From an uncultured Acidobacteriia bacterium (lineage in GTDB: Bacteria > Acidobacteriota > Terriglobia > Bryobacterales > Bryobacteraceae), in assembly GCA_903900705.1 (NCBI GenBank), contig CAIUOG010000033.1:1-64000 (forward strand): a DNA stretch of 64,000 nt, written 5' to 3'. Each line of letters begins with the position of its first letter. Within the stretch, counting starts at the first letter, position 1. Made by a program: the position numbers and the translations under genes. Under the pieces are notes generated by a model. It did not search any database. It had not been told where the DNA came from and worked only from the letters and a program-made list of their open reading frames with translations. Of the stretch, positions 1 to 64,000 are shown piece by piece.

Positions 1-1868
1 GTCTTGAGACGGGCCTGGGCTTCGGGGCCGACGCGGGATTCGAGGCCCCAGCCACGGAACAGGAGAACGCCGGGGTTACCGCCGCGTCCGCCGGCGGCCA
101 TGGCGTTCGGGTCGTCGGAGTCTTTCAGTTCGCGCTGAAAGATCTCGGTCCAGAAGCTGGTGTCGTCATCCGGGAGCGACTTGAACTGCAGCAGTGCCCC
201 CGGATTGAAGTCTTTGTTCGAGACAAAATTGCTGGGTTTGTCAGTACGCTTCTTGGCCTTGGTTCCGTCCAGATCCTTGGCGGCAATGACTTTGTTTTCG
301 GCGTCAATCTCGTTTTTGGCGAGCATCACAGCGACGACGTCTTCCTGCATCTTGTCGGCCAGTTTCTGCGCTTCGGCCTGGGTGGGCGCGGGGCGCTTCA
401 TCATGGCAATCCACGCATCTTTGTTCTTGTACTTGTCGGTGGGTTTGGCCATGTATTTCACCCAGCGATCCAGCAGTTCGAAATCGAGGCGGCGGGATTC
501 GACCACCTGCGCCATTTCCTTTTTCACGGCCTTGTTTGTCACGTCGAACACGCCCATCAGGTAACTGGAAGTCTGGAAGGCGAGCGAGCGGGAAAGCTCG
601 TTCGACGTGTTCTGGTTCATTTCCTGGAGAATCTTCTGCTTCTCGTCGAGATCGTCCTGGAGTTTCGTGAATTCCGCCACAACCTTCATGGGCGCCTGCG
701 GGTATTCGTCGTAGATCGTATTGAAGAAGACACCGGCCAGAGCGTAATAGTCAGTCTGCGGAATGGGATCGTACTTGTGATCGTGGCAGCGGGCGCAGGC
801 GACGGTCAGGCCGAGGAAACCGCGGGTGACGGCGTCGACGCGATCATGGCGCTCATCGGCGCGGGTGACTTCGTTGGAGCCGTTGTCGTAATACCACGGG
901 CCGAGGCCGAGGAAGCCGGTAGCGGGCAGAGTCTTATAGCGGACCTTGGGGTCCATCAGATCGCCGGCGAGTTGGGCTTTGACGAACTGGTCGTAAGGGA
1001 GATCATCATTAAAGGCCTGTACGACCCAGTCGCGGTATGCCCAGGCGTTCGGATATGGCCGATAGCCGCGCGGGTTGGGATTCAGACTGCGGTAATCATC
1101 TTCGCCGTAACGGGCGACGTCCAGCCAGATGCGACCCCAGCGTTCCCCGTAATGTGGGGAGGCGAGCAGGCGGTCCACGACTTTGGCGAAGGCGTCGGCG
1201 GAGGTATCTTTTTCAAAAGCGGCGTACTCTTCGGGGGTGGGAGTCAGACCGGTGAGGTCCAGTGTGGCGCGCCGCAGCAGGTCATGCTTGTTGGCGGGGC
1301 CAACGGGGTGCAGCCCTTCCTGTTCGAGGCGCGCGAGCACGAAACGATCCAGAGATGTCTTCGACCACTTTGCATCCTTCACGGCGGGAAGAGCGGGCGT
1401 CTTCAGAGGGGTGAGCGACCAGAAGGCGCGGCGTTCCGGAGCGATGGTGTATTTGCCGGAACCGGATGAGATGGTGGGGGTGGAACTCTTCGGCCAGAGC
1501 GCGCCGGCTTTCACCCAGGCTTCGAGGTCGGCAATTTCCGAATCCTTCAACTTGTTGCCGGAGGGCATCTTGAGAGCGGGATCCACCTGACGCACAGCCT
1601 TGATCATGAGGCTGTTTTCCGGATCGCCGGGGACGACCGCCGTACCGCGCTTGCCGCCTTTTTTCATGGCCTCCAGACTATCGAGCCGCAGCCCTCCCAA
1701 CGCCGAACTGGTATGGCATCCAAAGCAGTTATTGGCAAGGATCGGCCGAATCCTGCTCTCAAAGAATTCCGGAGAGCCGGCTGCGCCGGTTTGAGACCAG
1801 GCAGTCTGTCCGGCAAGAGAGAGGAGACAAAGAGAAAAGACAGAGGCGGCGTTTTTCAGGAAAAGCAT
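1..1868 (-). CDS. PSD1-type secreted protein with cytochrome-c-like CxxCH motif, DUF1549/DUF1553 (C-terminus runs off the window)
   Basis: Manual minus-strand translation: MLFLKNAASVFSLCLLSLAGQTAWSQTGAAGSPEFFESRIRPILANNCFGCHTSSALGG...RWGRIWLDVARYGEDD...ACARCHDHKYDPI; no stop before window edge, so absent from ORF track. Confidence 0.88.
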   Translation of the reverse strand, partial: MLFLKNAASVFSLCLLSLAGQTAWSQTGAAGSPEFFESRIRPILANNCFGCHTSSALGGLRLDSLEAMKKGGKRGTAVVPGDPENSLMIKAVRQVDPALKMPSGNKLKDSEIADLEAWVKAGALWPKSSTPTISSGSGKYTIAPERRAFWSLTPLKTPALPAVKDAKWSKTSLDRFVLARLEQEGLHPVGPANKHDLLRRATLDLTGLTPTPEEYAAFEKDTSADAFAKVVDRLLASPHYGERWGRIWLDVARYGEDDYRSLNPNPRGYRPYPNAWAYRDWVVQAFNDDLPYDQFVKAQLAGDLMDPKVRYKTLPATGFLGLGPWYYDNGSNEVTRADERHDRVDAVTRGFLGLTVACARCHDHKYDPIPQTDYYALAGVFFNTIYDEYPQAPMKVVAEFTKLQDDLDEKQKILQEMNQNTSNELSRSLAFQTSSYLMGVFDVTNKAVKKEMAQVVESRRLDFELLDRWVKYMAKPTDKYKNKDAWIAMMKRPAPTQAEAQKLADKMQEDVVAVMLAKNEIDAENKVIAAKDLDGTKAKKRTDKPSNFVSNKDFNPGALLQFKSLPDDDTSFWTEIFQRELKDSDDPNAMAAGGRGGNPGVLLFRGWGLESRVGPEAQARLK

Positions 1869-2188
1869 AGACCCTTTGCGTAACGTTGAATGCGGCGGCG
1901 GAGAATTCAACAACAGTGAAAACCACTGTGAAAACGGCTGCGGAGACGTTTTGCAGGGAGGGACGACAGGGTGTCCGGCGGGCTTACTGAGCCTGAGATT
2001 CGCGCATTGAATCTTGATGCGAGGGTATCACAAATTCGGAAAATCAGTCAAACATCAAGACACCGCGGGGCGGTGATCGGTTACACTGAAATTTCCCCGT
2101 CTTGCCTGCTGGTCCCTGTCGGATTCGCCGGTTTCCCTCGTTCGGTCCTGAATTCAAATCTGCTCTCCTCTTTTAAGGTGCGAACCCT

Positions 2189-3361
2189 ATGCGTCTCGTC
2201 ACAGCTGCATTCTTAACGTGCATTACTTTCGCCGGTATCAGTCTGGCGGAGAAACCCGGCGACAAGCAGGCAAAACCGGCAAAAGCGCCCCTGGCTCCGA
2301 AGGCCGGAATCAAAACACCCGGCATTCAGTTGCCATTTGCCAGCCTGACTGCGGAAGCGACCATCGCTGCGGCGGATAAGCCGGCGTGGACCGCGTTTAT
2401 CGCGGATGGCGGCGGAGCCGGCGGTGGCGGTGGCGCACGGGGCGGAGGCGGTGGCGGACGCGGAGCAGGGGGCGGCGGTGGACGGGGCGGAGGCAGGGCC
2501 GGCGGCGGTGGCGCACCCGGAGCGGCGGCTGGCCCGACGGCGGGAAACCTTTACATTCCCGCGGCGGATAAGCTGGTGAAGATCGAGACCAAGGGCAACA
2601 AGGAATCGGGCGCGCTGGCGGGACTGAAGCAGCCGTGCGGTGGAATTCTCTCGGCGTTTGGGAGCCTTTGGGTCCCGACGTGCGGCGACAACGCACTGCA
2701 GCGCGTGGATGCGCGCAGTGGCAAGATTACAGCGACCATTACGTCGGGCGCAGCCAATATTAAGGGCTCCATCGCTGCGAGCACGGACAGTATCTGGCTG
2801 ATCACGGACACGAAAGAAACCGTTTCACGGATCGACCCGGAACAAAACGCGGTGGTGGGGGAATTCCGCGTGCCTGCGGGCTGTACGGGCCTGACTTTCG
2901 CGGAGACTTCGTTGTGGATGGCATGCCCGGAACAGAACAAGATCCTGCGGATCAATCCGGTGACGAACATTGTCGATAAACGCATTGAAGTCTCGGGCAG
3001 GCCGGTATTGATTGCGACCGGCGAGAGTTCCATCTGGGTGCTGTGCGCGAAGGATGGCAAGATAGACCGGATCGACCCGAAGACGGACAAGGTTTCGAAG
3101 ACGATTGACCTGCTGACGCCCGGCGCGGACGGCGGCATCGCTTTCAGCGACGGATTTCTATGGGTAACCGCGCCCGGCTTCCCCATCACCCGGATTGACC
3201 CCACGGCAGAGGCGGTGGCGCAACAGTTCTGGGGTGAGGGCGGCGGCTCTCTCACAGCAAGCGCCGGGGCGCTCTGGCTGACGAATCTGAGTGGCCCGAA
3301 TGCGGGCACGATCTGGCGAATTGACCCCAAGCTGATTCTCGCGACCATTTCGACGGAATAA
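2189..3361 (+). CDS. YVTN/Vgb-like beta-propeller repeat protein with Gly/Arg-rich insert
   Basis: Repeated SIWxx..xxRIDPxTxxV blades; signal-like N-terminus; GGGGGARGGGGGGRG tract. Confidence 0.8.
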   Translation: MRLVTAAFLTCITFAGISLAEKPGDKQAKPAKAPLAPKAGIKTPGIQLPFASLTAEATIAAADKPAWTAFIADGGGAGGGGGARGGGGGGRGAGGGGGRGGGRAGGGGAPGAAAGPTAGNLYIPAADKLVKIETKGNKESGALAGLKQPCGGILSAFGSLWVPTCGDNALQRVDARSGKITATITSGAANIKGSIAASTDSIWLITDTKETVSRIDPEQNAVVGEFRVPAGCTGLTFAETSLWMACPEQNKILRINPVTNIVDKRIEVSGRPVLIATGESSIWVLCAKDGKIDRIDPKTDKVSKTIDLLTPGADGGIAFSDGFLWVTAPGFPITRIDPTAEAVAQQFWGEGGGSLTASAGALWLTNLSGPNAGTIWRIDPKLILATISTE

Positions 3362-3364
3362 TTT

Positions 3365-4435
3365 ATGCAATTTAAATCACTTTTCAGGAACGCAGTATTC
3401 TTCACCGTGGGGGCTTCCCTGCCCCTGCTGGTGATGTACGGACAGCAGCAGGAGGCGGCGCCGGGACAACCCCAGGGACAGCCTCCGGCGAATCCTGAAG
3501 CGGCGCCGAAGAAGAAAGGTCCCCGTCGCCCGCCGCCTCCCGGCGTCAGCACCCCAGGAGTGAAGCGGGAGATGGCGACCATTACGCCCACCGCGGTGTT
3601 TACTACCGGAGGCACGCCGGACTGGCAGGTTTTGACCGCGGATGCGGTTTGGGTGGCCAACGGGCCGATGAATACGATCCACAAACTCGATCCGAAGACG
3701 AATCAGATTGCGGCCACCGTTGAGGTTGGGAAGAAGCCTTGTTCCGGGCTGACGGAAGGTTTTGGGAGCATCTGGGTCCCCAACTGCGGCGATAAGAAGC
3801 TGAGCCGCGTGGATGAGAAAACGAACACGGTCACGGCGACGCTTCCGGTGGGACCCGCGGAAAGCGAAGGCGGCATTGCGGCGAGCGAGGACGCGGTCTG
3901 GCTGGTGACAGTGCCGGACGGGAAACTCTCGCGGATCGATCCGAAGACGAACACAGTGGTGGCACAGGTGGAAGTGCCGGCGGGTTCGGCGGCAGTGGTT
4001 TACGGCGATGGCGCGGTCTGGGTGACAACGCCCAAGGCCAACATGCTCACCCGGGTGGACGCGAAGACGAATAAAGTGACGGATTCGATTGAGACGGGTC
4101 CGGGACCGCGTTTTGTGACTTTTGGCGGCGGCGCGGTGTGGACGTTGAATCAGGGCGACGGCACAGTTTCACGCGTGGATACGAAGACGCGGAAGGTTGT
4201 GGCGAACATCGAAGTCGGTATTCCGGGCACAGGTGGCGAGATTGCCTATGGGTTCGGACATGTGTGGGCGACGGTGTTCCAGATTCCGATTTCGGAGATT
4301 GACCCGGAAACGAATAAGGTGGTCCGGCAGTGGACGGGCAATGGCGGCGATTCAATTCGCGCGGGGCACGGGTCTGTCTGGCTGTCGAATCTGCGGGACC
4401 ACAACGTCTGGCGGATTGATCCGAAGTTGTTCTAA
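3365..4435 (+). CDS. YVTN/Vgb-like beta-propeller repeat protein (tandem paralog)
   Basis: Repeated AVWVxxxxxxxxxxRVDxKTNKV blades; starts 3 bp after the previous stop. Confidence 0.82.
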   Translation: MQFKSLFRNAVFFTVGASLPLLVMYGQQQEAAPGQPQGQPPANPEAAPKKKGPRRPPPPGVSTPGVKREMATITPTAVFTTGGTPDWQVLTADAVWVANGPMNTIHKLDPKTNQIAATVEVGKKPCSGLTEGFGSIWVPNCGDKKLSRVDEKTNTVTATLPVGPAESEGGIAASEDAVWLVTVPDGKLSRIDPKTNTVVAQVEVPAGSAAVVYGDGAVWVTTPKANMLTRVDAKTNKVTDSIETGPGPRFVTFGGGAVWTLNQGDGTVSRVDTKTRKVVANIEVGIPGTGGEIAYGFGHVWATVFQIPISEIDPETNKVVRQWTGNGGDSIRAGHGSVWLSNLRDHNVWRIDPKLF

Positions 4436-4440
4436 AAGAC

Positions 4441-4472
4441 GAAGAGGGCGGGCGGAAACGCCCGCCCTCTTC
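4441..4472. terminator. Bidirectional hairpin terminator between convergent genes
   Basis: Perfect 14-bp stem GAAGAGGGCGGGCG / CGCCCGCCCTCTTC with GAAA loop between convergent stop codons. Confidence 0.8.
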
Positions 4473-5613
4473 AGGCTCGCAGATGTAGTTCGGCCATTTC
4501 GCCTTCGGGTGCGGTAGACATGAAGCCTCGCGGCAGGCCGGCTAATTCCTCAATATCGCCCGCATTCAGGCCCAACTCCGTAACGATTGCGTAGCGATCC
4601 CGAGGACCCCCATCCACCAGCAGGCGGATACTGCGGGCGAGCAGACGGGGATTTTCGAGTTCCGCATCTTCCTCCCTCGGTTCCGATGTTTTCCAACCCC
4701 TGCGCACAAGATTGACGGTGGCGCGCCGGACCTGATCCGGATCAAACAGACCGAGTTCCCCACAGCGGCTCACCATCACAGATACGGGGCATCGCCAGTG
4801 CTTCTTGAGCGTGAGCAGCGCATCAATGGTGGGGGCCCAGACTTCCTGGGGAAAGACCGCGGCGGGCAGCAGGAGCGCGCGGGCGAAGCGGTCGGCCTGG
4901 GTTTCGAGATGGCGATGCGCGTCGGAATCCTCAATGGTGAAGTCATCCAGATGGCGGTGCATGACGAGGTGGCCAAGTTCACGGGCTGCGTGATAGCGGA
5001 GCCAACTGAGGCGAGGCTCATCGGAGCCCAGTAGTACATAGGGAATGCCGGCCTCAAAGAGAGAGCAGGAACCTTCGAGATCGGGCTCCATGGGGCAGCG
5101 CGAGACGATGCAGCCGCGCGCTTCCAGGAACTGGATCACGTTTGCCAGAGGGCCGGTGCCGAGGCCGAGAAGCCGTCGGAACTCGACCGCGAGCTGCTCG
5201 ACATCATCAAGGGCGGCATCGGGCGCGAGCGGGAAAGCCGGGAGCGCGACCTCGGGGAGTGCGACGAGTTTGCCGACGTAGAGCGCAATCTCTTTGAGCC
5301 AGCCGAGGCGGCGTTCGGCGCGGAGGCGGGCCTGTCTGGCGGGCACGCGGGCTGCTGCGAGAGGGTGGCGAAAGAACGCCCCTTTGCTGCTGAAACGCGG
5401 GGGATTCCGCAGGAAAAAGCGTTCCGGCAGCGACAGAGCGCCGCACAGCAGAGCGAGCGCCTCCGGGCTGGGCGACTGGCGGCCCTGCTCGTAATGAGAA
5501 ATACTTTGTGATTTAATTCCTGTCGCTTCCGAGAGCGAAGTCTGCGTCAGACCTCTGGCCTCACGCGCCTCCGTCAGTCGTCCGGCGACAAACCCAGGGG
5601 TGCCGGTTCGCAT
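4471..5613 (-). CDS. XRE-family regulator fused to ImmA/IrrE-like (COG2856) domain
   Basis: N-terminal HTH (GLTQTSLSEATGIKSQSISHYEQGRQSPS) and C-terminal ARELGHLVMH segment resembling ImmA/IrrE HExxH. Confidence 0.85.
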   Translation of the reverse strand: MRTGTPGFVAGRLTEAREARGLTQTSLSEATGIKSQSISHYEQGRQSPSPEALALLCGALSLPERFFLRNPPRFSSKGAFFRHPLAAARVPARQARLRAERRLGWLKEIALYVGKLVALPEVALPAFPLAPDAALDDVEQLAVEFRRLLGLGTGPLANVIQFLEARGCIVSRCPMEPDLEGSCSLFEAGIPYVLLGSDEPRLSWLRYHAARELGHLVMHRHLDDFTIEDSDAHRHLETQADRFARALLLPAAVFPQEVWAPTIDALLTLKKHWRCPVSVMVSRCGELGLFDPDQVRRATVNLVRRGWKTSEPREEDAELENPRLLARSIRLLVDGGPRDRYAIVTELGLNAGDIEELAGLPRGFMSTAPEGEMAELHLRA

Positions 5614-5858
5614 AGCTCAGAGCGAGGACAGACCAGCTACGGGAAAAGAGAAAAACGCTACGTTCCGCATCACAATAGCCTCCGGAAATCGAAATGAATG
5701 AATGGGAGGTTACACGTGAACCAGGGCCGGGAACAGGGGTGCCGCAGTGCAGTGACGGGGTCAGGCTGACAGGAGCTTCCCTACATTGTTGGTCGATGAG
5801 GGGCAAAAAGTCAAACTAATTGACGCGGAATGGCGTTAATGCCCGGTGAATTCGGGCT

Positions 5859-7535
5859 TCAGGCGCGGCGGCTCAGATATTGCCGCCAGCCACCGAGGGA
5901 GGTGATCTCGGTGGCGTCTTCGAGGACCCAGGGCTCGCAGACGAAGGATTTCACTTTACGTCCGCTGGCGAGGGTGCAGGTGCCGATGGCGAGTGGCGGC
6001 GGAACGGCGGCGACGAAGTTTCCGAATGTACTGGCGGGCACAGCCCAGACTTCGATGTCGATAGCCGCGCCGCCTGAGAGGGTAAATTCGAGGCCGGGCT
6101 TTGGCGGAACCGTGCCGGCGAGCGCGTAAAGCTTGTAGTTCGGCGAAGTCTGGCAGGCTTCGATGAGGAAGGCTCCGGCAGAGGTGAGCTGGTGGTTGAG
6201 AGGCTGGCCGGTGAGGTGCGCGCCACAGACGGCGAGAGGCACGTAGCCATCGGGACAGTAAGGCTGGCTGCGGGCGGCGGTGTTGAGCAGGGCTTCGTCG
6301 GACCAGGCGGGACCGATGAGTGTGACGCCAAACGGGATGCCGTTGGAACGCATGCCGGCCGGGATGGCGAGAGCGGCGAGGTCGAGCAGGTTGACGAAGT
6401 TTGTGTAGTAGCCGAGGTTGGTGTTCAGGGCGAGGGGTTCGGCGGCAACTTCCTCGTGGGTGTAAGCGGCGCCGGCGGTGGGGAGGAGCATGAAATCCAT
6501 GCGCTTCCATTCGCGTTCAGCGCGGCGGGCGAGGTCGGCCAGTTTGTAGGTGGCGTTGAAGGCGTCCACCGCGGAGATGGAGCCGGCTTTCAGGATGATT
6601 TTCGCGGTGACGGGGTGCAGCGCGTTGGGGTGGTCCGCGACGAAGTCTTTGATGGCGGCGAGACGCTCGGCAACCCAGGGCCCGGAGTAAAGCAACTGGG
6701 CGGCATCGCGGAAGGGAGTGAAGTCAAAAACGACGGCCTTGCCGCCCTTCTTTTCGAAGCGGCAGATGGCGTCTTTGTAGAGCTTGCGGGCCGAGTCGTC
6801 GCCGAAGAACTGCAGCATGTCGTCGGCGGGAACGCCGAAGCGGAAGCCGGACTCGCGCCAGGCCTTTTTCTGGCCGGTGGGGCGGGAGTAGGGGTCGTCG
6901 TGATCGTAGCCTTCGGCGATTTCGAGAATACGGGCGGCAGTGGCGAGATCGTCAGCAAAGATGGAAACGCAGTCGAGCGTGCGGCAGGCGGGGACGACAC
7001 CCGAAGTGCTGAGAGCGCCTTTGGTGGGCTTGAGGCCGATGATGTTGTTGAAAGACGCGGGGATGCGGCCCGAACCAGCGGTGTCTGTGCCGAGAGCGAA
7101 GTCGACCAGGCCGGCGGCGACGGCGACGGCGGAACCGGAACTGGAGCCACCGGAAATGTAGCGGTTATCAAAGACGCTGGAACAGGCGCCGTAGGGGGAA
7201 CGGGTGCCGACCAGGCCGGTTGCAAACTGGTCGAGATTAGTCTTGCCAACGGGAATCGCGCCGGCCGCCATGAGTTTTTCGACCACCGTGGCGGAGCGTT
7301 CGGGAACGAAAGAGAATTCGGGACAGCCGGCGGTGGTGGGAACATCGGCGAGGTCGATGTTGTCTTTGATGGCAAAGGTCATGCCATAGAGGGGGTAGGC
7401 ATCGCTGGGCGGGCCGAGGGCTTCGAGGCGGGCAAGGCTCTCTTCCTCCGGCACGAGATGAATCCAGACGGGCTTTTCACCCATTTCGCGGATGCGACGG
7501 TAGGTCGCGCGAATTGCATCGGCTGTAGCGTGCAT
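5859..7535 (-). CDS. atzF: Allophanate hydrolase (amidase-signature)
   Basis: Amidase signature GGSSSGSAVAVAAGLVDFALGTDTAGSGRIPA; AtzF-type C-terminal domain; next to urea-carboxylase-type gene. Confidence 0.92.
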   Translation of the reverse strand: MHATADAIRATYRRIREMGEKPVWIHLVPEEESLARLEALGPPSDAYPLYGMTFAIKDNIDLADVPTTAGCPEFSFVPERSATVVEKLMAAGAIPVGKTNLDQFATGLVGTRSPYGACSSVFDNRYISGGSSSGSAVAVAAGLVDFALGTDTAGSGRIPASFNNIIGLKPTKGALSTSGVVPACRTLDCVSIFADDLATAARILEIAEGYDHDDPYSRPTGQKKAWRESGFRFGVPADDMLQFFGDDSARKLYKDAICRFEKKGGKAVVFDFTPFRDAAQLLYSGPWVAERLAAIKDFVADHPNALHPVTAKIILKAGSISAVDAFNATYKLADLARRAEREWKRMDFMLLPTAGAAYTHEEVAAEPLALNTNLGYYTNFVNLLDLAALAIPAGMRSNGIPFGVTLIGPAWSDEALLNTAARSQPYCPDGYVPLAVCGAHLTGQPLNHQLTSAGAFLIEACQTSPNYKLYALAGTVPPKPGLEFTLSGGAAIDIEVWAVPASTFGNFVAAVPPPLAIGTCTLASGRKVKSFVCEPWVLEDATEITSLGGWRQYLSRRA

Positions 7536-10500
7536 TTATGCCTCCGGTCTGACGAAGAGCAGGCTTTGACCTGCGGCCACCTGTGCGCCCTGGGCGCAGA
7601 GAACTTCCACGACAACGCCGGCATGCGGAGTGGCCACCGCGATTTCCATTTTCATGGACTCGACGACGACCAGGCGCTGCCCGGCTTCCACACGATCCCC
7701 GGCTTTCACGGCGAGGTGCCAGACGCTGGCGTGCGCGGGGGACTTGAGGGCCCGGCAGCCAGGCGGGACGGGCGCTTCGGCGACGGGCGCGGCGTCCTCC
7801 GCCACCTCGATTTCGCGATCAAGATTGGCGGCGCGCCAGCGATCGCGTTCGGCTTCGAAGGCGGCCTGCTGGTTTTGTTTGAAGGCGTGGGTTTCGCCGC
7901 GGATGCCATCGAGAAAAGCATGGTAGTCGCGCAGATTGAACTGCTGCTCCTGAATATCGAGTTCGAAGCGACCGTGCGGGAAGCGATCCCGCATATCGAG
8001 GAGCTCTTCGGCGCTGACGGGGTAGAAGCGAATCTGGTCAAAGAAGCGCAGGAGCCAGGGGTGGCCGGGGGTGAACTCTTTGGTGGTCCGGTAGGTGTTC
8101 CACATCTGAACGGTGCGACCGACGAACTGGTAGCCGCCAGGACCTTCCATGCCATAGACACAGAGGTATGCACCCCCGATGCCGACGGAGTTTTCCGCAG
8201 TCCAGGTGCGGGCCGGGTTGTATTTCGTGGTGACCAGGCGATGCCGCGGATCGAGCGGGGTGGCGACCGGCGCGCCAAGGTAGACGTCGCCCAGGCCGAG
8301 GACCAGGTAGCTTGCGCCGAAAACGATTTTGTAGACGTCTTCAATGGATTCGAGGCCGTTGATGCGGCGGATGAATTCGATATTGCTGGGGCACCAGGGA
8401 GCGTCCGGCCGGACGGAGCGCATGTATTTTTCGATAGCGAGGCGGGTGGCCGGGTCATCCCAGGACAGCGGGAGGTTGACGATACGCGTGGGGATGACAA
8501 GGCCGTCGAGATCAGGCAGGGCGGCCTCGGCGCGGTCGAGAAGCGTGAGCAATTCAGCGCGGCTCAGGCTGCCGGAATCGTAGTGAACCTGGAGGGAACG
8601 GATGCCGGGGGTGAGATCGATAATCCCGTTGGGCTGCTCGCGTTCGAACCAGGCGAGGAGTTCCTGGACACGGAAGCGGAGGTTGAGATCGAGAACGGGT
8701 TCGCCGTATTCGATGAGCAGGTAGCGGTCGCCGGAGGCGCGGCAGACCATGCCGGGAGCGACGCCTTTGACGATTGCCTCTTCCTGGTTGAGGCGGATGA
8801 AGCGGATGGAGTCGCCGGGGCGCAGCTGGCCCATCTTCCAGAGTTCGTCATGCGCGATGACGGCGGGGCAGACGAAGCCGCCGAGGCTGGGGCCATCGGG
8901 ACCGAGGATGACGGGCATGTCACCAGTGAAGTCGATTGCGCCGATGGCGTAGGCGTTGTCGTGGATGTTGGAAGGGTGCAGGCCAGCTTCGCCACCGTCG
9001 CGGCGGGCCCACTGTGGTTTGGGGCCGATGAGTCGGACGCCGGTGCGACTGGAGTTGTAGTGGACCTTCCACGAAGTGCTGAAGAAGGTCCGGATGTCTT
9101 CGGGAGTGAAGAATTCGGGCGCGCCGTGAGGCCCGTAGATGACGCCGATTTCCCAGTGATTGGTGAATTCCGGGATGGAGACGGAGGGCACGGGCTTGCC
9201 GGCGCGATTGCCGAGATGGAGAATGTCACCGGTGCGGAGAGCGCGGCCGGCGTGCCCGCCGAAGCGACCGAGAGTGAAGGTACTGGCGCTGCCGAGATAG
9301 ACGGGGATGTCAAGCCCGCCCTCGAAGAGAATATAGGCGCGCGCGCCGGGGCCTTCGGTTTGCAGGAGTTCGAGAACGGAGCCTGGGTGAACGGGAACAG
9401 GCGTCCAGCGGGGAATCGGTTTGCCATCGAGCGAGGCCTGATAATCAGCGCCTGTGACCGCGATGACGGTCTGGCAGTTGAACCGGAGGGTGGGTCCGGT
9501 GACGGTGATTTCAAGGCCGGGAGCGCCTGCTTCATTGCCTAACAACTGGTTGCCGAGGCGGAAGGAGAGCGCGTCCATGGGGCCGGAGGGCGGGACACCG
9601 ACGTTCCAGTAGCCGAGTCGCGCGGGGTGATCCTGCACGGTGGTCATGGTGCCGCCATCAAGGATTTCGAGCGAGCGGGCGTAGTAGTGGAACGTGTTCA
9701 GGAAGCTGGTGGTGACGCCCCCGCCGGCGAATGCAGGGCTGGCGGCGACCTGGGCGAGGTAGTTCAGGTTGGTTTCAATGCCGGCGAAGCGGGTTTCGCC
9801 GAGTGCGGCGGAGAGCCTGGCGATGGCCGTGGGGCGGTCGTCCGCGCGGACGATGATTTTGGCTAAGAGAGGGTCGTAAAAAGGCGTGACTTCAGTGCCG
9901 CGTTCGACCCAGGTTTCGATGCGGGCGGCAGGGGAGAAGTCGGCCTGGGTGAGCAGGCCGGAACTGGGCTGAAAGTTTTTGCCGGGGTCTTCGGCATAGA
10001 CGCGAACCTGAATCGAAGCGCCTTGATTGGCGGGTTTGGCGGGCAGGGGCTCGCCGGCGGCGATGCGGACCATCCATTCGACAAGGTCCGTACCGGTGAC
10101 TTCTTCGGTGACACCGTGTTCGACCTGAAGGCGGGTGTTGACTTCGAGGAAATAGAAGCGCGCGGCATCGGCATCGTAAACGAATTCGACGGTACCGGCG
10201 GAGCGATAGTTCACGGCCTGGCCGAGGCGAACGGCGCAGGCGAGCAGTTCGGCCCGGAGCTCTTCGGTGAGGCCGGGGGCGGGCGTTTCCTCGATCACCT
10301 TCTGGTTACGGCGCTGCACGGAGCAATCGCGTTCGCCGAGTTCGATAACATGACCGCGACCATCGCCAAAGAGCTGAACTTCGATGTGGCGGGCACGGGA
10401 CACGAACTTTTCCAGATAAATTCCACCATCTTTGAAACTGGCGCGACTGGTGCGTTCCACCGAGGCCCACGCTTCCGCCACTTCATGCAGTTCGCGGCAT

Positions 10501-11006
10501 AAGCGCATGCCGATGCCACCACCGCCCGCGGTGCTTTTCAGCATGACCGGGAGGCCGATGCGCTCCGCTTCGCGCAAAGCTTCTTCGGCGCCTGAGAGCA
10601 GACCGGTGCCAGGCAGAAGAGGTCCGCCGTTGGCTGCGGCCAGGGCGCGGGCGGTGTGCTTGAGGCCGAAATCGCGCATCTGGGACGGGGTGGGCCCGAT
10701 GAAGGCGATACCGGCGGCTTCGCAGGCTTCGGCAAACTCCGCATTCTCGCTGAGGAAGCCATAGCCGGGGTGGATGGCTTCCGCACCGGTGGCTTTGGCT
10801 GCTTCGAGAACCTTGGATATGTCGAGGTAGCTTTGGGTGGCGGGCGCGGGGCCCAGCAGGACGGCTTCTTTGGCCTGCAGGACATGCAGGGAATGGCGGT
10901 CGGCTTCGGAATAGACGGCCACCGAGGCGATGCCCATGCGATCCAGCGTGCGGATCACACGACAGGCAATTGCGCCCCGGTTGGCGATGAGAACCTTTTT
11001 AAACAT
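7536..11006 (-). CDS. Urea carboxylase family biotin enzyme (possibly guanidine carboxylase)
   Basis: Biotin carboxylase N-terminus ([25 protein letters not shown]), KipI/KipA-type carboxyltransferase domains, C-terminal biotinyl motif [11 protein letters not shown]. Confidence 0.93.
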
Positions 11007-11639
11007 TTAGTTCCAGATCAGGACCTGAATGGGGGTCGGGTTGTAAGCGTTGCAGGGGTTGTTGAGCTGCGGACAGTTACTGATGACACAGATCACATCC
11101 ATGTCGGCTTTCATTTCGACGTATTTCAGCGGTTCTGAAATGCCATCCTCAAAAGTCAGTCTGCCTTCCGGAGTCACAGGCACATTCATGAAGAAGTTGA
11201 TGTTGGCGGTGACGTCGCGTTTGGTGATCTTCCATTTGGGGTCTGCAATTGCGCCGAGAAAGCTGTTGCGGCAGGCGTGCATGTGTCGCTTCCCGATGGC
11301 GTAGCGAACCTGGTTGGATTCGGTGGAACAGGCTCCGCCCAGGGTGTCATGCCGTCCGCAGGTATCGGCAACGATGGTCAGCATGGGATGGCGAAAGTTG
11401 CTCATCAGCACCGTGCCGGCGGTGAGGTAGATATTCTTCTGCGCCACGATGGTGTCGGTGGCGCTGTAGCGTTCGGAGGTATCGGCAGCACTGAAAAAGA
11501 GCGTGTCGACGGCCTGATTGCCTTCGAGATCGACAATGCGAAAAGTCTGGCCGGCCTTGATCACATGGATCCAGGAATCGCCGGCAGGGACGACGGCGTC
11601 ATAGACAGCCGAATCGGGTTTCAGCGTGCTTTCGATCAC
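11007..11639 (-). CDS. Urea amidolyase-associated protein, DUF1989 (UAAP2-like)
   Basis: DUF1989-like sequence ([66 protein letters not shown]); operon position. Confidence 0.88.
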
Positions 11640-12340
11640 AGGAAGTACCTCTCAGTGTTGATGAAGCCCCGGGCGTTTTCGGGACGGGACAGGCGGCAGG
11701 GATCGTCAGGACCGGCAACGCCGGCGCGGCTGATGGAGAAATTGATGGGCTTCGGCGCATAAACCGGGTTTTCATCGAGAGGATGCTGGCCGGTATCCAT
11801 GATGACGAGGAGATTCATCTCGGCGCGGATTTCCACGAAGTCGCCGGGCTGGGAGTTGCCGGGCACGAAGTGCATGCTGCCGTCGTCTTCGACGCGAACC
11901 TTGCTGAAGAAGTTGACCGTCGCCCCGAGGTCACGCGCTCCGAGACCGTATTTGGCGGCTTCGGCAAGGAAGTTGTCCTGCGGGTTGCGATGCCAGGCAT
12001 TCCGGTGTTCCTGATAAGTGGCGACGCCATATTTGGCGGCCACGGCGGCGGCATCATTGAACCCTCCGAGAGGGTCATGCCAACCGCAGGAATCGTTGGT
12101 GATGGACGCCAGAATGCGCCCCATGTCGGAATAAAGAACGAAGCCACTGGTGAGGTGCGCGATGTGTTGCGCTTTCAGGGTATCCGGCATGTTGTAGCGC
12201 TCGACCGGACAATCCCAGTTATAAAGAAGCGTGGCCACGTTGGCCCCGCCTTCGACGTCTTCGAGGCGCAGCACATTGCCGCGCCTGAGGAGCAGAGACC
12301 AGCTGGCTCCGCCCTGAATGGTGTCTTCCCACAAAGGCAT
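11636..12340 (-). CDS. Urea amidolyase-associated protein, DUF1989 (UAAP1-like)
   Basis: DUF1989-like sequence ([64 protein letters not shown]); 4-bp overlap with next gene. Confidence 0.88.
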
Positions 12341-12671
12341 GGGTATAGCTCTCCTTGGTTCGTTCCGAGGCCTGGGTAATACCTGAAGCTGCTTGAAAGG
12401 GTTGATTGGATAGGGTGGGAAAACTAAACGAGGGAGGGCGGACCGCAGCAGACGTCCATCTTCGTCAGGCGCAGCAGGACGTGTATGGCGATCTTCCGCT
12501 CGGCTCTCGTCCGCTGTTGCATATCGGTATCATGGCAGAGCGTCGCCGATACATGCAATCGAAAAAATCGATGCTCCCAATACGCAATTTGTCCCTTTGC
12601 ACGCGCTACAATCGGATTTTCCAGTAGCGTTTTCCAGTAGAAGATTGGGGCCCTGTGAGCCCGCGTCCACA

Positions 12672-13772
12672 ATGTCGTGGCAATCGGACACTGCCTTGAT
12701 CAAGCGCGCATTCTTACTCATACTCCTTTCTCTCTCAACACTGACCTCGTACGCCGGGGCCGCGGATAAACCTTCCTTTGTCGTTGGATGGTCCGTATAC
12801 GTGGGGTGGAACCCCTGGTATTACATGGGCAAGTCCGGCATCCTCAAAAAATGGGCCGATAAATACAATGTGACGATCCGCGTGCAGCGGTTCGACTATG
12901 CGCCGTCGCTCGACGCCTTTGTGGCGAAGAATGTGGATGCGTGCGCGATGACGAACATGGAGGCCCTGGATATGCCGGCGGCCGCGAACATCGACACCAC
13001 GGCCATCATCACCGGAGACTTTTCCAACGGTAACGACGCGCTGCTGGCGCGTAACAACGTGACGCTGCAGACGCTGCCGGGCAGGAAGGTTCTGCTGGTA
13101 CAGAAGACGGTTTCCCAGTACCTCTATGAGCGCGCCATGACGCTGAACGGGATGGAGAGCCAGCTCAAGAAAGTGAAGCTGGTGAACACATCGGATTCCG
13201 ATATTGCGACGGCGTTTATCAGTGACACGTCGCAGGATGCGGTGGTGACCTGGAAACCGATGGTGTCCCAGATTGCGAAGACGAAGGGCGTGAAGATGCT
13301 GTTCAATTCTTCACAGATTCCGGGCGAGATTGTGGATCTGATGGTGGTGCGGACGGATATTCTGAACCGGCCGGACGGGTCCGGTCAGCGGTTCGCGAAG
13401 GCTTTGGCTGGCGCGTGGTACGAGACGACGAAGCTGATGTCCGGCAAGGGTCCGGAGGCGGATAAGGTTCTGAAGGAGATCGCGGCCGGGTCACAGGATT
13501 CGCTGGAATCTTATAAAGAACAGCTGAGCACAACAAATCTGTTCTATTTACCCGAAGCGGCGGCAAAGTTCACCGCGGCGCCGGACTTCAAGCAGAAGAT
13601 GAATCTGGTGCGGCAGTTCTGCTTTACCCACGGGCTGCTGGGGTCGAATACGAAGTCTGTGGATGATGTGGCGATCCGGTATCCGGATGGCACCGTGCAG
13701 GGCAAGGCGGACCGGGTGCGACTGCGCTTCGACACGACGTGGATGACACTGGCGCAGCAGGGGAAACTCTGA
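12672..13772 (+). CDS. ABC transporter substrate-binding protein of urea/guanidine carboxylase-linked type
   Basis: Signal peptide then KPSFVVGWSVYVGWNPWYYMGKSGILKKWADKYNV; divergent from the carboxylase operon; first of three transporter genes. Start uncertain (ATG 12672 or downstream). Confidence 0.85.
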   Translation: MSWQSDTALIKRAFLLILLSLSTLTSYAGAADKPSFVVGWSVYVGWNPWYYMGKSGILKKWADKYNVTIRVQRFDYAPSLDAFVAKNVDACAMTNMEALDMPAAANIDTTAIITGDFSNGNDALLARNNVTLQTLPGRKVLLVQKTVSQYLYERAMTLNGMESQLKKVKLVNTSDSDIATAFISDTSQDAVVTWKPMVSQIAKTKGVKMLFNSSQIPGEIVDLMVVRTDILNRPDGSGQRFAKALAGAWYETTKLMSGKGPEADKVLKEIAAGSQDSLESYKEQLSTTNLFYLPEAAAKFTAAPDFKQKMNLVRQFCFTHGLLGSNTKSVDDVAIRYPDGTVQGKADRVRLRFDTTWMTLAQQGKL

Positions 13773-14626
13773 TGCTTTTCCGGATTGACGCCAAACCGAA
13801 CCGGCTGACGGCACTGACGCTGTCGTGGTTTCTGTTCGTCTCCGGGATCGCGCTGTACTTTTACACGTCGCACAACCGGCATCTGGAGAATCCGGAAGAC
13901 AAGGTGATTCCGAGTCTGCAGCAATTGACGACCGGCATGACGGATGCCTTTCTGAAACCGGATACGGAAGAGGCCGCACCGGAAGGTCTGGAGAATGCAT
14001 CCCTGGGGCGGAAGTTCCTGACCAGCATGTTGTGGACGGACACGCTGGCCAGCGCGAAACGCTTCGTATGGAGCATGCTGCTGCTGATTCCGGCGGTGGT
14101 ACTGGGGCTGCACATGGGGATGTTTCCGATCTTCGGGCAGTTCTTTCTGCGGTTCATTCTCTTCTTCGACAAGATCATCGCTCTCTCGGTGCTGCCGATT
14201 CTGTTTATCGCCTTCGGGATTGATGAACTGGCGAAGATCATGCTGATTGTGATCGGGGTGACGCCGACGATTATTCTGGACACTTTCAATCTGACGAAGG
14301 GCGTGCCGCAGGAACAGATTGTGAAGGGCTTCACGCTGGGCGCACAGGATTTCGTGGTGACTTACAGCATTGTGCTGAAGCAGATCATGCCGCGGGTGCT
14401 GAACAGTATCCGGCTGAATCTGAAGGCCGTGATGCTGTTCCTGTTTGCGGGCGAGATGATCGCATCGCAGGATGGCCTCGCGTTCCGCATCGCGCTGCTG
14501 CGGCGCCATATGGGAATGAACGTGATTATTCCGTATGTGCTGTGGGTGGCGCTGCTGCTGTTTCTGGTGGATCTGACCATGCGGGTGGCGAATAAGAAAC
14601 TGCATCCGTGGTTCCGGGAAGCATAG
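13772..14626 (+). CDS. ABC transporter permease
   Basis: Membrane protein with BPD-type motif region (GVPQEQIVKGFTLGAQDFVVTYSIVLKQIMPRVLNSIRL); ATGA overlap with upstream gene. Confidence 0.85.
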   Translation: MLFRIDAKPNRLTALTLSWFLFVSGIALYFYTSHNRHLENPEDKVIPSLQQLTTGMTDAFLKPDTEEAAPEGLENASLGRKFLTSMLWTDTLASAKRFVWSMLLLIPAVVLGLHMGMFPIFGQFFLRFILFFDKIIALSVLPILFIAFGIDELAKIMLIVIGVTPTIILDTFNLTKGVPQEQIVKGFTLGAQDFVVTYSIVLKQIMPRVLNSIRLNLKAVMLFLFAGEMIASQDGLAFRIALLRRHMGMNVIIPYVLWVALLLFLVDLTMRVANKKLHPWFREA

Positions 14627-14628
14627 GC

Positions 14629-15432
14629 ATGAAAGACATCATCAGGCTGGAGAATATCGGCGTCACGTATTCGAACAAGAAGGTGCTGGAGCATCTGGAT
14701 CTGACGATCCGCGAGGGCGAGTTTGTGGCCGTGTGCGGGCAGACGGGCTGCGGGAAATCGACCATGCTGCGGCTGATTCTGGGAGCGGAGAAGCCGACGA
14801 CGGGGCGCGTGCTGATTGACGGCAGGGAACTTCCCCGCCCCGACCGGCATCGTGGTTATGTGCCGCAGAAGTATTCGCTGTTTCCGGATAAGACGGTGCT
14901 GGACAACATCACATTCGGACCGGAGACGGAAGAGTTCGGATTGATCGGGCGGTTGAAGCCCGGCTTCCGGAGGCGGCGGAAGGAATTCCAGGCGCAGGCT
15001 TACGAGTACCTGAAGCACATGGGACTGCAGGCATCGGACGCTCACAAGTATCCGGATGAGCTTTCAGGCGGCATGCAGCAGCGCGTGGCAATCGCACAGG
15101 CTCTGATCATGAAGCCGCAGATTTTGCTGATGGACGAGGCGTTCAGCGCGCTGGATCCGGGAACGCGTTCGGAAATGCAGAAGCTGGTGCGGACGCTGTG
15201 GAAGGAAACAGGGACTACGTTCCTGTTTGTGACGCACAATATTCCGGAGGCGATTTTTCTGGGATCGCGCGTGGTGATTCTGGGGAAGGATTCTCCGGAG
15301 AGCAGTTCGAAGGTGCAGGTGGATATGGAACTGCCCGAAGAGGCTCACAGCCGCGAGGAAGTGGAACGCCTGACGCGGGTGATCGGGAATGCCACCGCGG
15401 GCGCGAAACTCGAACTCACTTACGCAGAATAG
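14629..15432 (+). CDS. ABC transporter ATP-binding protein
   Basis: Walker A GQTGCGKST, signature LSGGMQQRVAIAQAL, Walker B ILLMDEAFSALD. Confidence 0.93.
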   Translation: MKDIIRLENIGVTYSNKKVLEHLDLTIREGEFVAVCGQTGCGKSTMLRLILGAEKPTTGRVLIDGRELPRPDRHRGYVPQKYSLFPDKTVLDNITFGPETEEFGLIGRLKPGFRRRRKEFQAQAYEYLKHMGLQASDAHKYPDELSGGMQQRVAIAQALIMKPQILLMDEAFSALDPGTRSEMQKLVRTLWKETGTTFLFVTHNIPEAIFLGSRVVILGKDSPESSSKVQVDMELPEEAHSREEVERLTRVIGNATAGAKLELTYAE

Positions 15433-16204
15433 TGGCGGCGACGTCGTAGACGGAATCACAGATCTGGTAGAACTGCGATTCCATGGCGGGCCAATGATTG
15501 GCGAAGGCGGGCCGCCCCAGCTTTTCGAACAGGTCCTCATCCATCAGGCGGGGTTCACCGGCTTCATCGGGCAGAGTGAAGACTGCCGGGGCCTGCCAGA
15601 AGGCTTCAGGATCAGTGGGCAGTGCCTGCAACTGCACGGGCAGAGGGTCGAAATCGGGCTCGGGTCCGGAGGCCGGCTCGGGTTCCGGCATGGGTTGGGG
15701 ACGGCCCTGGAGCAGATCGAAAAGATCGTCATGCTTCATGCCGCGCAGCTGAAACAGCAGGAAGGGGTCGCGTTCAAAATCGCGCCCGAATTTCAGCCAG
15801 ACGGCGACGAGGTGTTTGCAGGGTTTGAGCCAGTCCGGGCAGGCGCATTCCATGTGGAGGTCGACGTGGCGCTCCGGCATGAAGCGCAGTTTCGCCTTCG
15901 TGAAGGCGGTTTGGATTTCGAGCGGCAAATCCCCTTCACTCAGGGATTTGGCGAGCGCGCGGCGGTCACGGACATTGCTGAACAGCGCTTCCCACTGGTC
16001 ATCGGCAAAGGGATCGAAGGTGATGCGGACTGTATAGGGCTGCTCTGCCGTGCCCTGCACGCGCGCCGTGACGGTGCGGCCTTCGAAGCGCATCTGCAGA
16101 ACCCGGTTGGCCGCGGCGTACTTCATGCCATCTGAAAAACGCCGCGATTCGGCGAGCTTCTCCATCTTTTCGAGCCAGACCGCGCCCCACCAGTTGCGGC
16201 TCAA
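15416..16204 (-). CDS. SWIM zinc-finger protein
   Basis: CxC..CxH motif (CACPDWLKPCKH); 4-bp overlap with SNF2 helicase gene. Confidence 0.85.
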   Translation of the reverse strand: MSRNWWGAVWLEKMEKLAESRRFSDGMKYAAANRVLQMRFEGRTVTARVQGTAEQPYTVRITFDPFADDQWEALFSNVRDRRALAKSLSEGDLPLEIQTAFTKAKLRFMPERHVDLHMECACPDWLKPCKHLVAVWLKFGRDFERDPFLLFQLRGMKHDDLFDLLQGRPQPMPEPEPASGPEPDFDPLPVQLQALPTDPEAFWQAPAVFTLPDEAGEPRLMDEDLFEKLGRPAFANHWPAMESQFYQICDSVYDVAATILRK

Positions 16205-19098
16205 AGCAGGGCCTCCTGCCGGAGGGCGAAGAGTTCTTTGAGCTCGTCCGTGGAAAGCTCCGTGAGCCAGGATTCGCCGGCTCCGATGACGTTATCGGCC
16301 ATGGCTTTTTTGCGCTCAATCATCTCGTCAATTCTCTCTTCCAGCGTACCCACGCAGACGAACTTGTGGATCTGGACATTGCGGGTCTGGCCGATGCGGA
16401 AGGCCCGGTCGGTGGCCTGATTTTCGACGGCGGGATTCCACCAGCGGTCGAAGTGGAAGACGTGGTTGGCGGCGGTGAGATTGAGGCCGGTGCCGCCCGC
16501 TTTCAGGGAGAGGACGAAGAGTTTGGGATCGTTATCGCCTCCCTTCTGGAAGCGCTCGACCATCTCATCACGCTTATGAGCGGGGACGCCGCCGTGGAGG
16601 AACAGAACTTCCTGGCCGAAGGTGGCTGCGAGGTGTTTACGGAGGCGCTCACCCATTTCGGCGAACTGCGAAAAAATGAGCGCGCGGTCGCCTTCAGAGA
16701 GCAACTCCTCCACCATTTCGGTGAGGCGGGAGAGCTTGCCGGAACGCCCGGGCAGAGGGGATTCGTCGGCAAGGAAGAGCGAGGGGTGATTGCAGACCTG
16801 CTTGAGCCTGGTGAGGGCGGCGAGGATGGCGCCTTTGCGGCGGATGCCGGTGACAGCGTCGAGATCTTTGGTGGTATTGGAGACAACGCGCTGGTAGAGC
16901 GATGCCTGTTCAGGCGTGAGGTTGCAGAAGACCTTCATTTCGAGCTTTTCCGGAAGGTCTTCCAGAATGGCCTTATCGGTCTTGAGGCGGCGCAGAATGA
17001 AGGGCGCGGTGAGTTTGCGGAGCTTCAGGGCGGCTTCCGATTCCACTTTTTTCTGAATGGGGAGCAGGAAGCGGCGACGGAATTCAGCGGCGTTGCCAAG
17101 GAAGCCGGGGTTGAGGAATTCCATGATGGCCCAGAGTTCGCCCACGTTATTTTCAACAGGAGTGCCGGTGAGGGCGATGCGGTAGTCCGCCGTAAGAGCG
17201 CGGGCGGCGCGGGCCTGGCGGGTGTCAGGATTCTTGATGTTCTGGGCTTCGTCGAGGATGACACCGGACCAGGCGACGTCATTGAGGACATCGATATCGC
17301 GATGCACAAGCGCATAGCTGGAGATGACGAGGGCGTGCTTGCGGGCTTCCCTGACGAAATCTTCGCCGCGGCTGCGGGTGACGCCGTGGTGGACGAGGAC
17401 CGAGAGGTTCGGCGCGAACCGGGCGGCTTCCTTGCGCCAGTTGCCGACCACGGAGGTAGGGCAAACGAGGAGCGCGGGGCGATCCATGCCATTGGCCCGA
17501 TCATGCTGCAGCAGGGCGAGGGCCTGCACGGTTTTGCCGAGGCCCATGTCGTCGGCGAGACACGCTCCGAGACCGTACTGGCGGAGGAAGCCGAGCCAGG
17601 AGAAGCCGCGCAACTGGTAGGGGCGGAGGGTGCCCTGAAAATCGAGCGGGACCGGCAGTTCTTCAAAGCGCGTGCGGCCGTCAAGTTTATCGAGAAGTTC
17701 CCCAACCCAGCCTTCGCCGCGCGCGGTTTCGAAGAGTACGCCGGGAGGAGCGTCGACGCCACCCAGGGCGGCGCGGATCACATCGCGTGCGGGCGCGGGT
17801 TCGCGCTTCCAGAGGTCAAGTGCGGCGCGGATGGCCTGGGGCTCAAAGGGGATCCACTTGCCGTGCACTTTGACGAGGGGCGCGGTGGATTCGGCCAGCT
17901 TGTCGAGTTCTTCCCGGGTGAAGGATTCGCCGCCGATCGCCACGTCCCAATCAAACTGCATCAGCTGATCGAGCGAGAAGGTGCCGCCCGAACCACCGGA
18001 ATGGGAGGGCTTGAGGACGGGGCGGGCGCGCACGACCGGAGAGGCTTCGTGGCCCTTCCACCAGGAGGGGACGATGGCGCGGAAGCCTTCCTGTTCGAGG
18101 AGGGGCGCGGTGTGGGTGAGAAAGCGGAAGGCGGAGGTGACGTCGAGCGGGAAGCTTTGGACGTCCGCGCGGATATCGGGGCAGAGCGAGGCGGCCCGCG
18201 CGAGAAGGCGTGTCACGTAGCGCCGGGGGCTGACTTCGTCGAGAGAGACGACCGGGCCGCCCCCGAGGGGTTCGAGCTGGTAGTGAACACGCCAGGTACT
18301 GTTGTCCGTATCCGGTTCGGGCTCGCGGAGTTCGAAGGCGAGCAGCCAGGGAAAGGAGGCTTCGTGAAAGGCGGGGCGCTGCCACTGGAGGACAGAGCCG
18401 GCGAAATCGGCGATGACCTCGGTGTCGCCCGGGATCTCGGATTCCATGGAAGTAAGGCGGCTCATCCAGACGGAGGGGAGGTTGAGCCGGGTGACCGCTT
18501 TCGGGATGGGACGCAGGGGTCGGACATTGCCGCGAGCGATACGGGGGAAAACGTCGATGATCCACTCGACAAAGCTGTGGACGAGGACAGCGGGATCATC
18601 GAGCGGTGGCGTGCCGCCTTGTTTATTAAGGCTGTGGGTATCGAGGGTGATGGCGCGGGCGGCGGGTGGCATGGAGGCCGCGAGTTGCTGGAGGGTGCGG
18701 CGGTCCGGCGCGGCGATGACGGGCTTCCAGCGGGCATGGAAGACGTCGTCTTCGCAGGCGATGGAGGGGAGCAGGCGGTCGCGGGAGGCGAGCGCGCTGA
18801 CGAAGCGAAGCGCGTTGCTCCAGAAGCGGGTGGTGGGCGTGGCGCGCGGGTCGCGAGGGACGGCGCTCAGGAAATGGAAGGCATTTTCGGCGTTTAAGAT
18901 GGCGAGGGGCAGCACAACAGGTTCGGGCAGCCAAAGAGTCCCTTTGCGATACGCCTCCGGCTGCACTGCGAGGTGGAGCAGGGCGCGGCGCAGATCAGCA
19001 GTGCTGCTACCGAACGGTTCGACCCAGAGGATCAGTTGGCGGTCGCGATAAGCGGTATGGAGCCGGAGAGGGGCTGCTCTGTCGAGTTCGAACGTCAT
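16201..19098 (-). CDS. SNF2/Rad54-family helicase-like ATPase
   Basis: Motifs DDMGLGKTVQALALL, ILDEAQNIKN, LTGTPVENNVGELWAIMEFLNPGFLG, LSLKAGGTGLNLTAANHVFHFDRWWNPAVENQATDRAFRIGQ. Confidence 0.95.
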   Translation of the reverse strand: MTFELDRAAPLRLHTAYRDRQLILWVEPFGSSTADLRRALLHLAVQPEAYRKGTLWLPEPVVLPLAILNAENAFHFLSAVPRDPRATPTTRFWSNALRFVSALASRDRLLPSIACEDDVFHARWKPVIAAPDRRTLQQLAASMPPAARAITLDTHSLNKQGGTPPLDDPAVLVHSFVEWIIDVFPRIARGNVRPLRPIPKAVTRLNLPSVWMSRLTSMESEIPGDTEVIADFAGSVLQWQRPAFHEASFPWLLAFELREPEPDTDNSTWRVHYQLEPLGGGPVVSLDEVSPRRYVTRLLARAASLCPDIRADVQSFPLDVTSAFRFLTHTAPLLEQEGFRAIVPSWWKGHEASPVVRARPVLKPSHSGGSGGTFSLDQLMQFDWDVAIGGESFTREELDKLAESTAPLVKVHGKWIPFEPQAIRAALDLWKREPAPARDVIRAALGGVDAPPGVLFETARGEGWVGELLDKLDGRTRFEELPVPLDFQGTLRPYQLRGFSWLGFLRQYGLGACLADDMGLGKTVQALALLQHDRANGMDRPALLVCPTSVVGNWRKEAARFAPNLSVLVHHGVTRSRGEDFVREARKHALVISSYALVHRDIDVLNDVAWSGVILDEAQNIKNPDTRQARAARALTADYRIALTGTPVENNVGELWAIMEFLNPGFLGNAAEFRRRFLLPIQKKVESEAALKLRKLTAPFILRRLKTDKAILEDLPEKLEMKVFCNLTPEQASLYQRVVSNTTKDLDAVTGIRRKGAILAALTRLKQVCNHPSLFLADESPLPGRSGKLSRLTEMVEELLSEGDRALIFSQFAEMGERLRKHLAATFGQEVLFLHGGVPAHKRDEMVERFQKGGDNDPKLFVLSLKAGGTGLNLTAANHVFHFDRWWNPAVENQATDRAFRIGQTRNVQIHKFVCVGTLEERIDEMIERKKAMADNVIGAGESWLTELSTDELKELFALRQEALL

Positions 19099-19538
19099 GC
19101 GGCGCTGGAATCGAGCCAGCGGCGCAGGGCTGCGCGTCCGGCGAATCCCGCCTGTTGCTGTTCCACGCGGCCGTTCCTCAGGAGGACAAAGTTGGGGATC
19201 GACTGAACTTTAAAACGCGCGGAGAGCTGGGGATTGGCTTCGGTGTCGACTTTCAAAACGATGGCTTTGCCAGCCATTTCGCGGGCCAGCTGGTGGACTT
19301 CCGGGGCAGCGGCGCGGCACGGGCCGCACCAATCCGCCCAGAAATCCACCAGCACCGGGACCGGCGAAGCGCTGACGATTTCATTGAACGCGGACTCATC
19401 CACATCGAGAGGGTCGCTTTGGGCCGGGAGTTCTGACTTGCAGGTTCCGCAGCGGCCCCGGTGCGAGAGGTGTCTGGCGGGGACACGATTGGTGGCCCCG
19501 CACGACGGGCAGTCGCGAAATGCGGAAAAAGGCATCAC
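19095..19538 (-). CDS. Thioredoxin with N-terminal zinc ribbon (TrxC/Trx2-like)
   Basis: CPSCG...CGTCKSE ribbon and VDFWADWCGPCRAAAPE active site. Confidence 0.9.
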   Translation of the reverse strand: MMPFSAFRDCPSCGATNRVPARHLSHRGRCGTCKSELPAQSDPLDVDESAFNEIVSASPVPVLVDFWADWCGPCRAAAPEVHQLAREMAGKAIVLKVDTEANPQLSARFKVQSIPNFVLLRNGRVEQQQAGFAGRAALRRWLDSSAA

Positions 19539-19540
19539 CT

Positions 19541-19999
19541 TTAAATGTAAGCGATGACGTCTATCTCCACGAGGGAATTGCCCGGAATGCCACCGGCGGC
19601 GGCGATGGTGGTGCGGACGGGCGGTTCGTCGCCGAAGCTGCCGAGGAAGACCTCATTCATGGCGGCGTAATCCTTCAGGTCATTGAGGAAAACGCTGCAT
19701 TTGAGGACCTTGTTCATGGAGGAGCCGGCGTCTTCAAGCTGCTGTTTGATGGAATCGAGCACGCCTTTGGTGTGAACTTTTATATCGCCTTCCTTGTGAT
19801 AGCCCACGCCGGCGATGAAAAGGAGGTTGCCGTAAGCCACAGTGCTGTTAAAAAGCGGCGTTTTGGCGGGCTTCGGACCTTTGCGGATCACACGTTTGGT
19901 GGGGGCGGCGGTCTGCGCTTCGGCGGCCGGCACGGCGATGGCGGCGGTGGTGGCCGCGGTGGTGGCGGCGGTCGAGATGAATTTGCGTCTGGTGTTCAT
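19541..19999 (-). CDS. RidA/YjgF family protein with N-terminal signal-like extension
   Basis: NLLFIAGVGYHKEGDIKVHTKGVLDSIKQQLEDAGSSMNKVLKCSVFLNDLKDYAAMNEVF...VRTTIAAAGGIPGNSLVEIDVIAYI. Confidence 0.88.
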   Translation of the reverse strand: MNTRRKFISTAATTAATTAAIAVPAAEAQTAAPTKRVIRKGPKPAKTPLFNSTVAYGNLLFIAGVGYHKEGDIKVHTKGVLDSIKQQLEDAGSSMNKVLKCSVFLNDLKDYAAMNEVFLGSFGDEPPVRTTIAAAGGIPGNSLVEIDVIAYI

Positions 20000-20023
20000 T
20001 ATGAGGCTCCTTTGGCTTCTGGT

Positions 20024-21340
20024 TCAGGGTTTGGGTTGCGGTTGCCGGGGGGTGCGGACGGGGCTGATGGCATCCCAGCGGGGGTCTCCGGTGCGTCGGT
20101 AGTTGGACGGGAGCGTGGTCCAGTCGGGGCGACTGATGGCGTTGAGATCGTAGACGACTTTGCCATCGCGCAGAGTGAGTTCGCATTGCAGGCGTTTGAC
20201 GCCTTTGAGGCGCGCGCCGTACATATCGGCGAAACCGAAGCGCCCGGTCTGGAGGCTGAGAACGGCGACATCGGCCGGGGCGCCAACGGAGAGGTTGCCG
20301 AGACTGTCCTGATGGATTTCATGGGCGGGGTTCCAGGTAGAGCGGCGAATGACGTCGTCGAGAGTGAGGCCAAGGGCGAGGAACTGGCTCATGATGTTGA
20401 GCATGTCTTTGGTGCCGGCATTCATACTGCCGGTGTGGAGGTCGGTCGAGATGGAGTCCGGGAGGAAGCGCTCTTTGAGGGCTTCGGTGACAACGGGGAA
20501 GGCGAGACTGCCGCCGCCCTGCCCGACATCGAAGATGATGCCGCGTTTGCGGCCTTCGAACATGGCGGGGTTGAGTTTGCCGTCGTCGCCTAATTCGTGG
20601 CGGAGTCCGGAATAGCAGTGCGTGTAGATGTCGCCGGGGCGGAGTTTGGCTGTGAGCAACCGGGCGAGGGGGCGTTCCGGGCGGTCTGAGCCGAAATCGA
20701 CCATGACGGGGATTTTGGCGAGGGTTCCGGCAATGACGGCGTTTTCGACGGGAGTCCACTGCGGTCCCGGGAAGTGGGCGGTCTTGATGCCGATGATGGT
20801 TTCGGGATATCTGAGCGCCATGTCCGCCGCGGGCTGCGCTTCCATGTCGGTGATGTCGGCTTCGAATCTGCCGCCGCGCATGCCGTTGCCGACGATGTTG
20901 AGGAAGGCGAGGACCCGGGTTTTCGAGCGGTCGATGATGCGCTGTTTGAAGTCTTCGAAGTTGCGGTAGCCGGAGCAGCCCGCGTCGGCAACGGTGGTGA
21001 CGCCGGTGCGGAAGGTAAAGCCATCGGGAGGAAGGCTAAGGTCGCCGGCATAGGAGTTCTTTTCGCCCGTGCCGGTGTAGAAGTGGACATGGATGTCGAC
21101 GATGCCGGGGGTAACGTAGAGGCCGGTGACGTCGACCGTTTTGAAGGCCCGGGCGGGGTCGATTTTGGGAGCGACAGCAGCGATTTTGCCATCGAGGATG
21201 GCAACGTCACGGACAGCGGAGAGGTTGTTTTTGGGGTCGATGACGTGGCCGTTGCGGAGGAGAAGGTCGTAGAGGGGAGGTGGGGCAGTTTGGCCCTGGA
21301 TGGTGAAGGCCACGAGGATGCCGAGGAATGCGGGGCGCAT
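20024..21340 (-). CDS. Secreted amidohydrolase/deacetylase-family metallohydrolase
   Basis: YVTPGIVDIHVHFYTGTG metal site, NLSVGAPADVAVLSL C-terminal motif; signal peptide. Confidence 0.85.
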   Translation of the reverse strand: MRPAFLGILVAFTIQGQTAPPPLYDLLLRNGHVIDPKNNLSAVRDVAILDGKIAAVAPKIDPARAFKTVDVTGLYVTPGIVDIHVHFYTGTGEKNSYAGDLSLPPDGFTFRTGVTTVADAGCSGYRNFEDFKQRIIDRSKTRVLAFLNIVGNGMRGGRFEADITDMEAQPAADMALRYPETIIGIKTAHFPGPQWTPVENAVIAGTLAKIPVMVDFGSDRPERPLARLLTAKLRPGDIYTHCYSGLRHELGDDGKLNPAMFEGRKRGIIFDVGQGGGSLAFPVVTEALKERFLPDSISTDLHTGSMNAGTKDMLNIMSQFLALGLTLDDVIRRSTWNPAHEIHQDSLGNLSVGAPADVAVLSLQTGRFGFADMYGARLKGVKRLQCELTLRDGKVVYDLNAISRPDWTTLPSNYRRTGDPRWDAISPVRTPRQPQPKP

Positions 21341-21492
21341 GCGTGGCTTGCATTGTATCGAATCGGACCGGGGCGGATGGGGTGTCGGTGCCCGTTAAAG
21401 TATTTGCGCACACCTGTCGATAGTTATACTGCCGAAGTTAGCCTATTCGAGATGCCCGCTCGGATGGTACTAATGAACTAAAGCCAAGGTGA

Positions 21493-22689
21493 ATGTCGGG
21501 AGATACATCACATCCGCTAGCAGAACTTCAAAAGACTCCAGCGTGGCCCTGGAAAGTCGGGTTTGTAGTGAGTTCGGATGAACTGGCGGACGAATTGACG
21601 AGCGCACTCAAAGAGATGAACGCGACGAGCGAGTTTCGGATTTCGCCGGCACTGCCGCCCTTTGAAGTGGCCTCGCAGGTGCAGCGAACGAAGCCGGACG
21701 TGCTGTTTGTGGAGTTGTCGTCTGTTCCGGTGGGGGCGAACGAGTGGATTGGCATCATCCGGTCGGGTTCGGACATGCCTCTCATTGTGGCTGTTCATCC
21801 GTCGGCCGATCCGGTGGAGATGATCTCGGCCCTGCGCGCGGGCGCCGCGGAGTTCATCAGTCTTCCGGTGCGTCCGGCAGTGTTCGAGGCGATGGACCGG
21901 ATTGCGATCCAGATGGAGTCGAAGCAGACGACGCAGGCGGCGCCGGGGCGGGTTCTGGGGATTCTGTCCGCCAAGGGCGGCTGCGGCGCGACGACGCTCG
22001 CCTGTCACCTGGCGGTGGCGATTCAGGCCGCGAGTGGCGAGGGAAGAGTGCTGATGACGGATCTGGACCACCAGACACCCGCGGCGCACCGGGTCTACCG
22101 GTCATCCGCTGAGACCGGGATTTCCGAGGCCTTCGAAGCGGTCCGACGCCTCAATGTGGGTTGCTGGAACGAGTTTGTGAAGCCGGTGACGCCGCGGGTG
22201 GACATGCTTTGCGCCACGCCGGGAAGCGGTTCACCGGAGCCATGGCGAATTGAGAGCCTGTTCCGGTTTGTGAAACGCCACTATGCGTGGATCCTTGCGG
22301 ATCTGGGGCGGCATCTGAATCCCTCCAACTGGACGTTTCTCGCGAGTGTGGATGAACTGCTGGTGGTGACGGCGCCGGATGTATTGGCGTTGTATCAGAC
22401 CCGGGCGGTTTTGCAGATGCTGACAAACCGCGGTTTTGATAAGAGCCGGGTGCGGCTGATTCTCAATCGAAATCAGAATTCGCCGCAGGATTTCTGGATT
22501 GAAAGCATCGAACAAATGTTCGATATGAGTGTCCTGGCGGTTTTGCCTCACGATACGTCGACGCTCAACCGGCTGCCGAAGGAAGACTTTGAATTCCCGG
22601 CGAATTCCGCATATGGCCGCGCTGTCTCGAAACTGGCGGCGAAGATCCTGCGCGAGGGGCCGGAGACGACGAAAAAGAGGGCCGCATGA
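21493..22689 (+). CDS. CpaE/TadZ-like ParA-family ATPase with degenerate receiver domain
   Basis: Deviant Walker A SAKGGCGATTLACHLA, LMTDLDHQTPAAH; N-terminal receiver-like region without the canonical Asp (DVLFVELSSV). Confidence 0.8.
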   Translation: MSGDTSHPLAELQKTPAWPWKVGFVVSSDELADELTSALKEMNATSEFRISPALPPFEVASQVQRTKPDVLFVELSSVPVGANEWIGIIRSGSDMPLIVAVHPSADPVEMISALRAGAAEFISLPVRPAVFEAMDRIAIQMESKQTTQAAPGRVLGILSAKGGCGATTLACHLAVAIQAASGEGRVLMTDLDHQTPAAHRVYRSSAETGISEAFEAVRRLNVGCWNEFVKPVTPRVDMLCATPGSGSPEPWRIESLFRFVKRHYAWILADLGRHLNPSNWTFLASVDELLVVTAPDVLALYQTRAVLQMLTNRGFDKSRVRLILNRNQNSPQDFWIESIEQMFDMSVLAVLPHDTSTLNRLPKEDFEFPANSAYGRAVSKLAAKILREGPETTKKRAA

Positions 22690-22805
22690 GGTCCCCGGAA
22701 GGCAACTCCATTGCAGTCCGCAAATGGACCGGAGCGATCCCGGTGGTGATTGGATTTCGAACCGGCGTAAAGGGTATGCTGAATGAGGTAAGAAATCACA
22801 AATGA
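22686..22805 (+). CDS. Candidate 39-aa small ORF bridging two regulator genes
   Basis: Manual translation MRSPEGNSIAVRKWTGAIPVVIGFRTGVKGMLNEVRNHK*; ATGA overlap with upstream stop (22686-22689) and with downstream start (22802-22805). Confidence 0.4.
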   Translation: MRSPEGNSIAVRKWTGAIPVVIGFRTGVKGMLNEVRNHK

Positions 22806-23686
22806 GTGAACGCTCCGTTCTCTTCATCAGCGCCGATCTGGCCGCAGCCGCAAAAATTGAAGCCGCCGTTCGCAGTGTTTTTGCGGACGAATTGGAAATG
22901 GTGCGCGCCGAGGCTCTGTTCGACGGTCTGCGTTTTCTGCAGGAACGGACTTTTGACTTAATATTGTCCGATCTTTTCTTACCAGACGGACAAGGCCTGG
23001 CGACGCTGCGGCATCTGCAGCAGCACGCTCCCAATACGGCGATGATCGCTCTCTGTCACGCGCAGGACCGCGACACCGGCATTACGGCGGTTCGAAAAGG
23101 CGCATTCGATTTCTTCTGTTATGAAGACTTCGATTCCAAAACGCTGCGCAAATCCATTGAGGCTGCGATTAACCACGCGCATATCGAGGCCGAACAGAAA
23201 GCGGCGGCGGAACGGCGCAATAACGCCCGTTTTCCCTGCCGGCTTGCGGTGAGTTACCAGACGCTGGAACACCCGATTCTTTCAGGACAGGGGACCAGCG
23301 AAACGCTCAATATCAGCAGCAAGGGTTTGCTCTTCACCAGTAACGAGCATTTCCAGCCCGGGCAGCTTGTGCAGGTATCGCTCGACTGGCCGGCGCGGCT
23401 GGAGAACCAGATTCCGCTCAAGCTGGTGGCGGAAGGCCGGATCATTCGCAACGCGAATGGCCAGACGGCCATGACGATCGAAAAGTATGAATTCCGCACG
23501 CGCCGGATACCAAAGGCAGCGGGCACAGGGGAAACCGGCACTTCGACCGGAGCTCAAAAGGCGCCCCAAAGCACAGTAACAACCAACAGCAACCGCCCGA
23601 CAGAGGCGGCAAAAGGCAGTATCTCCCGGCCGGGTACGGCGGCGGGTGGACAGACGAAAGGCGCTACGGAGCGCCGGCCCGTCTGA
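22802..23686 (+). CDS. Response regulator with C-terminal PilZ domain
   Basis: Receiver (LILSDLFLPDGQGLATLR) plus PilZ motifs RNNAR and NISSKG. Confidence 0.85.
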   Translation: MSERSVLFISADLAAAAKIEAAVRSVFADELEMVRAEALFDGLRFLQERTFDLILSDLFLPDGQGLATLRHLQQHAPNTAMIALCHAQDRDTGITAVRKGAFDFFCYEDFDSKTLRKSIEAAINHAHIEAEQKAAAERRNNARFPCRLAVSYQTLEHPILSGQGTSETLNISSKGLLFTSNEHFQPGQLVQVSLDWPARLENQIPLKLVAEGRIIRNANGQTAMTIEKYEFRTRRIPKAAGTGETGTSTGAQKAPQSTVTTNSNRPTEAAKGSISRPGTAAGGQTKGATERRPV

Positions 23687-23717
23687 TCATTCGTAGATCC
23701 GATATCCGGAGGAGTTT

Positions 23718-24380
23718 GTGCCAAAAGTTATTCTCGTGAGTGACCAGCCTGTGCTGCTGTGTGGTCTTTCGCACGTCCTCGAAACACGCGGCTTCGAAAT
23801 CGCCGCATGCTGCACGGCCGCGGAACTGCAGCAAGCGCTGATGAATGTGATTTCGCCCGACCTTGCCGTACTGGACATCACGGCGGGTCTGACATTTGGA
23901 AACCTGACGGATGTTCACAACCGGATTCCGGATTGCCCGGTGGTGTTGTGGGCAGATTCGATTCCCCTGGAACTTGTCTTCAAAACGCTGGAATTTGGCG
24001 TGCGGGGAATCGTGCAGCGAACCTCGCTTCCCGAACAGGTTTCCGATTCGCTCCGACGCGTTTGCAATGGTGAAATGCAGATCGGGTTCGGCGGTTCGAA
24101 AGACTTGCCGTCACCGAAGCGCAAGATCGCGCTCACGCCTCGTGAGAGGGAAATCGTGGGACGGCTGCGGCAGGGGCTCCGTAACAAGCAGATTGCGGCG
24201 GAGATGAACATCACCGAAGGCACGGTTAAGATCTATCTGTTCCGCCTGTTTCACAAGCTGGGCGTGCGCAACCGGTTTGAACTGGCGCGCTGCGGGGTGC
24301 TGGACCAGATGCAGTTCTCGGCGGTACCGGCGGGTTATATGACGGAAGCCGCGTCCGACGACTACATGGGCAACAACTAA
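23718..24380 (+). CDS. NarL/LuxR-type response regulator
   Basis: C-terminal LTPREREIVGRLRQGLRNKQIAAEMNITEGTVKIYLFRLFHKLGVRNRFELA; GTG start with upstream GGAGGAG. Confidence 0.9.
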   Translation: MPKVILVSDQPVLLCGLSHVLETRGFEIAACCTAAELQQALMNVISPDLAVLDITAGLTFGNLTDVHNRIPDCPVVLWADSIPLELVFKTLEFGVRGIVQRTSLPEQVSDSLRRVCNGEMQIGFGGSKDLPSPKRKIALTPREREIVGRLRQGLRNKQIAAEMNITEGTVKIYLFRLFHKLGVRNRFELARCGVLDQMQFSAVPAGYMTEAASDDYMGNN

Positions 24381-25171
24381 GCTTCCGGGAAAGCGTTGCG
24401 TGGCAGCGCGGCTACCAGTTCTCTTGTGAAGGGATGCGCTGGTTCCCGGAAAATCCTGGCGGGTGGGCCGGACTCCACCACGCGGCCTTCGTGGAGTATG
24501 TCCACCCGGCGGCTGAGCGTGGCGACTGACAGCAGGTCGTGCGAGATGAAGAGTATGGCTGTGCCGAGACGCTGGTTCAATTCCCCGAACAGGCGCAGGA
24601 TCGCCGCCTGCGTGATGGCATCGAGAGCGCTGGTGGGCTCATCGGCCAGCAGCAAGGCGGGTTTGTGCATGATCGCGAGGGCGATGAGCAGGCGCTGGCC
24701 CTGACCGGTGGATAGTTCGCCGGATCTTCTTTGCAGAAAGTCCGGGGTTCCGGGCAGTTGCACACTTTCGAGCAGTGCGGCAAAGTCCTCCGCAGAGGCG
24801 TTCGTAGTGGCGTGGGCTTTCCAGGTTTCTTCGAGCAGCGTCCGCACGCGCAGCTTCGCATTCAGCGCCGCCGCGGGACTCTGGGGCACGTAGCCGATCC
24901 GCTTACCGCGCAGCTTTCGCATCTCCGCGCCGCTTAAGCCCGTCAGTTCCCTGCCCTCCAGCCGGACCGAGCCGGTAACAATGCCGCCGCGGTAGCCCAA
25001 CAGTCCCATCAGAGACAGCGCCAGCGTGCTTTTGCCGGAACCGCTCAGCCCAACCAGCGAAACGATTTCCCCTGCCTGAATGACGCCCGCGACCTGGTGC
25101 AGCACCTCGCGTTTGCCATAGCGCGCCGTGAAACAGTATTCCAGTACCGGAGTTGTTGTGGACGCGTTCAT
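24377..25171 (-). CDS. Peptide/nickel-type ABC transporter ATP-binding protein
   Basis: Walker A GLSGSGKST, LSTGQGQRLLIALAIMHKPALLLADEPTSALD; ATG at 25171 overlaps the upstream stop. Confidence 0.9.
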   Translation of the reverse strand: MNASTTTPVLEYCFTARYGKREVLHQVAGVIQAGEIVSLVGLSGSGKSTLALSLMGLLGYRGGIVTGSVRLEGRELTGLSGAEMRKLRGKRIGYVPQSPAAALNAKLRVRTLLEETWKAHATTNASAEDFAALLESVQLPGTPDFLQRRSGELSTGQGQRLLIALAIMHKPALLLADEPTSALDAITQAAILRLFGELNQRLGTAILFISHDLLSVATLSRRVDILHEGRVVESGPPARIFREPAHPFTRELVAALPRNAFPEA

Positions 25172-26769
25172 TCGAGGCGCAGCCATTCGATATTCCACAG
25201 GACCGGCGGGGGCGACGGCACGGGATTGGAGCCCTTCACGGAGGGCGCGATCGCGCACAGATAGTCGGGATTCACAAGGTAGATAACCGGTTCCTGATCG
25301 ACCACGATTTTCTGGAATTCGTCCATGGCCTTGCGGCGGGCTTCCCGGGAACCTTCGGTGGCCTGTCTCAGTTCCAGTTCATCAATGCGCGCTTCCCAGG
25401 GGGTGGCGGGCGACTTCTGTGATGGCCACCAGGGATGTTGCGCACCGGAACTAAGCCAGACGTTTTTCTCTTCGAGCGGATCCGGCTCGACGTTGTTGAA
25501 ACCCAGCAGGGCGGCCTCGTAATCGCCGGTTTTGCCGATTCTCTCAATGAGCGACCCGAACTCCAGCGGAACGAAGTTGACCTTGATGCCGAGCTTTGCA
25601 AGATCGCTTTGCACGAGTTGCGCCATCCGTTCGCGTGGGCGATTGCCGGAGTTCGTGATCAGCGAGAACTCCACGGGGTGCCCGGCGCGATCTTTCAGGA
25701 CGCCACCGGTGAGGGTGAAGCCATCGGAGACGAGGAGCTTCAGGGAGGCCGCGGCGTCAGTGGGCAGAGGCGGCAGCGCCTTATTAAACCAGAAGGTATT
25801 GGCCGTGGAGATGGGTCCCGCGGCGATGTGCGCGTTGCCACCGAAGACGATCCGCACGATGTCCTGGCGATGGATGGCGCGGCTGATGGCGTGGCGGAAA
25901 GCGGCGGAGGTGAACCAGGCGCGCTTCCAGTCGGGAAGGGTTCTGACGGGGGCCTGATTGAACCAGAGAAATTCGGAGTCGAGCGAGGCGCCGAGGTTCC
26001 GGGCGGCGGTGGGGCGCTGCTCTTTGAGACGCGCGAAGCTATCAGGAGAAACGCGATTGATCAGATGAAGTTCGCCGCGGAGGAAACGCGTCATCTCGAT
26101 GTCGCGGTTCTGCTGAATATCGAGGCGGATGGAATCGAGATAGGGCAACGGGTGGCCGGCCGAATCGTGCTTCCAGTAGTTCGGGTTGCGACGGAGCCGG
26201 ACGAACTCGCCTCGTTTGTACTCGGCCACGAAGAACGGACCGGCCGAGGCGGGCAGCTTGCCGGCGGCGGGCGGGGTGGAGGGACCGATGCCGATGCCGT
26301 CGAAAAGGCGGTCCAGGCCAGGCTTCGGAACCTTGTAGCGAAGGGTGATGACCTGGGGGGAAACGACGCGGATTTCGGGAATGCCCTCGGCAGAGCGAAT
26401 GGTGTCGCCGGCGGGAGAAGCCTCTTTCGGATCGAGTGCGCGGGTGAGCGAGCGCGCCACATCGGCGGCGGTGAAGGAAGTGCCGTCGGAGAAGCGAAGG
26501 CCGGGACGGAGGTGGAAGGTGAGGGTGCGGCCGGCATCGGTAAGGGTCCAGGACTCGGCCAGTTCGGGTTCCAGCTTGTCGGTGGCGCGATTGACGCGGA
26601 CCAGAACACCGGCCGTGAGGTACTTAACGGTCTCCGATTCGCTCTCTTCGATATGCAGGGGATCAAAGGAGCGCGGGTCGCCGGGAATGACAAAGCGCAG
26701 TTCGCGGGGGACCGGCGGCGCGGCGAGGGCGGTCATGACCGCGAGCAGGCAGAAGCTTCGCAGTTTCAA
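25168..26769 (-). CDS. Peptide-type ABC transporter substrate-binding protein (SBP family 5)
   Basis: RELRFVIPGDPRSFDPLHIEESES, LRPGLRFSDGTSFTAADVARSLTRALDP, YLDSIRLDIQQNRDIEMTRFLRGELHLI; TTG start at 26769 overlapping upstream stop is inferred. Confidence 0.88.
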   Translation of the reverse strand: MKLRSFCLLAVMTALAAPPVPRELRFVIPGDPRSFDPLHIEESESETVKYLTAGVLVRVNRATDKLEPELAESWTLTDAGRTLTFHLRPGLRFSDGTSFTAADVARSLTRALDPKEASPAGDTIRSAEGIPEIRVVSPQVITLRYKVPKPGLDRLFDGIGIGPSTPPAAGKLPASAGPFFVAEYKRGEFVRLRRNPNYWKHDSAGHPLPYLDSIRLDIQQNRDIEMTRFLRGELHLINRVSPDSFARLKEQRPTAARNLGASLDSEFLWFNQAPVRTLPDWKRAWFTSAAFRHAISRAIHRQDIVRIVFGGNAHIAAGPISTANTFWFNKALPPLPTDAAASLKLLVSDGFTLTGGVLKDRAGHPVEFSLITNSGNRPRERMAQLVQSDLAKLGIKVNFVPLEFGSLIERIGKTGDYEAALLGFNNVEPDPLEEKNVWLSSGAQHPWWPSQKSPATPWEARIDELELRQATEGSREARRKAMDEFQKIVVDQEPVIYLVNPDYLCAIAPSVKGSNPVPSPPPVLWNIEWLRLE

Positions 26770-27563
26770 AGAGAGGCCTCCGGGGGGGACTGCAGCAATT
26801 CGAGACAGATCATCACAATGACGAGCAGGGCGAGCGGGGCGAGAATCCACGGGTTGGCGCGAACAATGTCGGGATGCTGGAGGTCCTGGAGGAGGTTCCC
26901 CCAGGATGGCATGGGATCGGAGACGCCGAGGCCCAGAAGGCCGAGGCTCGCTTCGGAGAGTATGTAAGCCGGTACGAGTACGCGGAACTGCGCGGCGGCA
27001 ATGGAGCGCAAATGAGGCAAGCCGTAAAGAAGCGCGATGCGCCAGGGCGGGATGCCGGCGGCCTGCGCCTGCAGCAGCCAGCCGGATTGGCGGATTTCGC
27101 GGATGGCGGCGGCGAAGACGCGGGCGGGCCAGGCCCAGCCCGCCACCCCCATCAGACCGAAGGTCAGGAGGACAGAGGTGGAGGGGTCTGTGTTGAGAGG
27201 CAGCTTCGCGCGCAGAATAATGAAAAGAAAGAGCCATGGCAGCGACAGGCAGATGGTGGTGAGACCGGAAACGGCGAGGCCGACGCCGGGCACGCGACTG
27301 GCGGCGGGAACGGAAATCAGCAGGGCGAGAACAATCGAGACGCAGGCCGCGGCGGGTGCCAGCAGGATGGAGACGCGGGTCCCGTAGAGCAGACGCGAAA
27401 AGCGGTCCCGTCCGATGTCATCGGTGCCCATGGGGAAGATACGGCTGGCCGGGGCATTCGGGGTTTCGCGGAACTGGGCGTCGTAGGCGTAGGGGGCAAG
27501 CCTGGGGGCGAAGAGCGAGGCCAGCATCACTGCGGCGAGAATGGCGATGGCAAGAAACCGCAT
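26766..27563 (-). CDS. Peptide-type ABC transporter permease (DppC-like)
   Basis: Hydrophobic; FPMGTDDIGRDRFSRLLYGTRVSILLA and SLGLLGLGVSDPMPSWGNLL motifs. Confidence 0.88.
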   Translation of the reverse strand: MRFLAIAILAAVMLASLFAPRLAPYAYDAQFRETPNAPASRIFPMGTDDIGRDRFSRLLYGTRVSILLAPAAACVSIVLALLISVPAASRVPGVGLAVSGLTTICLSLPWLFLFIILRAKLPLNTDPSTSVLLTFGLMGVAGWAWPARVFAAAIREIRQSGWLLQAQAAGIPPWRIALLYGLPHLRSIAAAQFRVLVPAYILSEASLGLLGLGVSDPMPSWGNLLQDLQHPDIVRANPWILAPLALLVIVMICLELLQSPPEASL

Positions 27564-28438
27564 CAGTTGCGTTCCCCCGCCAGGAGATCTCCGGTCATCT
27601 GGACAAATGCCACCACAAAAGTGATGATCAGGGCGAGGCCGGAGAGCAAAGGCAGGTCGCGTGACAGCGCGGCTTTCCAGGCGAGTTGGCCGATGCCGGG
27701 TACATCGCACAGGGCCTCGATGGGAATGATGGAGCCGAAGGCCAGGACGAAAGCCACCCCGGCGACGGCCATCAGTTGCGGAGCGGCGGGCCGGAGCACG
27801 TAGCGGATGCCCAGCACCCAGGGGGGGATGCCGCGGGCGCGGGCGGCCAGCAGGGCGGACGAGGAATACAACTCTTCGAGTAAAGCGCGCAGCGTGCCAA
27901 AGACACGGGGCAGAATGGTGAGCGCGACTGCGATGGAGAGCGGGGCTTCAGCAAAAAAGAAGGCCAGAGCAAGGACGGCGGAGGGAATGGCGAGGAGGAG
28001 TCCGCTTACCGACGCGGTGGCGATGCTGAGAACGGCGCGCCGGGGCCAGACCGAAAGCCATGCGAGGGCCAGGCCGAACGAGAGTCCGCCGGCGACGCCC
28101 CAGCCGATCAGCTTCGCGCTGACAGGGGCCCGATCGTGCAGAAGTTCGGAGACCGGAACGCGGTACGAGTCTGACTGCCCGAAATCTCCCTGCGCGGCGG
28201 CACGGAGGTAGTGCAGGTAGAAGGGAAGAAGCTGATTGGCCTGTTCGTGCCGGGCGTGGAGGGCAGCCAGGGTATCGGCGCTGATCCTGGGATTCCAGGA
28301 GTTCTCATCCACATCGAAACCCGGGCTGTAGCGCACCAGCGCAGCCGCGGCAAAGCCTCCCAGCAGAACCACGAGGACCAGGTTGAGCAGGCTCCGGAAG
28401 ACGCGCCGGCCGGCGTCCGCAAGCGGGCGCAGGGTCAT
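27563..28438 (-). CDS. Peptide-type ABC transporter permease (DppB-like)
   Basis: Hydrophobic; DFGQSDSYRVPVSELLHDRAPVSAKL and C-terminal IPIEALCDVPGIGQLAWKAALSRDLPLLSGLALIITFVVAFVQMTGDLL. Confidence 0.87.
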   Translation of the reverse strand: MTLRPLADAGRRVFRSLLNLVLVVLLGGFAAAALVRYSPGFDVDENSWNPRISADTLAALHARHEQANQLLPFYLHYLRAAAQGDFGQSDSYRVPVSELLHDRAPVSAKLIGWGVAGGLSFGLALAWLSVWPRRAVLSIATASVSGLLLAIPSAVLALAFFFAEAPLSIAVALTILPRVFGTLRALLEELYSSSALLAARARGIPPWVLGIRYVLRPAAPQLMAVAGVAFVLAFGSIIPIEALCDVPGIGQLAWKAALSRDLPLLSGLALIITFVVAFVQMTGDLLAGERN

Positions 28439-30873
28439 GAAACGGTGGCCGGCATGGTCGGTTCCGGGGCGGGCGCCACGGCCAGCATCGATTTCTTGCG
28501 AAGCCGCTTGCTCTTGTACATGCGGCGATCCGATTCCGCCAGCAGTTCCTCCGCATCCGAGCCATCCTCCGGATACATGGCGACGCCGACGCTCAGAGAC
28601 AGCGCGCAGGGCTCCGGCGTGACTTCACCGGCGAGGCGAACCACGTTCCGCATGGCGTCGATTTTGGTTTCGAGGGCCACCGGGTCATTACCCGGGCTGA
28701 GCATGACGAATTCGTCGCCACCCATGCGGGCGACGTAATCGTGAGCCTCACACTGTTCGCGCAGTCCGTTGGCAACCACCCGCAGGACTTTGTTACCGGT
28801 AAGGTGACCGAACTTGTCGTTCACCTGCTTAAAGCCATCGAGATCGCAGACCACGACGGCCAGCGAGGCGCCTTCACGCTGGGACCTGGCGACCTCATGT
28901 TCGAGGGACATGAAAAGCGAGCGGGCGTTGGGCAGGTTGGTGAGATAGTCGGTTGTGATCGAGGTTTCGAGAAGGCGGTGATTGAGCGCATTCTCGATGG
29001 CGAGCGCGACCTTGGAACTGATAGCGAGGAGGATCCGTAGATTTTCCTTGCTGAAAGCATCGCGTTCGGCGCGGTAGAGGGCGAGGACGCCCAGAGCGCC
29101 GTTAATGCCGTTCAGCGGAACGGCCAGGGCGGAACGCAGCGTGGAGTACTTGGTCGGATCGTTGAGATAACCGGCTTCCACGGAGGGGTTGCCGTTGAGA
29201 ATCGGCTTGTTATTCTCCGCAACCCAGCCGGAGAGACCCTGGCCGACGGGAATTTCGAGGGCCGTGAACAGGCGGAGATTTTCGCCGCTGACGTACTCGG
29301 GAATCAGCTTGTCGTCCCGCCGGATATAAGTGGCGATGGTTTCGTAGGGAATCAGTCGCTTCAGGCGGACGCCGACGAAGGCGAGCGCTTCCTGGAGGCT
29401 GAGCGAATTGCCGAGGTCCTGCGTCAACTCATACAGCATCTGCGCTTCCTGGGCGGCGGCGGCGATGGAGGAGAGGGGGTCGAGGGAACCTTCGGCGACC
29501 GGAGAGGGGTCGACCTCGGCGGACTCGGCAAAGCCGGTGGCGGGAGCGAGGCCGCGCTCGATCTTGACGTCCATCGAAAGCTTGATTTTCTCGCCGCCGG
29601 TGGCGAGAGCCTTCTTTTCGAGTTCCACGTAGCGGCGCTGGATGATATCGACAATCACCGGATCGAAGCTCTTGCCGGCCTCGGAAACCACGATGCCCAT
29701 GGCCTGATCAAGCGGAAGCGCGCGGCGGTACTGGCGGTCTGATGCGAGGGCGTCAAAGCAATCCACCACGGAAAGAATGCGGGCTCCAAGGGGGATTTCC
29801 TCGCCTGCCAAGCCGAAGGGATACCCGGAACCATCCCACTTTTCGTGGTGCGCCCGAACGATGGGGACGACGGGGTAGGGGAACTTGACTTCCTCCAGAA
29901 TCTCCGCGCCCACCAGCGGGTGGATCTTCATCTTCTCGAACTCTTCCGGCGTCAGTTTGCCGGGTTTTGAAATGATGTGTTCCGGCACGGCGAGTTTGCC
30001 GATGTCATGGAGGAGCGCGGCCGCCTGGAGGGCATCGAGATCCGTCTGCGACATGCCGACTTCCTTGCCGATCTCCGTGGCGTAAACGCGGACGCGCTGA
30101 AGGTGTTCGTGGGTGGTGGCGTCTTTGGCCTCAATGGCGAGCGCGAGTGCTTCGATGGTGCGAAGGTGCAGGCCGGCGATCTCCTCGACATGCACTTTAT
30201 CCTTCTCCAGCCGGTCGATGTACATACGGTAGGAGCGGTAGATAAAGTAGACCAGCGGGAAAAGGACCATCGCCGCGTGCCAGCCTTCCTGATGGCTCAG
30301 GACGACAATCAGCCAGGCGACGGAGGCCGCTGCCATGTGGTACGGCAGGACCCAGAAGTACGTGGTGTGCCAGATTCTGATGACCGAGCGCTTCTCCGTG
30401 AGTCCGATGACGATGGACACGAGGAAGGTATTCACGAAGTAATACGTCAGGGCGGCCAACCCCAGACGGATGGGGTGCTCTTCGCCCATAACCTTGCGCA
30501 GCGGGCCATGGAAGACGAAGTGCGCGGCGATGACGGCAAGGCAGATGGCCGCGACGCTGAAGGCAATCTGAACAGTCTTCGGACGCACCCGCGGCCGCCA
30601 GAGGCACTGAACGAGGATGCCGCCCGCGCCGAGGAGGATCGCCTCCGGCAGGCTGAACATGACGATGCCGACCAGAATGAACAGGAAATTGACCGACAGC
30701 GTTGCGAACACCATCGGCAAACGAACCTTCAGCCCCGACGTCAGGATCGTGACGAGAAAGTACAGCCAGAATTGAATGGGATCAGCGGACGAGAACTGCG
30801 CGATCTCGAACGCCAGCCCCAGTGTTCCGGAGGCGAGGATGAGGGCGATGTATAGTCGTGCCGGTAGCGGCAT
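28435..30873 (-). CDS. Membrane HD-GYP + GAF + GGDEF hybrid cyclic-di-GMP protein
   Basis: HD-GYP motifs LLHDIGKLAVPEHI and HHEKWDGSGYPFGLAGEEIPLGARI; intact MGGDEFVML; multiple N-terminal TM segments. Confidence 0.93.
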   Translation of the reverse strand: MPLPARLYIALILASGTLGLAFEIAQFSSADPIQFWLYFLVTILTSGLKVRLPMVFATLSVNFLFILVGIVMFSLPEAILLGAGGILVQCLWRPRVRPKTVQIAFSVAAICLAVIAAHFVFHGPLRKVMGEEHPIRLGLAALTYYFVNTFLVSIVIGLTEKRSVIRIWHTTYFWVLPYHMAAASVAWLIVVLSHQEGWHAAMVLFPLVYFIYRSYRMYIDRLEKDKVHVEEIAGLHLRTIEALALAIEAKDATTHEHLQRVRVYATEIGKEVGMSQTDLDALQAAALLHDIGKLAVPEHIISKPGKLTPEEFEKMKIHPLVGAEILEEVKFPYPVVPIVRAHHEKWDGSGYPFGLAGEEIPLGARILSVVDCFDALASDRQYRRALPLDQAMGIVVSEAGKSFDPVIVDIIQRRYVELEKKALATGGEKIKLSMDVKIERGLAPATGFAESAEVDPSPVAEGSLDPLSSIAAAAQEAQMLYELTQDLGNSLSLQEALAFVGVRLKRLIPYETIATYIRRDDKLIPEYVSGENLRLFTALEIPVGQGLSGWVAENNKPILNGNPSVEAGYLNDPTKYSTLRSALAVPLNGINGALGVLALYRAERDAFSKENLRILLAISSKVALAIENALNHRLLETSITTDYLTNLPNARSLFMSLEHEVARSQREGASLAVVVCDLDGFKQVNDKFGHLTGNKVLRVVANGLREQCEAHDYVARMGGDEFVMLSPGNDPVALETKIDAMRNVVRLAGEVTPEPCALSLSVGVAMYPEDGSDAEELLAESDRRMYKSKRLRKKSMLAVAPAPEPTMPATVS

Positions 30874-31120
30874 ACTGTCGAAAAATTATTTCGATTGTAG
30901 CACCAAACCGGGGCTAACAAGCTGAAAAGAGGAGAATTGCACCTTGATGACTATAGTGGTAATCCTCCTGCTGCCAATGGAATACAAGGGCCAATTTGGC
31001 ACACGCAAAGGCGGGAGGGCGAGGCGTGCTTACGGACGATAACATTGACAAGTCACTGATTCCCAAAGGAGTATTGAGAAGTACCGGGAGGATTCCGGTC
31101 GAGACTGGGAAAGTGACGAA

Positions 31121-32251
31121 ATGACGCCTGGCCACAGCGCAGATCTGCCCGAACCCCGCACGAATGCGGGCGTGGCGAGAACGGGCAGGGAGTCCGCGGA
31201 CGGCCCGCATGTGGTCGAATTTCTGGGGGTTCCAGCGGTGATTGTCTCGGCGGCGATGCGTCGCCTGATGGCAACCGCGGAGAAAGTGGCCCGCACGAAT
31301 GCGCCGGTATTGATCACAGGCGAGAGCGGAACCGGAAAAGAAATTATCGCGCGGGCGATTCACCAGTATTCCGCGCGGGCGGGAAAACAGTTTGTGGACG
31401 TGAACTGCGCCGCTCTGCCCGACAACCTGATGGAGAGTGAACTTTTCGGCTACGAGAAGGGCGCTTTCAGCGGAGCTGACGCACTGAAGCAGGGTTTTTT
31501 CGAACTGGCAAATCAGGGGACGCTGTTTCTGGATGAAATCGGCGAACTGGATCCGCGGATGCAGGCGAAGTTGCTGCGGGTACTGGATGGTCAGCCGTAC
31601 TTCCGTTTGGGCGGGACAAAGAAGACGGTGGTGGATCCGCGCATTGTGGCGGCGACCAACATGGATCTGAACCACGCCATCGCCAGCGGCAGATTTCGCC
31701 GCGATCTCTTTCACCGGCTGGACGTTTTCCAGTTGCGGGTACCGCCGTTACGGGAGCGCGTGGAGGATATTGCACCTCTGTCGCTTTTGTTTCTGAATGA
31801 CAGCGGGCTGACGCTGAGCCGGGAAGCGCTGGCGATCCTTGAAGACTATGCCTGGCCGGGGAATATCCGGGAGTTGCGGAATGTGTTGCTGCGCGCCGCG
31901 CTGTTTGCATCGGGCAGAGAGATTCGCCCCGGTGACCTGCCACTGGAAACGCTGTTGCGACCCGCAAACGGCAGCGAGGAGAAATACTCGCTCGAAGACC
32001 TGGAGCAACATACGATTTTTCGGGTACTGAACCAGACGAACGGTCATCAACAAAAAGCGGCGGAACTGCTGGGGATTTCACGACGGACCCTGATCCGGAA
32101 GCTCAAGCTGTACCGGAGCGGCGCGCGGGCTGACAGGAATGCCGTCGGCATGGCGGAACTGCATGACGCTGACCTGCAGGAATCGGACGTGGATCACGAC
32201 AGTCCGGAGCATGACATTGCGGAGCAAAACGACGGAGAGGCGGGGGACTGA
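31121..32251 (+). CDS. Sigma54-interaction AAA+ activator with Fis-type HTH and no receiver domain
   Basis: [45 protein letters not shown]-terminal [23 protein letters not shown]. Confidence 0.92.
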
Positions 32252-32252
32252 C

Positions 32253-33533
32253 GTGTCTGCCACGCGCCTGATTGCGCCGGGGTTTCTGCCGCCACCGCCG
32301 GATCGCTTTGACGAGATCGATATCCCGGAACAGACGCTGATGGATATTGCGGTGCGACAGGTGTATCTGAGAAGCACCTGCACGATTCATGGCCTGGCGT
32401 CTCTGATGAAGCTTTCGCTGGCGTTGGCGGAGGGAATATTCCGGCGGCTGAACGACCAGCAGTACCTCGAAGTGCGGCGGATGACTGGCGACGACTATGT
32501 TTTCTCTTTGAGCGCCGCGGGCCGGAGGCTGGCGCTCGAACGCGCCGCCACGATGCGATACGCCGGACCGGCGCCGGTTTCGCTGCGCGCCTACACGGAG
32601 ATGGTTCGCCGGCAGACGGCGCAGGTGCTGGTCAACCGGGAGGGGCTGCGGCGGGCTTTCTCCGACATCATTGTGTCCGACGTGCTGCTGGACGCCATCG
32701 GACCCGCGCTGATTTCACAGAGCGCACTTTTTCTGTACGGTCCCAGCGGGACCGGGAAGACCACCATCGCGGAGCGACTGCTGCGGGTTTACCATGATGC
32801 GGTGCTGGTGCCGTGGGCGGTGGAACTGGACGGGCAGATTATTACGATTGGCGACCCGGCGGTGCATGAACAGGTGGAGCCGGTTTACGGTGACGACGAA
32901 CGGTCCGGGAGCCGTTTCGATTACGACCATCTGGACAACCGCTGGATGGTGACGCGTCGGCCTTTTCTGGGTGTCGGCGGGGAACTGGTGACAAGTATGC
33001 TTGATCTGCAAAAGGACGACATGACGGCGACGTTCACTGCGCCCCTGCAGATGAAAGCGAATAACGGCATCCTGTTGATTGACGATTTCGGACGCCAGCT
33101 GATGTCACCGCGCGATCTGCTGAACCGTTGGATTGTGCCACTCGACCGGCGCGTGGACTTTCTCTCTCTGGGCAGCGGCAAGTTCGATATTCCGTTTGAG
33201 CTGATGGTGGTGTTTTCCACCAACATGGAGCCGCAGGAACTGGCCGACGATGCGTTTTTGCGCCGGATCCCGAACAAGATTCTGATTGAGCCGGTGGACG
33301 GCGAGACGTTCGACAAAATCTTCCACATTGTGGCGAAGGCGGTGGGCATGGAGTGCGAGCCCGGAGCGGCGGAGTTCTGCCGGGAGCTTTGTCTGCGGCA
33401 CAGCCCGGATCTGCGCCCCTGTTTTCCACGCGATCTTTGCGGGGCCATGCGTTCCATTGCGCTTTATGAGGGCAGGAGGCCGGCCGTCACGCGCGCGGCG
33501 CTGGAACGCGCCGTTGCGAGTTACTTTATTTAG
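32253..33533 (+). CDS. AAA-type ATPase with N-terminal winged-helix-like region
   Basis: Walker A GPSGTGKTT, NNGILLIDDFGRQLMSPRDLLNRWIVPLDRRVDFL; GTG start follows upstream stop. Confidence 0.82.
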   Translation: MSATRLIAPGFLPPPPDRFDEIDIPEQTLMDIAVRQVYLRSTCTIHGLASLMKLSLALAEGIFRRLNDQQYLEVRRMTGDDYVFSLSAAGRRLALERAATMRYAGPAPVSLRAYTEMVRRQTAQVLVNREGLRRAFSDIIVSDVLLDAIGPALISQSALFLYGPSGTGKTTIAERLLRVYHDAVLVPWAVELDGQIITIGDPAVHEQVEPVYGDDERSGSRFDYDHLDNRWMVTRRPFLGVGGELVTSMLDLQKDDMTATFTAPLQMKANNGILLIDDFGRQLMSPRDLLNRWIVPLDRRVDFLSLGSGKFDIPFELMVVFSTNMEPQELADDAFLRRIPNKILIEPVDGETFDKIFHIVAKAVGMECEPGAAEFCRELCLRHSPDLRPCFPRDLCGAMRSIALYEGRRPAVTRAALERAVASYFI

Positions 33534-33608
33534 TCCGAGGCTCTATAGTGGTTCCAAAACCGGTGCGGCACAAGCCGCCCGGGCGCTGATGAGGCAGATC
33601 GGAAACAT

Positions 33609-33980
33609 ATGGTTCGGCAGGAGAGGTACAAAGTCGATTTCCCGATTTTCATTGCCTGGCAGGATGCCAAAGGCGTCACACGGCGTGCGGGAGGCCGGTG
33701 CGTGGATTTGTCGGCGTCAGGGGCAAAAGTGGAAACGCGCGATCATTTTCCGGTGCGGACGATGGTGATGGTTTCGTCCGACAGCTTTGGCCGGATGGGG
33801 AATGCGATTGTCCGCTACTGCCTTCGCGTCGGCATGAAGTACTACGTGGGCCTGCAGTTTTCCGCCCTGATGCAACTGGGGGATCCGGTGCGCCGGAAGA
33901 TGCTGGCAAAAGTCATGGTGGGCCACGGGGAGGAACCGGGAGCGGAGCCGGCGGAACCCGGTCCGCCGGAATCTGTATAA
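33609..33980 (+). CDS. PilZ domain protein
   Basis: RYKVDFPIFIAW...CVDLSASGAKVET PilZ-like; DxSxxG present, N-terminal Arg motif imperfect. Confidence 0.7.
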   Translation: MVRQERYKVDFPIFIAWQDAKGVTRRAGGRCVDLSASGAKVETRDHFPVRTMVMVSSDSFGRMGNAIVRYCLRVGMKYYVGLQFSALMQLGDPVRRKMLAKVMVGHGEEPGAEPAEPGPPESV

Positions 33981-33992
33981 TCGGTTCCGGTT

Positions 33993-35246
33993 ATGAAAAT
34001 CCGAATCCTTACCACCTTCGCCGCAATTCTGGCGCTGACCACGACAGCCGCCCTCGCACAGCCGCCTGCAACTCCGACGCCGGGCCCGGGCCGCGGCGCG
34101 ATGGCGCCGCTCAAATCCCCCGAAGTCTCGGCGGATGGCCGCGTTACATTCCGGCTGCGCGCGCCGAATGCGAAGGAAGTCTTGGTGACGGGACTCGCGC
34201 CCGGGCAGCGGCCTGCGATGCAGAAAGATGAGCAGGGCGTCTGGAGTCTGACCACAGAGCCAATGAAGCCCGATATGTACGGGTACTCGTTTAATGTGGA
34301 CGGCGCGAACTTCAACGATCCGGGGAATGCGAATTTCAAGACGTCGGCGTTCGGCGCGGGACAGAGCCAGGTGCATGTGACGAACGGCACGCCGGTCAGT
34401 TGGGAACCGGCGCCCGGAATTGCGCGAGGGGCGGTGGCGCACCATTTCTACCACTCGGCGCTGATTGGCGACGACCGCGATTATTACGTGTACACGCCGC
34501 CCAATTACGAGCCGAACCGGAAGGAGCCGTACCCCGTTCTCTATCTGCTGCATGGCCTGGGCGACGATGCGGCGGGCTGGGTTACGGCGGGCGCGGCGAA
34601 CGTGATTCTCGACAACCTGATTGCGCAGGGAAAAGCGAAGCCGATGATTATGGTGAACACGCTGGGCTACGGGGTGGCGAACATGATGTCGGACGGACGG
34701 GGCGGTCGTGGCGGAGGGCCGGGAGTCATCGGCGGCGAGAAGATGATCCCGAACTTTGCGGCCGCGGTGGTGGAAGAAGTAATGCCACAGGTGGAAAAGC
34801 AGTACCGGGTGACGAAAGACCGGACGCAGCGAGCGATCGCGGGGCTTTCGATGGGCGGCGCCGAAGCGCTGTTCACGGGACTGAATCATCAGGACAAGTT
34901 TGCCTGGGTTGCGTCGTTCAGCGGGGCGTTCGTGATGTGGCCGGGCGCGGTGAATCCGGCGGCGGCGGGGCGCGGCGGGGGACGGGGCGGCATGGCGGCC
35001 CTCGATACGGCGGTCTTTGAGAAGAACTTCCCCAACCTCGCGAAAACCAATTCGCAGCTGAAGCTGCTGTGGATCGCATGCGGAACCGATGATGGGCTGA
35101 TTGGCGTCAACCGGCAGTTTAAGGAATGGCTGAAGACGAAAGACGTGCATTTCACGGAGGCGGAGGTTCCGGGGATGGCGCACGTCTGGCCGCTCTGGCG
35201 GCAGAACCTGACCGAACTCGCACCCCGGCTCTTTCAGGGGCGGTAA
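33993..35246 (+). CDS. Secreted CE1/Fes-type esterase with N-terminal CBM48/E-set-like domain
   Basis: YPVLYLLHGLGDDAAGW, RAIAGLSMGGAEAL nucleophile elbow, signal peptide. Confidence 0.88.
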   Translation: MKIRILTTFAAILALTTTAALAQPPATPTPGPGRGAMAPLKSPEVSADGRVTFRLRAPNAKEVLVTGLAPGQRPAMQKDEQGVWSLTTEPMKPDMYGYSFNVDGANFNDPGNANFKTSAFGAGQSQVHVTNGTPVSWEPAPGIARGAVAHHFYHSALIGDDRDYYVYTPPNYEPNRKEPYPVLYLLHGLGDDAAGWVTAGAANVILDNLIAQGKAKPMIMVNTLGYGVANMMSDGRGGRGGGPGVIGGEKMIPNFAAAVVEEVMPQVEKQYRVTKDRTQRAIAGLSMGGAEALFTGLNHQDKFAWVASFSGAFVMWPGAVNPAAAGRGGGRGGMAALDTAVFEKNFPNLAKTNSQLKLLWIACGTDDGLIGVNRQFKEWLKTKDVHFTEAEVPGMAHVWPLWRQNLTELAPRLFQGR

Positions 35247-35410
35247 AGCCCCCTTCATTACAATGAAATGACAGCCTGCCGGAACCGGGCGGAGCATGAA
35301 ACTTTTGCTTGCCCTGACCGTCATTCCGAAGGACACTGAAATTTCGCGCACCCCGCTCAAAGCCAGTAGTGTGCGTTTTCGGAACTGTGACTAAAAAGGA
35401 TTCAACACCG

Positions 35411-37360
35411 TTGGAAAAAAATGGACGTAAGGGTTCGCTCGTTCTCGAACCCACAGATCGATGGTCCGCTCAGGATGCGCGGGAACTGTTTGACGTCGCA
35501 AGCTGGGGCAAGGGTTATTTCTCTGTCAGCGACGAAGGCCACGTTATCGTGCATCCGGAGAAAGAACCGGCACGCGGCATCAACCTGAAAGAGTTGATCG
35601 ACACCCTGGTGTTGCGTGGCATTCAGTTGCCGATTTTGATTCGGTTCGCGGAGATCCTGAAGCACCGGCTGGGTGAATTGCACGAGGCGTTCGACACAGC
35701 GATTCGGGAGCACAAGTACAACGGGCGATACACCTGCGTTTATCCGATCAAGGTCAATCAGCAGCGCCAGGTGGTGGAAGAGATTCTCGAGTTCGGCAAG
35801 CCTTACAAGTTCGGCATGGAAGCGGGTTCAAAGCCAGAACTGCTGGCGGTGATGGCGCTGGCCGACAATGATACGCCGATTATCTGCAACGGCTTCAAGG
35901 ACGACGAATACATCGAGATGGCGATGCTGGCCCAGAAGATCGGGCGGAAGATCATCCCGGTGGTGGAGAAATACACGGAACTGGCGCTGATCCGGAAGTA
36001 TGCGGAGCGGATTGGCGTGCGCCCGACGATCGGGATCCGCGCCAAGCTGGCGGCCCGCGGTTCCGGCCGGTGGAAGTCGTCCGGCGGCTACCGGTCGAAG
36101 TTCGGCCTCAGTACGACCGAAGTCATGAAAGCGCTGCAGGAACTGGACTCCTGGGGCATGGCGGACTGCCTGAAGCTGCTGCACTTCCATCTGGGGAGCC
36201 AGATTACGAATATCCGTCAGGTGAAGGGCGCCGTGAACGAAGCGGCCCGGCTCTACACGGAACTCTGGCGGGTGGGTGCGACGGGCCTTGAATACCTCGA
36301 CGTAGGCGGCGGGCTTGGCATCGATTATGACGGCTCGCAGACTGACTTCGAGTCAAGCGTGAACTATACGCTGCAGGAATACGCGAACGACGTCATCTAT
36401 CACGCACAGAACGTGTGCGATGAAGCCAACGTTCCGCACCCCACCATCATTACGGAAAGCGGTCGCGCGATTGCCGCCTATCACAGTGTGCTGGTGTTCA
36501 ATGTGCTGGGGGTGTCTGGTCTGGGCGAGGAAGAAGCCCAGCAGGATCTGCCGCATGACCCGGAACAACCGCTGATCGATCTGCAGGAAACCTATCGTTC
36601 GGTCAATTCGCGGAACCTGCTGGAGTCTTACCACGATGCGCAGCAGGCGCTCGATTCGTCGCTGAACCTGTTCAGTCTGGGGTATCTGCCTCTGGACCAG
36701 CGCTGTATTGCGGAAAACCTCTTCTGGGCGATCTGCCGCAAGGTACAGAAGATGGCGAAGGAACTCGACTTCTTCCCGGAAGAACTCGAAGGCCTGGACG
36801 CGATGTTGTCGGACACGTACTTCTGCAACTTCTCGCTCTTCCAGAGCATGCCGGACAGTTGGGCGATCAAGCAGTTGTTCCCGATCATGCCGATTCACCG
36901 TCTGGACGAGAAGCCGACGCACCACGCGGTGCTGGGCGATATCACCTGCGATTCCGACGGCAAAGTGGATCAGTTCATCGACCGGCGGGACGTCAAGAAG
37001 ACGCTGCCGCTGCATGAGTACAACGGCTCAGATTATTACCTGGGCGCGTTCCTTGTAGGTGCGTATCAGGAGATTCTGGGCGACCTGCACAATCTGTTTG
37101 GTGACACCAACGCGGTGCACGTACGGCTCAGCCCATCGGGCGAAGTCATCCTGGATGAAGTGATCAAGGGCGACACGGTGCGCGAGGTGCTGGACTACGT
37201 GCAGTACAAGACCGATTTCCTGGTGACCAAGCTGCGGCGGAGCGTGGAAGAGGCGGTGCGGGAAGGCCGTCTGGGCTATGAGGAATCGGGCAGGCTGATT
37301 CGTTTTTACGAAGAGGGGCTGCACGGTTACACGTATCTGGAAGATCCGCACGAGCGATAG
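35411..37360 (+). CDS. speA: Biosynthetic arginine decarboxylase
   Basis: YPIKVNQQRQVVEEI, FGMEAGSKPELLAVMAL, LHFHLGSQITNIRQVK, LDVGGGLGIDYDGSQ. TTG start at 35411 suggested by upstream AAGGA; ORF is open from 35369. Confidence 0.93.
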   Translation: MEKNGRKGSLVLEPTDRWSAQDARELFDVASWGKGYFSVSDEGHVIVHPEKEPARGINLKELIDTLVLRGIQLPILIRFAEILKHRLGELHEAFDTAIREHKYNGRYTCVYPIKVNQQRQVVEEILEFGKPYKFGMEAGSKPELLAVMALADNDTPIICNGFKDDEYIEMAMLAQKIGRKIIPVVEKYTELALIRKYAERIGVRPTIGIRAKLAARGSGRWKSSGGYRSKFGLSTTEVMKALQELDSWGMADCLKLLHFHLGSQITNIRQVKGAVNEAARLYTELWRVGATGLEYLDVGGGLGIDYDGSQTDFESSVNYTLQEYANDVIYHAQNVCDEANVPHPTIITESGRAIAAYHSVLVFNVLGVSGLGEEEAQQDLPHDPEQPLIDLQETYRSVNSRNLLESYHDAQQALDSSLNLFSLGYLPLDQRCIAENLFWAICRKVQKMAKELDFFPEELEGLDAMLSDTYFCNFSLFQSMPDSWAIKQLFPIMPIHRLDEKPTHHAVLGDITCDSDGKVDQFIDRRDVKKTLPLHEYNGSDYYLGAFLVGAYQEILGDLHNLFGDTNAVHVRLSPSGEVILDEVIKGDTVREVLDYVQYKTDFLVTKLRRSVEEAVREGRLGYEESGRLIRFYEEGLHGYTYLEDPHER

Positions 37361-37425
37361 GGGCCGACTGGCCCCGTCACAAAATTAAAACCTAAACGTA
37401 ACGATTTTGTAATACACTTTGAGCC

Positions 37426-38835
37426 ATGGCGTACCAGCGCCCATGGCTCGCGTTTTTATTGCTGATGCCCGCCCTCTTGCGGGCCGCCGAAACCTCGCCC
37501 GAACCGGAACAGGCGCGACGCCTGGTGGCAAATGGGCGACTGGACGAGGCTGAACGACTGGTGCGCGCCGCGATCCGCGGGAATGATGCGCCGGCTCTGA
37601 AGACCAGTCTCGGCGATATTCTCTTCCGGCATGGTGATTTTGCGGGCGCGGCCGACGCCTACCGGAGTGCCGCTACCCTCGATCCGAATTGTGCCCGGGC
37701 GTGGTGGGGACTCGGGCGGATCGAACTCGCTCAGTTTCAGCGGCGGAGCGCGCGGGAACTGATTTCGAAGGCATTCAGCCTGGACCCCCGGGATCCCGAC
37801 ATCATCCTTTCATACCTGGACTTTACGGTGGACGCGGGCAGCCGGATCACGCTGTTGCGGAACGCGCTGTTGCTTACCAGGAATTCTGATCGCGGACGCG
37901 CCGAAGAAATCCTCGGGCAACTGGATCTGGAGCGGGGGATGCAGGGTCTGCAGGTGGCGAAACTCGTGAGCCCTTATCAGGCGTACACTCTGCGGCTGGG
38001 CAGTTTTCTGCCCGCGGGACCGAAGTCGTATGGAGTCCTGCTTTCGGTTTCGATCAACCAGAGAAAGCCACTCCGATTGCTGCTGGATTCGGGCGCGCGC
38101 GGCATCACGCTGGGTTCGCGGGCCGCGCGGCAACTCGGGCTCAGACCCATCGCGAAATCCCGAATCGGGGGACTCGGAACGTCTGGCCCGGTGCAGGCGG
38201 AAGTGACTCTGGCCGAAGCCGTCGCGGTCGGGGAACTGCGCCTGCAAAACTGCGTCGTCGAAGTGACGGCGGAAGCCCTGACGGGCGGCGCGGACGGCAT
38301 CATCGGGATGAACCTTTTCGAGGCCTTCGAGATCCGGCTGGATGCGCGCAACCATGTACTCCAGCTGAAGCCTTTTGCCGACCGGATGCCGGTGATGGCG
38401 GGGCCGGTCTGGGCGGATCACAACCGACCATCGATTCCGGAAGACGCCCGGGGGGCTCTGGCGTATGGGTTCCGTCACTTCCTGCTGGTGCGAACCCGCG
38501 CAAACGGGAAGGAGGGGTTGTTCCTGGTGGATACGGGTTCGTCCGTCACGTCGGTCGCCCATGAAATCGCGCCGCCGATGGTACTCGATGGCGCCGGGCG
38601 GGCGCTGCACGGCGCAGGCGGTGAGGTGGGAGATGCATACCGGATTTCGCCGATCCGGCTGGAAGTCGCGGGGCGGACGCTGATTGATAGTGACCCGGTC
38701 TCGATGAGCCTGACGGAAATCAGCCATCGGGAGGGAGTGACGATCTCCGGCATTCTGGGCTATGCGGCGTTGAGCCGCGCCCCGCTGACGATCAATTACC
38801 GTGACGGCCTGGTCGACCTCGGCACTGCACACTGA
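37426..38835 (+). CDS. TPR + retropepsin-like aspartyl protease with two catalytic-type motifs
   Basis: TPR-like N-terminal half; LLLDSGARGITL and LFLVDTGSSVTSV motifs. Confidence 0.8.
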   Translation: MAYQRPWLAFLLLMPALLRAAETSPEPEQARRLVANGRLDEAERLVRAAIRGNDAPALKTSLGDILFRHGDFAGAADAYRSAATLDPNCARAWWGLGRIELAQFQRRSARELISKAFSLDPRDPDIILSYLDFTVDAGSRITLLRNALLLTRNSDRGRAEEILGQLDLERGMQGLQVAKLVSPYQAYTLRLGSFLPAGPKSYGVLLSVSINQRKPLRLLLDSGARGITLGSRAARQLGLRPIAKSRIGGLGTSGPVQAEVTLAEAVAVGELRLQNCVVEVTAEALTGGADGIIGMNLFEAFEIRLDARNHVLQLKPFADRMPVMAGPVWADHNRPSIPEDARGALAYGFRHFLLVRTRANGKEGLFLVDTGSSVTSVAHEIAPPMVLDGAGRALHGAGGEVGDAYRISPIRLEVAGRTLIDSDPVSMSLTEISHREGVTISGILGYAALSRAPLTINYRDGLVDLGTAH

Positions 38836-38882
38836 TTCCGGTATCCGCAAGGTCGGCGTTTGTATATAATCACGCCAATCCC

Positions 38883-40454
38883 ATGCTGGACAACCTGATC
38901 ATCGTCGCGTATTTCCTTGTAGTCTTCGGAATTGGTATTTATCACTCGCGGCGGCAGCGGACAACGAGCGAGTATTTCCTGGCGGGCCACAGCATTGGAT
39001 GGTTCGCGGTGGGCGCGAGCCTGTTCTCCACCAATATCTCGAGCGAGCACTTTATCGGACTGGCGGGCTCCGGTGCGTCGGGCGGACTGGCGGTGGGCTG
39101 CTATGAATGGTCGGCCAGCTTTTGTCTGTTTATTCTGGGCTGGCTGTTTGTGCCTTACTACCTGAAGTCGAAAGTGTTCACGATGCCGGAGTTTCTGGAG
39201 CGCCGGTTCAATTCGCAATGCCGGTGGTATCTGACGATTGTTTCACTGATCGCTTACATCTTCACGAAGATCTCAGTGCATCTGTTCGCCGGTGCGATTC
39301 TGATGCGTTCGGTGCTGGGCTGGGACTACCTGACCACGTCGATTCTGCTGGTGCTGGCCACCGGGATTTATACGATCACCGGCGGACTGAAGGCGGTGAT
39401 TTACACCGATCTTTTTCAATCTTTCGTGCTGCTGACCGGCGCGGTGGTGCTGACGGTGCTGGGGCTCGATAAGGTGGGCGGATTCCATGGGCTGCGCGCG
39501 GCGCTGCCGCCGGACTTCTTTCACATGATCAAGCCTGCGAGCGACCCCGTGTATCCGTGGGTGGGAACGATCTTCGGCACCATGATTCTGGGCATCTGGT
39601 ACTGGTGCACGGATCAATCCATTGTGCAGAAGACACTAAGCGCGAAGGACCTGGAAAACGCCCGCAAAGGCAGCTTTTTCTGCGCGGCGCTGAAGATACT
39701 GCCGGTGTTTGTGCTGGTGCTGCCGGGGCTGATTGCGAAGGCGCTGTATCCGGATGTGACGGGCGACAACGCTTATCCGATCCTGGTGCTGCGGCTGCTG
39801 CCGAAGGGGTTGGTGGGGCTGATGGTGGCCGCATTGCTGGCGGCGCTGATGTCCGCCATGAGTTCGGTGCTGAACTCCTGTTCCACGCTGATCACGATGG
39901 ACATTTTCCGCAAGACGCACCCCAATTCGAGCGAGGCGCGGCTCGTGTTTGTGGGCCGTGTGGCGACGGGCGCGATCGTGGGTCTGAGCATTCTTTGGGT
40001 GCCTCTGATTCAGTACCTGAACAATGAGATTTATCAGTATCTGCAGAGCGTGCAGGCTTACATCGGCGCGCCGATCACGGCGGTTTTTCTGACTGGCGTA
40101 CTCTGGAAACGCGCCACGGGCCGGGCGGCGTTCACCACGCTGATCACGGGCGGATTGCTGGGCGCGGGGCGCTTTGTGCTGGATGTGATGCACGATGCAT
40201 TCCGGGTGGATCTGGGACCGCTGAACAACCTGGTGAAGTTCAGTTTTCTGAATTACAGCGTGCTGGTGTTTCTGTTCTGCCTGCTGCTGATGTATGTGAT
40301 CACGGTCACCGAACCGCGGCGCAGCGCGGCAGAGGACGACAACCTGGTACTACAGTGGGGCGGGGGCGTGACGAGAGTCTTCGACCGGGCGGACTTGGCG
40401 TGGACGGCGATGGTCGGAACGTTTATTATTGCCCTTTGGATCCACTTTGCGTGA
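38883..40454 (+). CDS. Sodium:solute symporter (SSS/SLC5 family)
   Basis: TTSEYFLAGHSIGWFAVGASLFSTNISSEHFIGLAGSGA; many TM segments. Confidence 0.92.
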   Translation: MLDNLIIVAYFLVVFGIGIYHSRRQRTTSEYFLAGHSIGWFAVGASLFSTNISSEHFIGLAGSGASGGLAVGCYEWSASFCLFILGWLFVPYYLKSKVFTMPEFLERRFNSQCRWYLTIVSLIAYIFTKISVHLFAGAILMRSVLGWDYLTTSILLVLATGIYTITGGLKAVIYTDLFQSFVLLTGAVVLTVLGLDKVGGFHGLRAALPPDFFHMIKPASDPVYPWVGTIFGTMILGIWYWCTDQSIVQKTLSAKDLENARKGSFFCAALKILPVFVLVLPGLIAKALYPDVTGDNAYPILVLRLLPKGLVGLMVAALLAALMSAMSSVLNSCSTLITMDIFRKTHPNSSEARLVFVGRVATGAIVGLSILWVPLIQYLNNEIYQYLQSVQAYIGAPITAVFLTGVLWKRATGRAAFTTLITGGLLGAGRFVLDVMHDAFRVDLGPLNNLVKFSFLNYSVLVFLFCLLLMYVITVTEPRRSAAEDDNLVLQWGGGVTRVFDRADLAWTAMVGTFIIALWIHFA

Positions 40455-40458
40455 CGTT

Positions 40459-40490
40459 GCCGGTGGCGGGATTTACCCGTGGCCACCGGC
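40459..40490. terminator. Hairpin between convergent SSS symporter and pntB
   Basis: GCCGGTGGC ... GCCACCGGC inverted repeat overlapping the pntB 3' end. Confidence 0.5.
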
Positions 40491-41843
40491 TCCGATTTCC
40501 TTCACCAGGCCAGCCACGAAGCTCTTCGCATCCCCAAAGAGCATCAGGGTATTGGGCATGTAGTAGAGTTCGTTATCGATGCCGGCAAAACCGGCGGACA
40601 TGCCGCGCTTGATGATCATCACGGTGCGCGCCTTGTAAGCGTCCAGAATGGGCATGCCGGCGATGGGGCTGGTCGGATCGTTCTGGGCTGCGGGATTGAC
40701 GATGTCATTGGCGCCCACGATCAGGGCGACGTCGGTCATCCCCATATCGGCATTGATGTCTTCCATTTCAATGAGCTTGTCGTAGGGGACATCCGCTTCC
40801 GCGAGCAGGACATTCATGTGCCCGGGCATGCGGCCCGCGACGGGATGGATGGCGAAGCGGACTTCGACGCCCTTCTTCACCAGAATGTCGTGCAGTTCCC
40901 GGATCTTATGCTGCGCCTGGGCGACAGCCATGCCGTAACCGGGGATCACGACCACGGAGCGCGCATCTTCGAGAATCGAGGCCGCTTCTTCCGCGCTGGC
41001 CGAGCGCACGGGACGAACCTCGCCGGAGGCAGCGGCAGTCTGCAACTGACCGAAGGCCCCGAACAGTACGTTGGTAAACGAGCGGTTCATGGCGCGGCAC
41101 ATGATGATGGAAAGGATCAGGCCGGAGGAGCCGTCGAGCGCGCCCGCAATGATCAGCAGCTTGTTGTCAAGGGCAAAGCCCATCGCGCTGGCGGAGAGAC
41201 CGGCGTAGGAATTCAGCAGCGCGATCACGGTGGGCATATCCGCGCCGCCGATGGGGATGATGAGCAACACGCCAAACGTGAGGGCCAGCGCCACAAATAC
41301 CGGGAACAAGCCCGCCTGCTCCGGATGAAGCACAAGGGCGACCGCGATGCCGACGGCGATCACGAAGAGCACCAGATTCACATAGTTCTGGCCCTTATAG
41401 GTGATGGGGCGCGAGGGCAGGATTTCATTGAGCTTGCCGAACGCCATCAGGCTTGCCGTAAAGGTGAGGAAGCCGAGCAGGATTTCCACGGCGAGGGCGG
41501 ACATGATGAAGCCCGAGGGGTGCAACCGGTAATACTCGGCGGTACCGATGAGGGCCGAGGCGAGCGCGCCGCAGGCCTGTGAGATGGCGGTACGCTGGGG
41601 CACATGCGTCATCGGCATCAGAATCGCGAGGGGGACGCCGATGGCCGCGCCGACGAGCAGGCCGGCGACGATCCACTGGTAATTCACCACCTCATGCCGC
41701 ATGAGGGTGCCGACCACGGCGAGCAGCATGCCGACTTCGCCCGCAAATACGCCACGGCGGGCGGTGGCCGGCGCGCTCATCCATTTCAGAGCCAGAATGA
41801 ACAGCGCGGCGGCAACGAGATAGAGTGCCTGAAAGAGGCTCAT
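40473..41843 (-). CDS. pntB: NAD(P) transhydrogenase subunit beta
   Basis: VVIPGYGMAVAQAQHKIRELHDILVKKGVEVRFAIHPVAGRMPGHMNVLLAEADVPYD; VALIVGANDIVNPAAQNDPTSPIAGMPIL. Confidence 0.95.
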   Translation of the reverse strand: MSLFQALYLVAAALFILALKWMSAPATARRGVFAGEVGMLLAVVGTLMRHEVVNYQWIVAGLLVGAAIGVPLAILMPMTHVPQRTAISQACGALASALIGTAEYYRLHPSGFIMSALAVEILLGFLTFTASLMAFGKLNEILPSRPITYKGQNYVNLVLFVIAVGIAVALVLHPEQAGLFPVFVALALTFGVLLIIPIGGADMPTVIALLNSYAGLSASAMGFALDNKLLIIAGALDGSSGLILSIIMCRAMNRSFTNVLFGAFGQLQTAAASGEVRPVRSASAEEAASILEDARSVVVIPGYGMAVAQAQHKIRELHDILVKKGVEVRFAIHPVAGRMPGHMNVLLAEADVPYDKLIEMEDINADMGMTDVALIVGANDIVNPAAQNDPTSPIAGMPILDAYKARTVMIIKRGMSAGFAGIDNELYYMPNTLMLFGDAKSFVAGLVKEIGAGGHG

Positions 41844-42133
41844 TTCTTCGCGGGCTCCCGTTTCTTGAACATTTTCAGCATGCGGTCCGTGATGAGGTAG
41901 CCGCTCACCAGATTGGTGGTAGCGGCCACGACTGCGATGAAGCCCAGGATCCGGGACAGCAGCGAGGCATGATCTTCACCACTGATCAGAATGGCGCCAA
42001 CCACCGAGATGGAGGCGATGGCGTTGGTGAGGGACATCAGGGGGGTGTGGAGGAGGGGTGACACCCGGCGGATCAGCTCAAAGCCGAGAAACGCGGCGAG
42101 CATGAAGACATACAGCCCGAATTCGTAGTTCAT
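41840..42133 (-). CDS. pntAB: NAD(P) transhydrogenase alpha subunit, membrane part
   Basis: FELIRRVSPLLHTPLMSLTNAIASISVVGAIL; 4-bp overlaps with both neighbours. Confidence 0.92.
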   Translation of the reverse strand: MNYEFGLYVFMLAAFLGFELIRRVSPLLHTPLMSLTNAIASISVVGAILISGEDHASLLSRILGFIAVVAATTNLVSGYLITDRMLKMFKKREPAKK

Positions 42134-43320
42134 GATTTGGCAGACTCCTCGCCAGGTTTCGCGCCCGGCGCTTCGACAAGGGGGACAATCCGGGGCTGAA
42201 CCACTTTGCCCTCGTGCGTGACCAGCGACTCGCGGATGATCTCATCTTCCAGATTGAGAGCTACCGCGCCATCCTTCACCAGCAGTTTCAGCAGATTCAC
42301 GATGTTGGTGGCGTACATCTGGCTGGCGTGAAAGGCCTTGGAGGAAGGCAGATTGGTGGGTCCGATAATGGTGACGCCGTGGTGCACAATCGTTTCGCCC
42401 GCCCGCGTGAGTTCGCAGTTGCCGCCGCGTTCGGCGGCGATATCCACGATCACGGAGCCGGGCGCCATCGCCTCCGCCATTTGCGCGGTCACCAGAATGG
42501 GCGCTTTACGGCCGGGCACGGCGGCGGTGGTGATGACGACATCCTGCTCTTTCAGGACTTCGGTGAGCAATTCGCGCTGGCGATTGTAGAAGGCCTCGTC
42601 CATGGCTTTCGCATAGCCGCCCTGGCCTTCACCGGCGGACGCGTCGAGGTCGAGCACGACGAATTTCGCACCCAGGCTTTCGATCTGCTCTTTCACGGCC
42701 GAACGGAGGTCGTAGGCGGAGACCACCGCGCCAAGACGACGCGCTGTGGCGATGGCCTGCAGACCGGCAACGCCCGCGCCGAGGACCAGAACCTTGGCGG
42801 GTGTGATGGTGCCGGCGGCGGTCATCATCATGGGGAACATTTTGGGCAGTGCGGAGGCGGCGAGGAGCACGGCTTCATAACCGGCGATACTCGCCATGGA
42901 AGAGAGTGCATCCATGGCCTGCGCGCGGGTGATGCGCGGCACCAACTCCATGGCAAAAAACGAAACGCCGGCCTGGGCCAGCGTAAGGTCTTCCCGAAGA
43001 GATGTAAGGGGGTCGCCGAAGCCAATCACAACCTGGCCCGGCCGGAACAGAGGGACGTCGGCACGCCCGTGATCGGGATTGGCCCCGACGGAGCGGGCCT
43101 GCACGATGATGCCCGACTCGGCGAAGACTTCCGCGCGAGTCCCCAGCCGGACGCCGCGTTTTGCATATTCTTCGTCTGTAAAGCCGGCGGCAAGGCCGGC
43201 GGAATGCTCAACGATGATCCCGAGCTTCGCCTTGATTAAGGTTTCACATGCCCGGGGAGTGAGAGCCACCCGGCGTTCACCGGGGAAGGTCTCGCGAGGA
43301 ACTCCGACTATCGCAGTCAT
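42130..43320 (-). CDS. pntAA: NAD(P) transhydrogenase alpha subunit, NAD-binding part
   Basis: MTAIVGVPRETFPGERRVALTPRACETL; VLVLGAGVAGLQAIATARRLGAVVSAYDLRSAVKEQIESLGAKF. Confidence 0.95.
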   Translation of the reverse strand: MTAIVGVPRETFPGERRVALTPRACETLIKAKLGIIVEHSAGLAAGFTDEEYAKRGVRLGTRAEVFAESGIIVQARSVGANPDHGRADVPLFRPGQVVIGFGDPLTSLREDLTLAQAGVSFFAMELVPRITRAQAMDALSSMASIAGYEAVLLAASALPKMFPMMMTAAGTITPAKVLVLGAGVAGLQAIATARRLGAVVSAYDLRSAVKEQIESLGAKFVVLDLDASAGEGQGGYAKAMDEAFYNRQRELLTEVLKEQDVVITTAAVPGRKAPILVTAQMAEAMAPGSVIVDIAAERGGNCELTRAGETIVHHGVTIIGPTNLPSSKAFHASQMYATNIVNLLKLLVKDGAVALNLEDEIIRESLVTHEGKVVQPRIVPLVEAPGAKPGEESAKS

Positions 43321-43505
43321 GTTTTCTTGTTGCTCCGATAATATCCCCTGCCTTTCGCTGGACCAGAAAATGGTGCGATTGGTAACTTTGTCACACGAGG
43401 CCTCGTCCACAACAGACTGTTGGATAGAATGTTCCAAGAAATCAGGGCCACGTTTGCGCCTCGTAAAACTGACAGGTCGCCAGGCTCCTCCAAGGACAAG
43501 AGTGA

Positions 43506-45332
43506 ATGAATCCGTCTGATGTCGGCAATCCCGGCTACTTCCATAAAGTAGTGGATTGCCAGTGGGCCTGCCCCGCGCACACGAACGTTCCCGAATATAT
43601 CCGGCTGATCGCGCAGGGCCGTTTTACCGACGCCTACATGCTGAACCGGCAGTCGAACGTGTTTCCGGCTATTCTGGGACGCACCTGCGACCGCCCCTGC
43701 GAACCGGCCTGCCGCCGCGGGAGACTTCCCTCCCCTACCAACGGTAACGAGATCGAAAATCCGGTTGCGATCTGCCGTCTGAAAAGGGTTGCGGCAGACC
43801 ACAAGGGCGACGTTTCGGCGCGGCTTCCGAAAGCGCCGGAGAAAAAGAACGGCAGGCGCGTGGCCTGCATCGGCGCGGGCCCCTCGTCGCTCACCGTCGC
43901 GAATGATCTGATGCCGCACGGGTATTCCGTCACGATTTTCGAAAAATATGACAAGCCGGGCGGGCTGATGAGAACGAATATCCCTTCGTTCCGGCTGCCG
44001 GAGCAGGTACTCACGGACGAGACGGACGCCATCCTGAATATGGGCGTGGACATCCGGTATAACTCTCCGGTCACGAGTCTGCGCGCGGTGATGGACGAAG
44101 GTTTCGACGCGATCTTTGTGGGCAGCGGCGCGCCGCGCGGCAAGGACCTGGAACTGCCTGGCCGTCATGACGTTGCCGCCGACAGCCCGGGCGGCATCCA
44201 TATCGGTATCGACTGGCTGGGTTCTCTGGCGTTCGGACACATTGATTCCATAGGCGAAAAAGTGCTGATCATCGGCGTGGGCAATACGGCAATGGATTGC
44301 TGCCGTTCGTCCCGCCGCCTGGGCGGCAAGGATGTGAAGGTAATGGCGCGTCGCCCGCGCGCCTTCTTCAAAGCTTCGCCGTGGGAACTGGAAGACGCCG
44401 AGGAAGAAGGCATCGAGATCGTGATCAACCACGCGCCGAAGCGGTTCGTGATTGAAGACGGCAAGCTGACCGGCATGGAGTTCGACCGGCTGGAATGGGA
44501 CGCGGACGCAAAGAAGTCGACGGTGCTCGATACCGTGATTATCCCCTGCGACGACGTGATTCTGGCGATTGGCCAGGACAACGCATTCCCGTGGATTGAG
44601 CGCGACCTGGGCATTGAATTTGATAAGTGGGGAATGCCCGCGGTCAACCAGACCACCTTTGAATCCACCCGCCCCGGCGTGTTTTTCGGTGGCGATGCGG
44701 CGTGGGGTCCGAAGAACATCATCTGGGCCGTGGAACACGGCCATCAGGCGGCGATTTCGATTGACAACCATTGCCAGAGCATTCCGGTGACGCAGCGTCC
44801 GGAATGGGGCATGAACCTGATCAGCCAGAAGATGGGAATCAGCGAGTGGAGCTACCACAACGATTACAATCCGGCGCACCGCCAGAAGATGAAGCATGTC
44901 GATCTGGTGCAGCGTTTCGAAGATCTGCATGTGGAAGTGGAACTCGGGTTCAGCGCGGAACAGACGGCGCGGGAAGTGCAGCGTTGTCTGAACTGCGATA
45001 TCGAGACGGTATTTGTCGCGCCCAAGTGCATTGAATGCGACGCCTGTATTGATATCTGCCCGCTCTCGTGCCTGACCATCGCGAAGGATGGGCCGGAGGA
45101 GGAGATTCGTAAACAGCTTTCCGCGCCGGCCATCAATCCGGATCAGGCGCTGTTTGCATCCCTGCCTCTGCCGCAAACAGGCAGGCTGATGATGAAGGAC
45201 GAAGATCTCTGCGTCCACTGCGGCCTTTGCGCCGAGCGTTGCCCCACCGCTGCATGGGATATGCAGAAGTTCCAGTTACTGATTTCGTATGCCGGCACGC
45301 CGGCCCCCCACACAACATGCGTAGCCGCGTAA
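43506..45332 (+). CDS. GltD/NfnB-like FAD oxidoreductase with C-terminal 2x[4Fe-4S] ferredoxin domain
   Basis: N-terminal WACPAHTNVPEYIRLIAQGRFTDAY...CDRPCEPACRR; GAGPSSLTVANDL; C-terminal CIECDACIDICP and CVHCGLCAERCP. Confidence 0.92.
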   Translation: MNPSDVGNPGYFHKVVDCQWACPAHTNVPEYIRLIAQGRFTDAYMLNRQSNVFPAILGRTCDRPCEPACRRGRLPSPTNGNEIENPVAICRLKRVAADHKGDVSARLPKAPEKKNGRRVACIGAGPSSLTVANDLMPHGYSVTIFEKYDKPGGLMRTNIPSFRLPEQVLTDETDAILNMGVDIRYNSPVTSLRAVMDEGFDAIFVGSGAPRGKDLELPGRHDVAADSPGGIHIGIDWLGSLAFGHIDSIGEKVLIIGVGNTAMDCCRSSRRLGGKDVKVMARRPRAFFKASPWELEDAEEEGIEIVINHAPKRFVIEDGKLTGMEFDRLEWDADAKKSTVLDTVIIPCDDVILAIGQDNAFPWIERDLGIEFDKWGMPAVNQTTFESTRPGVFFGGDAAWGPKNIIWAVEHGHQAAISIDNHCQSIPVTQRPEWGMNLISQKMGISEWSYHNDYNPAHRQKMKHVDLVQRFEDLHVEVELGFSAEQTAREVQRCLNCDIETVFVAPKCIECDACIDICPLSCLTIAKDGPEEEIRKQLSAPAINPDQALFASLPLPQTGRLMMKDEDLCVHCGLCAERCPTAAWDMQKFQLLISYAGTPAPHTTCVAA

Positions 45333-47128
45333 ACGATTTTGCGATCAAGCTGGCCAATGTAAACGGAACAGGCTCCGCCAGCGCCAACGGCCTGATTATG
45401 CAGGCCATCTTCCGGATGGGCGTCCCCGTCTCCGGCAAGAACCTGTTCCCCTCGAATATTCAGGGTCTGCCCACCTGGTACGAGATCCGTGTCAACCACA
45501 ACGGCTACACGGCCCGTGCGCTGGACTATGACCTGATTGTCGCCATGAACGCGCAGACTTATAAGCGCGACGTCCAGGAGGTTCGCTCCGGCGGTTACAT
45601 GCTGTATGACTCGTCCTGGCCGCTGGATGAGTCTCTGAACCGCGAGGATATCCACTTCATCGGCATCCCGCTGGCGCAGATGTGCAATGAGAATTTCAAG
45701 GAACCGCGCGAGCGGATTCTGATGAAGAACATTGCCACGGCGGGCGCGCTGATTGAACTGCTCGGCATTGACGCCGCAGTGGTGGCGCAGTTGGTGGAAG
45801 AGAAATATGGCAGGAAGAAGGCGCTGCGCGAATCGAACCAGAAGGCTCTCAAGCTGGGTGCGGATTACGTGCGGGAACACTACACCTGCCCTCTCGAATT
45901 CCATCTGGAAACGATGCACGCCAATGACGACAAGATCCTGATTGATGGCAACACCGCCACGGCTCTGGGCTGCGTCTATGGTGGCGCCACAGTTGCCGCG
46001 TGGTATCCGATTACGCCGGCGACTTCGGTGATGGACGGCTTTAAGGAGTTCTGCGAACAGTACCGCAAGGACCCGGAGACCGGCGCGAACAACTTCGCCA
46101 TTCTGCAGGCGGAAGACGAACTGGCCGCGATCGGCATGGTGATCGGCGCATCGTGGAACGGCGCGCGCGCCTTCACGTCGACGGCGGGCCCCGGCGTTTC
46201 ACTGATGAACGAATTGCTCGGCCTTGCGTATTACGCGGAGATTCCGGCGGTGGTGGTGGATGTGCAGCGCGTGGGGCCTTCCACGGGCATGCCAACGCGC
46301 ACGCAGCAGGGCGATATCCTTGAATGCGCCTATGCCTCGCACGGCGACACGAAGCACATTCTGCTGATTCCGGCGAATCCCTCGGAATGCTTCGAGTTTG
46401 CCCCGAAATGTCTGGATCTGGCGGAACAGTTCCAGACGCCGGTGTTCCTGATGTCAGACCTCGATATCGGGATGAACGACTGGGTGACCCCGAAACTCAC
46501 ATGGGACGACAATTACCGCCCCAATCGCGGGAAGGTGCTGACATCTGAACAACTGGATGCTGCGAAGAACTTCTACCGCTACCTGCCGGAAGAAGGCACG
46601 GCCGTTCCGTTTCGCACGCTGCCGGGCGTGAACGCCAAAGGCGCGTTCTTTACGCGGGGCTCCGGCCACAACAAGTACGGCGTTTACACCGAAATGCCGG
46701 ATGAGTATCAGGAAGTGATGGACCGCCTGCTGCTGAAGCACAAGGAGGCCGCCGCTTACGTTCCGGAGCCGATAATCCAGAAGCGCGACGGCGCCCGCGT
46801 TGGCGTGATCACGATCGGCGGCTGCGATCCGGCGGTCCGTGAAGCCCTCGACATCCTGGCCGACATGGGCCGCCCGATGGACTTCATGCGCATCCGCGCC
46901 TTCCCGTTCCATCAGAACGTGCTCGACTTCCTGGCGGAACATGACTACTGCTACGTGGTGGAGCAGAACCGCGACGGCCAGCTCTGCACCATGCTCACCA
47001 TCGAAACGCCGGTCAGCAAAGACAAGATCCGCCCGGTGCTGATTTACAGCGGTTTCCCGCTAAGCGCGAAGAACGTAATTGACGTAATCACATCCAAAGT
47101 GGAGGAACTCGATGCCATCTATCGTTAA
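45317..47128 (+). CDS. 2-oxoacid:acceptor oxidoreductase subunit alpha (gamma-alpha fusion)
   Basis: N-terminal gamma-like domain; YPITPATSVMDGF, TSTAGPGVSLMNELLGLAYYAEIPAVVVDVQRVGPSTGMPTRTQQGD. Confidence 0.94.
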   Translation: MRSRVNDFAIKLANVNGTGSASANGLIMQAIFRMGVPVSGKNLFPSNIQGLPTWYEIRVNHNGYTARALDYDLIVAMNAQTYKRDVQEVRSGGYMLYDSSWPLDESLNREDIHFIGIPLAQMCNENFKEPRERILMKNIATAGALIELLGIDAAVVAQLVEEKYGRKKALRESNQKALKLGADYVREHYTCPLEFHLETMHANDDKILIDGNTATALGCVYGGATVAAWYPITPATSVMDGFKEFCEQYRKDPETGANNFAILQAEDELAAIGMVIGASWNGARAFTSTAGPGVSLMNELLGLAYYAEIPAVVVDVQRVGPSTGMPTRTQQGDILECAYASHGDTKHILLIPANPSECFEFAPKCLDLAEQFQTPVFLMSDLDIGMNDWVTPKLTWDDNYRPNRGKVLTSEQLDAAKNFYRYLPEEGTAVPFRTLPGVNAKGAFFTRGSGHNKYGVYTEMPDEYQEVMDRLLLKHKEAAAYVPEPIIQKRDGARVGVITIGGCDPAVREALDILADMGRPMDFMRIRAFPFHQNVLDFLAEHDYCYVVEQNRDGQLCTMLTIETPVSKDKIRPVLIYSGFPLSAKNVIDVITSKVEELDAIYR

Positions 47129-48161
47129 ACCAAAAGTCGCGCACCCCAGCCTGGTGCGCAATGAACTGGGGCTCACGATCCGGGATTACGAAGGTTCCAT
47201 GTCCACGCTGTGCGCGGGCTGCGGGCACGATTCCATTACCGCCGCGATTACGCGCGCGCTGTTTGAACTCTCCACGCCGCCGCACATGCTGGCCAAGCTG
47301 AGCGGCATCGGTTGTTCGTCGAAGACGCCGACCTACTTTGTGGGCGGGGCGCATGGGTTCAACTCCGCACACGGACGCATGCCCGCCATTGCGACCGGCG
47401 CGAGCGCGGCCAACCGGACGCTGACGTATCTGGGCGTTTCCGGCGACGGCGACTCGCTTTCGATCGGGCTGGGACACCTGTGCCACGCCATCCGCCGCAA
47501 CCTCAACATGCTGTACATCATTGAGAACAACGGCGTCTATGGTCTGACCAAGGGACAGTTCTCCGCCGCCAGCGATGTGGGTTCCAGGAGCAAAAAAGGC
47601 GAATCGAACAAGATGACGCCGATTGATCCGGTGCAACTGGCGTTGAGCCTGGGCGCGACGTTCGTGGCGCGCAGCTTCTCCGGCGACAAAGCCCAATTGG
47701 TACCGATTCTGAAGGCGGGCCTGGCGCATCGCGGCTTTGCCATTGTGGATGTGATCAGCCCGTGCGTCACGTTCAATGATCACGAGGGTTCGACCAAGAG
47801 CTACAAGTCGACACGTGGCCGCTATAACGTCGCGACGGAGTCTGACTTCGTGCCGCACGCCAGTGAGATTGTGGCGGAGATTGGCGGCGTGGGACAGACC
47901 AACGTCACCATGCACGATGGCAGCGTACTTCGCTTCACGCGCCTGCCGGAAAACTATGATGTCACCAACCGCCAGGCTGCGCTGGACTATCTGAAGGCGC
48001 ATCAGGGCGAGGTGGTCACCGGCGTTTTGTTTGCCGATGAAAGCGTGCCGGAGATGCACGAGATGAATAATACGCCGGCGGTCCCGCTGGGCTCGCTGCC
48101 GTTTGAAAAACTCTGCCCCGGCTCCGCGGAACTGGCGAAGCTGATGGAAGACTTCCGGTAG
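47112..48161 (+). CDS. 2-oxoacid:acceptor oxidoreductase subunit beta (TPP-binding)
   Basis: LCAGCGHDSITAAITRAL, GIGCSSKTPTYF, GDGDSLSIGLGHLCHAIRRNLNMLYIIENNGVYGLTKGQFS. Confidence 0.94.
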   Translation: MPSIVKPKVAHPSLVRNELGLTIRDYEGSMSTLCAGCGHDSITAAITRALFELSTPPHMLAKLSGIGCSSKTPTYFVGGAHGFNSAHGRMPAIATGASAANRTLTYLGVSGDGDSLSIGLGHLCHAIRRNLNMLYIIENNGVYGLTKGQFSAASDVGSRSKKGESNKMTPIDPVQLALSLGATFVARSFSGDKAQLVPILKAGLAHRGFAIVDVISPCVTFNDHEGSTKSYKSTRGRYNVATESDFVPHASEIVAEIGGVGQTNVTMHDGSVLRFTRLPENYDVTNRQAALDYLKAHQGEVVTGVLFADESVPEMHEMNNTPAVPLGSLPFEKLCPGSAELAKLMEDFR

Positions 48162-48171
48162 TTCTTAAATC

Positions 48172-48196
48172 GGAGGGCGGCGCACCGCCGCCCTCC
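48172..48196. terminator. Hairpin between convergent korB-like and metallophosphoesterase genes
   Basis: Perfect 11-bp stem GGAGGGCGGCG/CGCCGCCCTCC, loop CAC. Confidence 0.65.
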
Positions 48197-48222
48197 TATG
48201 CCCCGCCCTCCAATGTCCCGCC

Positions 48223-49644
48223 CTACTTCATCAACGTAAATGAATCGACTTCCTTTCCGGTTTCGGTAATCTGCTTCATCCGGAAAGTCCCGCCATCAAT
48301 ATCCACGATGCTGACCGAGTGTTCATTGGAGATGAACTTATCGGTAAACCCCTGCCAGCTGGACGGTTCGTTCATCTGCGGGACATCATACAGCCCCGCG
48401 CCACCGCCCCCGCTCACGATGTAAATCACACCGTTCGCCTTGTGCGTGGCGCGGCTGTCGAAATCCTTATCGAGGGTCCATGCGCCCGCCACTTCGCCCT
48501 TCGGTCCCACGGCATCACCATTCGTCTGCGGTTCCGGCGCGAAGGTCAGCGGGAAGCTGCGCTGGTAATTGTGCACATGGCCCGCGAAGACGATATCGAC
48601 CTTGCCCTTTTCAAACAGCGGGGCGAGCGTGCGCATCCACTGATCTGTGAAGTGGGTGTGGGAGGAGTTAAATCCGGGGTGGTGGAAGGCGACGAAACGC
48701 CAGGTGGCGCCGCTGGCGGCGGCGAGATCCTTTTCGAGCCAGGCGCGCAGTTCGGGATTCGTCCAGTCCATGTAGTTGTTGGAATCGAGGACGGTCCAGT
48801 GAGCGTTGCCGTAATCGAACGAGAAGTTCGCCATGACCGGGTAGCGCGGCGCGGCGGCGGCGCGGAAGGCGGGCTGCGCGGCTTCATTACCCATCAGCAC
48901 GTGCGACGTTTTGGGCGCGCCTGATTTGACCACGGGACCATTCAGAGGCTGATCCCAGTAGAGGAAGTAGGCGAGCGAATCGGGAAAGCGAGTGAAGTTC
49001 TGCAGAACCGAATCGTGATTTCCGGGGGCCGCGATCATCGGCACGGAACGAATCAGAGGCGCGCCGGTTTCCGCACTTGCCGTTTCGTTGTTGTAAACAG
49101 GGAAAAACTTGTCGCGATACTCGGAGATCCGGCCGGAGGTGTAGACGATATCGCCCGTCACGAAGACGAAATCCGGCTTCGTCAGCATGGTCTGGTAAGC
49201 GATGGCCTTCTGACCCGGCGTGCCCTGCGACGAATCACCGAACAGCGCGAAATGCACGGGCTGGGTGGCGGATTTCCTTGCCTTCCCGGTCGATTCAAAG
49301 ACAGGCTTGCCGTCCATCAGAACGCGATAGCGGAACTCCTCACCGGGTACGAGTGCGGTCAGCCCGGCGCGGTACACCTGATGCTTCGGAATTCCGGGGG
49401 CATCCACTGTCTGCGCGACAGGGGCCATGGCGGCGCGCCAGGCTTTGTCCTTCGAAGTCCGGACGTCCACAGACCATTGCGCGGTTGCCTCGGTGTGCCA
49501 AAGCAGCACGAGGCTTTCCTGCGCGGCGAGCCGGGGAGCATCCCCCAACTGGAGATACGGCTTCTCGACAAAGGGCTCTGCGGACTGGGCCGGCAGCAGG
49601 CTGGCGGCAAGAAAAAACGAAGCCAATAGCGAAGTTCTGAACAT
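48223..49644 (-). CDS. Secreted metallophosphoesterase (purple-acid-phosphatase-like)
   Basis: FALFGDSSQGTPG, FVTGDIVYTSGR, AAPGNHDS, VAFHHPGFNSS, VDIVFAGHVHNYQRS. Confidence 0.92.
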   Translation of the reverse strand: MFRTSLLASFFLAASLLPAQSAEPFVEKPYLQLGDAPRLAAQESLVLLWHTEATAQWSVDVRTSKDKAWRAAMAPVAQTVDAPGIPKHQVYRAGLTALVPGEEFRYRVLMDGKPVFESTGKARKSATQPVHFALFGDSSQGTPGQKAIAYQTMLTKPDFVFVTGDIVYTSGRISEYRDKFFPVYNNETASAETGAPLIRSVPMIAAPGNHDSVLQNFTRFPDSLAYFLYWDQPLNGPVVKSGAPKTSHVLMGNEAAQPAFRAAAAPRYPVMANFSFDYGNAHWTVLDSNNYMDWTNPELRAWLEKDLAAASGATWRFVAFHHPGFNSSHTHFTDQWMRTLAPLFEKGKVDIVFAGHVHNYQRSFPLTFAPEPQTNGDAVGPKGEVAGAWTLDKDFDSRATHKANGVIYIVSGGGGAGLYDVPQMNEPSSWQGFTDKFISNEHSVSIVDIDGGTFRMKQITETGKEVDSFTLMK

Positions 49645-49691
49645 TGCTTTTATTGTCTACGAGCTACGTGACAGCGGGATGAACAGGGTTC

Positions 49692-51248
49692 ATGAGAGAA
49701 TACTCGTCCATGGTGCTCCGTCTTGCCCTTCTTTCCTGCCTGCCCATTTTCCTATGGGCGCAACAGTCCTGCGAGGGCCTGGCCAGGCTGAAACTTCCGG
49801 GCGTCAGCATCGTTTCCGCAGTGGCTGTTCCGGCCGGGAATTTCCAGGTTCAGAACGTCTCCGGCCCGGTACCGGCCTTCTGCCGCGTAGCCGCGATGGT
49901 AACGCCAGAGGTTCGCTTCGAACTCTGGATGCCGGTGCAGTGGAATCGGAAGATGCTGGCGGTGGGCAATGGCGGACTGGCCGGCAGCATCAGTTACGGG
50001 GCCATGCTGAAGCCGCTGCAGCGGGGCTATGCGACCAGCAGCACCGATACAGGCCACACGGGTTCCAACACGAATGACGGCGCCTGGGCGCTGGGCCACT
50101 ATGAGCGCATTGTGGACTTTGCCGACCGCGCCATCCATGTGATGGCCGAGGCCGACAAGGTGATTCTGCGAGCATTTTATGGGAATGCGCCGGCCCATTC
50201 CTATTTCAATGGCTGTTCGCAGGGCGGCCATGAAGCGCTGATTGAAGCGCAGAGGTATCCGCGGGACTTTGACGGCATCATTGCCGGGGACCCGGCCAAC
50301 AACTGGACGCGCCATTACGCGGGAGGACACCTGTGGTCGGCGGTGGTGACCGAGGGTGAAGCGTATATCCCGGCGTCGAAGGTCCCGCTGCTGGCGAATG
50401 CGGTGAATGCGGAGTGCGATGAACTGGACGGGGTAAAAGACGGGGTGCTGAGCGACCCGCGGCGCTGCCGTTTCGACCCCGCGAAACTACTCTGCGCGGG
50501 CGCGGACGCGCCGAACTGTCTGACCGCGCCGCAGGTTAAAGCGGTCAATCAGCTATGGACCGGACTGCGCGATGAGCATGGCGACCAGATCTATCCGGGA
50601 ATCGTGCCGGGCGGCGAGGCGGGTCCGGGCGGGTGGGCCAACTGGATCACGGGCGCCGCGCCAGGCGCCAGCGGCCACGCGAGGCTGGGAATTCCGTTCT
50701 ATCGCTACATGGTATTCGACGATGCGAACTGGGACTACAAGACGTTCCACTTTGAAGGGGGCAATGGCTTTGACAGCGATGTCGACTTCGCCGATGCGAA
50801 ACTCGGCGCCCTGTTCAACGCGACGTCGCCCGATCTGACGGCGTTCCAGGCGCGCGGCGGCAGGCTGATTCAGTATCACGGCTGGAGCGACCCCGATATC
50901 ACTCCGCTCAACAGCCTGAACTATTACGACAGCGTCACCAACTTCATGAGCCGTGGTGGAAATCACGGGCTGAAAGAGACGATGGAGTTCTACCGGCTGT
51001 TCATGGTACCAGGTATGCAGCACTGCGGCGGCGGTCCGGGAGCGACGTCATTCGATATGGTGGAGCCGCTCGAGAAGTGGGTGGAACAGGGCGTTGCGCC
51101 GGAACGTGTTACCGCCGCTCACCTCACCAACGGGACGCCGGATCGGACACGTCCGCTGTGTCCGCATCCTCAGGAGGCAAAGTGGACGGGCCGGGGCAGC
51201 ACGGATGATGCGGCGAACTTCGTCTGCGTGATTCCGCCGCGGCTTTGA
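49692..51248 (+). CDS. Tannase/feruloyl esterase family protein
   Basis: NGCSQGGHEALIEAQRYPRDFDGIIAGDPANNW; GWSDPDITPLNSLNYYD; VPGMQHCGGGPG. Confidence 0.93.
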   Translation: MREYSSMVLRLALLSCLPIFLWAQQSCEGLARLKLPGVSIVSAVAVPAGNFQVQNVSGPVPAFCRVAAMVTPEVRFELWMPVQWNRKMLAVGNGGLAGSISYGAMLKPLQRGYATSSTDTGHTGSNTNDGAWALGHYERIVDFADRAIHVMAEADKVILRAFYGNAPAHSYFNGCSQGGHEALIEAQRYPRDFDGIIAGDPANNWTRHYAGGHLWSAVVTEGEAYIPASKVPLLANAVNAECDELDGVKDGVLSDPRRCRFDPAKLLCAGADAPNCLTAPQVKAVNQLWTGLRDEHGDQIYPGIVPGGEAGPGGWANWITGAAPGASGHARLGIPFYRYMVFDDANWDYKTFHFEGGNGFDSDVDFADAKLGALFNATSPDLTAFQARGGRLIQYHGWSDPDITPLNSLNYYDSVTNFMSRGGNHGLKETMEFYRLFMVPGMQHCGGGPGATSFDMVEPLEKWVEQGVAPERVTAAHLTNGTPDRTRPLCPHPQEAKWTGRGSTDDAANFVCVIPPRL

Positions 51249-51265
51249 AATAGACTTCAGGCGAA

Positions 51266-51571
51266 TCAGGCTTCCGACGCCAGTTCCGCCTCTTCGGCGG
51301 CACTGGACCCGGCGCGGCGGGCATCTTCAATCACTTCCTGCGCCTTTGCGGCGAGGTGTTCCGGCACATGCACCTGAAAGTCGAGACTCGGCAACATGTG
51401 CGGACCCACCAGGAGGGTGGGGATTTCGCTGGCCTCCAGAATTCCCTGAATCGTCAGCGCCTCCATTTCCGCATCGTGGTTCCCGGAGGTAAAGACCGGG
51501 ATGAAGGACTCCTCGTTCTGAGTGGTGGCTGTCATGGCTTCACGATACTCCTGTTGCGCGACGAAGACCAT
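51266..51571 (-). CDS. Small DUF2007-like putative signal-transducing protein
   Basis: FTSGNHDAEMEALTIQGILEASEIPTLLVG...DFQVHVPEHLAAKAQEVIEDAR; true start possibly 51535. Confidence 0.65.
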   Translation of the reverse strand: MVFVAQQEYREAMTATTQNEESFIPVFTSGNHDAEMEALTIQGILEASEIPTLLVGPHMLPSLDFQVHVPEHLAAKAQEVIEDARRAGSSAAEEAELASEA

Positions 51572-51576
51572 CCCCC

Positions 51577-51612
51577 AAAAGTAAAGGGCCGCGGCATGAC
51601 GCCGCAGCCCCT
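51577..51612 (-). terminator. Putative terminator after the TonB receptor gene
   Basis: GGGC.GCGGC/GCCGC.GCCC stem; minus strand followed by TTTACTTTT. Confidence 0.5.
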
Positions 51613-51637
51613 GGGTGCTTTTGACTGCTCGATCCGG

Positions 51638-54600
51638 TCAGAAGTTCAGCCGGAGCGAGGCCTGCATGATGCGCGGATCGGTGGTGCCGCTCTTCGCACC
51701 CCAGTTTGCGGTGACGCTGGTGCCGTTCGCGTTAACACCGTTAAAGCTGCCGGTGTTGACGGCGGACGTGACCAGGTGATTGGCCACGTTGTACATCTCA
51801 AACCGGAAGTCCCACTTGAACCGCTCACCGGTGTAGAAAGACTTCACCAGAGAGGAGTTCACGTTGATCCAGCGCGGCAGGAAGATGTTGTATGCGCCGA
51901 GGTTGCCGAAAGTCCCGAGGGCCGGCAGCGCGAAGGCCGAAGGGTTCAGGATCTGCGAACCGCCCACGATGCCACCGGCATAGGGATTGCCAATGATGTT
52001 GGGGCGCTGGTTGCCATCACCGGTACCAGCCTGGTCAGGTGAGATGGTGAGGTTGACGGGAAGGCCGCTCTGGAACTGGGCTACACCGTTGATCTGCCAG
52101 TTGCCGAGAGCCCGTTTGTACCATTCGTGATTATTGCCTTTCCAGAAGGGAATGGGATAAACCCAGCTGGTGACAAGGACCTTATTGCGGCTGTAGCTGG
52201 AAGTGCCCCAGTCGTTGCGGAGATTATAGCTGTCCTCGGGCTGGTAGCTGTACGAGTTGGCGTCCGTGCGGCCTTTCGCCCAGGTGAAGGCGACACTGAC
52301 GGAACCGGCTCCCTGGAACTGCTTGCGGAGTTGCGTCTGGAGTGAGTTGTAGATGAAGTTCGCACCGGTGTTGTATTCCTGAATGACCGCATAGCCTTTA
52401 TACGGACGCAGGGAATTCGCATTGGCGAGGGTGGTGGTAGAGCCGGGCACGTAATGGGTCTTGCCGTAGCCAAGCGGTTCCTGATTAATGTCTTCAAGGT
52501 AGGACAGATTCGAAGCCGAGGAGCCGACATAGGTGACGGTAACCACCGTGGTCCTGTCGAGTTTATGCTGGACACCGAGACTCCAGGTCATGGAGCGCGG
52601 GTCTTTCATGTCGAGGAAATGCGAGTTACTGATGGTCTGCACCGAAGTGGGGCCAGATGCCGCCGCGCCCGGATTGGTGACCAGACCGTTTAGCACAGAG
52701 GCGGAAGGATTAAACGGCGCATTGTTAATTCCGCTGAAGATGAAATTCCCTTCAATGCGTTCATAAGCGATGCCGTAGCCTCCCCGCAGAACGGTGTTCT
52801 GCTTACCGGTCAGGTCATAAGCGAAGCCAATGCGCGGAGCATAGTTGTTCCACCGGGTGGTCGCGCCTCCGAGGGGCAGGTTGTGGAACAGCGCGAGCGT
52901 GGCAGGGTCACTGTACTGCGCGACTCGCCCCTTCGCCGTATCCGGGAAACCGTTGCCCGGAATTACCAGTCCGTTGTAAGGGCTGGGAGCGGCCAACACC
53001 TGACCGTTTGAAGGATTGATGGTCGCGGCTTTGGTCGGATCATAATACTGCGGCAGGAACTGAACGGTGTTATTCAGAGCGCTGTACTGCGGCTGCATGT
53101 AAGACCAGCGAAGGCCCGCATTGACGGTCAGGCGGGAGTTGACTTTCCAGTCATCCTGAACAAAGGGTTCGATCTGCGTAAAGCGGTACCAGCCCTGCCG
53201 GATGCTGCCGAACTCCGTGTAAGACTGGAAGTCACCCAGCAGAGCATCGCCCAGGGCCTGGCCGGAGGTGGGAGTGCGCGCGGTGCTGAAGCTGAACTGG
53301 CCATTAATGGCGGGGGGATTGTCCTGATTTTTCCGGCTGCGCATGAAGAGCGCGCCCAGCTTCACGGTGTGGTTCCCGATGATCTTTGTCAGCGTATCCT
53401 TGGCGTGGCGTCGAAAATGCGGTTGTAATTATTGAAGCTAAGAGGGGACACCGAGAGCGTTGTGTAACCGCTGATCGCCACCTGCGGAATGTCCGGGGAG
53501 GCGTTGTAGATGGTCGGAAGGCTGATTCCGAAGCCCTTGCGTGTGTAGTCGGTAATGAAGGTCTTATTCGGGATCACGTCGCCCTGCTCGATAATCACGT
53601 TGCCGGTGTAAGTAAACTGCGCGACGTTGATGAGAGTGGGAGCGAAGACGTGGTTCCACTGAATCCCGAGGTTGACGCCGGGGACGTTGCGGTAGTACTC
53701 AATCAGATTCGTGGTATTTTCCAGCTGATTGTAGTGATCGTGCGCCCAGTGGAAGTTCAGCTGGTTGGTCTCATTGAGGTTGTAGTCCAGCTTGACGATT
53801 TCCTGGTGAACGTTGGTTGGCGTGGTTTCGTTGAAGGAATAAGTCGCGGTGCCCTGGTTGGCAGCCGGATAGATATTGATCAGCTTCTGCATGTCCGGAT
53901 TGATCAGACTGGCCGGAATGGTGTTGTTCGGATAAGGCGTCTGGGTCAGCGGGTCACGCACTGTGGCGGTGCCGAAGTTACCGCTCTTGAGAGTGGCATT
54001 GGGAACTGTCCAGGTGGTGGTTGCCCCCTGGCGCAGGAACTTCAGATCTTCGGCGACAAAGAAGAAGAGCTTGTCGCGATTCCGGTTAAACTTCGTGCGC
54101 GGGAGCAGCACCGGTCCACCAATATTCGCGCCGAAGTTGTTCCAGCGCAGCTTGGGCTTACCGACCGCGGCCGCATTGTAAGTGTTGGCGGCCAGACTGT
54201 CATTTCGCCAATACTCATACATCTTGCCGTGGAAGGCCTTGGTGCCGCTGCGGATGGAGATATTCACGACGGCGCCGGAACTGGTGCCGGACTCCGCGCT
54301 GAAATTGCTGGTGAGCACACGGAACTCACCAATGGCATCGGGATTCACATTGACGAAGTTGTTGCCGCCGCCACCGTTGTCTTTGTTGTCGCCGCCGTCG
54401 AGATTCCAGGTTGTGGTGTCGGTGCGTCCGCCGTTAATCGACTGGCCGCTGTTATTCACGCCATAGCCACCAAAGAGGCCGAAGCCACTGGTGTAAGTGG
54501 TGGAGACGCCGGGGAGCAGTGCCAGCAATTCGGGGAAATTGCGCCCATTGAGCTGCAGTTCGCTGGCCTGTTCGCCGGTGACGGTGAAACCCAGCTCACC

Positions 54601-54990
54601 GGTGGTGGTTTCGACGACGATCGCGTCCGCCTGCACAGTCAGCACTTCGGCCTGGCTCCCGACCTGAAGAGTACAGTTCACTTCGATACTGATGTTTGTA
54701 TTGAGCGCGTTATCGGCAATAATTTCCTTCTTAAAGCCCGGTGACTCGCAGGTGACGTTGTATTTGCCGGTGGGCAGGTTGGGGACGACATACTCCCCGG
54801 ATTCATTGGTTTTCGCGACACGGGTGAGACCGGTGTCTTTATCCAGCACCGTGACGCTGACGTTGTGGATGGCGGCGCCCGTGGCGTCGACGGCGCGTCC
54901 CGCGATCTGCTGATTGAGGCTGGACTGAGCCAGCATGCCGGCAGGCATGGCGGCGGCCAGAAACAGCAAAGCGTAGCTGATTCGATTCAT
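51638..54990 (-). pseudogene. Oar-like TonB-dependent receptor with N-terminal carboxypeptidase-regulatory domain, split by a frameshift near 53402-53412
   Basis: ORFs 53389..55098 (N half, ends ...SFNNYNRIFDATPRIR*) and 51638..53365 (C half) are consecutive parts of one receptor; frame-corrected sequence continues KDTLTKIIGNHTVKLGALFMRSRKNQDNPPA. Confidence 0.82.
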
Positions 54991-55079
54991 TTGTGCTCCC
55001 CTGAAAGAGAAACGATCCCTAAACGTTAACTCTGCCTGAAGAGTATATATCAGGACGGAAATGAATGGGGGCTGGAATG

Positions 55080-55130
55080 AAAAAAAGCGTCGCCTCACGC
55101 AGCTGGAGTCTCAACTGCGCGAGGCGACGC
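55080..55130 (-). terminator. Strong rho-independent terminator ending the small peptide/methyltransferase operon
   Basis: Near-perfect 16-bp stem (GCGTCGCCTC-a-CGCAG ... CTGCG-c-GAGGCGACGC) followed on the minus strand by seven Ts. Confidence 0.85.
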
Positions 55131-55157
55131 AGGAATCCCTGATCGATTTGAGGGGCG

Positions 55158-55451
55158 TTAGTGCAGTCCGCCGCCGTCAAAGGCATTGCAGAGTTCGCGC
55201 AGACTTTGCAACTCGCGTTCGTCGGGATTCCAGCGGTAGGCGTGCGTCTCGCAATGAAAAACGGGCGAGCGGGTATCCAGTAACTCGCGCAGTTCCGCCA
55301 CAGTCCATTGCTGCCCCAGCAGATGACGTCCGTCCGGACAGACCACGTCCCGGACAATCAGACGTTCGGCGCGGTAGCCCTCAGCGCCCGGCGCGGGAGC
55401 GCCAAAACAGGTCTTAAAACAATCCAGACACTTTTCCACCAGAATGGTCAT
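55158..55451 (-). CDS. Small uncharacterised Cys-containing protein (97 aa)
   Basis: MTILVEKCLDCFKTCFGAPAPG...; GAGGAGAG Shine-Dalgarno-like sequence upstream; lies between methyltransferase and terminator. Confidence 0.6.
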   Translation of the reverse strand: MTILVEKCLDCFKTCFGAPAPGAEGYRAERLIVRDVVCPDGRHLLGQQWTVAELRELLDTRSPVFHCETHAYRWNPDERELQSLRELCNAFDGGGLH

Positions 55452-55495
55452 ACTGCTCTCTCCTCTTTGGAGGATGAAGCAATTCGCCTGCCGTT

Positions 55496-56755
55496 TTACC
55501 GCCTGACAGCACTGCCCCAGGGAAGCACACGCCAGGGAATGGCCTGTGCGCTGTTTTCAATGGCGGAATTCAGGGGGCCGACATCAGCGAATTCGTCCCC
55601 GACTGGCAGGATGATACGGGCGGCGGCAAGTACGAGGGCGTTCGCCAGAAGGTCGCGCGGGTCTGTTTCCGGAGTGAGCAGGTGGGACAGAATCCGGGGA
55701 CCGCCGTCGAGCGCGGCAACAATGCTCCGGGCGGATGGATTGTCGAAACGCAGCTTGCCGGCGGGAGTCTGAACGACGTATTCCACGTTCCGGGAGTCTT
55801 TGGCGAGAGCGTAGCAGCGTGACAGCAGCGCCTCGCGGCGGCGGTCCGAATCGGCGGTCTGGCCATCGCGAATATAGACATCCTGGCGAAAGAACTGATC
55901 GAGAAAGAAATCGCGGGCAAACTCACGGGCATCCTGATCTTCGATGCCGGCGAGAACGTCGCGGGCCGCTTTCCGCAGGACGAAGGAATCGTAATTCTGC
56001 AGCAGGTTGGCCGTTCCCGCGGAGGCAAGCCCGATGGAGCGCATATCGGCCCGCACTTCGGTGACGCAGAGGGGATCCCAACTGCCACCCATCAGTTCGT
56101 GCGCCAGATAGGCCGGGGGGAGTTCCGGACGACTCATCAGAGCAGCCGCCATAGGGCTGGCGGTGAGGGCTGGCGCTTTGAGTTCCGTCATCGCGCGCGC
56201 GACTCGGAGGGCGGCGAGAGCCCGGGTCTGGCTGTCACCCGGCAGGCTGTTTCCAATGGCGCGAACGAGGCGCTGCAGCGGCAGGTCCGCGGCGCGCCCG
56301 GGCATGGCGTTGTAGCTGACAAAGACCAAACCACCGGGCTTGAGATGGCGATTTACGAAGCGCAGCCACGACTGGCGGACGGGCGGACTGACCCAGGAGT
56401 AGACGCCGTGGGAGACGATGTAGTCAAAAGAGGGGAGGTTGAGGTTGCAGGCGGAGTCGAAATCAGCGCAGTGCAGGGTCAGATTCTGAAGACCGGCATC
56501 ATCCCGAAGTCGACCTGCCGCTGCTATGTGGGCAGGAAGGATGTCTATGCCGTAAAATTTGCCGCGCGGATGAGTCGCGGCCAGCGCAATCGGCGTCAAG
56601 GCGAGGCCACAGCCAAGATCGCACCAGTTGAAGGTATCACTTCGATCCGGCGGAACAAAACCCGAAACCAGCGCCGCGTGGTCCAGCCACGCGGGCGCCA
56701 GTTCCGCGATATAGCTCCAGACGTAGGGGACGTCAGAGACGTAGCCGTCTGTCAA
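55496..56755 (-). CDS. Class I SAM-dependent methyltransferase with C-terminal regulatory-like domain
   Basis: WCDLGCGLALTPIALAATHPRGKFYGIDILPAHIAAA, FDYIVSHGVYSWV, KPGGLVFVSYNAMPG; TTG start overlaps upstream TGA. Confidence 0.88.
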   Translation of the reverse strand: MTDGYVSDVPYVWSYIAELAPAWLDHAALVSGFVPPDRSDTFNWCDLGCGLALTPIALAATHPRGKFYGIDILPAHIAAAGRLRDDAGLQNLTLHCADFDSACNLNLPSFDYIVSHGVYSWVSPPVRQSWLRFVNRHLKPGGLVFVSYNAMPGRAADLPLQRLVRAIGNSLPGDSQTRALAALRVARAMTELKAPALTASPMAAALMSRPELPPAYLAHELMGGSWDPLCVTEVRADMRSIGLASAGTANLLQNYDSFVLRKAARDVLAGIEDQDAREFARDFFLDQFFRQDVYIRDGQTADSDRRREALLSRCYALAKDSRNVEYVVQTPAGKLRFDNPSARSIVAALDGGPRILSHLLTPETDPRDLLANALVLAAARIILPVGDEFADVGPLNSAIENSAQAIPWRVLPWGSAVRR

Positions 56756-56880
56756 ATCTTCAGCTTCAGGAAGCCGCCGGCCACACGTTCCGTGTCTTCT
56801 TCCGTCAGCTCAATGCTCTGCGGCTCGACCGGCTGGGTGAGTTCGTCGGCATTCGGCGCAGGCTTGGTGGGTTCAGTCAT
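56752..56880 (-). CDS. 42-aa double-glycine-leader peptide (RiPP/NHLP-like precursor candidate)
   Basis: Manual translation MTEPTKPAPNADELTQPVEPQSIELTEEDTERVAGGFLKLKI*; ELxxExxxxVAGG leader; TTGA overlap with methyltransferase start; AAGGA upstream of ATG; below the ORF-track cutoff. Confidence 0.72.
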   Translation of the reverse strand: MTEPTKPAPNADELTQPVEPQSIELTEEDTERVAGGFLKLKI

Positions 56881-56996
56881 TTTATTAATTCCTTTCTGTG
56901 GCCGCGCGCAATGGCGCGGTTATGAATGTAGTGTATGACGACGGTAAAACGTTGCAGCGGACGAAAACGGGCCAGCCTGATAGTTTGGTTGCTTGT

Positions 56997-59141
56997 ATGA
57001 GAGCGAACCGACGAGAGTTCCTGGCGGCAATGGCGGCATCCACTCAGCTTGTCCGAGGCGCGGAGCCCGAGGGGGACTGGTATTCCCGTCCGATGCGCTG
57101 GTTCCAACTGGCCTTTGTGGAAGACGACCCCGGCCGCTATAGTCCGACCTTCTGGCTGGATTACTTCAAGCGGATTCACGCTGATGCGGCGTGCCTGTCC
57201 GCGGGTGGCTGCGTGGCGTTTTATCCCACTGAAATCCCGCTGCACTATAAGAGCCGTTTTCTGGGCAACTCCGACCCCTTCGGGGAGATGGTCGCAGGCT
57301 GCCGCAAGCTGGGCATGAACGTGATTGCGCGGACCGATCCGCACGCGGCGCATCAGGACGTTTACGAGGCGCATCCCGCATGGATAGCGGTGGATGCCGA
57401 AGGGAAGAAACGGCGTCACTGGGCCGACCCATCCCTGTGGGTGACCTGTGCTCTGGGGCCTTATAACTTCGGCTTCATGACGGACGTGACCATCGAAATT
57501 GTCAGGAAGTACAAGGTGGATGGCGTGTTCAGCAATCGCTGGGCGGGCTCCGGGATGTGTTACTGCGAAAGCTGCCGGTACCTGTTCCATGAATACTGCG
57601 GCAAGGATCTGCCGCGCACAGCGAACCCGCTCGATCCGGCGCGGCGGCAATACATTGTGTGGCGTGAACAGCGCCTGTTCGATTTATGGCGGCTTTGGGA
57701 TACCGAAATCCGCAAGGTGAATCCGAACGCGGCTTTTCTTGCCAACGCGGGTGGTGGCGCGCTGAGCGATCTCGACATGAAAACCATTGGCACGCTGGCG
57801 CCCACGCTCTTTGCCGACCGGCAGGCCCGGCACGGTCTGATGCCCCCGTGGGCTAACGGGAAGAACGGCAAAGAGTACGCAGCCACCATGGAGAATAAGC
57901 CCATCGGCGGGATTGTCAGCGTGGGCGTGGAAGAAGCTTATCGCTGGAAGGATTCGGTGCAGAGCGGCGATGAGATTCGCCTGTGGCTGGCGGATGGCGC
58001 GGCCCACAACCTGCGCCCGTGGATCACAAAATTCAATGCGAAGCCGATTGACCGGCGCTGGCTGCCGGTGGTGGAGGAATTCTATAACTGGCACTACCGC
58101 AATGAGCAATACCTGCGGAATGAGAAGTCCCTGGCTGAAACCGCGATGGTCTATTCACAGCAGACGGCGGCTTATTACGGCCCAAAGGTGGAAGACCATG
58201 CGCTGGGTTACTATCAGGCGCTGGTGGAAGGCCGGGTGCCGTTCGACATGGCGCATGACCTGCTGCTCGATGAGGAGCACATCGGCCGCTACCGCACGCT
58301 GATTCTGCCCAACCTGGCGGCGCTGAGCGACCGGCAATGCAGTCAGATCACGGAGTTCGTGCGCAATGGCGGCGGAGTGGTGGCGACGCATGAGACCTCG
58401 CTTTATGACGAATGGGGAGTGAAGCGGAAGGATTTCGGGCTGGCGGAATTATTCGGCGCATCGTTCGAAGGGAAGATCGACACTCAACTGCACAATTCCT
58501 ATCTCACGATTGAGGAAGCCGCAGGAAAACAGCACCCGCTGACGAAGGGCCTGGAAAATGCCACCCGCATCATCAACGGCGTGAACTGGGTACATGTGAA
58601 GGCGACGCGACCGCTGGCAGCGAACCCGGTGACGCTGGTGCCTTCTTACCCGGACCTTCCCATGGAAGAGGTCTTCATGCGGACGCCGCATTCGGACATT
58701 CCCGGCGTCTATGCGCGCGAGTTCGGCAAGGGCCGCGTGGTGTATTTTCCGTTCGACCTGGACCGAACGTTTTGGGACGTTCTTGCGCCGGATCACGGTC
58801 TGCTGCTGCGCAATGCCGTGGCCTGGGTCAATCGCGTGGAGCAACCGCTGACGGTGACCGGCAAGGGCATGCTGGATGTGTCTCTCTGGCAGCAGAAGGG
58901 TTCCATTACGGCCCACCTGGTGAACCTGACTAATCCCATGATGATGAAGGGCCCGGTACGCGAACTGATCCCATCGCCGCCGCAAAAAGTTCGCGTGCGG
59001 GTGCCAAAAGGCAGACAGGTGAAAGCCGTACATTTTCTGGTGAGCAGGGCGATTCCCCGGCATCAGACAGCGAACGGCTTCCTCGAAGTGGACGTGCCGG
59101 CAATCGAACTGCACGAGGCAGTGGCGATCGACCTGGCCTGA
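56997..59141 (+). CDS. Tat-signal glycoside-hydrolase-like protein with beta-galactosidase trimerisation-like domain
   Basis: MRANRREFLAAMAAS Tat-like signal; barrel-like region (GMNVIARTDPHAAHQDVYEAHPAWIAVDAEG) and GATase1-like region (LILPNLAALSDRQCSQITEFVRNGGGVVATHETSLYDEWG). Confidence 0.8.
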   Translation: MRANRREFLAAMAASTQLVRGAEPEGDWYSRPMRWFQLAFVEDDPGRYSPTFWLDYFKRIHADAACLSAGGCVAFYPTEIPLHYKSRFLGNSDPFGEMVAGCRKLGMNVIARTDPHAAHQDVYEAHPAWIAVDAEGKKRRHWADPSLWVTCALGPYNFGFMTDVTIEIVRKYKVDGVFSNRWAGSGMCYCESCRYLFHEYCGKDLPRTANPLDPARRQYIVWREQRLFDLWRLWDTEIRKVNPNAAFLANAGGGALSDLDMKTIGTLAPTLFADRQARHGLMPPWANGKNGKEYAATMENKPIGGIVSVGVEEAYRWKDSVQSGDEIRLWLADGAAHNLRPWITKFNAKPIDRRWLPVVEEFYNWHYRNEQYLRNEKSLAETAMVYSQQTAAYYGPKVEDHALGYYQALVEGRVPFDMAHDLLLDEEHIGRYRTLILPNLAALSDRQCSQITEFVRNGGGVVATHETSLYDEWGVKRKDFGLAELFGASFEGKIDTQLHNSYLTIEEAAGKQHPLTKGLENATRIINGVNWVHVKATRPLAANPVTLVPSYPDLPMEEVFMRTPHSDIPGVYAREFGKGRVVYFPFDLDRTFWDVLAPDHGLLLRNAVAWVNRVEQPLTVTGKGMLDVSLWQQKGSITAHLVNLTNPMMMKGPVRELIPSPPQKVRVRVPKGRQVKAVHFLVSRAIPRHQTANGFLEVDVPAIELHEAVAIDLA

Positions 59142-59142
59142 G

Positions 59143-60714
59143 TTATGCCCTTGTCGCGACGAACTCGGCTTTGCCGTATTCGGCGAGGGTGACGGTGCCT
59201 TTGATGGTGTTGCCTTCGGCCGTACCGGTGAAGTTGAAGCTCAGGGACGTGCCCTGAATCTTCTGAGAACTCCGAATGGTGACGGTTTTACCTTCCACCG
59301 CACCCGTAAGATTGCCGGCGATGGTGTCGCCGCGGTGCATGCCGTAGAGCTTGCCGTCCGGGTTCTGGCCGAGCGTGAAGCCATGCGTGGCGGCGCCGGA
59401 GAGGAACTTAAGCGCCACGGTCCAGGTACCGGTCACGTTGGCATCCGGCGCGGGGATCACCGGGGTATCGAACTTTGGAGGATTGGCGAGGATCTTATGA
59501 ATGGCCTCGGCCGCGATCTTGTAATCACCGGGCTGCATCATGTAGGGCATGATGCGGATATTGGTGGGGCGTGACATGTCGCGCCGGTTGCCGCTGGAAC
59601 CGGCGATCACGATGCGCGGCGTGCCATTGAGCAGCAGAGCTTCCACTTCCGGGCCCGTGATGCCGAGTTTTTTCGGATCCCAGTTGAGTTGCAGCACGGG
59701 GGCATGGTTGGAGAGATCTTCGGGCTGGTGGATTTCCTTCGTCACTCCGGGCACCTTCATGGCTTCGGTGGAAATGTGATCGAGCCAGGATTCCCATTCC
59801 TTCCACTCCGCGTCATGGTCGCGCTTCACCCACATTTCGACGGCCGCCAGCATCCCCATGATTTCTTCCTTGCCCACCTTCATGGAGCGCCCGAAAGCAT
59901 GGTGCGGGGCGCTGCATACCCAGGCGGTCTGTAAAAGGTCCTTCTGGCCGAGCAGCAGGCCGGCGGCCTGCGGTCCACGCAGACACTTGCCGCCGCTGTA
60001 GGCAACCATGGTGGCGCCATTCTTCAGGTGGATATTGGGGATTTTGAGTTCTTCCGCGGCCGCGTCGATGATGACCGGGATGTTGTGCTTCTTCGCGATG
60101 GCACAGGCGTTGGGGATGGAAAGCTCGCCCTTCTCCGCAGCCGGTCCGGACATGATCATCACCATGGCGGTTTTCTTGTTGATGGCGGCTTCGAACTCGG
60201 CGGCGGTTTCAACTTCGATCATCTTCACGCCGGTCATGCGGACCGCGTGGTCATAGACGTTACGCGCGTATCGGGGGACGATCACCTCGTTCTTCATGCC
60301 CGTGAGGTCCGGCATGCGCTGCATCTTTTCGGGGTCGCCACCGGTGATACAAGCCGCGGTGGCGTGGGCCAGCGCGGCGGCGCAACCGTTGGTCACGATG
60401 CCCCATTCCGCCTGGGTGAGTTCGGCGAGGCGCTTGCCGACCGCTTCCATCAGTTCGTCCATGTGGACGTAGGAATGGGAGGCCAGTTCCATGGCTTTTT
60501 TCACTTCCGGCAGCGACTGCGAGCCGGTGATGATGGTGAATGTACCCCGGCAGTTGACGATCGGTTTCACACCGATGGATTCGTAGAGGTGGTTCGGGCT
60601 CAGTTCGAGCGGCGCGGCGACGGCGGGCACATCCGGCAGTGCCAGGGCTTCGGCGGCGGCGATGGCAGCGGTGGTGCGGAAAAGACTCCGGCGGGTCAGT
60701 TTCGAACGGGACAT
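59143..60714 (-). CDS. Tat-signal SelA-like PLP-dependent enzyme with C-terminal beta-rich domain
   Basis: TRRSLFRTTAAIAAAEALA signal; GIVTNGCAAALAHATAACITG and YSGGKCLRGPQAAGLLLG (PLP-lysine region); extra C-terminal domain GTWTVALKFLSGAATHGFTLGQNPDGKLYG... Confidence 0.88.
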   Translation of the reverse strand: MSRSKLTRRSLFRTTAAIAAAEALALPDVPAVAAPLELSPNHLYESIGVKPIVNCRGTFTIITGSQSLPEVKKAMELASHSYVHMDELMEAVGKRLAELTQAEWGIVTNGCAAALAHATAACITGGDPEKMQRMPDLTGMKNEVIVPRYARNVYDHAVRMTGVKMIEVETAAEFEAAINKKTAMVMIMSGPAAEKGELSIPNACAIAKKHNIPVIIDAAAEELKIPNIHLKNGATMVAYSGGKCLRGPQAAGLLLGQKDLLQTAWVCSAPHHAFGRSMKVGKEEIMGMLAAVEMWVKRDHDAEWKEWESWLDHISTEAMKVPGVTKEIHQPEDLSNHAPVLQLNWDPKKLGITGPEVEALLLNGTPRIVIAGSSGNRRDMSRPTNIRIMPYMMQPGDYKIAAEAIHKILANPPKFDTPVIPAPDANVTGTWTVALKFLSGAATHGFTLGQNPDGKLYGMHRGDTIAGNLTGAVEGKTVTIRSSQKIQGTSLSFNFTGTAEGNTIKGTVTLAEYGKAEFVATRA

Positions 60715-60771
60715 GAATACCTCTCATGTCGATGCTATGACTTTTTGACGAGGTTGGTCAATTCCGGGGCG

Positions 60772-61485
60772 CTAATCCGCAATAATCAGTTCGCCCGGCA
60801 GAATCGGGCGGGTACGGGGCAGCAAGCCGAGTGAAGAGCAAATCCCCAGCGCCACCAGTGCCGCCACATAGACCACCAGCTTGATGACGTCCGCCGTGTG
60901 GGTGCGCGGCAGCAACTTCCACAGAATCATGAGCAGCGTCTGTGCAAGCGTGACAGCCCACACCGAACCATAGAAATACCGGCGTTCCGTGCCTTCCCCC
61001 TGCGTGGAGCGGCGCACGCGGGGCAGAATCCCCAGCGCCCCCAGCAGCACCATCGTGCCGTAGAGCGGGAAGTAGGCGTAGTGGTAGATCTGTTTGAGAT
61101 ACCAGCCGCCGGTGACTACTGCCACAACCAGACCGGCCAGGTTGAGGGTGGCGAACGTGACCACATCGGCCCAGGCGAACGTGTAGCAGACCTTGCGGTA
61201 CAGCGGGTTCGGGCGGTCTTCGGTGAACTTCAGGATGTAGGGCTTTGGTTCCACCCCGGGCAACTGCGCGTAGAGCGCGGCGATGCCGGTGCCGAGCATG
61301 ACGGCTGCGAGCCAGGCCATATTGCCGGGCCCGGGGCCCTTGGCGAACAGATCGAACGTGAGGGGACCGGGAGCGAGAAAAAACACCCAGATCCAGAGCG
61401 GCCAGTGCAGGACCCTGTAGTAGCCCTTGTTGCGCTGGCGCATTTTCTTTTTGTCAGCGTATTCGACACGAACGGGGGTCAACAT
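60772..61485 (-). CDS. Multi-pass membrane protein of unknown function
   Basis: Several hydrophobic segments (WLAAVMLGTGIAALYA, VTFATLNLAGLVVAVVTGGWYL, LVVYVAALVALGICSSLGLL). Confidence 0.65.
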   Translation of the reverse strand: MLTPVRVEYADKKKMRQRNKGYYRVLHWPLWIWVFFLAPGPLTFDLFAKGPGPGNMAWLAAVMLGTGIAALYAQLPGVEPKPYILKFTEDRPNPLYRKVCYTFAWADVVTFATLNLAGLVVAVVTGGWYLKQIYHYAYFPLYGTMVLLGALGILPRVRRSTQGEGTERRYFYGSVWAVTLAQTLLMILWKLLPRTHTADVIKLVVYVAALVALGICSSLGLLPRTRPILPGELIIAD

Positions 61486-61497
61486 CTCCTGTATAGA

Positions 61498-62382
61498 TTA
61501 ACGCGATGCCACCGGGTGATCCCGGTCAGTTCCCTGAATGACGACACGATATTGAAAATGCAGCGATTCGCCGCGAGGCAGAGTGCGGGATCCGTTGGCG
61601 TTTTTGTCGCCCGTAAAGTCCCGGACTCCGAAGGGATTCGCGGCAAAGAGACCATACTCGCGCACGTGCCAGTACGTGGGGTAGGAGGGGTTGCCCGGCT
61701 GGTCGAAGATCGTCACGGACAGAGGCTCACCGCCGACGCTTCCGGAGAAGGTGAACGACTCGCCACGCTTGCCCCAGCACTCCTTCTCGCCGTGGCAACC
61801 GTTGGAACCGCTGAGGTGGTCCAGTCCGGGGGCCAGGCGGATGTTGAACATGCCCTCTTTCGTGTCGCCAAACACCGCCTGCTGTTCGGCGCGGAGCGTG
61901 ATGTCGAAATCAATTGCGCGCAGGCCGGGCGAGGCGGAAAAGGTCATGGTGCGTTCTTCGGTCAGCAGCAGCTGGCCCTGGGGATCCAGCCATTCAAATT
62001 CCAGCTTCGCCACCCCTTTTACTCCATCTTTGGTACTGACCACGCGTTTGAGGCGAATGGAGCCGCTTTTGCTGTCGAGCTGCGTTTTGTCGCTCGCCCA
62101 GAAGTTATAGCCATTCACATCGGCGTAGGTGAACGATAGGCCCTGGTGGTGCGGGTGATCCTTCTTCTCGCCGGGGACGTCCGCCATGGGGTACTGCCGC
62201 GTCACGATCTTTCCGGTGGCGGAGCGCAGGGGATGCAGGTAGGGCTTCCGAACATCGGGCCCATAGAACAGGTCGGTATAGGGTTTCCCATCGATCTCAA
62301 CGGAAAGACGGTCGGGAAACTGATGAAAACGGACCTCCGCGGTCAGCAGGGCGGGCAAGAGCAACAGCAGAACGCTTTTCAT
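61498..62382 (-). CDS. PmoA/DUF6807-family secreted protein
   Basis: YTDLFYGPDVRKPYLHPLRSATGKIVTRQYPM...DHPHHQGLSFTYADVNGYNFW; GVRDFTGDKN. Confidence 0.85.
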   Translation of the reverse strand: MKSVLLLLLPALLTAEVRFHQFPDRLSVEIDGKPYTDLFYGPDVRKPYLHPLRSATGKIVTRQYPMADVPGEKKDHPHHQGLSFTYADVNGYNFWASDKTQLDSKSGSIRLKRVVSTKDGVKGVAKLEFEWLDPQGQLLLTEERTMTFSASPGLRAIDFDITLRAEQQAVFGDTKEGMFNIRLAPGLDHLSGSNGCHGEKECWGKRGESFTFSGSVGGEPLSVTIFDQPGNPSYPTYWHVREYGLFAANPFGVRDFTGDKNANGSRTLPRGESLHFQYRVVIQGTDRDHPVASR

Positions 62383-62945
62383 TCGGAATCTTCCTCTTCG
62401 GCCGGCGCGTCTTCCAGCAGTTCCGGTCGGGCCGCCAGCCGTTTCAGGGCGGTCAGGGCGCCGCCCGAACTAAAGCCTGCCCGGCGTAACCGGCGATAGG
62501 CGCGGGCCAGTTCCTTTTCGTCCTCAATCCTGCCCCTTGCGAAGAGGGATGGCATGCGCCGCTCGATGAAGGCATCGACCATCTCCGCCTCGCTTTTGCC
62601 GTCAAAGGCCTGTTCCACGACCTTCTCGGCGAGGTTTGGGGTAATGCGACGCGACCGAAGATCGCTCAGCACCCGCATGCGTCCGAAACCGTCATTTTCC
62701 ATCCGGTAACTGGCGAAGCTTTCGGCAAAGCGTTCATCGTTCAGGTAGCCGATGTCCTTCAACCGATCGATCAGGGGATCGATCTCGTTGAGTTTTGCCG
62801 CCTTCGGCCGCAGTTTGCCCTTCAGTTCCTCTGTGGAACAGGCACGCTGCGCGAGGTACCGGACGGCATAGTCGAACAGTTCCTCGCCTTCCAGCTTCGC
62901 CGGGGCTTTGCGGAAGCCTTTCTTTGTCGCCTTCGGGAACGCCAT
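62379..62945 (-). CDS. recX: RecX-family regulatory protein
   Basis: LFDYAVRYLAQRACSTEELKGKLRPKA...IDRLKDIGYLNDERFAESFASYRM. Confidence 0.88.
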   Translation of the reverse strand: MAFPKATKKGFRKAPAKLEGEELFDYAVRYLAQRACSTEELKGKLRPKAAKLNEIDPLIDRLKDIGYLNDERFAESFASYRMENDGFGRMRVLSDLRSRRITPNLAEKVVEQAFDGKSEAEMVDAFIERRMPSLFARGRIEDEKELARAYRRLRRAGFSSGGALTALKRLAARPELLEDAPAEEEDSE

Positions 62946-63051
62946 AGGGATGATGAAGAGAAGTTTATCGCGGTTGTCGCAGTATACTGTGAATGACTCC
63001 GGCTCCTCGTTTTTTGAAGCGGCGAGGGCCCGTCAGAAGGAGCTTACAACT

Positions 63052-63363
63052 ATGAACAGAGATGGATTGGCAAATTTTCTTTTAGGTCTGGGAATCGGCG
63101 TCGGCCTTGGTATGTTGTTCGCTCCGAAGTCCGGGGAAGAGACCCGTGGCCTGATTCTGGAGAAAGCAGACGAAGGCAAGGAATATCTGAAGAAACAGAG
63201 CGCGGACCTGCGTGAAAACGCGGGTGAAATCGCGACGGACCTGCTGGACAAGAGCCGGGATATCATTGCCCGTCAGAAGGATACCCTCAATGACGCGATT
63301 CAGGCCGGCAAGCAGGCTTACCGTGAAAAGGTCGAGGGAACTGCGCCCGGCCAGCCGGCGTAA
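63052..63363 (+). CDS. YtxH-like protein
   Basis: ANFLLGLGIGVGLGMLFAPKSGEETRGLILEKADEGKEYLKKQS. Confidence 0.85.
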   Translation: MNRDGLANFLLGLGIGVGLGMLFAPKSGEETRGLILEKADEGKEYLKKQSADLRENAGEIATDLLDKSRDIIARQKDTLNDAIQAGKQAYREKVEGTAPGQPA

Positions 63364-63399
63364 ATCATAAAGGAAAGCACCCTCAGGAAAGCAGGCGCA

Positions 63400-63948
63400 A
63401 TGCCGGAAGAAACGTTTCGCTGGGTAATCACGGGAGCTGTCGCAATTTCGACTCTCTGCATTTTCATAATGGCCGTCGTGTCGATTGGTATCTTTCGCGC
63501 CGTAACGAAAATGCAGGCTAAGGTGGACAGCGTCTCGGATCGTGTTGAGCCTCTGATCGATACGGTACGGAAGCTCACGGACGAGAATGCCCCGAAGGTT
63601 TCCGGCATTGCGGACCGCGCGGTGGAGATCGCGAACAAGGCGGTGGCGATTGCGGACAACGCCAGGGATATCTCCGACGTGGCCCGCGAACAGGCGCACC
63701 GCTTTTCTGAAGTGGGGAACGACATCGCTGAGCGCACCATGGCGCAGGTGGCACGCGCGGACGAGGTAGTGGACGAGACGCTGCACCGGGTGCAGGACGC
63801 CGGTTCGGGCATGAAGGAAGCAATGATGAAGCCGGTTCGCGAGGCCAGCGGCGTGGTGGCGGGGCTGAAGGCCGCGGTCTCCACTTATGCGGCCGGACAG
63901 CGCCCTGACATCGGCAAAGTCACGCAGGACGAAGAGATGTTTATCTGA
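63400..63948 (+). CDS. Membrane-anchored coiled-coil-like protein (DUF948-like)
   Basis: N-terminal TM (ITGAVAISTLCIFIMAVVSIGIFRAV) and long amphipathic helix; follows YtxH gene. Confidence 0.6.
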   Translation: MPEETFRWVITGAVAISTLCIFIMAVVSIGIFRAVTKMQAKVDSVSDRVEPLIDTVRKLTDENAPKVSGIADRAVEIANKAVAIADNARDISDVAREQAHRFSEVGNDIAERTMAQVARADEVVDETLHRVQDAGSGMKEAMMKPVREASGVVAGLKAAVSTYAAGQRPDIGKVTQDEEMFI

Positions 63949-64000
63949 TGGCTAAACTGGCGCTGGTATACGGAGTCCGGCTGCTGCCGGGCGAGGAACT
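63948..64000 (+). CDS. Start of an unidentified CDS truncated by the window edge
   Basis: TGATG overlap with previous stop; MAKLALVYGVRLLPGEE... Confidence 0.4.
   Translation, partial: MAKLALVYGVRLLPGEE

Follow-up and report, generated by a model that had tools for sequence, protein, structure and literature searches.

NHLM-exported double-glycine peptides and PKMT-like methyltransferases are both already known kinds. For the LahT C39 protease, the last 13 residues of the leader suffice for recognition, and Leu-12, Leu-7, and Val/Ile/Leu-4 are important (PMC6363468). Known PKMTs, including Rickettsia PKMT1/PKMT2 and Acinetobacter KmtA, combine a SAM domain with a PF10119 region and have outer-membrane proteins as their substrates (PMC11784438). 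According to the accessible part of a review (PMC11285071), lysine side chains are N-methylated in fungal RiPPs, the epichloecyclins (GigC), which are cyclic, and no bacterial RiPP is named there whose Lys side chains are methylated by a dedicated enzyme.

Here we describe a locus on the minus strand of the window (the whole stretch of DNA analyzed, 64,000 nucleotides), where a 42-aa double-glycine peptide, a PKMT-like methyltransferase, a 97-aa Cys protein, and a terminator follow one another. All four lie where a preliminary description had placed them, and the coding peptide that it proposed, with a double-glycine leader, a very short core, and coupling to a methyltransferase, is real; the pairing recurs in a second species. 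The unit had also been regarded as self-contained; instead, the genome encodes a complete NHLM peptidase-exporter on another contig, and at least eight short peptides, this one included, are scattered through it. The best reading, to which we assign a probability of roughly 0.55, is that the peptide is methylated on lysine, cleaved after Gly-Gly, and secreted in trans by the NHLM exporter. A literature search, with most subscription journals outside its scope, returned no description of NHLP-exported methyl-lysine peptides, nor of such short peptides for this lineage.

Results

The Leader Resembles C39 Substrates

The peptide (56752..56880, minus strand; MTEPTKPAPNADELTQPVEPQSIELTEEDTERVAGG followed by FLKLKI) has an acidic 36-aa leader, ending in the recognition segment ELTEEDTERVAGG, and a 6-aa predicted core. 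As in the C39 (AMS/PCAT) substrates of LahT and ComA (PMC6363468), L(−12), an acidic residue at −8, V(−4), G(−2), and G(−1) are present, which fits the C39 substrate motif (GG/GA/GS at −2/−1, V/L/I at −4, Leu at −12). The window peptide differs from these substrates in having Thr for the Leu at −7 that is important in LahT, an exporter encoded in trans, and a minimal core. Position −7 is Thr, Ala, or Leu among members of the genus. C39 substrates mostly have Leu at this position. When the leaders of L113, L115, L045, L044, L117, L145, and L147 are compared, the family's other genera have Leu there too, but many peptides of the genus carry Thr or Ala. In all peptides of the window genome, the leader closes with the pattern E/V-L-x-x-x-[DE]-x-x-x-[VI]-x-G-[GA]. 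A 21-row alignment shows this end conserved and the cores unrelated, the arrangement expected of ribosomal precursors of RiPPs.

The NHLP/NHLM system (Haft et al. 2010, PMC2887384) provides a second comparison. The same exporter family is present in the window genome, and the last ~13 residues of the window leader match NHLP-like precursors (TIGR03793) in the related genomes G259, G155, and G013, which end in a similar segment, e.g. ELSDVELEAVAGG; those of G259 and G155 lie beside exporters, and only the G013 precursor passes the TIGR03793 cut-off. In contrast to NHLPs, the window peptide, with its 36-aa leader and 6-aa core, has no nitrile-hydratase-like leader domain and no adjacent exporter. 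Scanning the peptide against Pfam gave no family, and NCBIfam gave two sub-threshold matches: TIGR03793, the nitrile-hydratase-alpha-like leader (E = 0.018, 14.9 bits versus a cut-off of 50.9, profile positions 55–77 only), and NF038167, the CTB family bacteriocins, to which the GG segment matches weakly (12.8 bits, under the cut-off of 32). Judged by sequence, the short peptides resemble NHLPs of which just the C39-recognition end is left.

An NHLM Exporter Is Encoded on Another Contig

The single C39 peptidase gene of the window genome lies on contig C37, within a complete NHLM cassette that comprises a cNMP-binding protein and matches to TIGR03794 (298.6 bits), TIGR03796 (1033.6 bits), and TIGR03797 (807.2 bits), these three over cut-off. 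The C39 catalytic residues of this exporter are conserved, and the window peptide thus has an NHLM exporter encoded in its own genome. Since the two are on different contigs, their cognacy rests on co-occurrence and motif. At E ≤ 0.02, peptides are found in 13/257 genomes of the order, and 10 of these belong to the 17 genomes whose exporter is full-length or split (Fisher p = 1.8e-11; 5.9e-7 when the genomes supplying model rows are left out; both values overstate independence because the genomes are related). A few genomes (G148, G224) have peptides but no detected exporter. Leader-HMM matches in G009:C141 (a longer protein) and in G113, G143, and G150 (within large frames) were set aside as doubtful or false. 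On this circumstantial basis, it is likely that the window peptide is processed by the exporter in trans.

The predicted core of only about six residues (FLKLKI), already remarked on in the preliminary description, is not anomalous, because peptides adjacent to exporters have equally short cores of 5–7 residues (GG followed by FYVLL in G001 and by RLDPYKN in G009). The exporter in G001:C36 is itself flanked by long ORFs (L117:496-1644 and 8957-10534) built from repeated units like ELKPDEADEVAGAG...NHNQ, so that GG/GA leader-core repeats recur many times within them along with a conserved NHNQ motif; such ORFs also occur in G009 (L116:8493-8804).

Other loci of the window genome encode seven or more additional short peptides of the double-glycine kind (C60, C64 with three, C15, C46, and C140). 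On C64, three tandem, overlapping or closely spaced peptides precede a RimK-type ATP-grasp gene that the last of them overlaps (L113:8763-10102, G000:C64), making this locus a candidate graspetide-like or peptide-tailing unit; the three have MSEERI... leaders and short Glu/Lys-rich cores, with the RimK-family ligase directly behind. On C46, a cytochrome P450 gene is followed 56 nt on by a peptide ending in AGA and then DLYMQNLRGSNGR (L143:5169-6526, G000:C46), and on C15 a peptide lies 455 nt after a FeeM-type N-acyltransferase gene (L115:7036-8231, G000:C15). Known RiPP acyltransferases are GNAT-like; a lipopeptide from the C15 locus is conceivable. This adjacency of other own-genome peptides to enzymes of modifying type (RimK ATP-grasp, P450, FeeM-like) is suggestive. 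A loose DNA pattern, E-x-V-x-GG, was uninformative in the same genome (277 matches versus ~210 for a reversed-pattern control). In three genera, double-glycine peptides adjoin a ~350-aa Cys-containing protein family (L145:4387-5433, L147:9180-10277, L228:10783-11853), for which NCBIfam gave no match in 3/3 members and Pfam none in the two scanned.

The Methyltransferase Is PKMT-Like and Recurs with a Peptide in G009

The 419-aa SAM methyltransferase (55496..56755, minus strand) was placed by Pfam, PDB sequence matches, and fold search. Homologous methyltransferases can be aligned with it from residue 4 onward (invariant G4, Y5, and D8), which makes the TTG start credible. It has the class I motif DLGCG and the PF10119 regulatory domain (68.6 bits versus a cut-off of 25.5), and thus both the SAM-binding domain and the PF10119 region of PKMTs. 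The nearest PDB sequences, matching over residues 8–161, are 5doo (Rickettsia PKMT2, 2e-20) and 5dnk (PKMT1, 1.3e-15). PKMT1/2 are again the best solved relatives by predicted fold (5dnk_B, E = 8e-20, ~409 columns, TM 0.5–0.6), using a model of modest confidence (pLDDT 65). The enzyme is therefore a SAM methyltransferase, as originally described, and more precisely one that groups with the PF10119 outer-membrane protein-lysine methyltransferases. It is shorter than the PKMTs (419 aa versus 535–554), with a reduced C-terminal part, and is coupled to a tiny exported-type peptide, whereas the outer-membrane PKMTs act on a large adhesin.

Among the order's 257 genomes, the sole close homologue (57% identical) is in G009, a member of the same genus, where a double-glycine peptide (MSEETKLPSK...IELVDAETERVTGA followed by GNHVETWTWTDGG) ends 15 nt upstream of the methyltransferase. 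On the same contig, 3 kb downstream, a second G009 peptide (MKEETKPTPKAEDLAEPTVSETIELVEEDTERIAGG followed by LKSKLSD) is a 58%-identical match to the window peptide, and a K-x-K pattern is common to the cores LKSKLSD and FLKLKI. Within the order, the methyltransferase is thus linked to a double-glycine peptide in 2/2 genomes that have it, these being two genomes only. The preliminary description had suggested looking for a peptide upstream of homologous methyltransferases: the G009 ortholog keeps one, but none was found at the five distant homologues checked (30%–38% identity). Distant homologues (Azospirillum, a Caulobacteraceae MAG, and G316) have glycan or TPR contexts, beside glycosyltransferases or TPR proteins, and a phylum-wide search gave one distant homologue only, that of G316, with no double-glycine peptide upstream. 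With no peptide and other contexts in distant homologues, the pairing appears to be a local recruitment and not a family trait.

Because the enzyme is PKMT-like, the two lysines of FLKLKI are natural candidate targets. The coupled G009 core GNHVETWTWTDGG has no Lys, however, so lysine is not a universal target, and this core is an argument against an enzyme that strictly requires lysine or acts in cis. It is reasonably probable that the methyltransferase modifies the window peptide, while lysine as the methylated residue is a more tentative assignment. A methyl-Lys in the window peptide would be of the modification type known from the epichloecyclins (PMC11285071), which differ in being fungal and cyclic.

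Alternatively, the peptide may be exported unmodified through the trans NHLM exporter, pheromone- or bacteriocin-like, with the methyltransferase made from its transcript but acting elsewhere, e.g. on a surface protein or glycan. The outer-membrane substrates of known PKMTs (PMC11784438) and the glycosyltransferase or TPR neighborhoods of the distant homologues are consistent with this, as are the peptide loci with no evident enzyme (C60, with the core LIALLHPEH, and C140) and the uncoupled position of the second G009 peptide. We consider it rather unlikely in view of the 4-nt overlap of the two genes in the window genome, the 15-nt gap in G009, and the occurrence of the methyltransferase gene within the order only with such a peptide.

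The Cys Protein as a Probable Passenger

The last gene of the putative transcript encodes the 97-aa Cys protein (55158..55451, minus strand), with GAGGAGAG upstream, and is followed by an intrinsic terminator (55087..55130, minus strand; 19-bp stem plus T7 tail; fold −44.5 kcal/mol, z = −6.4), so that the stem-loop and T7 run reported earlier are indeed present, at 55130-55087. The common strand, this terminator, and the protein's own ribosome-binding site would suit a three-gene pathway with the Cys protein as a partner, e.g. a metal-binding carrier or immunity factor. Such a role is improbable: G009 has no homologue, and the protein resembles, distantly (29%–36% identity), a widespread ~65-aa protein of the order, with no double-glycine peptide beside it at any of the 11 match loci examined. 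We therefore rejected the Cys protein as a conserved partner and, contrary to its earlier inclusion in a self-contained unit, regard it from these comparisons as probably a passenger or bystander. The ~65-aa protein (L183-L193) has the pattern VCPNNHNQTVxFS..EF..L..VFHCNTCDxxWxPSSEE.

The Peptide Is Coding

The genes for the peptide and methyltransferase overlap by 4 nt as TTGA (56752..56755, minus strand; peptide TGA 56754-56752, methyltransferase TTG 56755-56753), which had been noted before and is seen in the sequence; the overlap may translationally couple the two. Together with the scant sign that the TTG codon has a ribosome-binding site of its own, it could also indicate that the 42-aa ORF is an unexported, cis-acting leader peptide that solely regulates translation of the methyltransferase. 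This is highly improbable, since the same leader occurs in peptides with no methyltransferase behind them, in exporter-adjacent peptides, and as the terminal part of the leader in true NHLPs, and its conservation is at the protein level. Between the window peptide and the G009 peptide, 24/39 base differences in the 36 leader codons are at third positions, which implies selection on the amino-acid sequence of the leader. Most members of the leader family are preceded by good ribosome-binding sites; AGAAAGGA lies 5′ of the ATG of the window ORF.

A leader HMM built without the window peptide and the two G009 peptides gave the 42-aa peptide 24.3 bits (E = 1e-6 in a search of the window's 726 ORFs), compared with a maximum of 4.7 bits in ten shuffled windows. 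The peptide is confirmed as real and coding, beyond chance. Its length of just 42 codons might speak for a chance frame that happens to contain GG, but the homologues in other genomes, the third-position bias, and a score far beyond the shuffles make this very unlikely.

Discussion

We propose that the 42-aa ORF encodes a short double-glycine precursor that would be processed by a C39 protease. The PKMT-like methyltransferase made from the same transcript would modify it, most likely by N-epsilon-methylation of one or both core lysines. The methylated peptide would then pass to the single NHLM exporter on contig C37, whose C39 domain would cut after Gly-Gly, and the exporter complex would secrete the resulting hexapeptide in methylated form, which may serve as a signal or an antimicrobial. 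Export is well supported, if circumstantially, and methylation of the window peptide is plausible. Computation establishes that the peptide is coding and belongs to the leader family, that the exporter exists and co-occurs with such peptides across genomes, and to which family the methyltransferase belongs; the steps of modification, processing, and secretion, the lysine target, and the role are inferred.

More broadly, and more tentatively, the genome may possess a dispersed system, in which a single NHLM exporter handles numerous mini-precursors that are not linked to it and have cores of 5–16 residues, each with its own tailoring enzyme (PKMT-type methyltransferase, RimK ATP-grasp, P450, or FeeM-like acyltransferase) or none, and in which a lysine methyltransferase of the outer-membrane type has been recruited to make N-epsilon-methyl-lysine hexapeptides. 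Such hexapeptides, if real, would constitute a new bacterial RiPP class.

Genome-mining tools seek clusters and exporter-proximal precursors, whereas the precursors here are tiny, most of them have no linkage to the exporter, and taken singly their loci appear unremarkable. The window peptide probably belongs to a dispersed group of mini-peptides that are secreted, perhaps in methylated form, and missed by standard annotation. If so, one exporter would mark a set of overlooked secreted mini-peptides with differing tailoring enzymes, and a methyltransferase family known to modify surface proteins would acquire a peptide substrate that is small and easy to assay.
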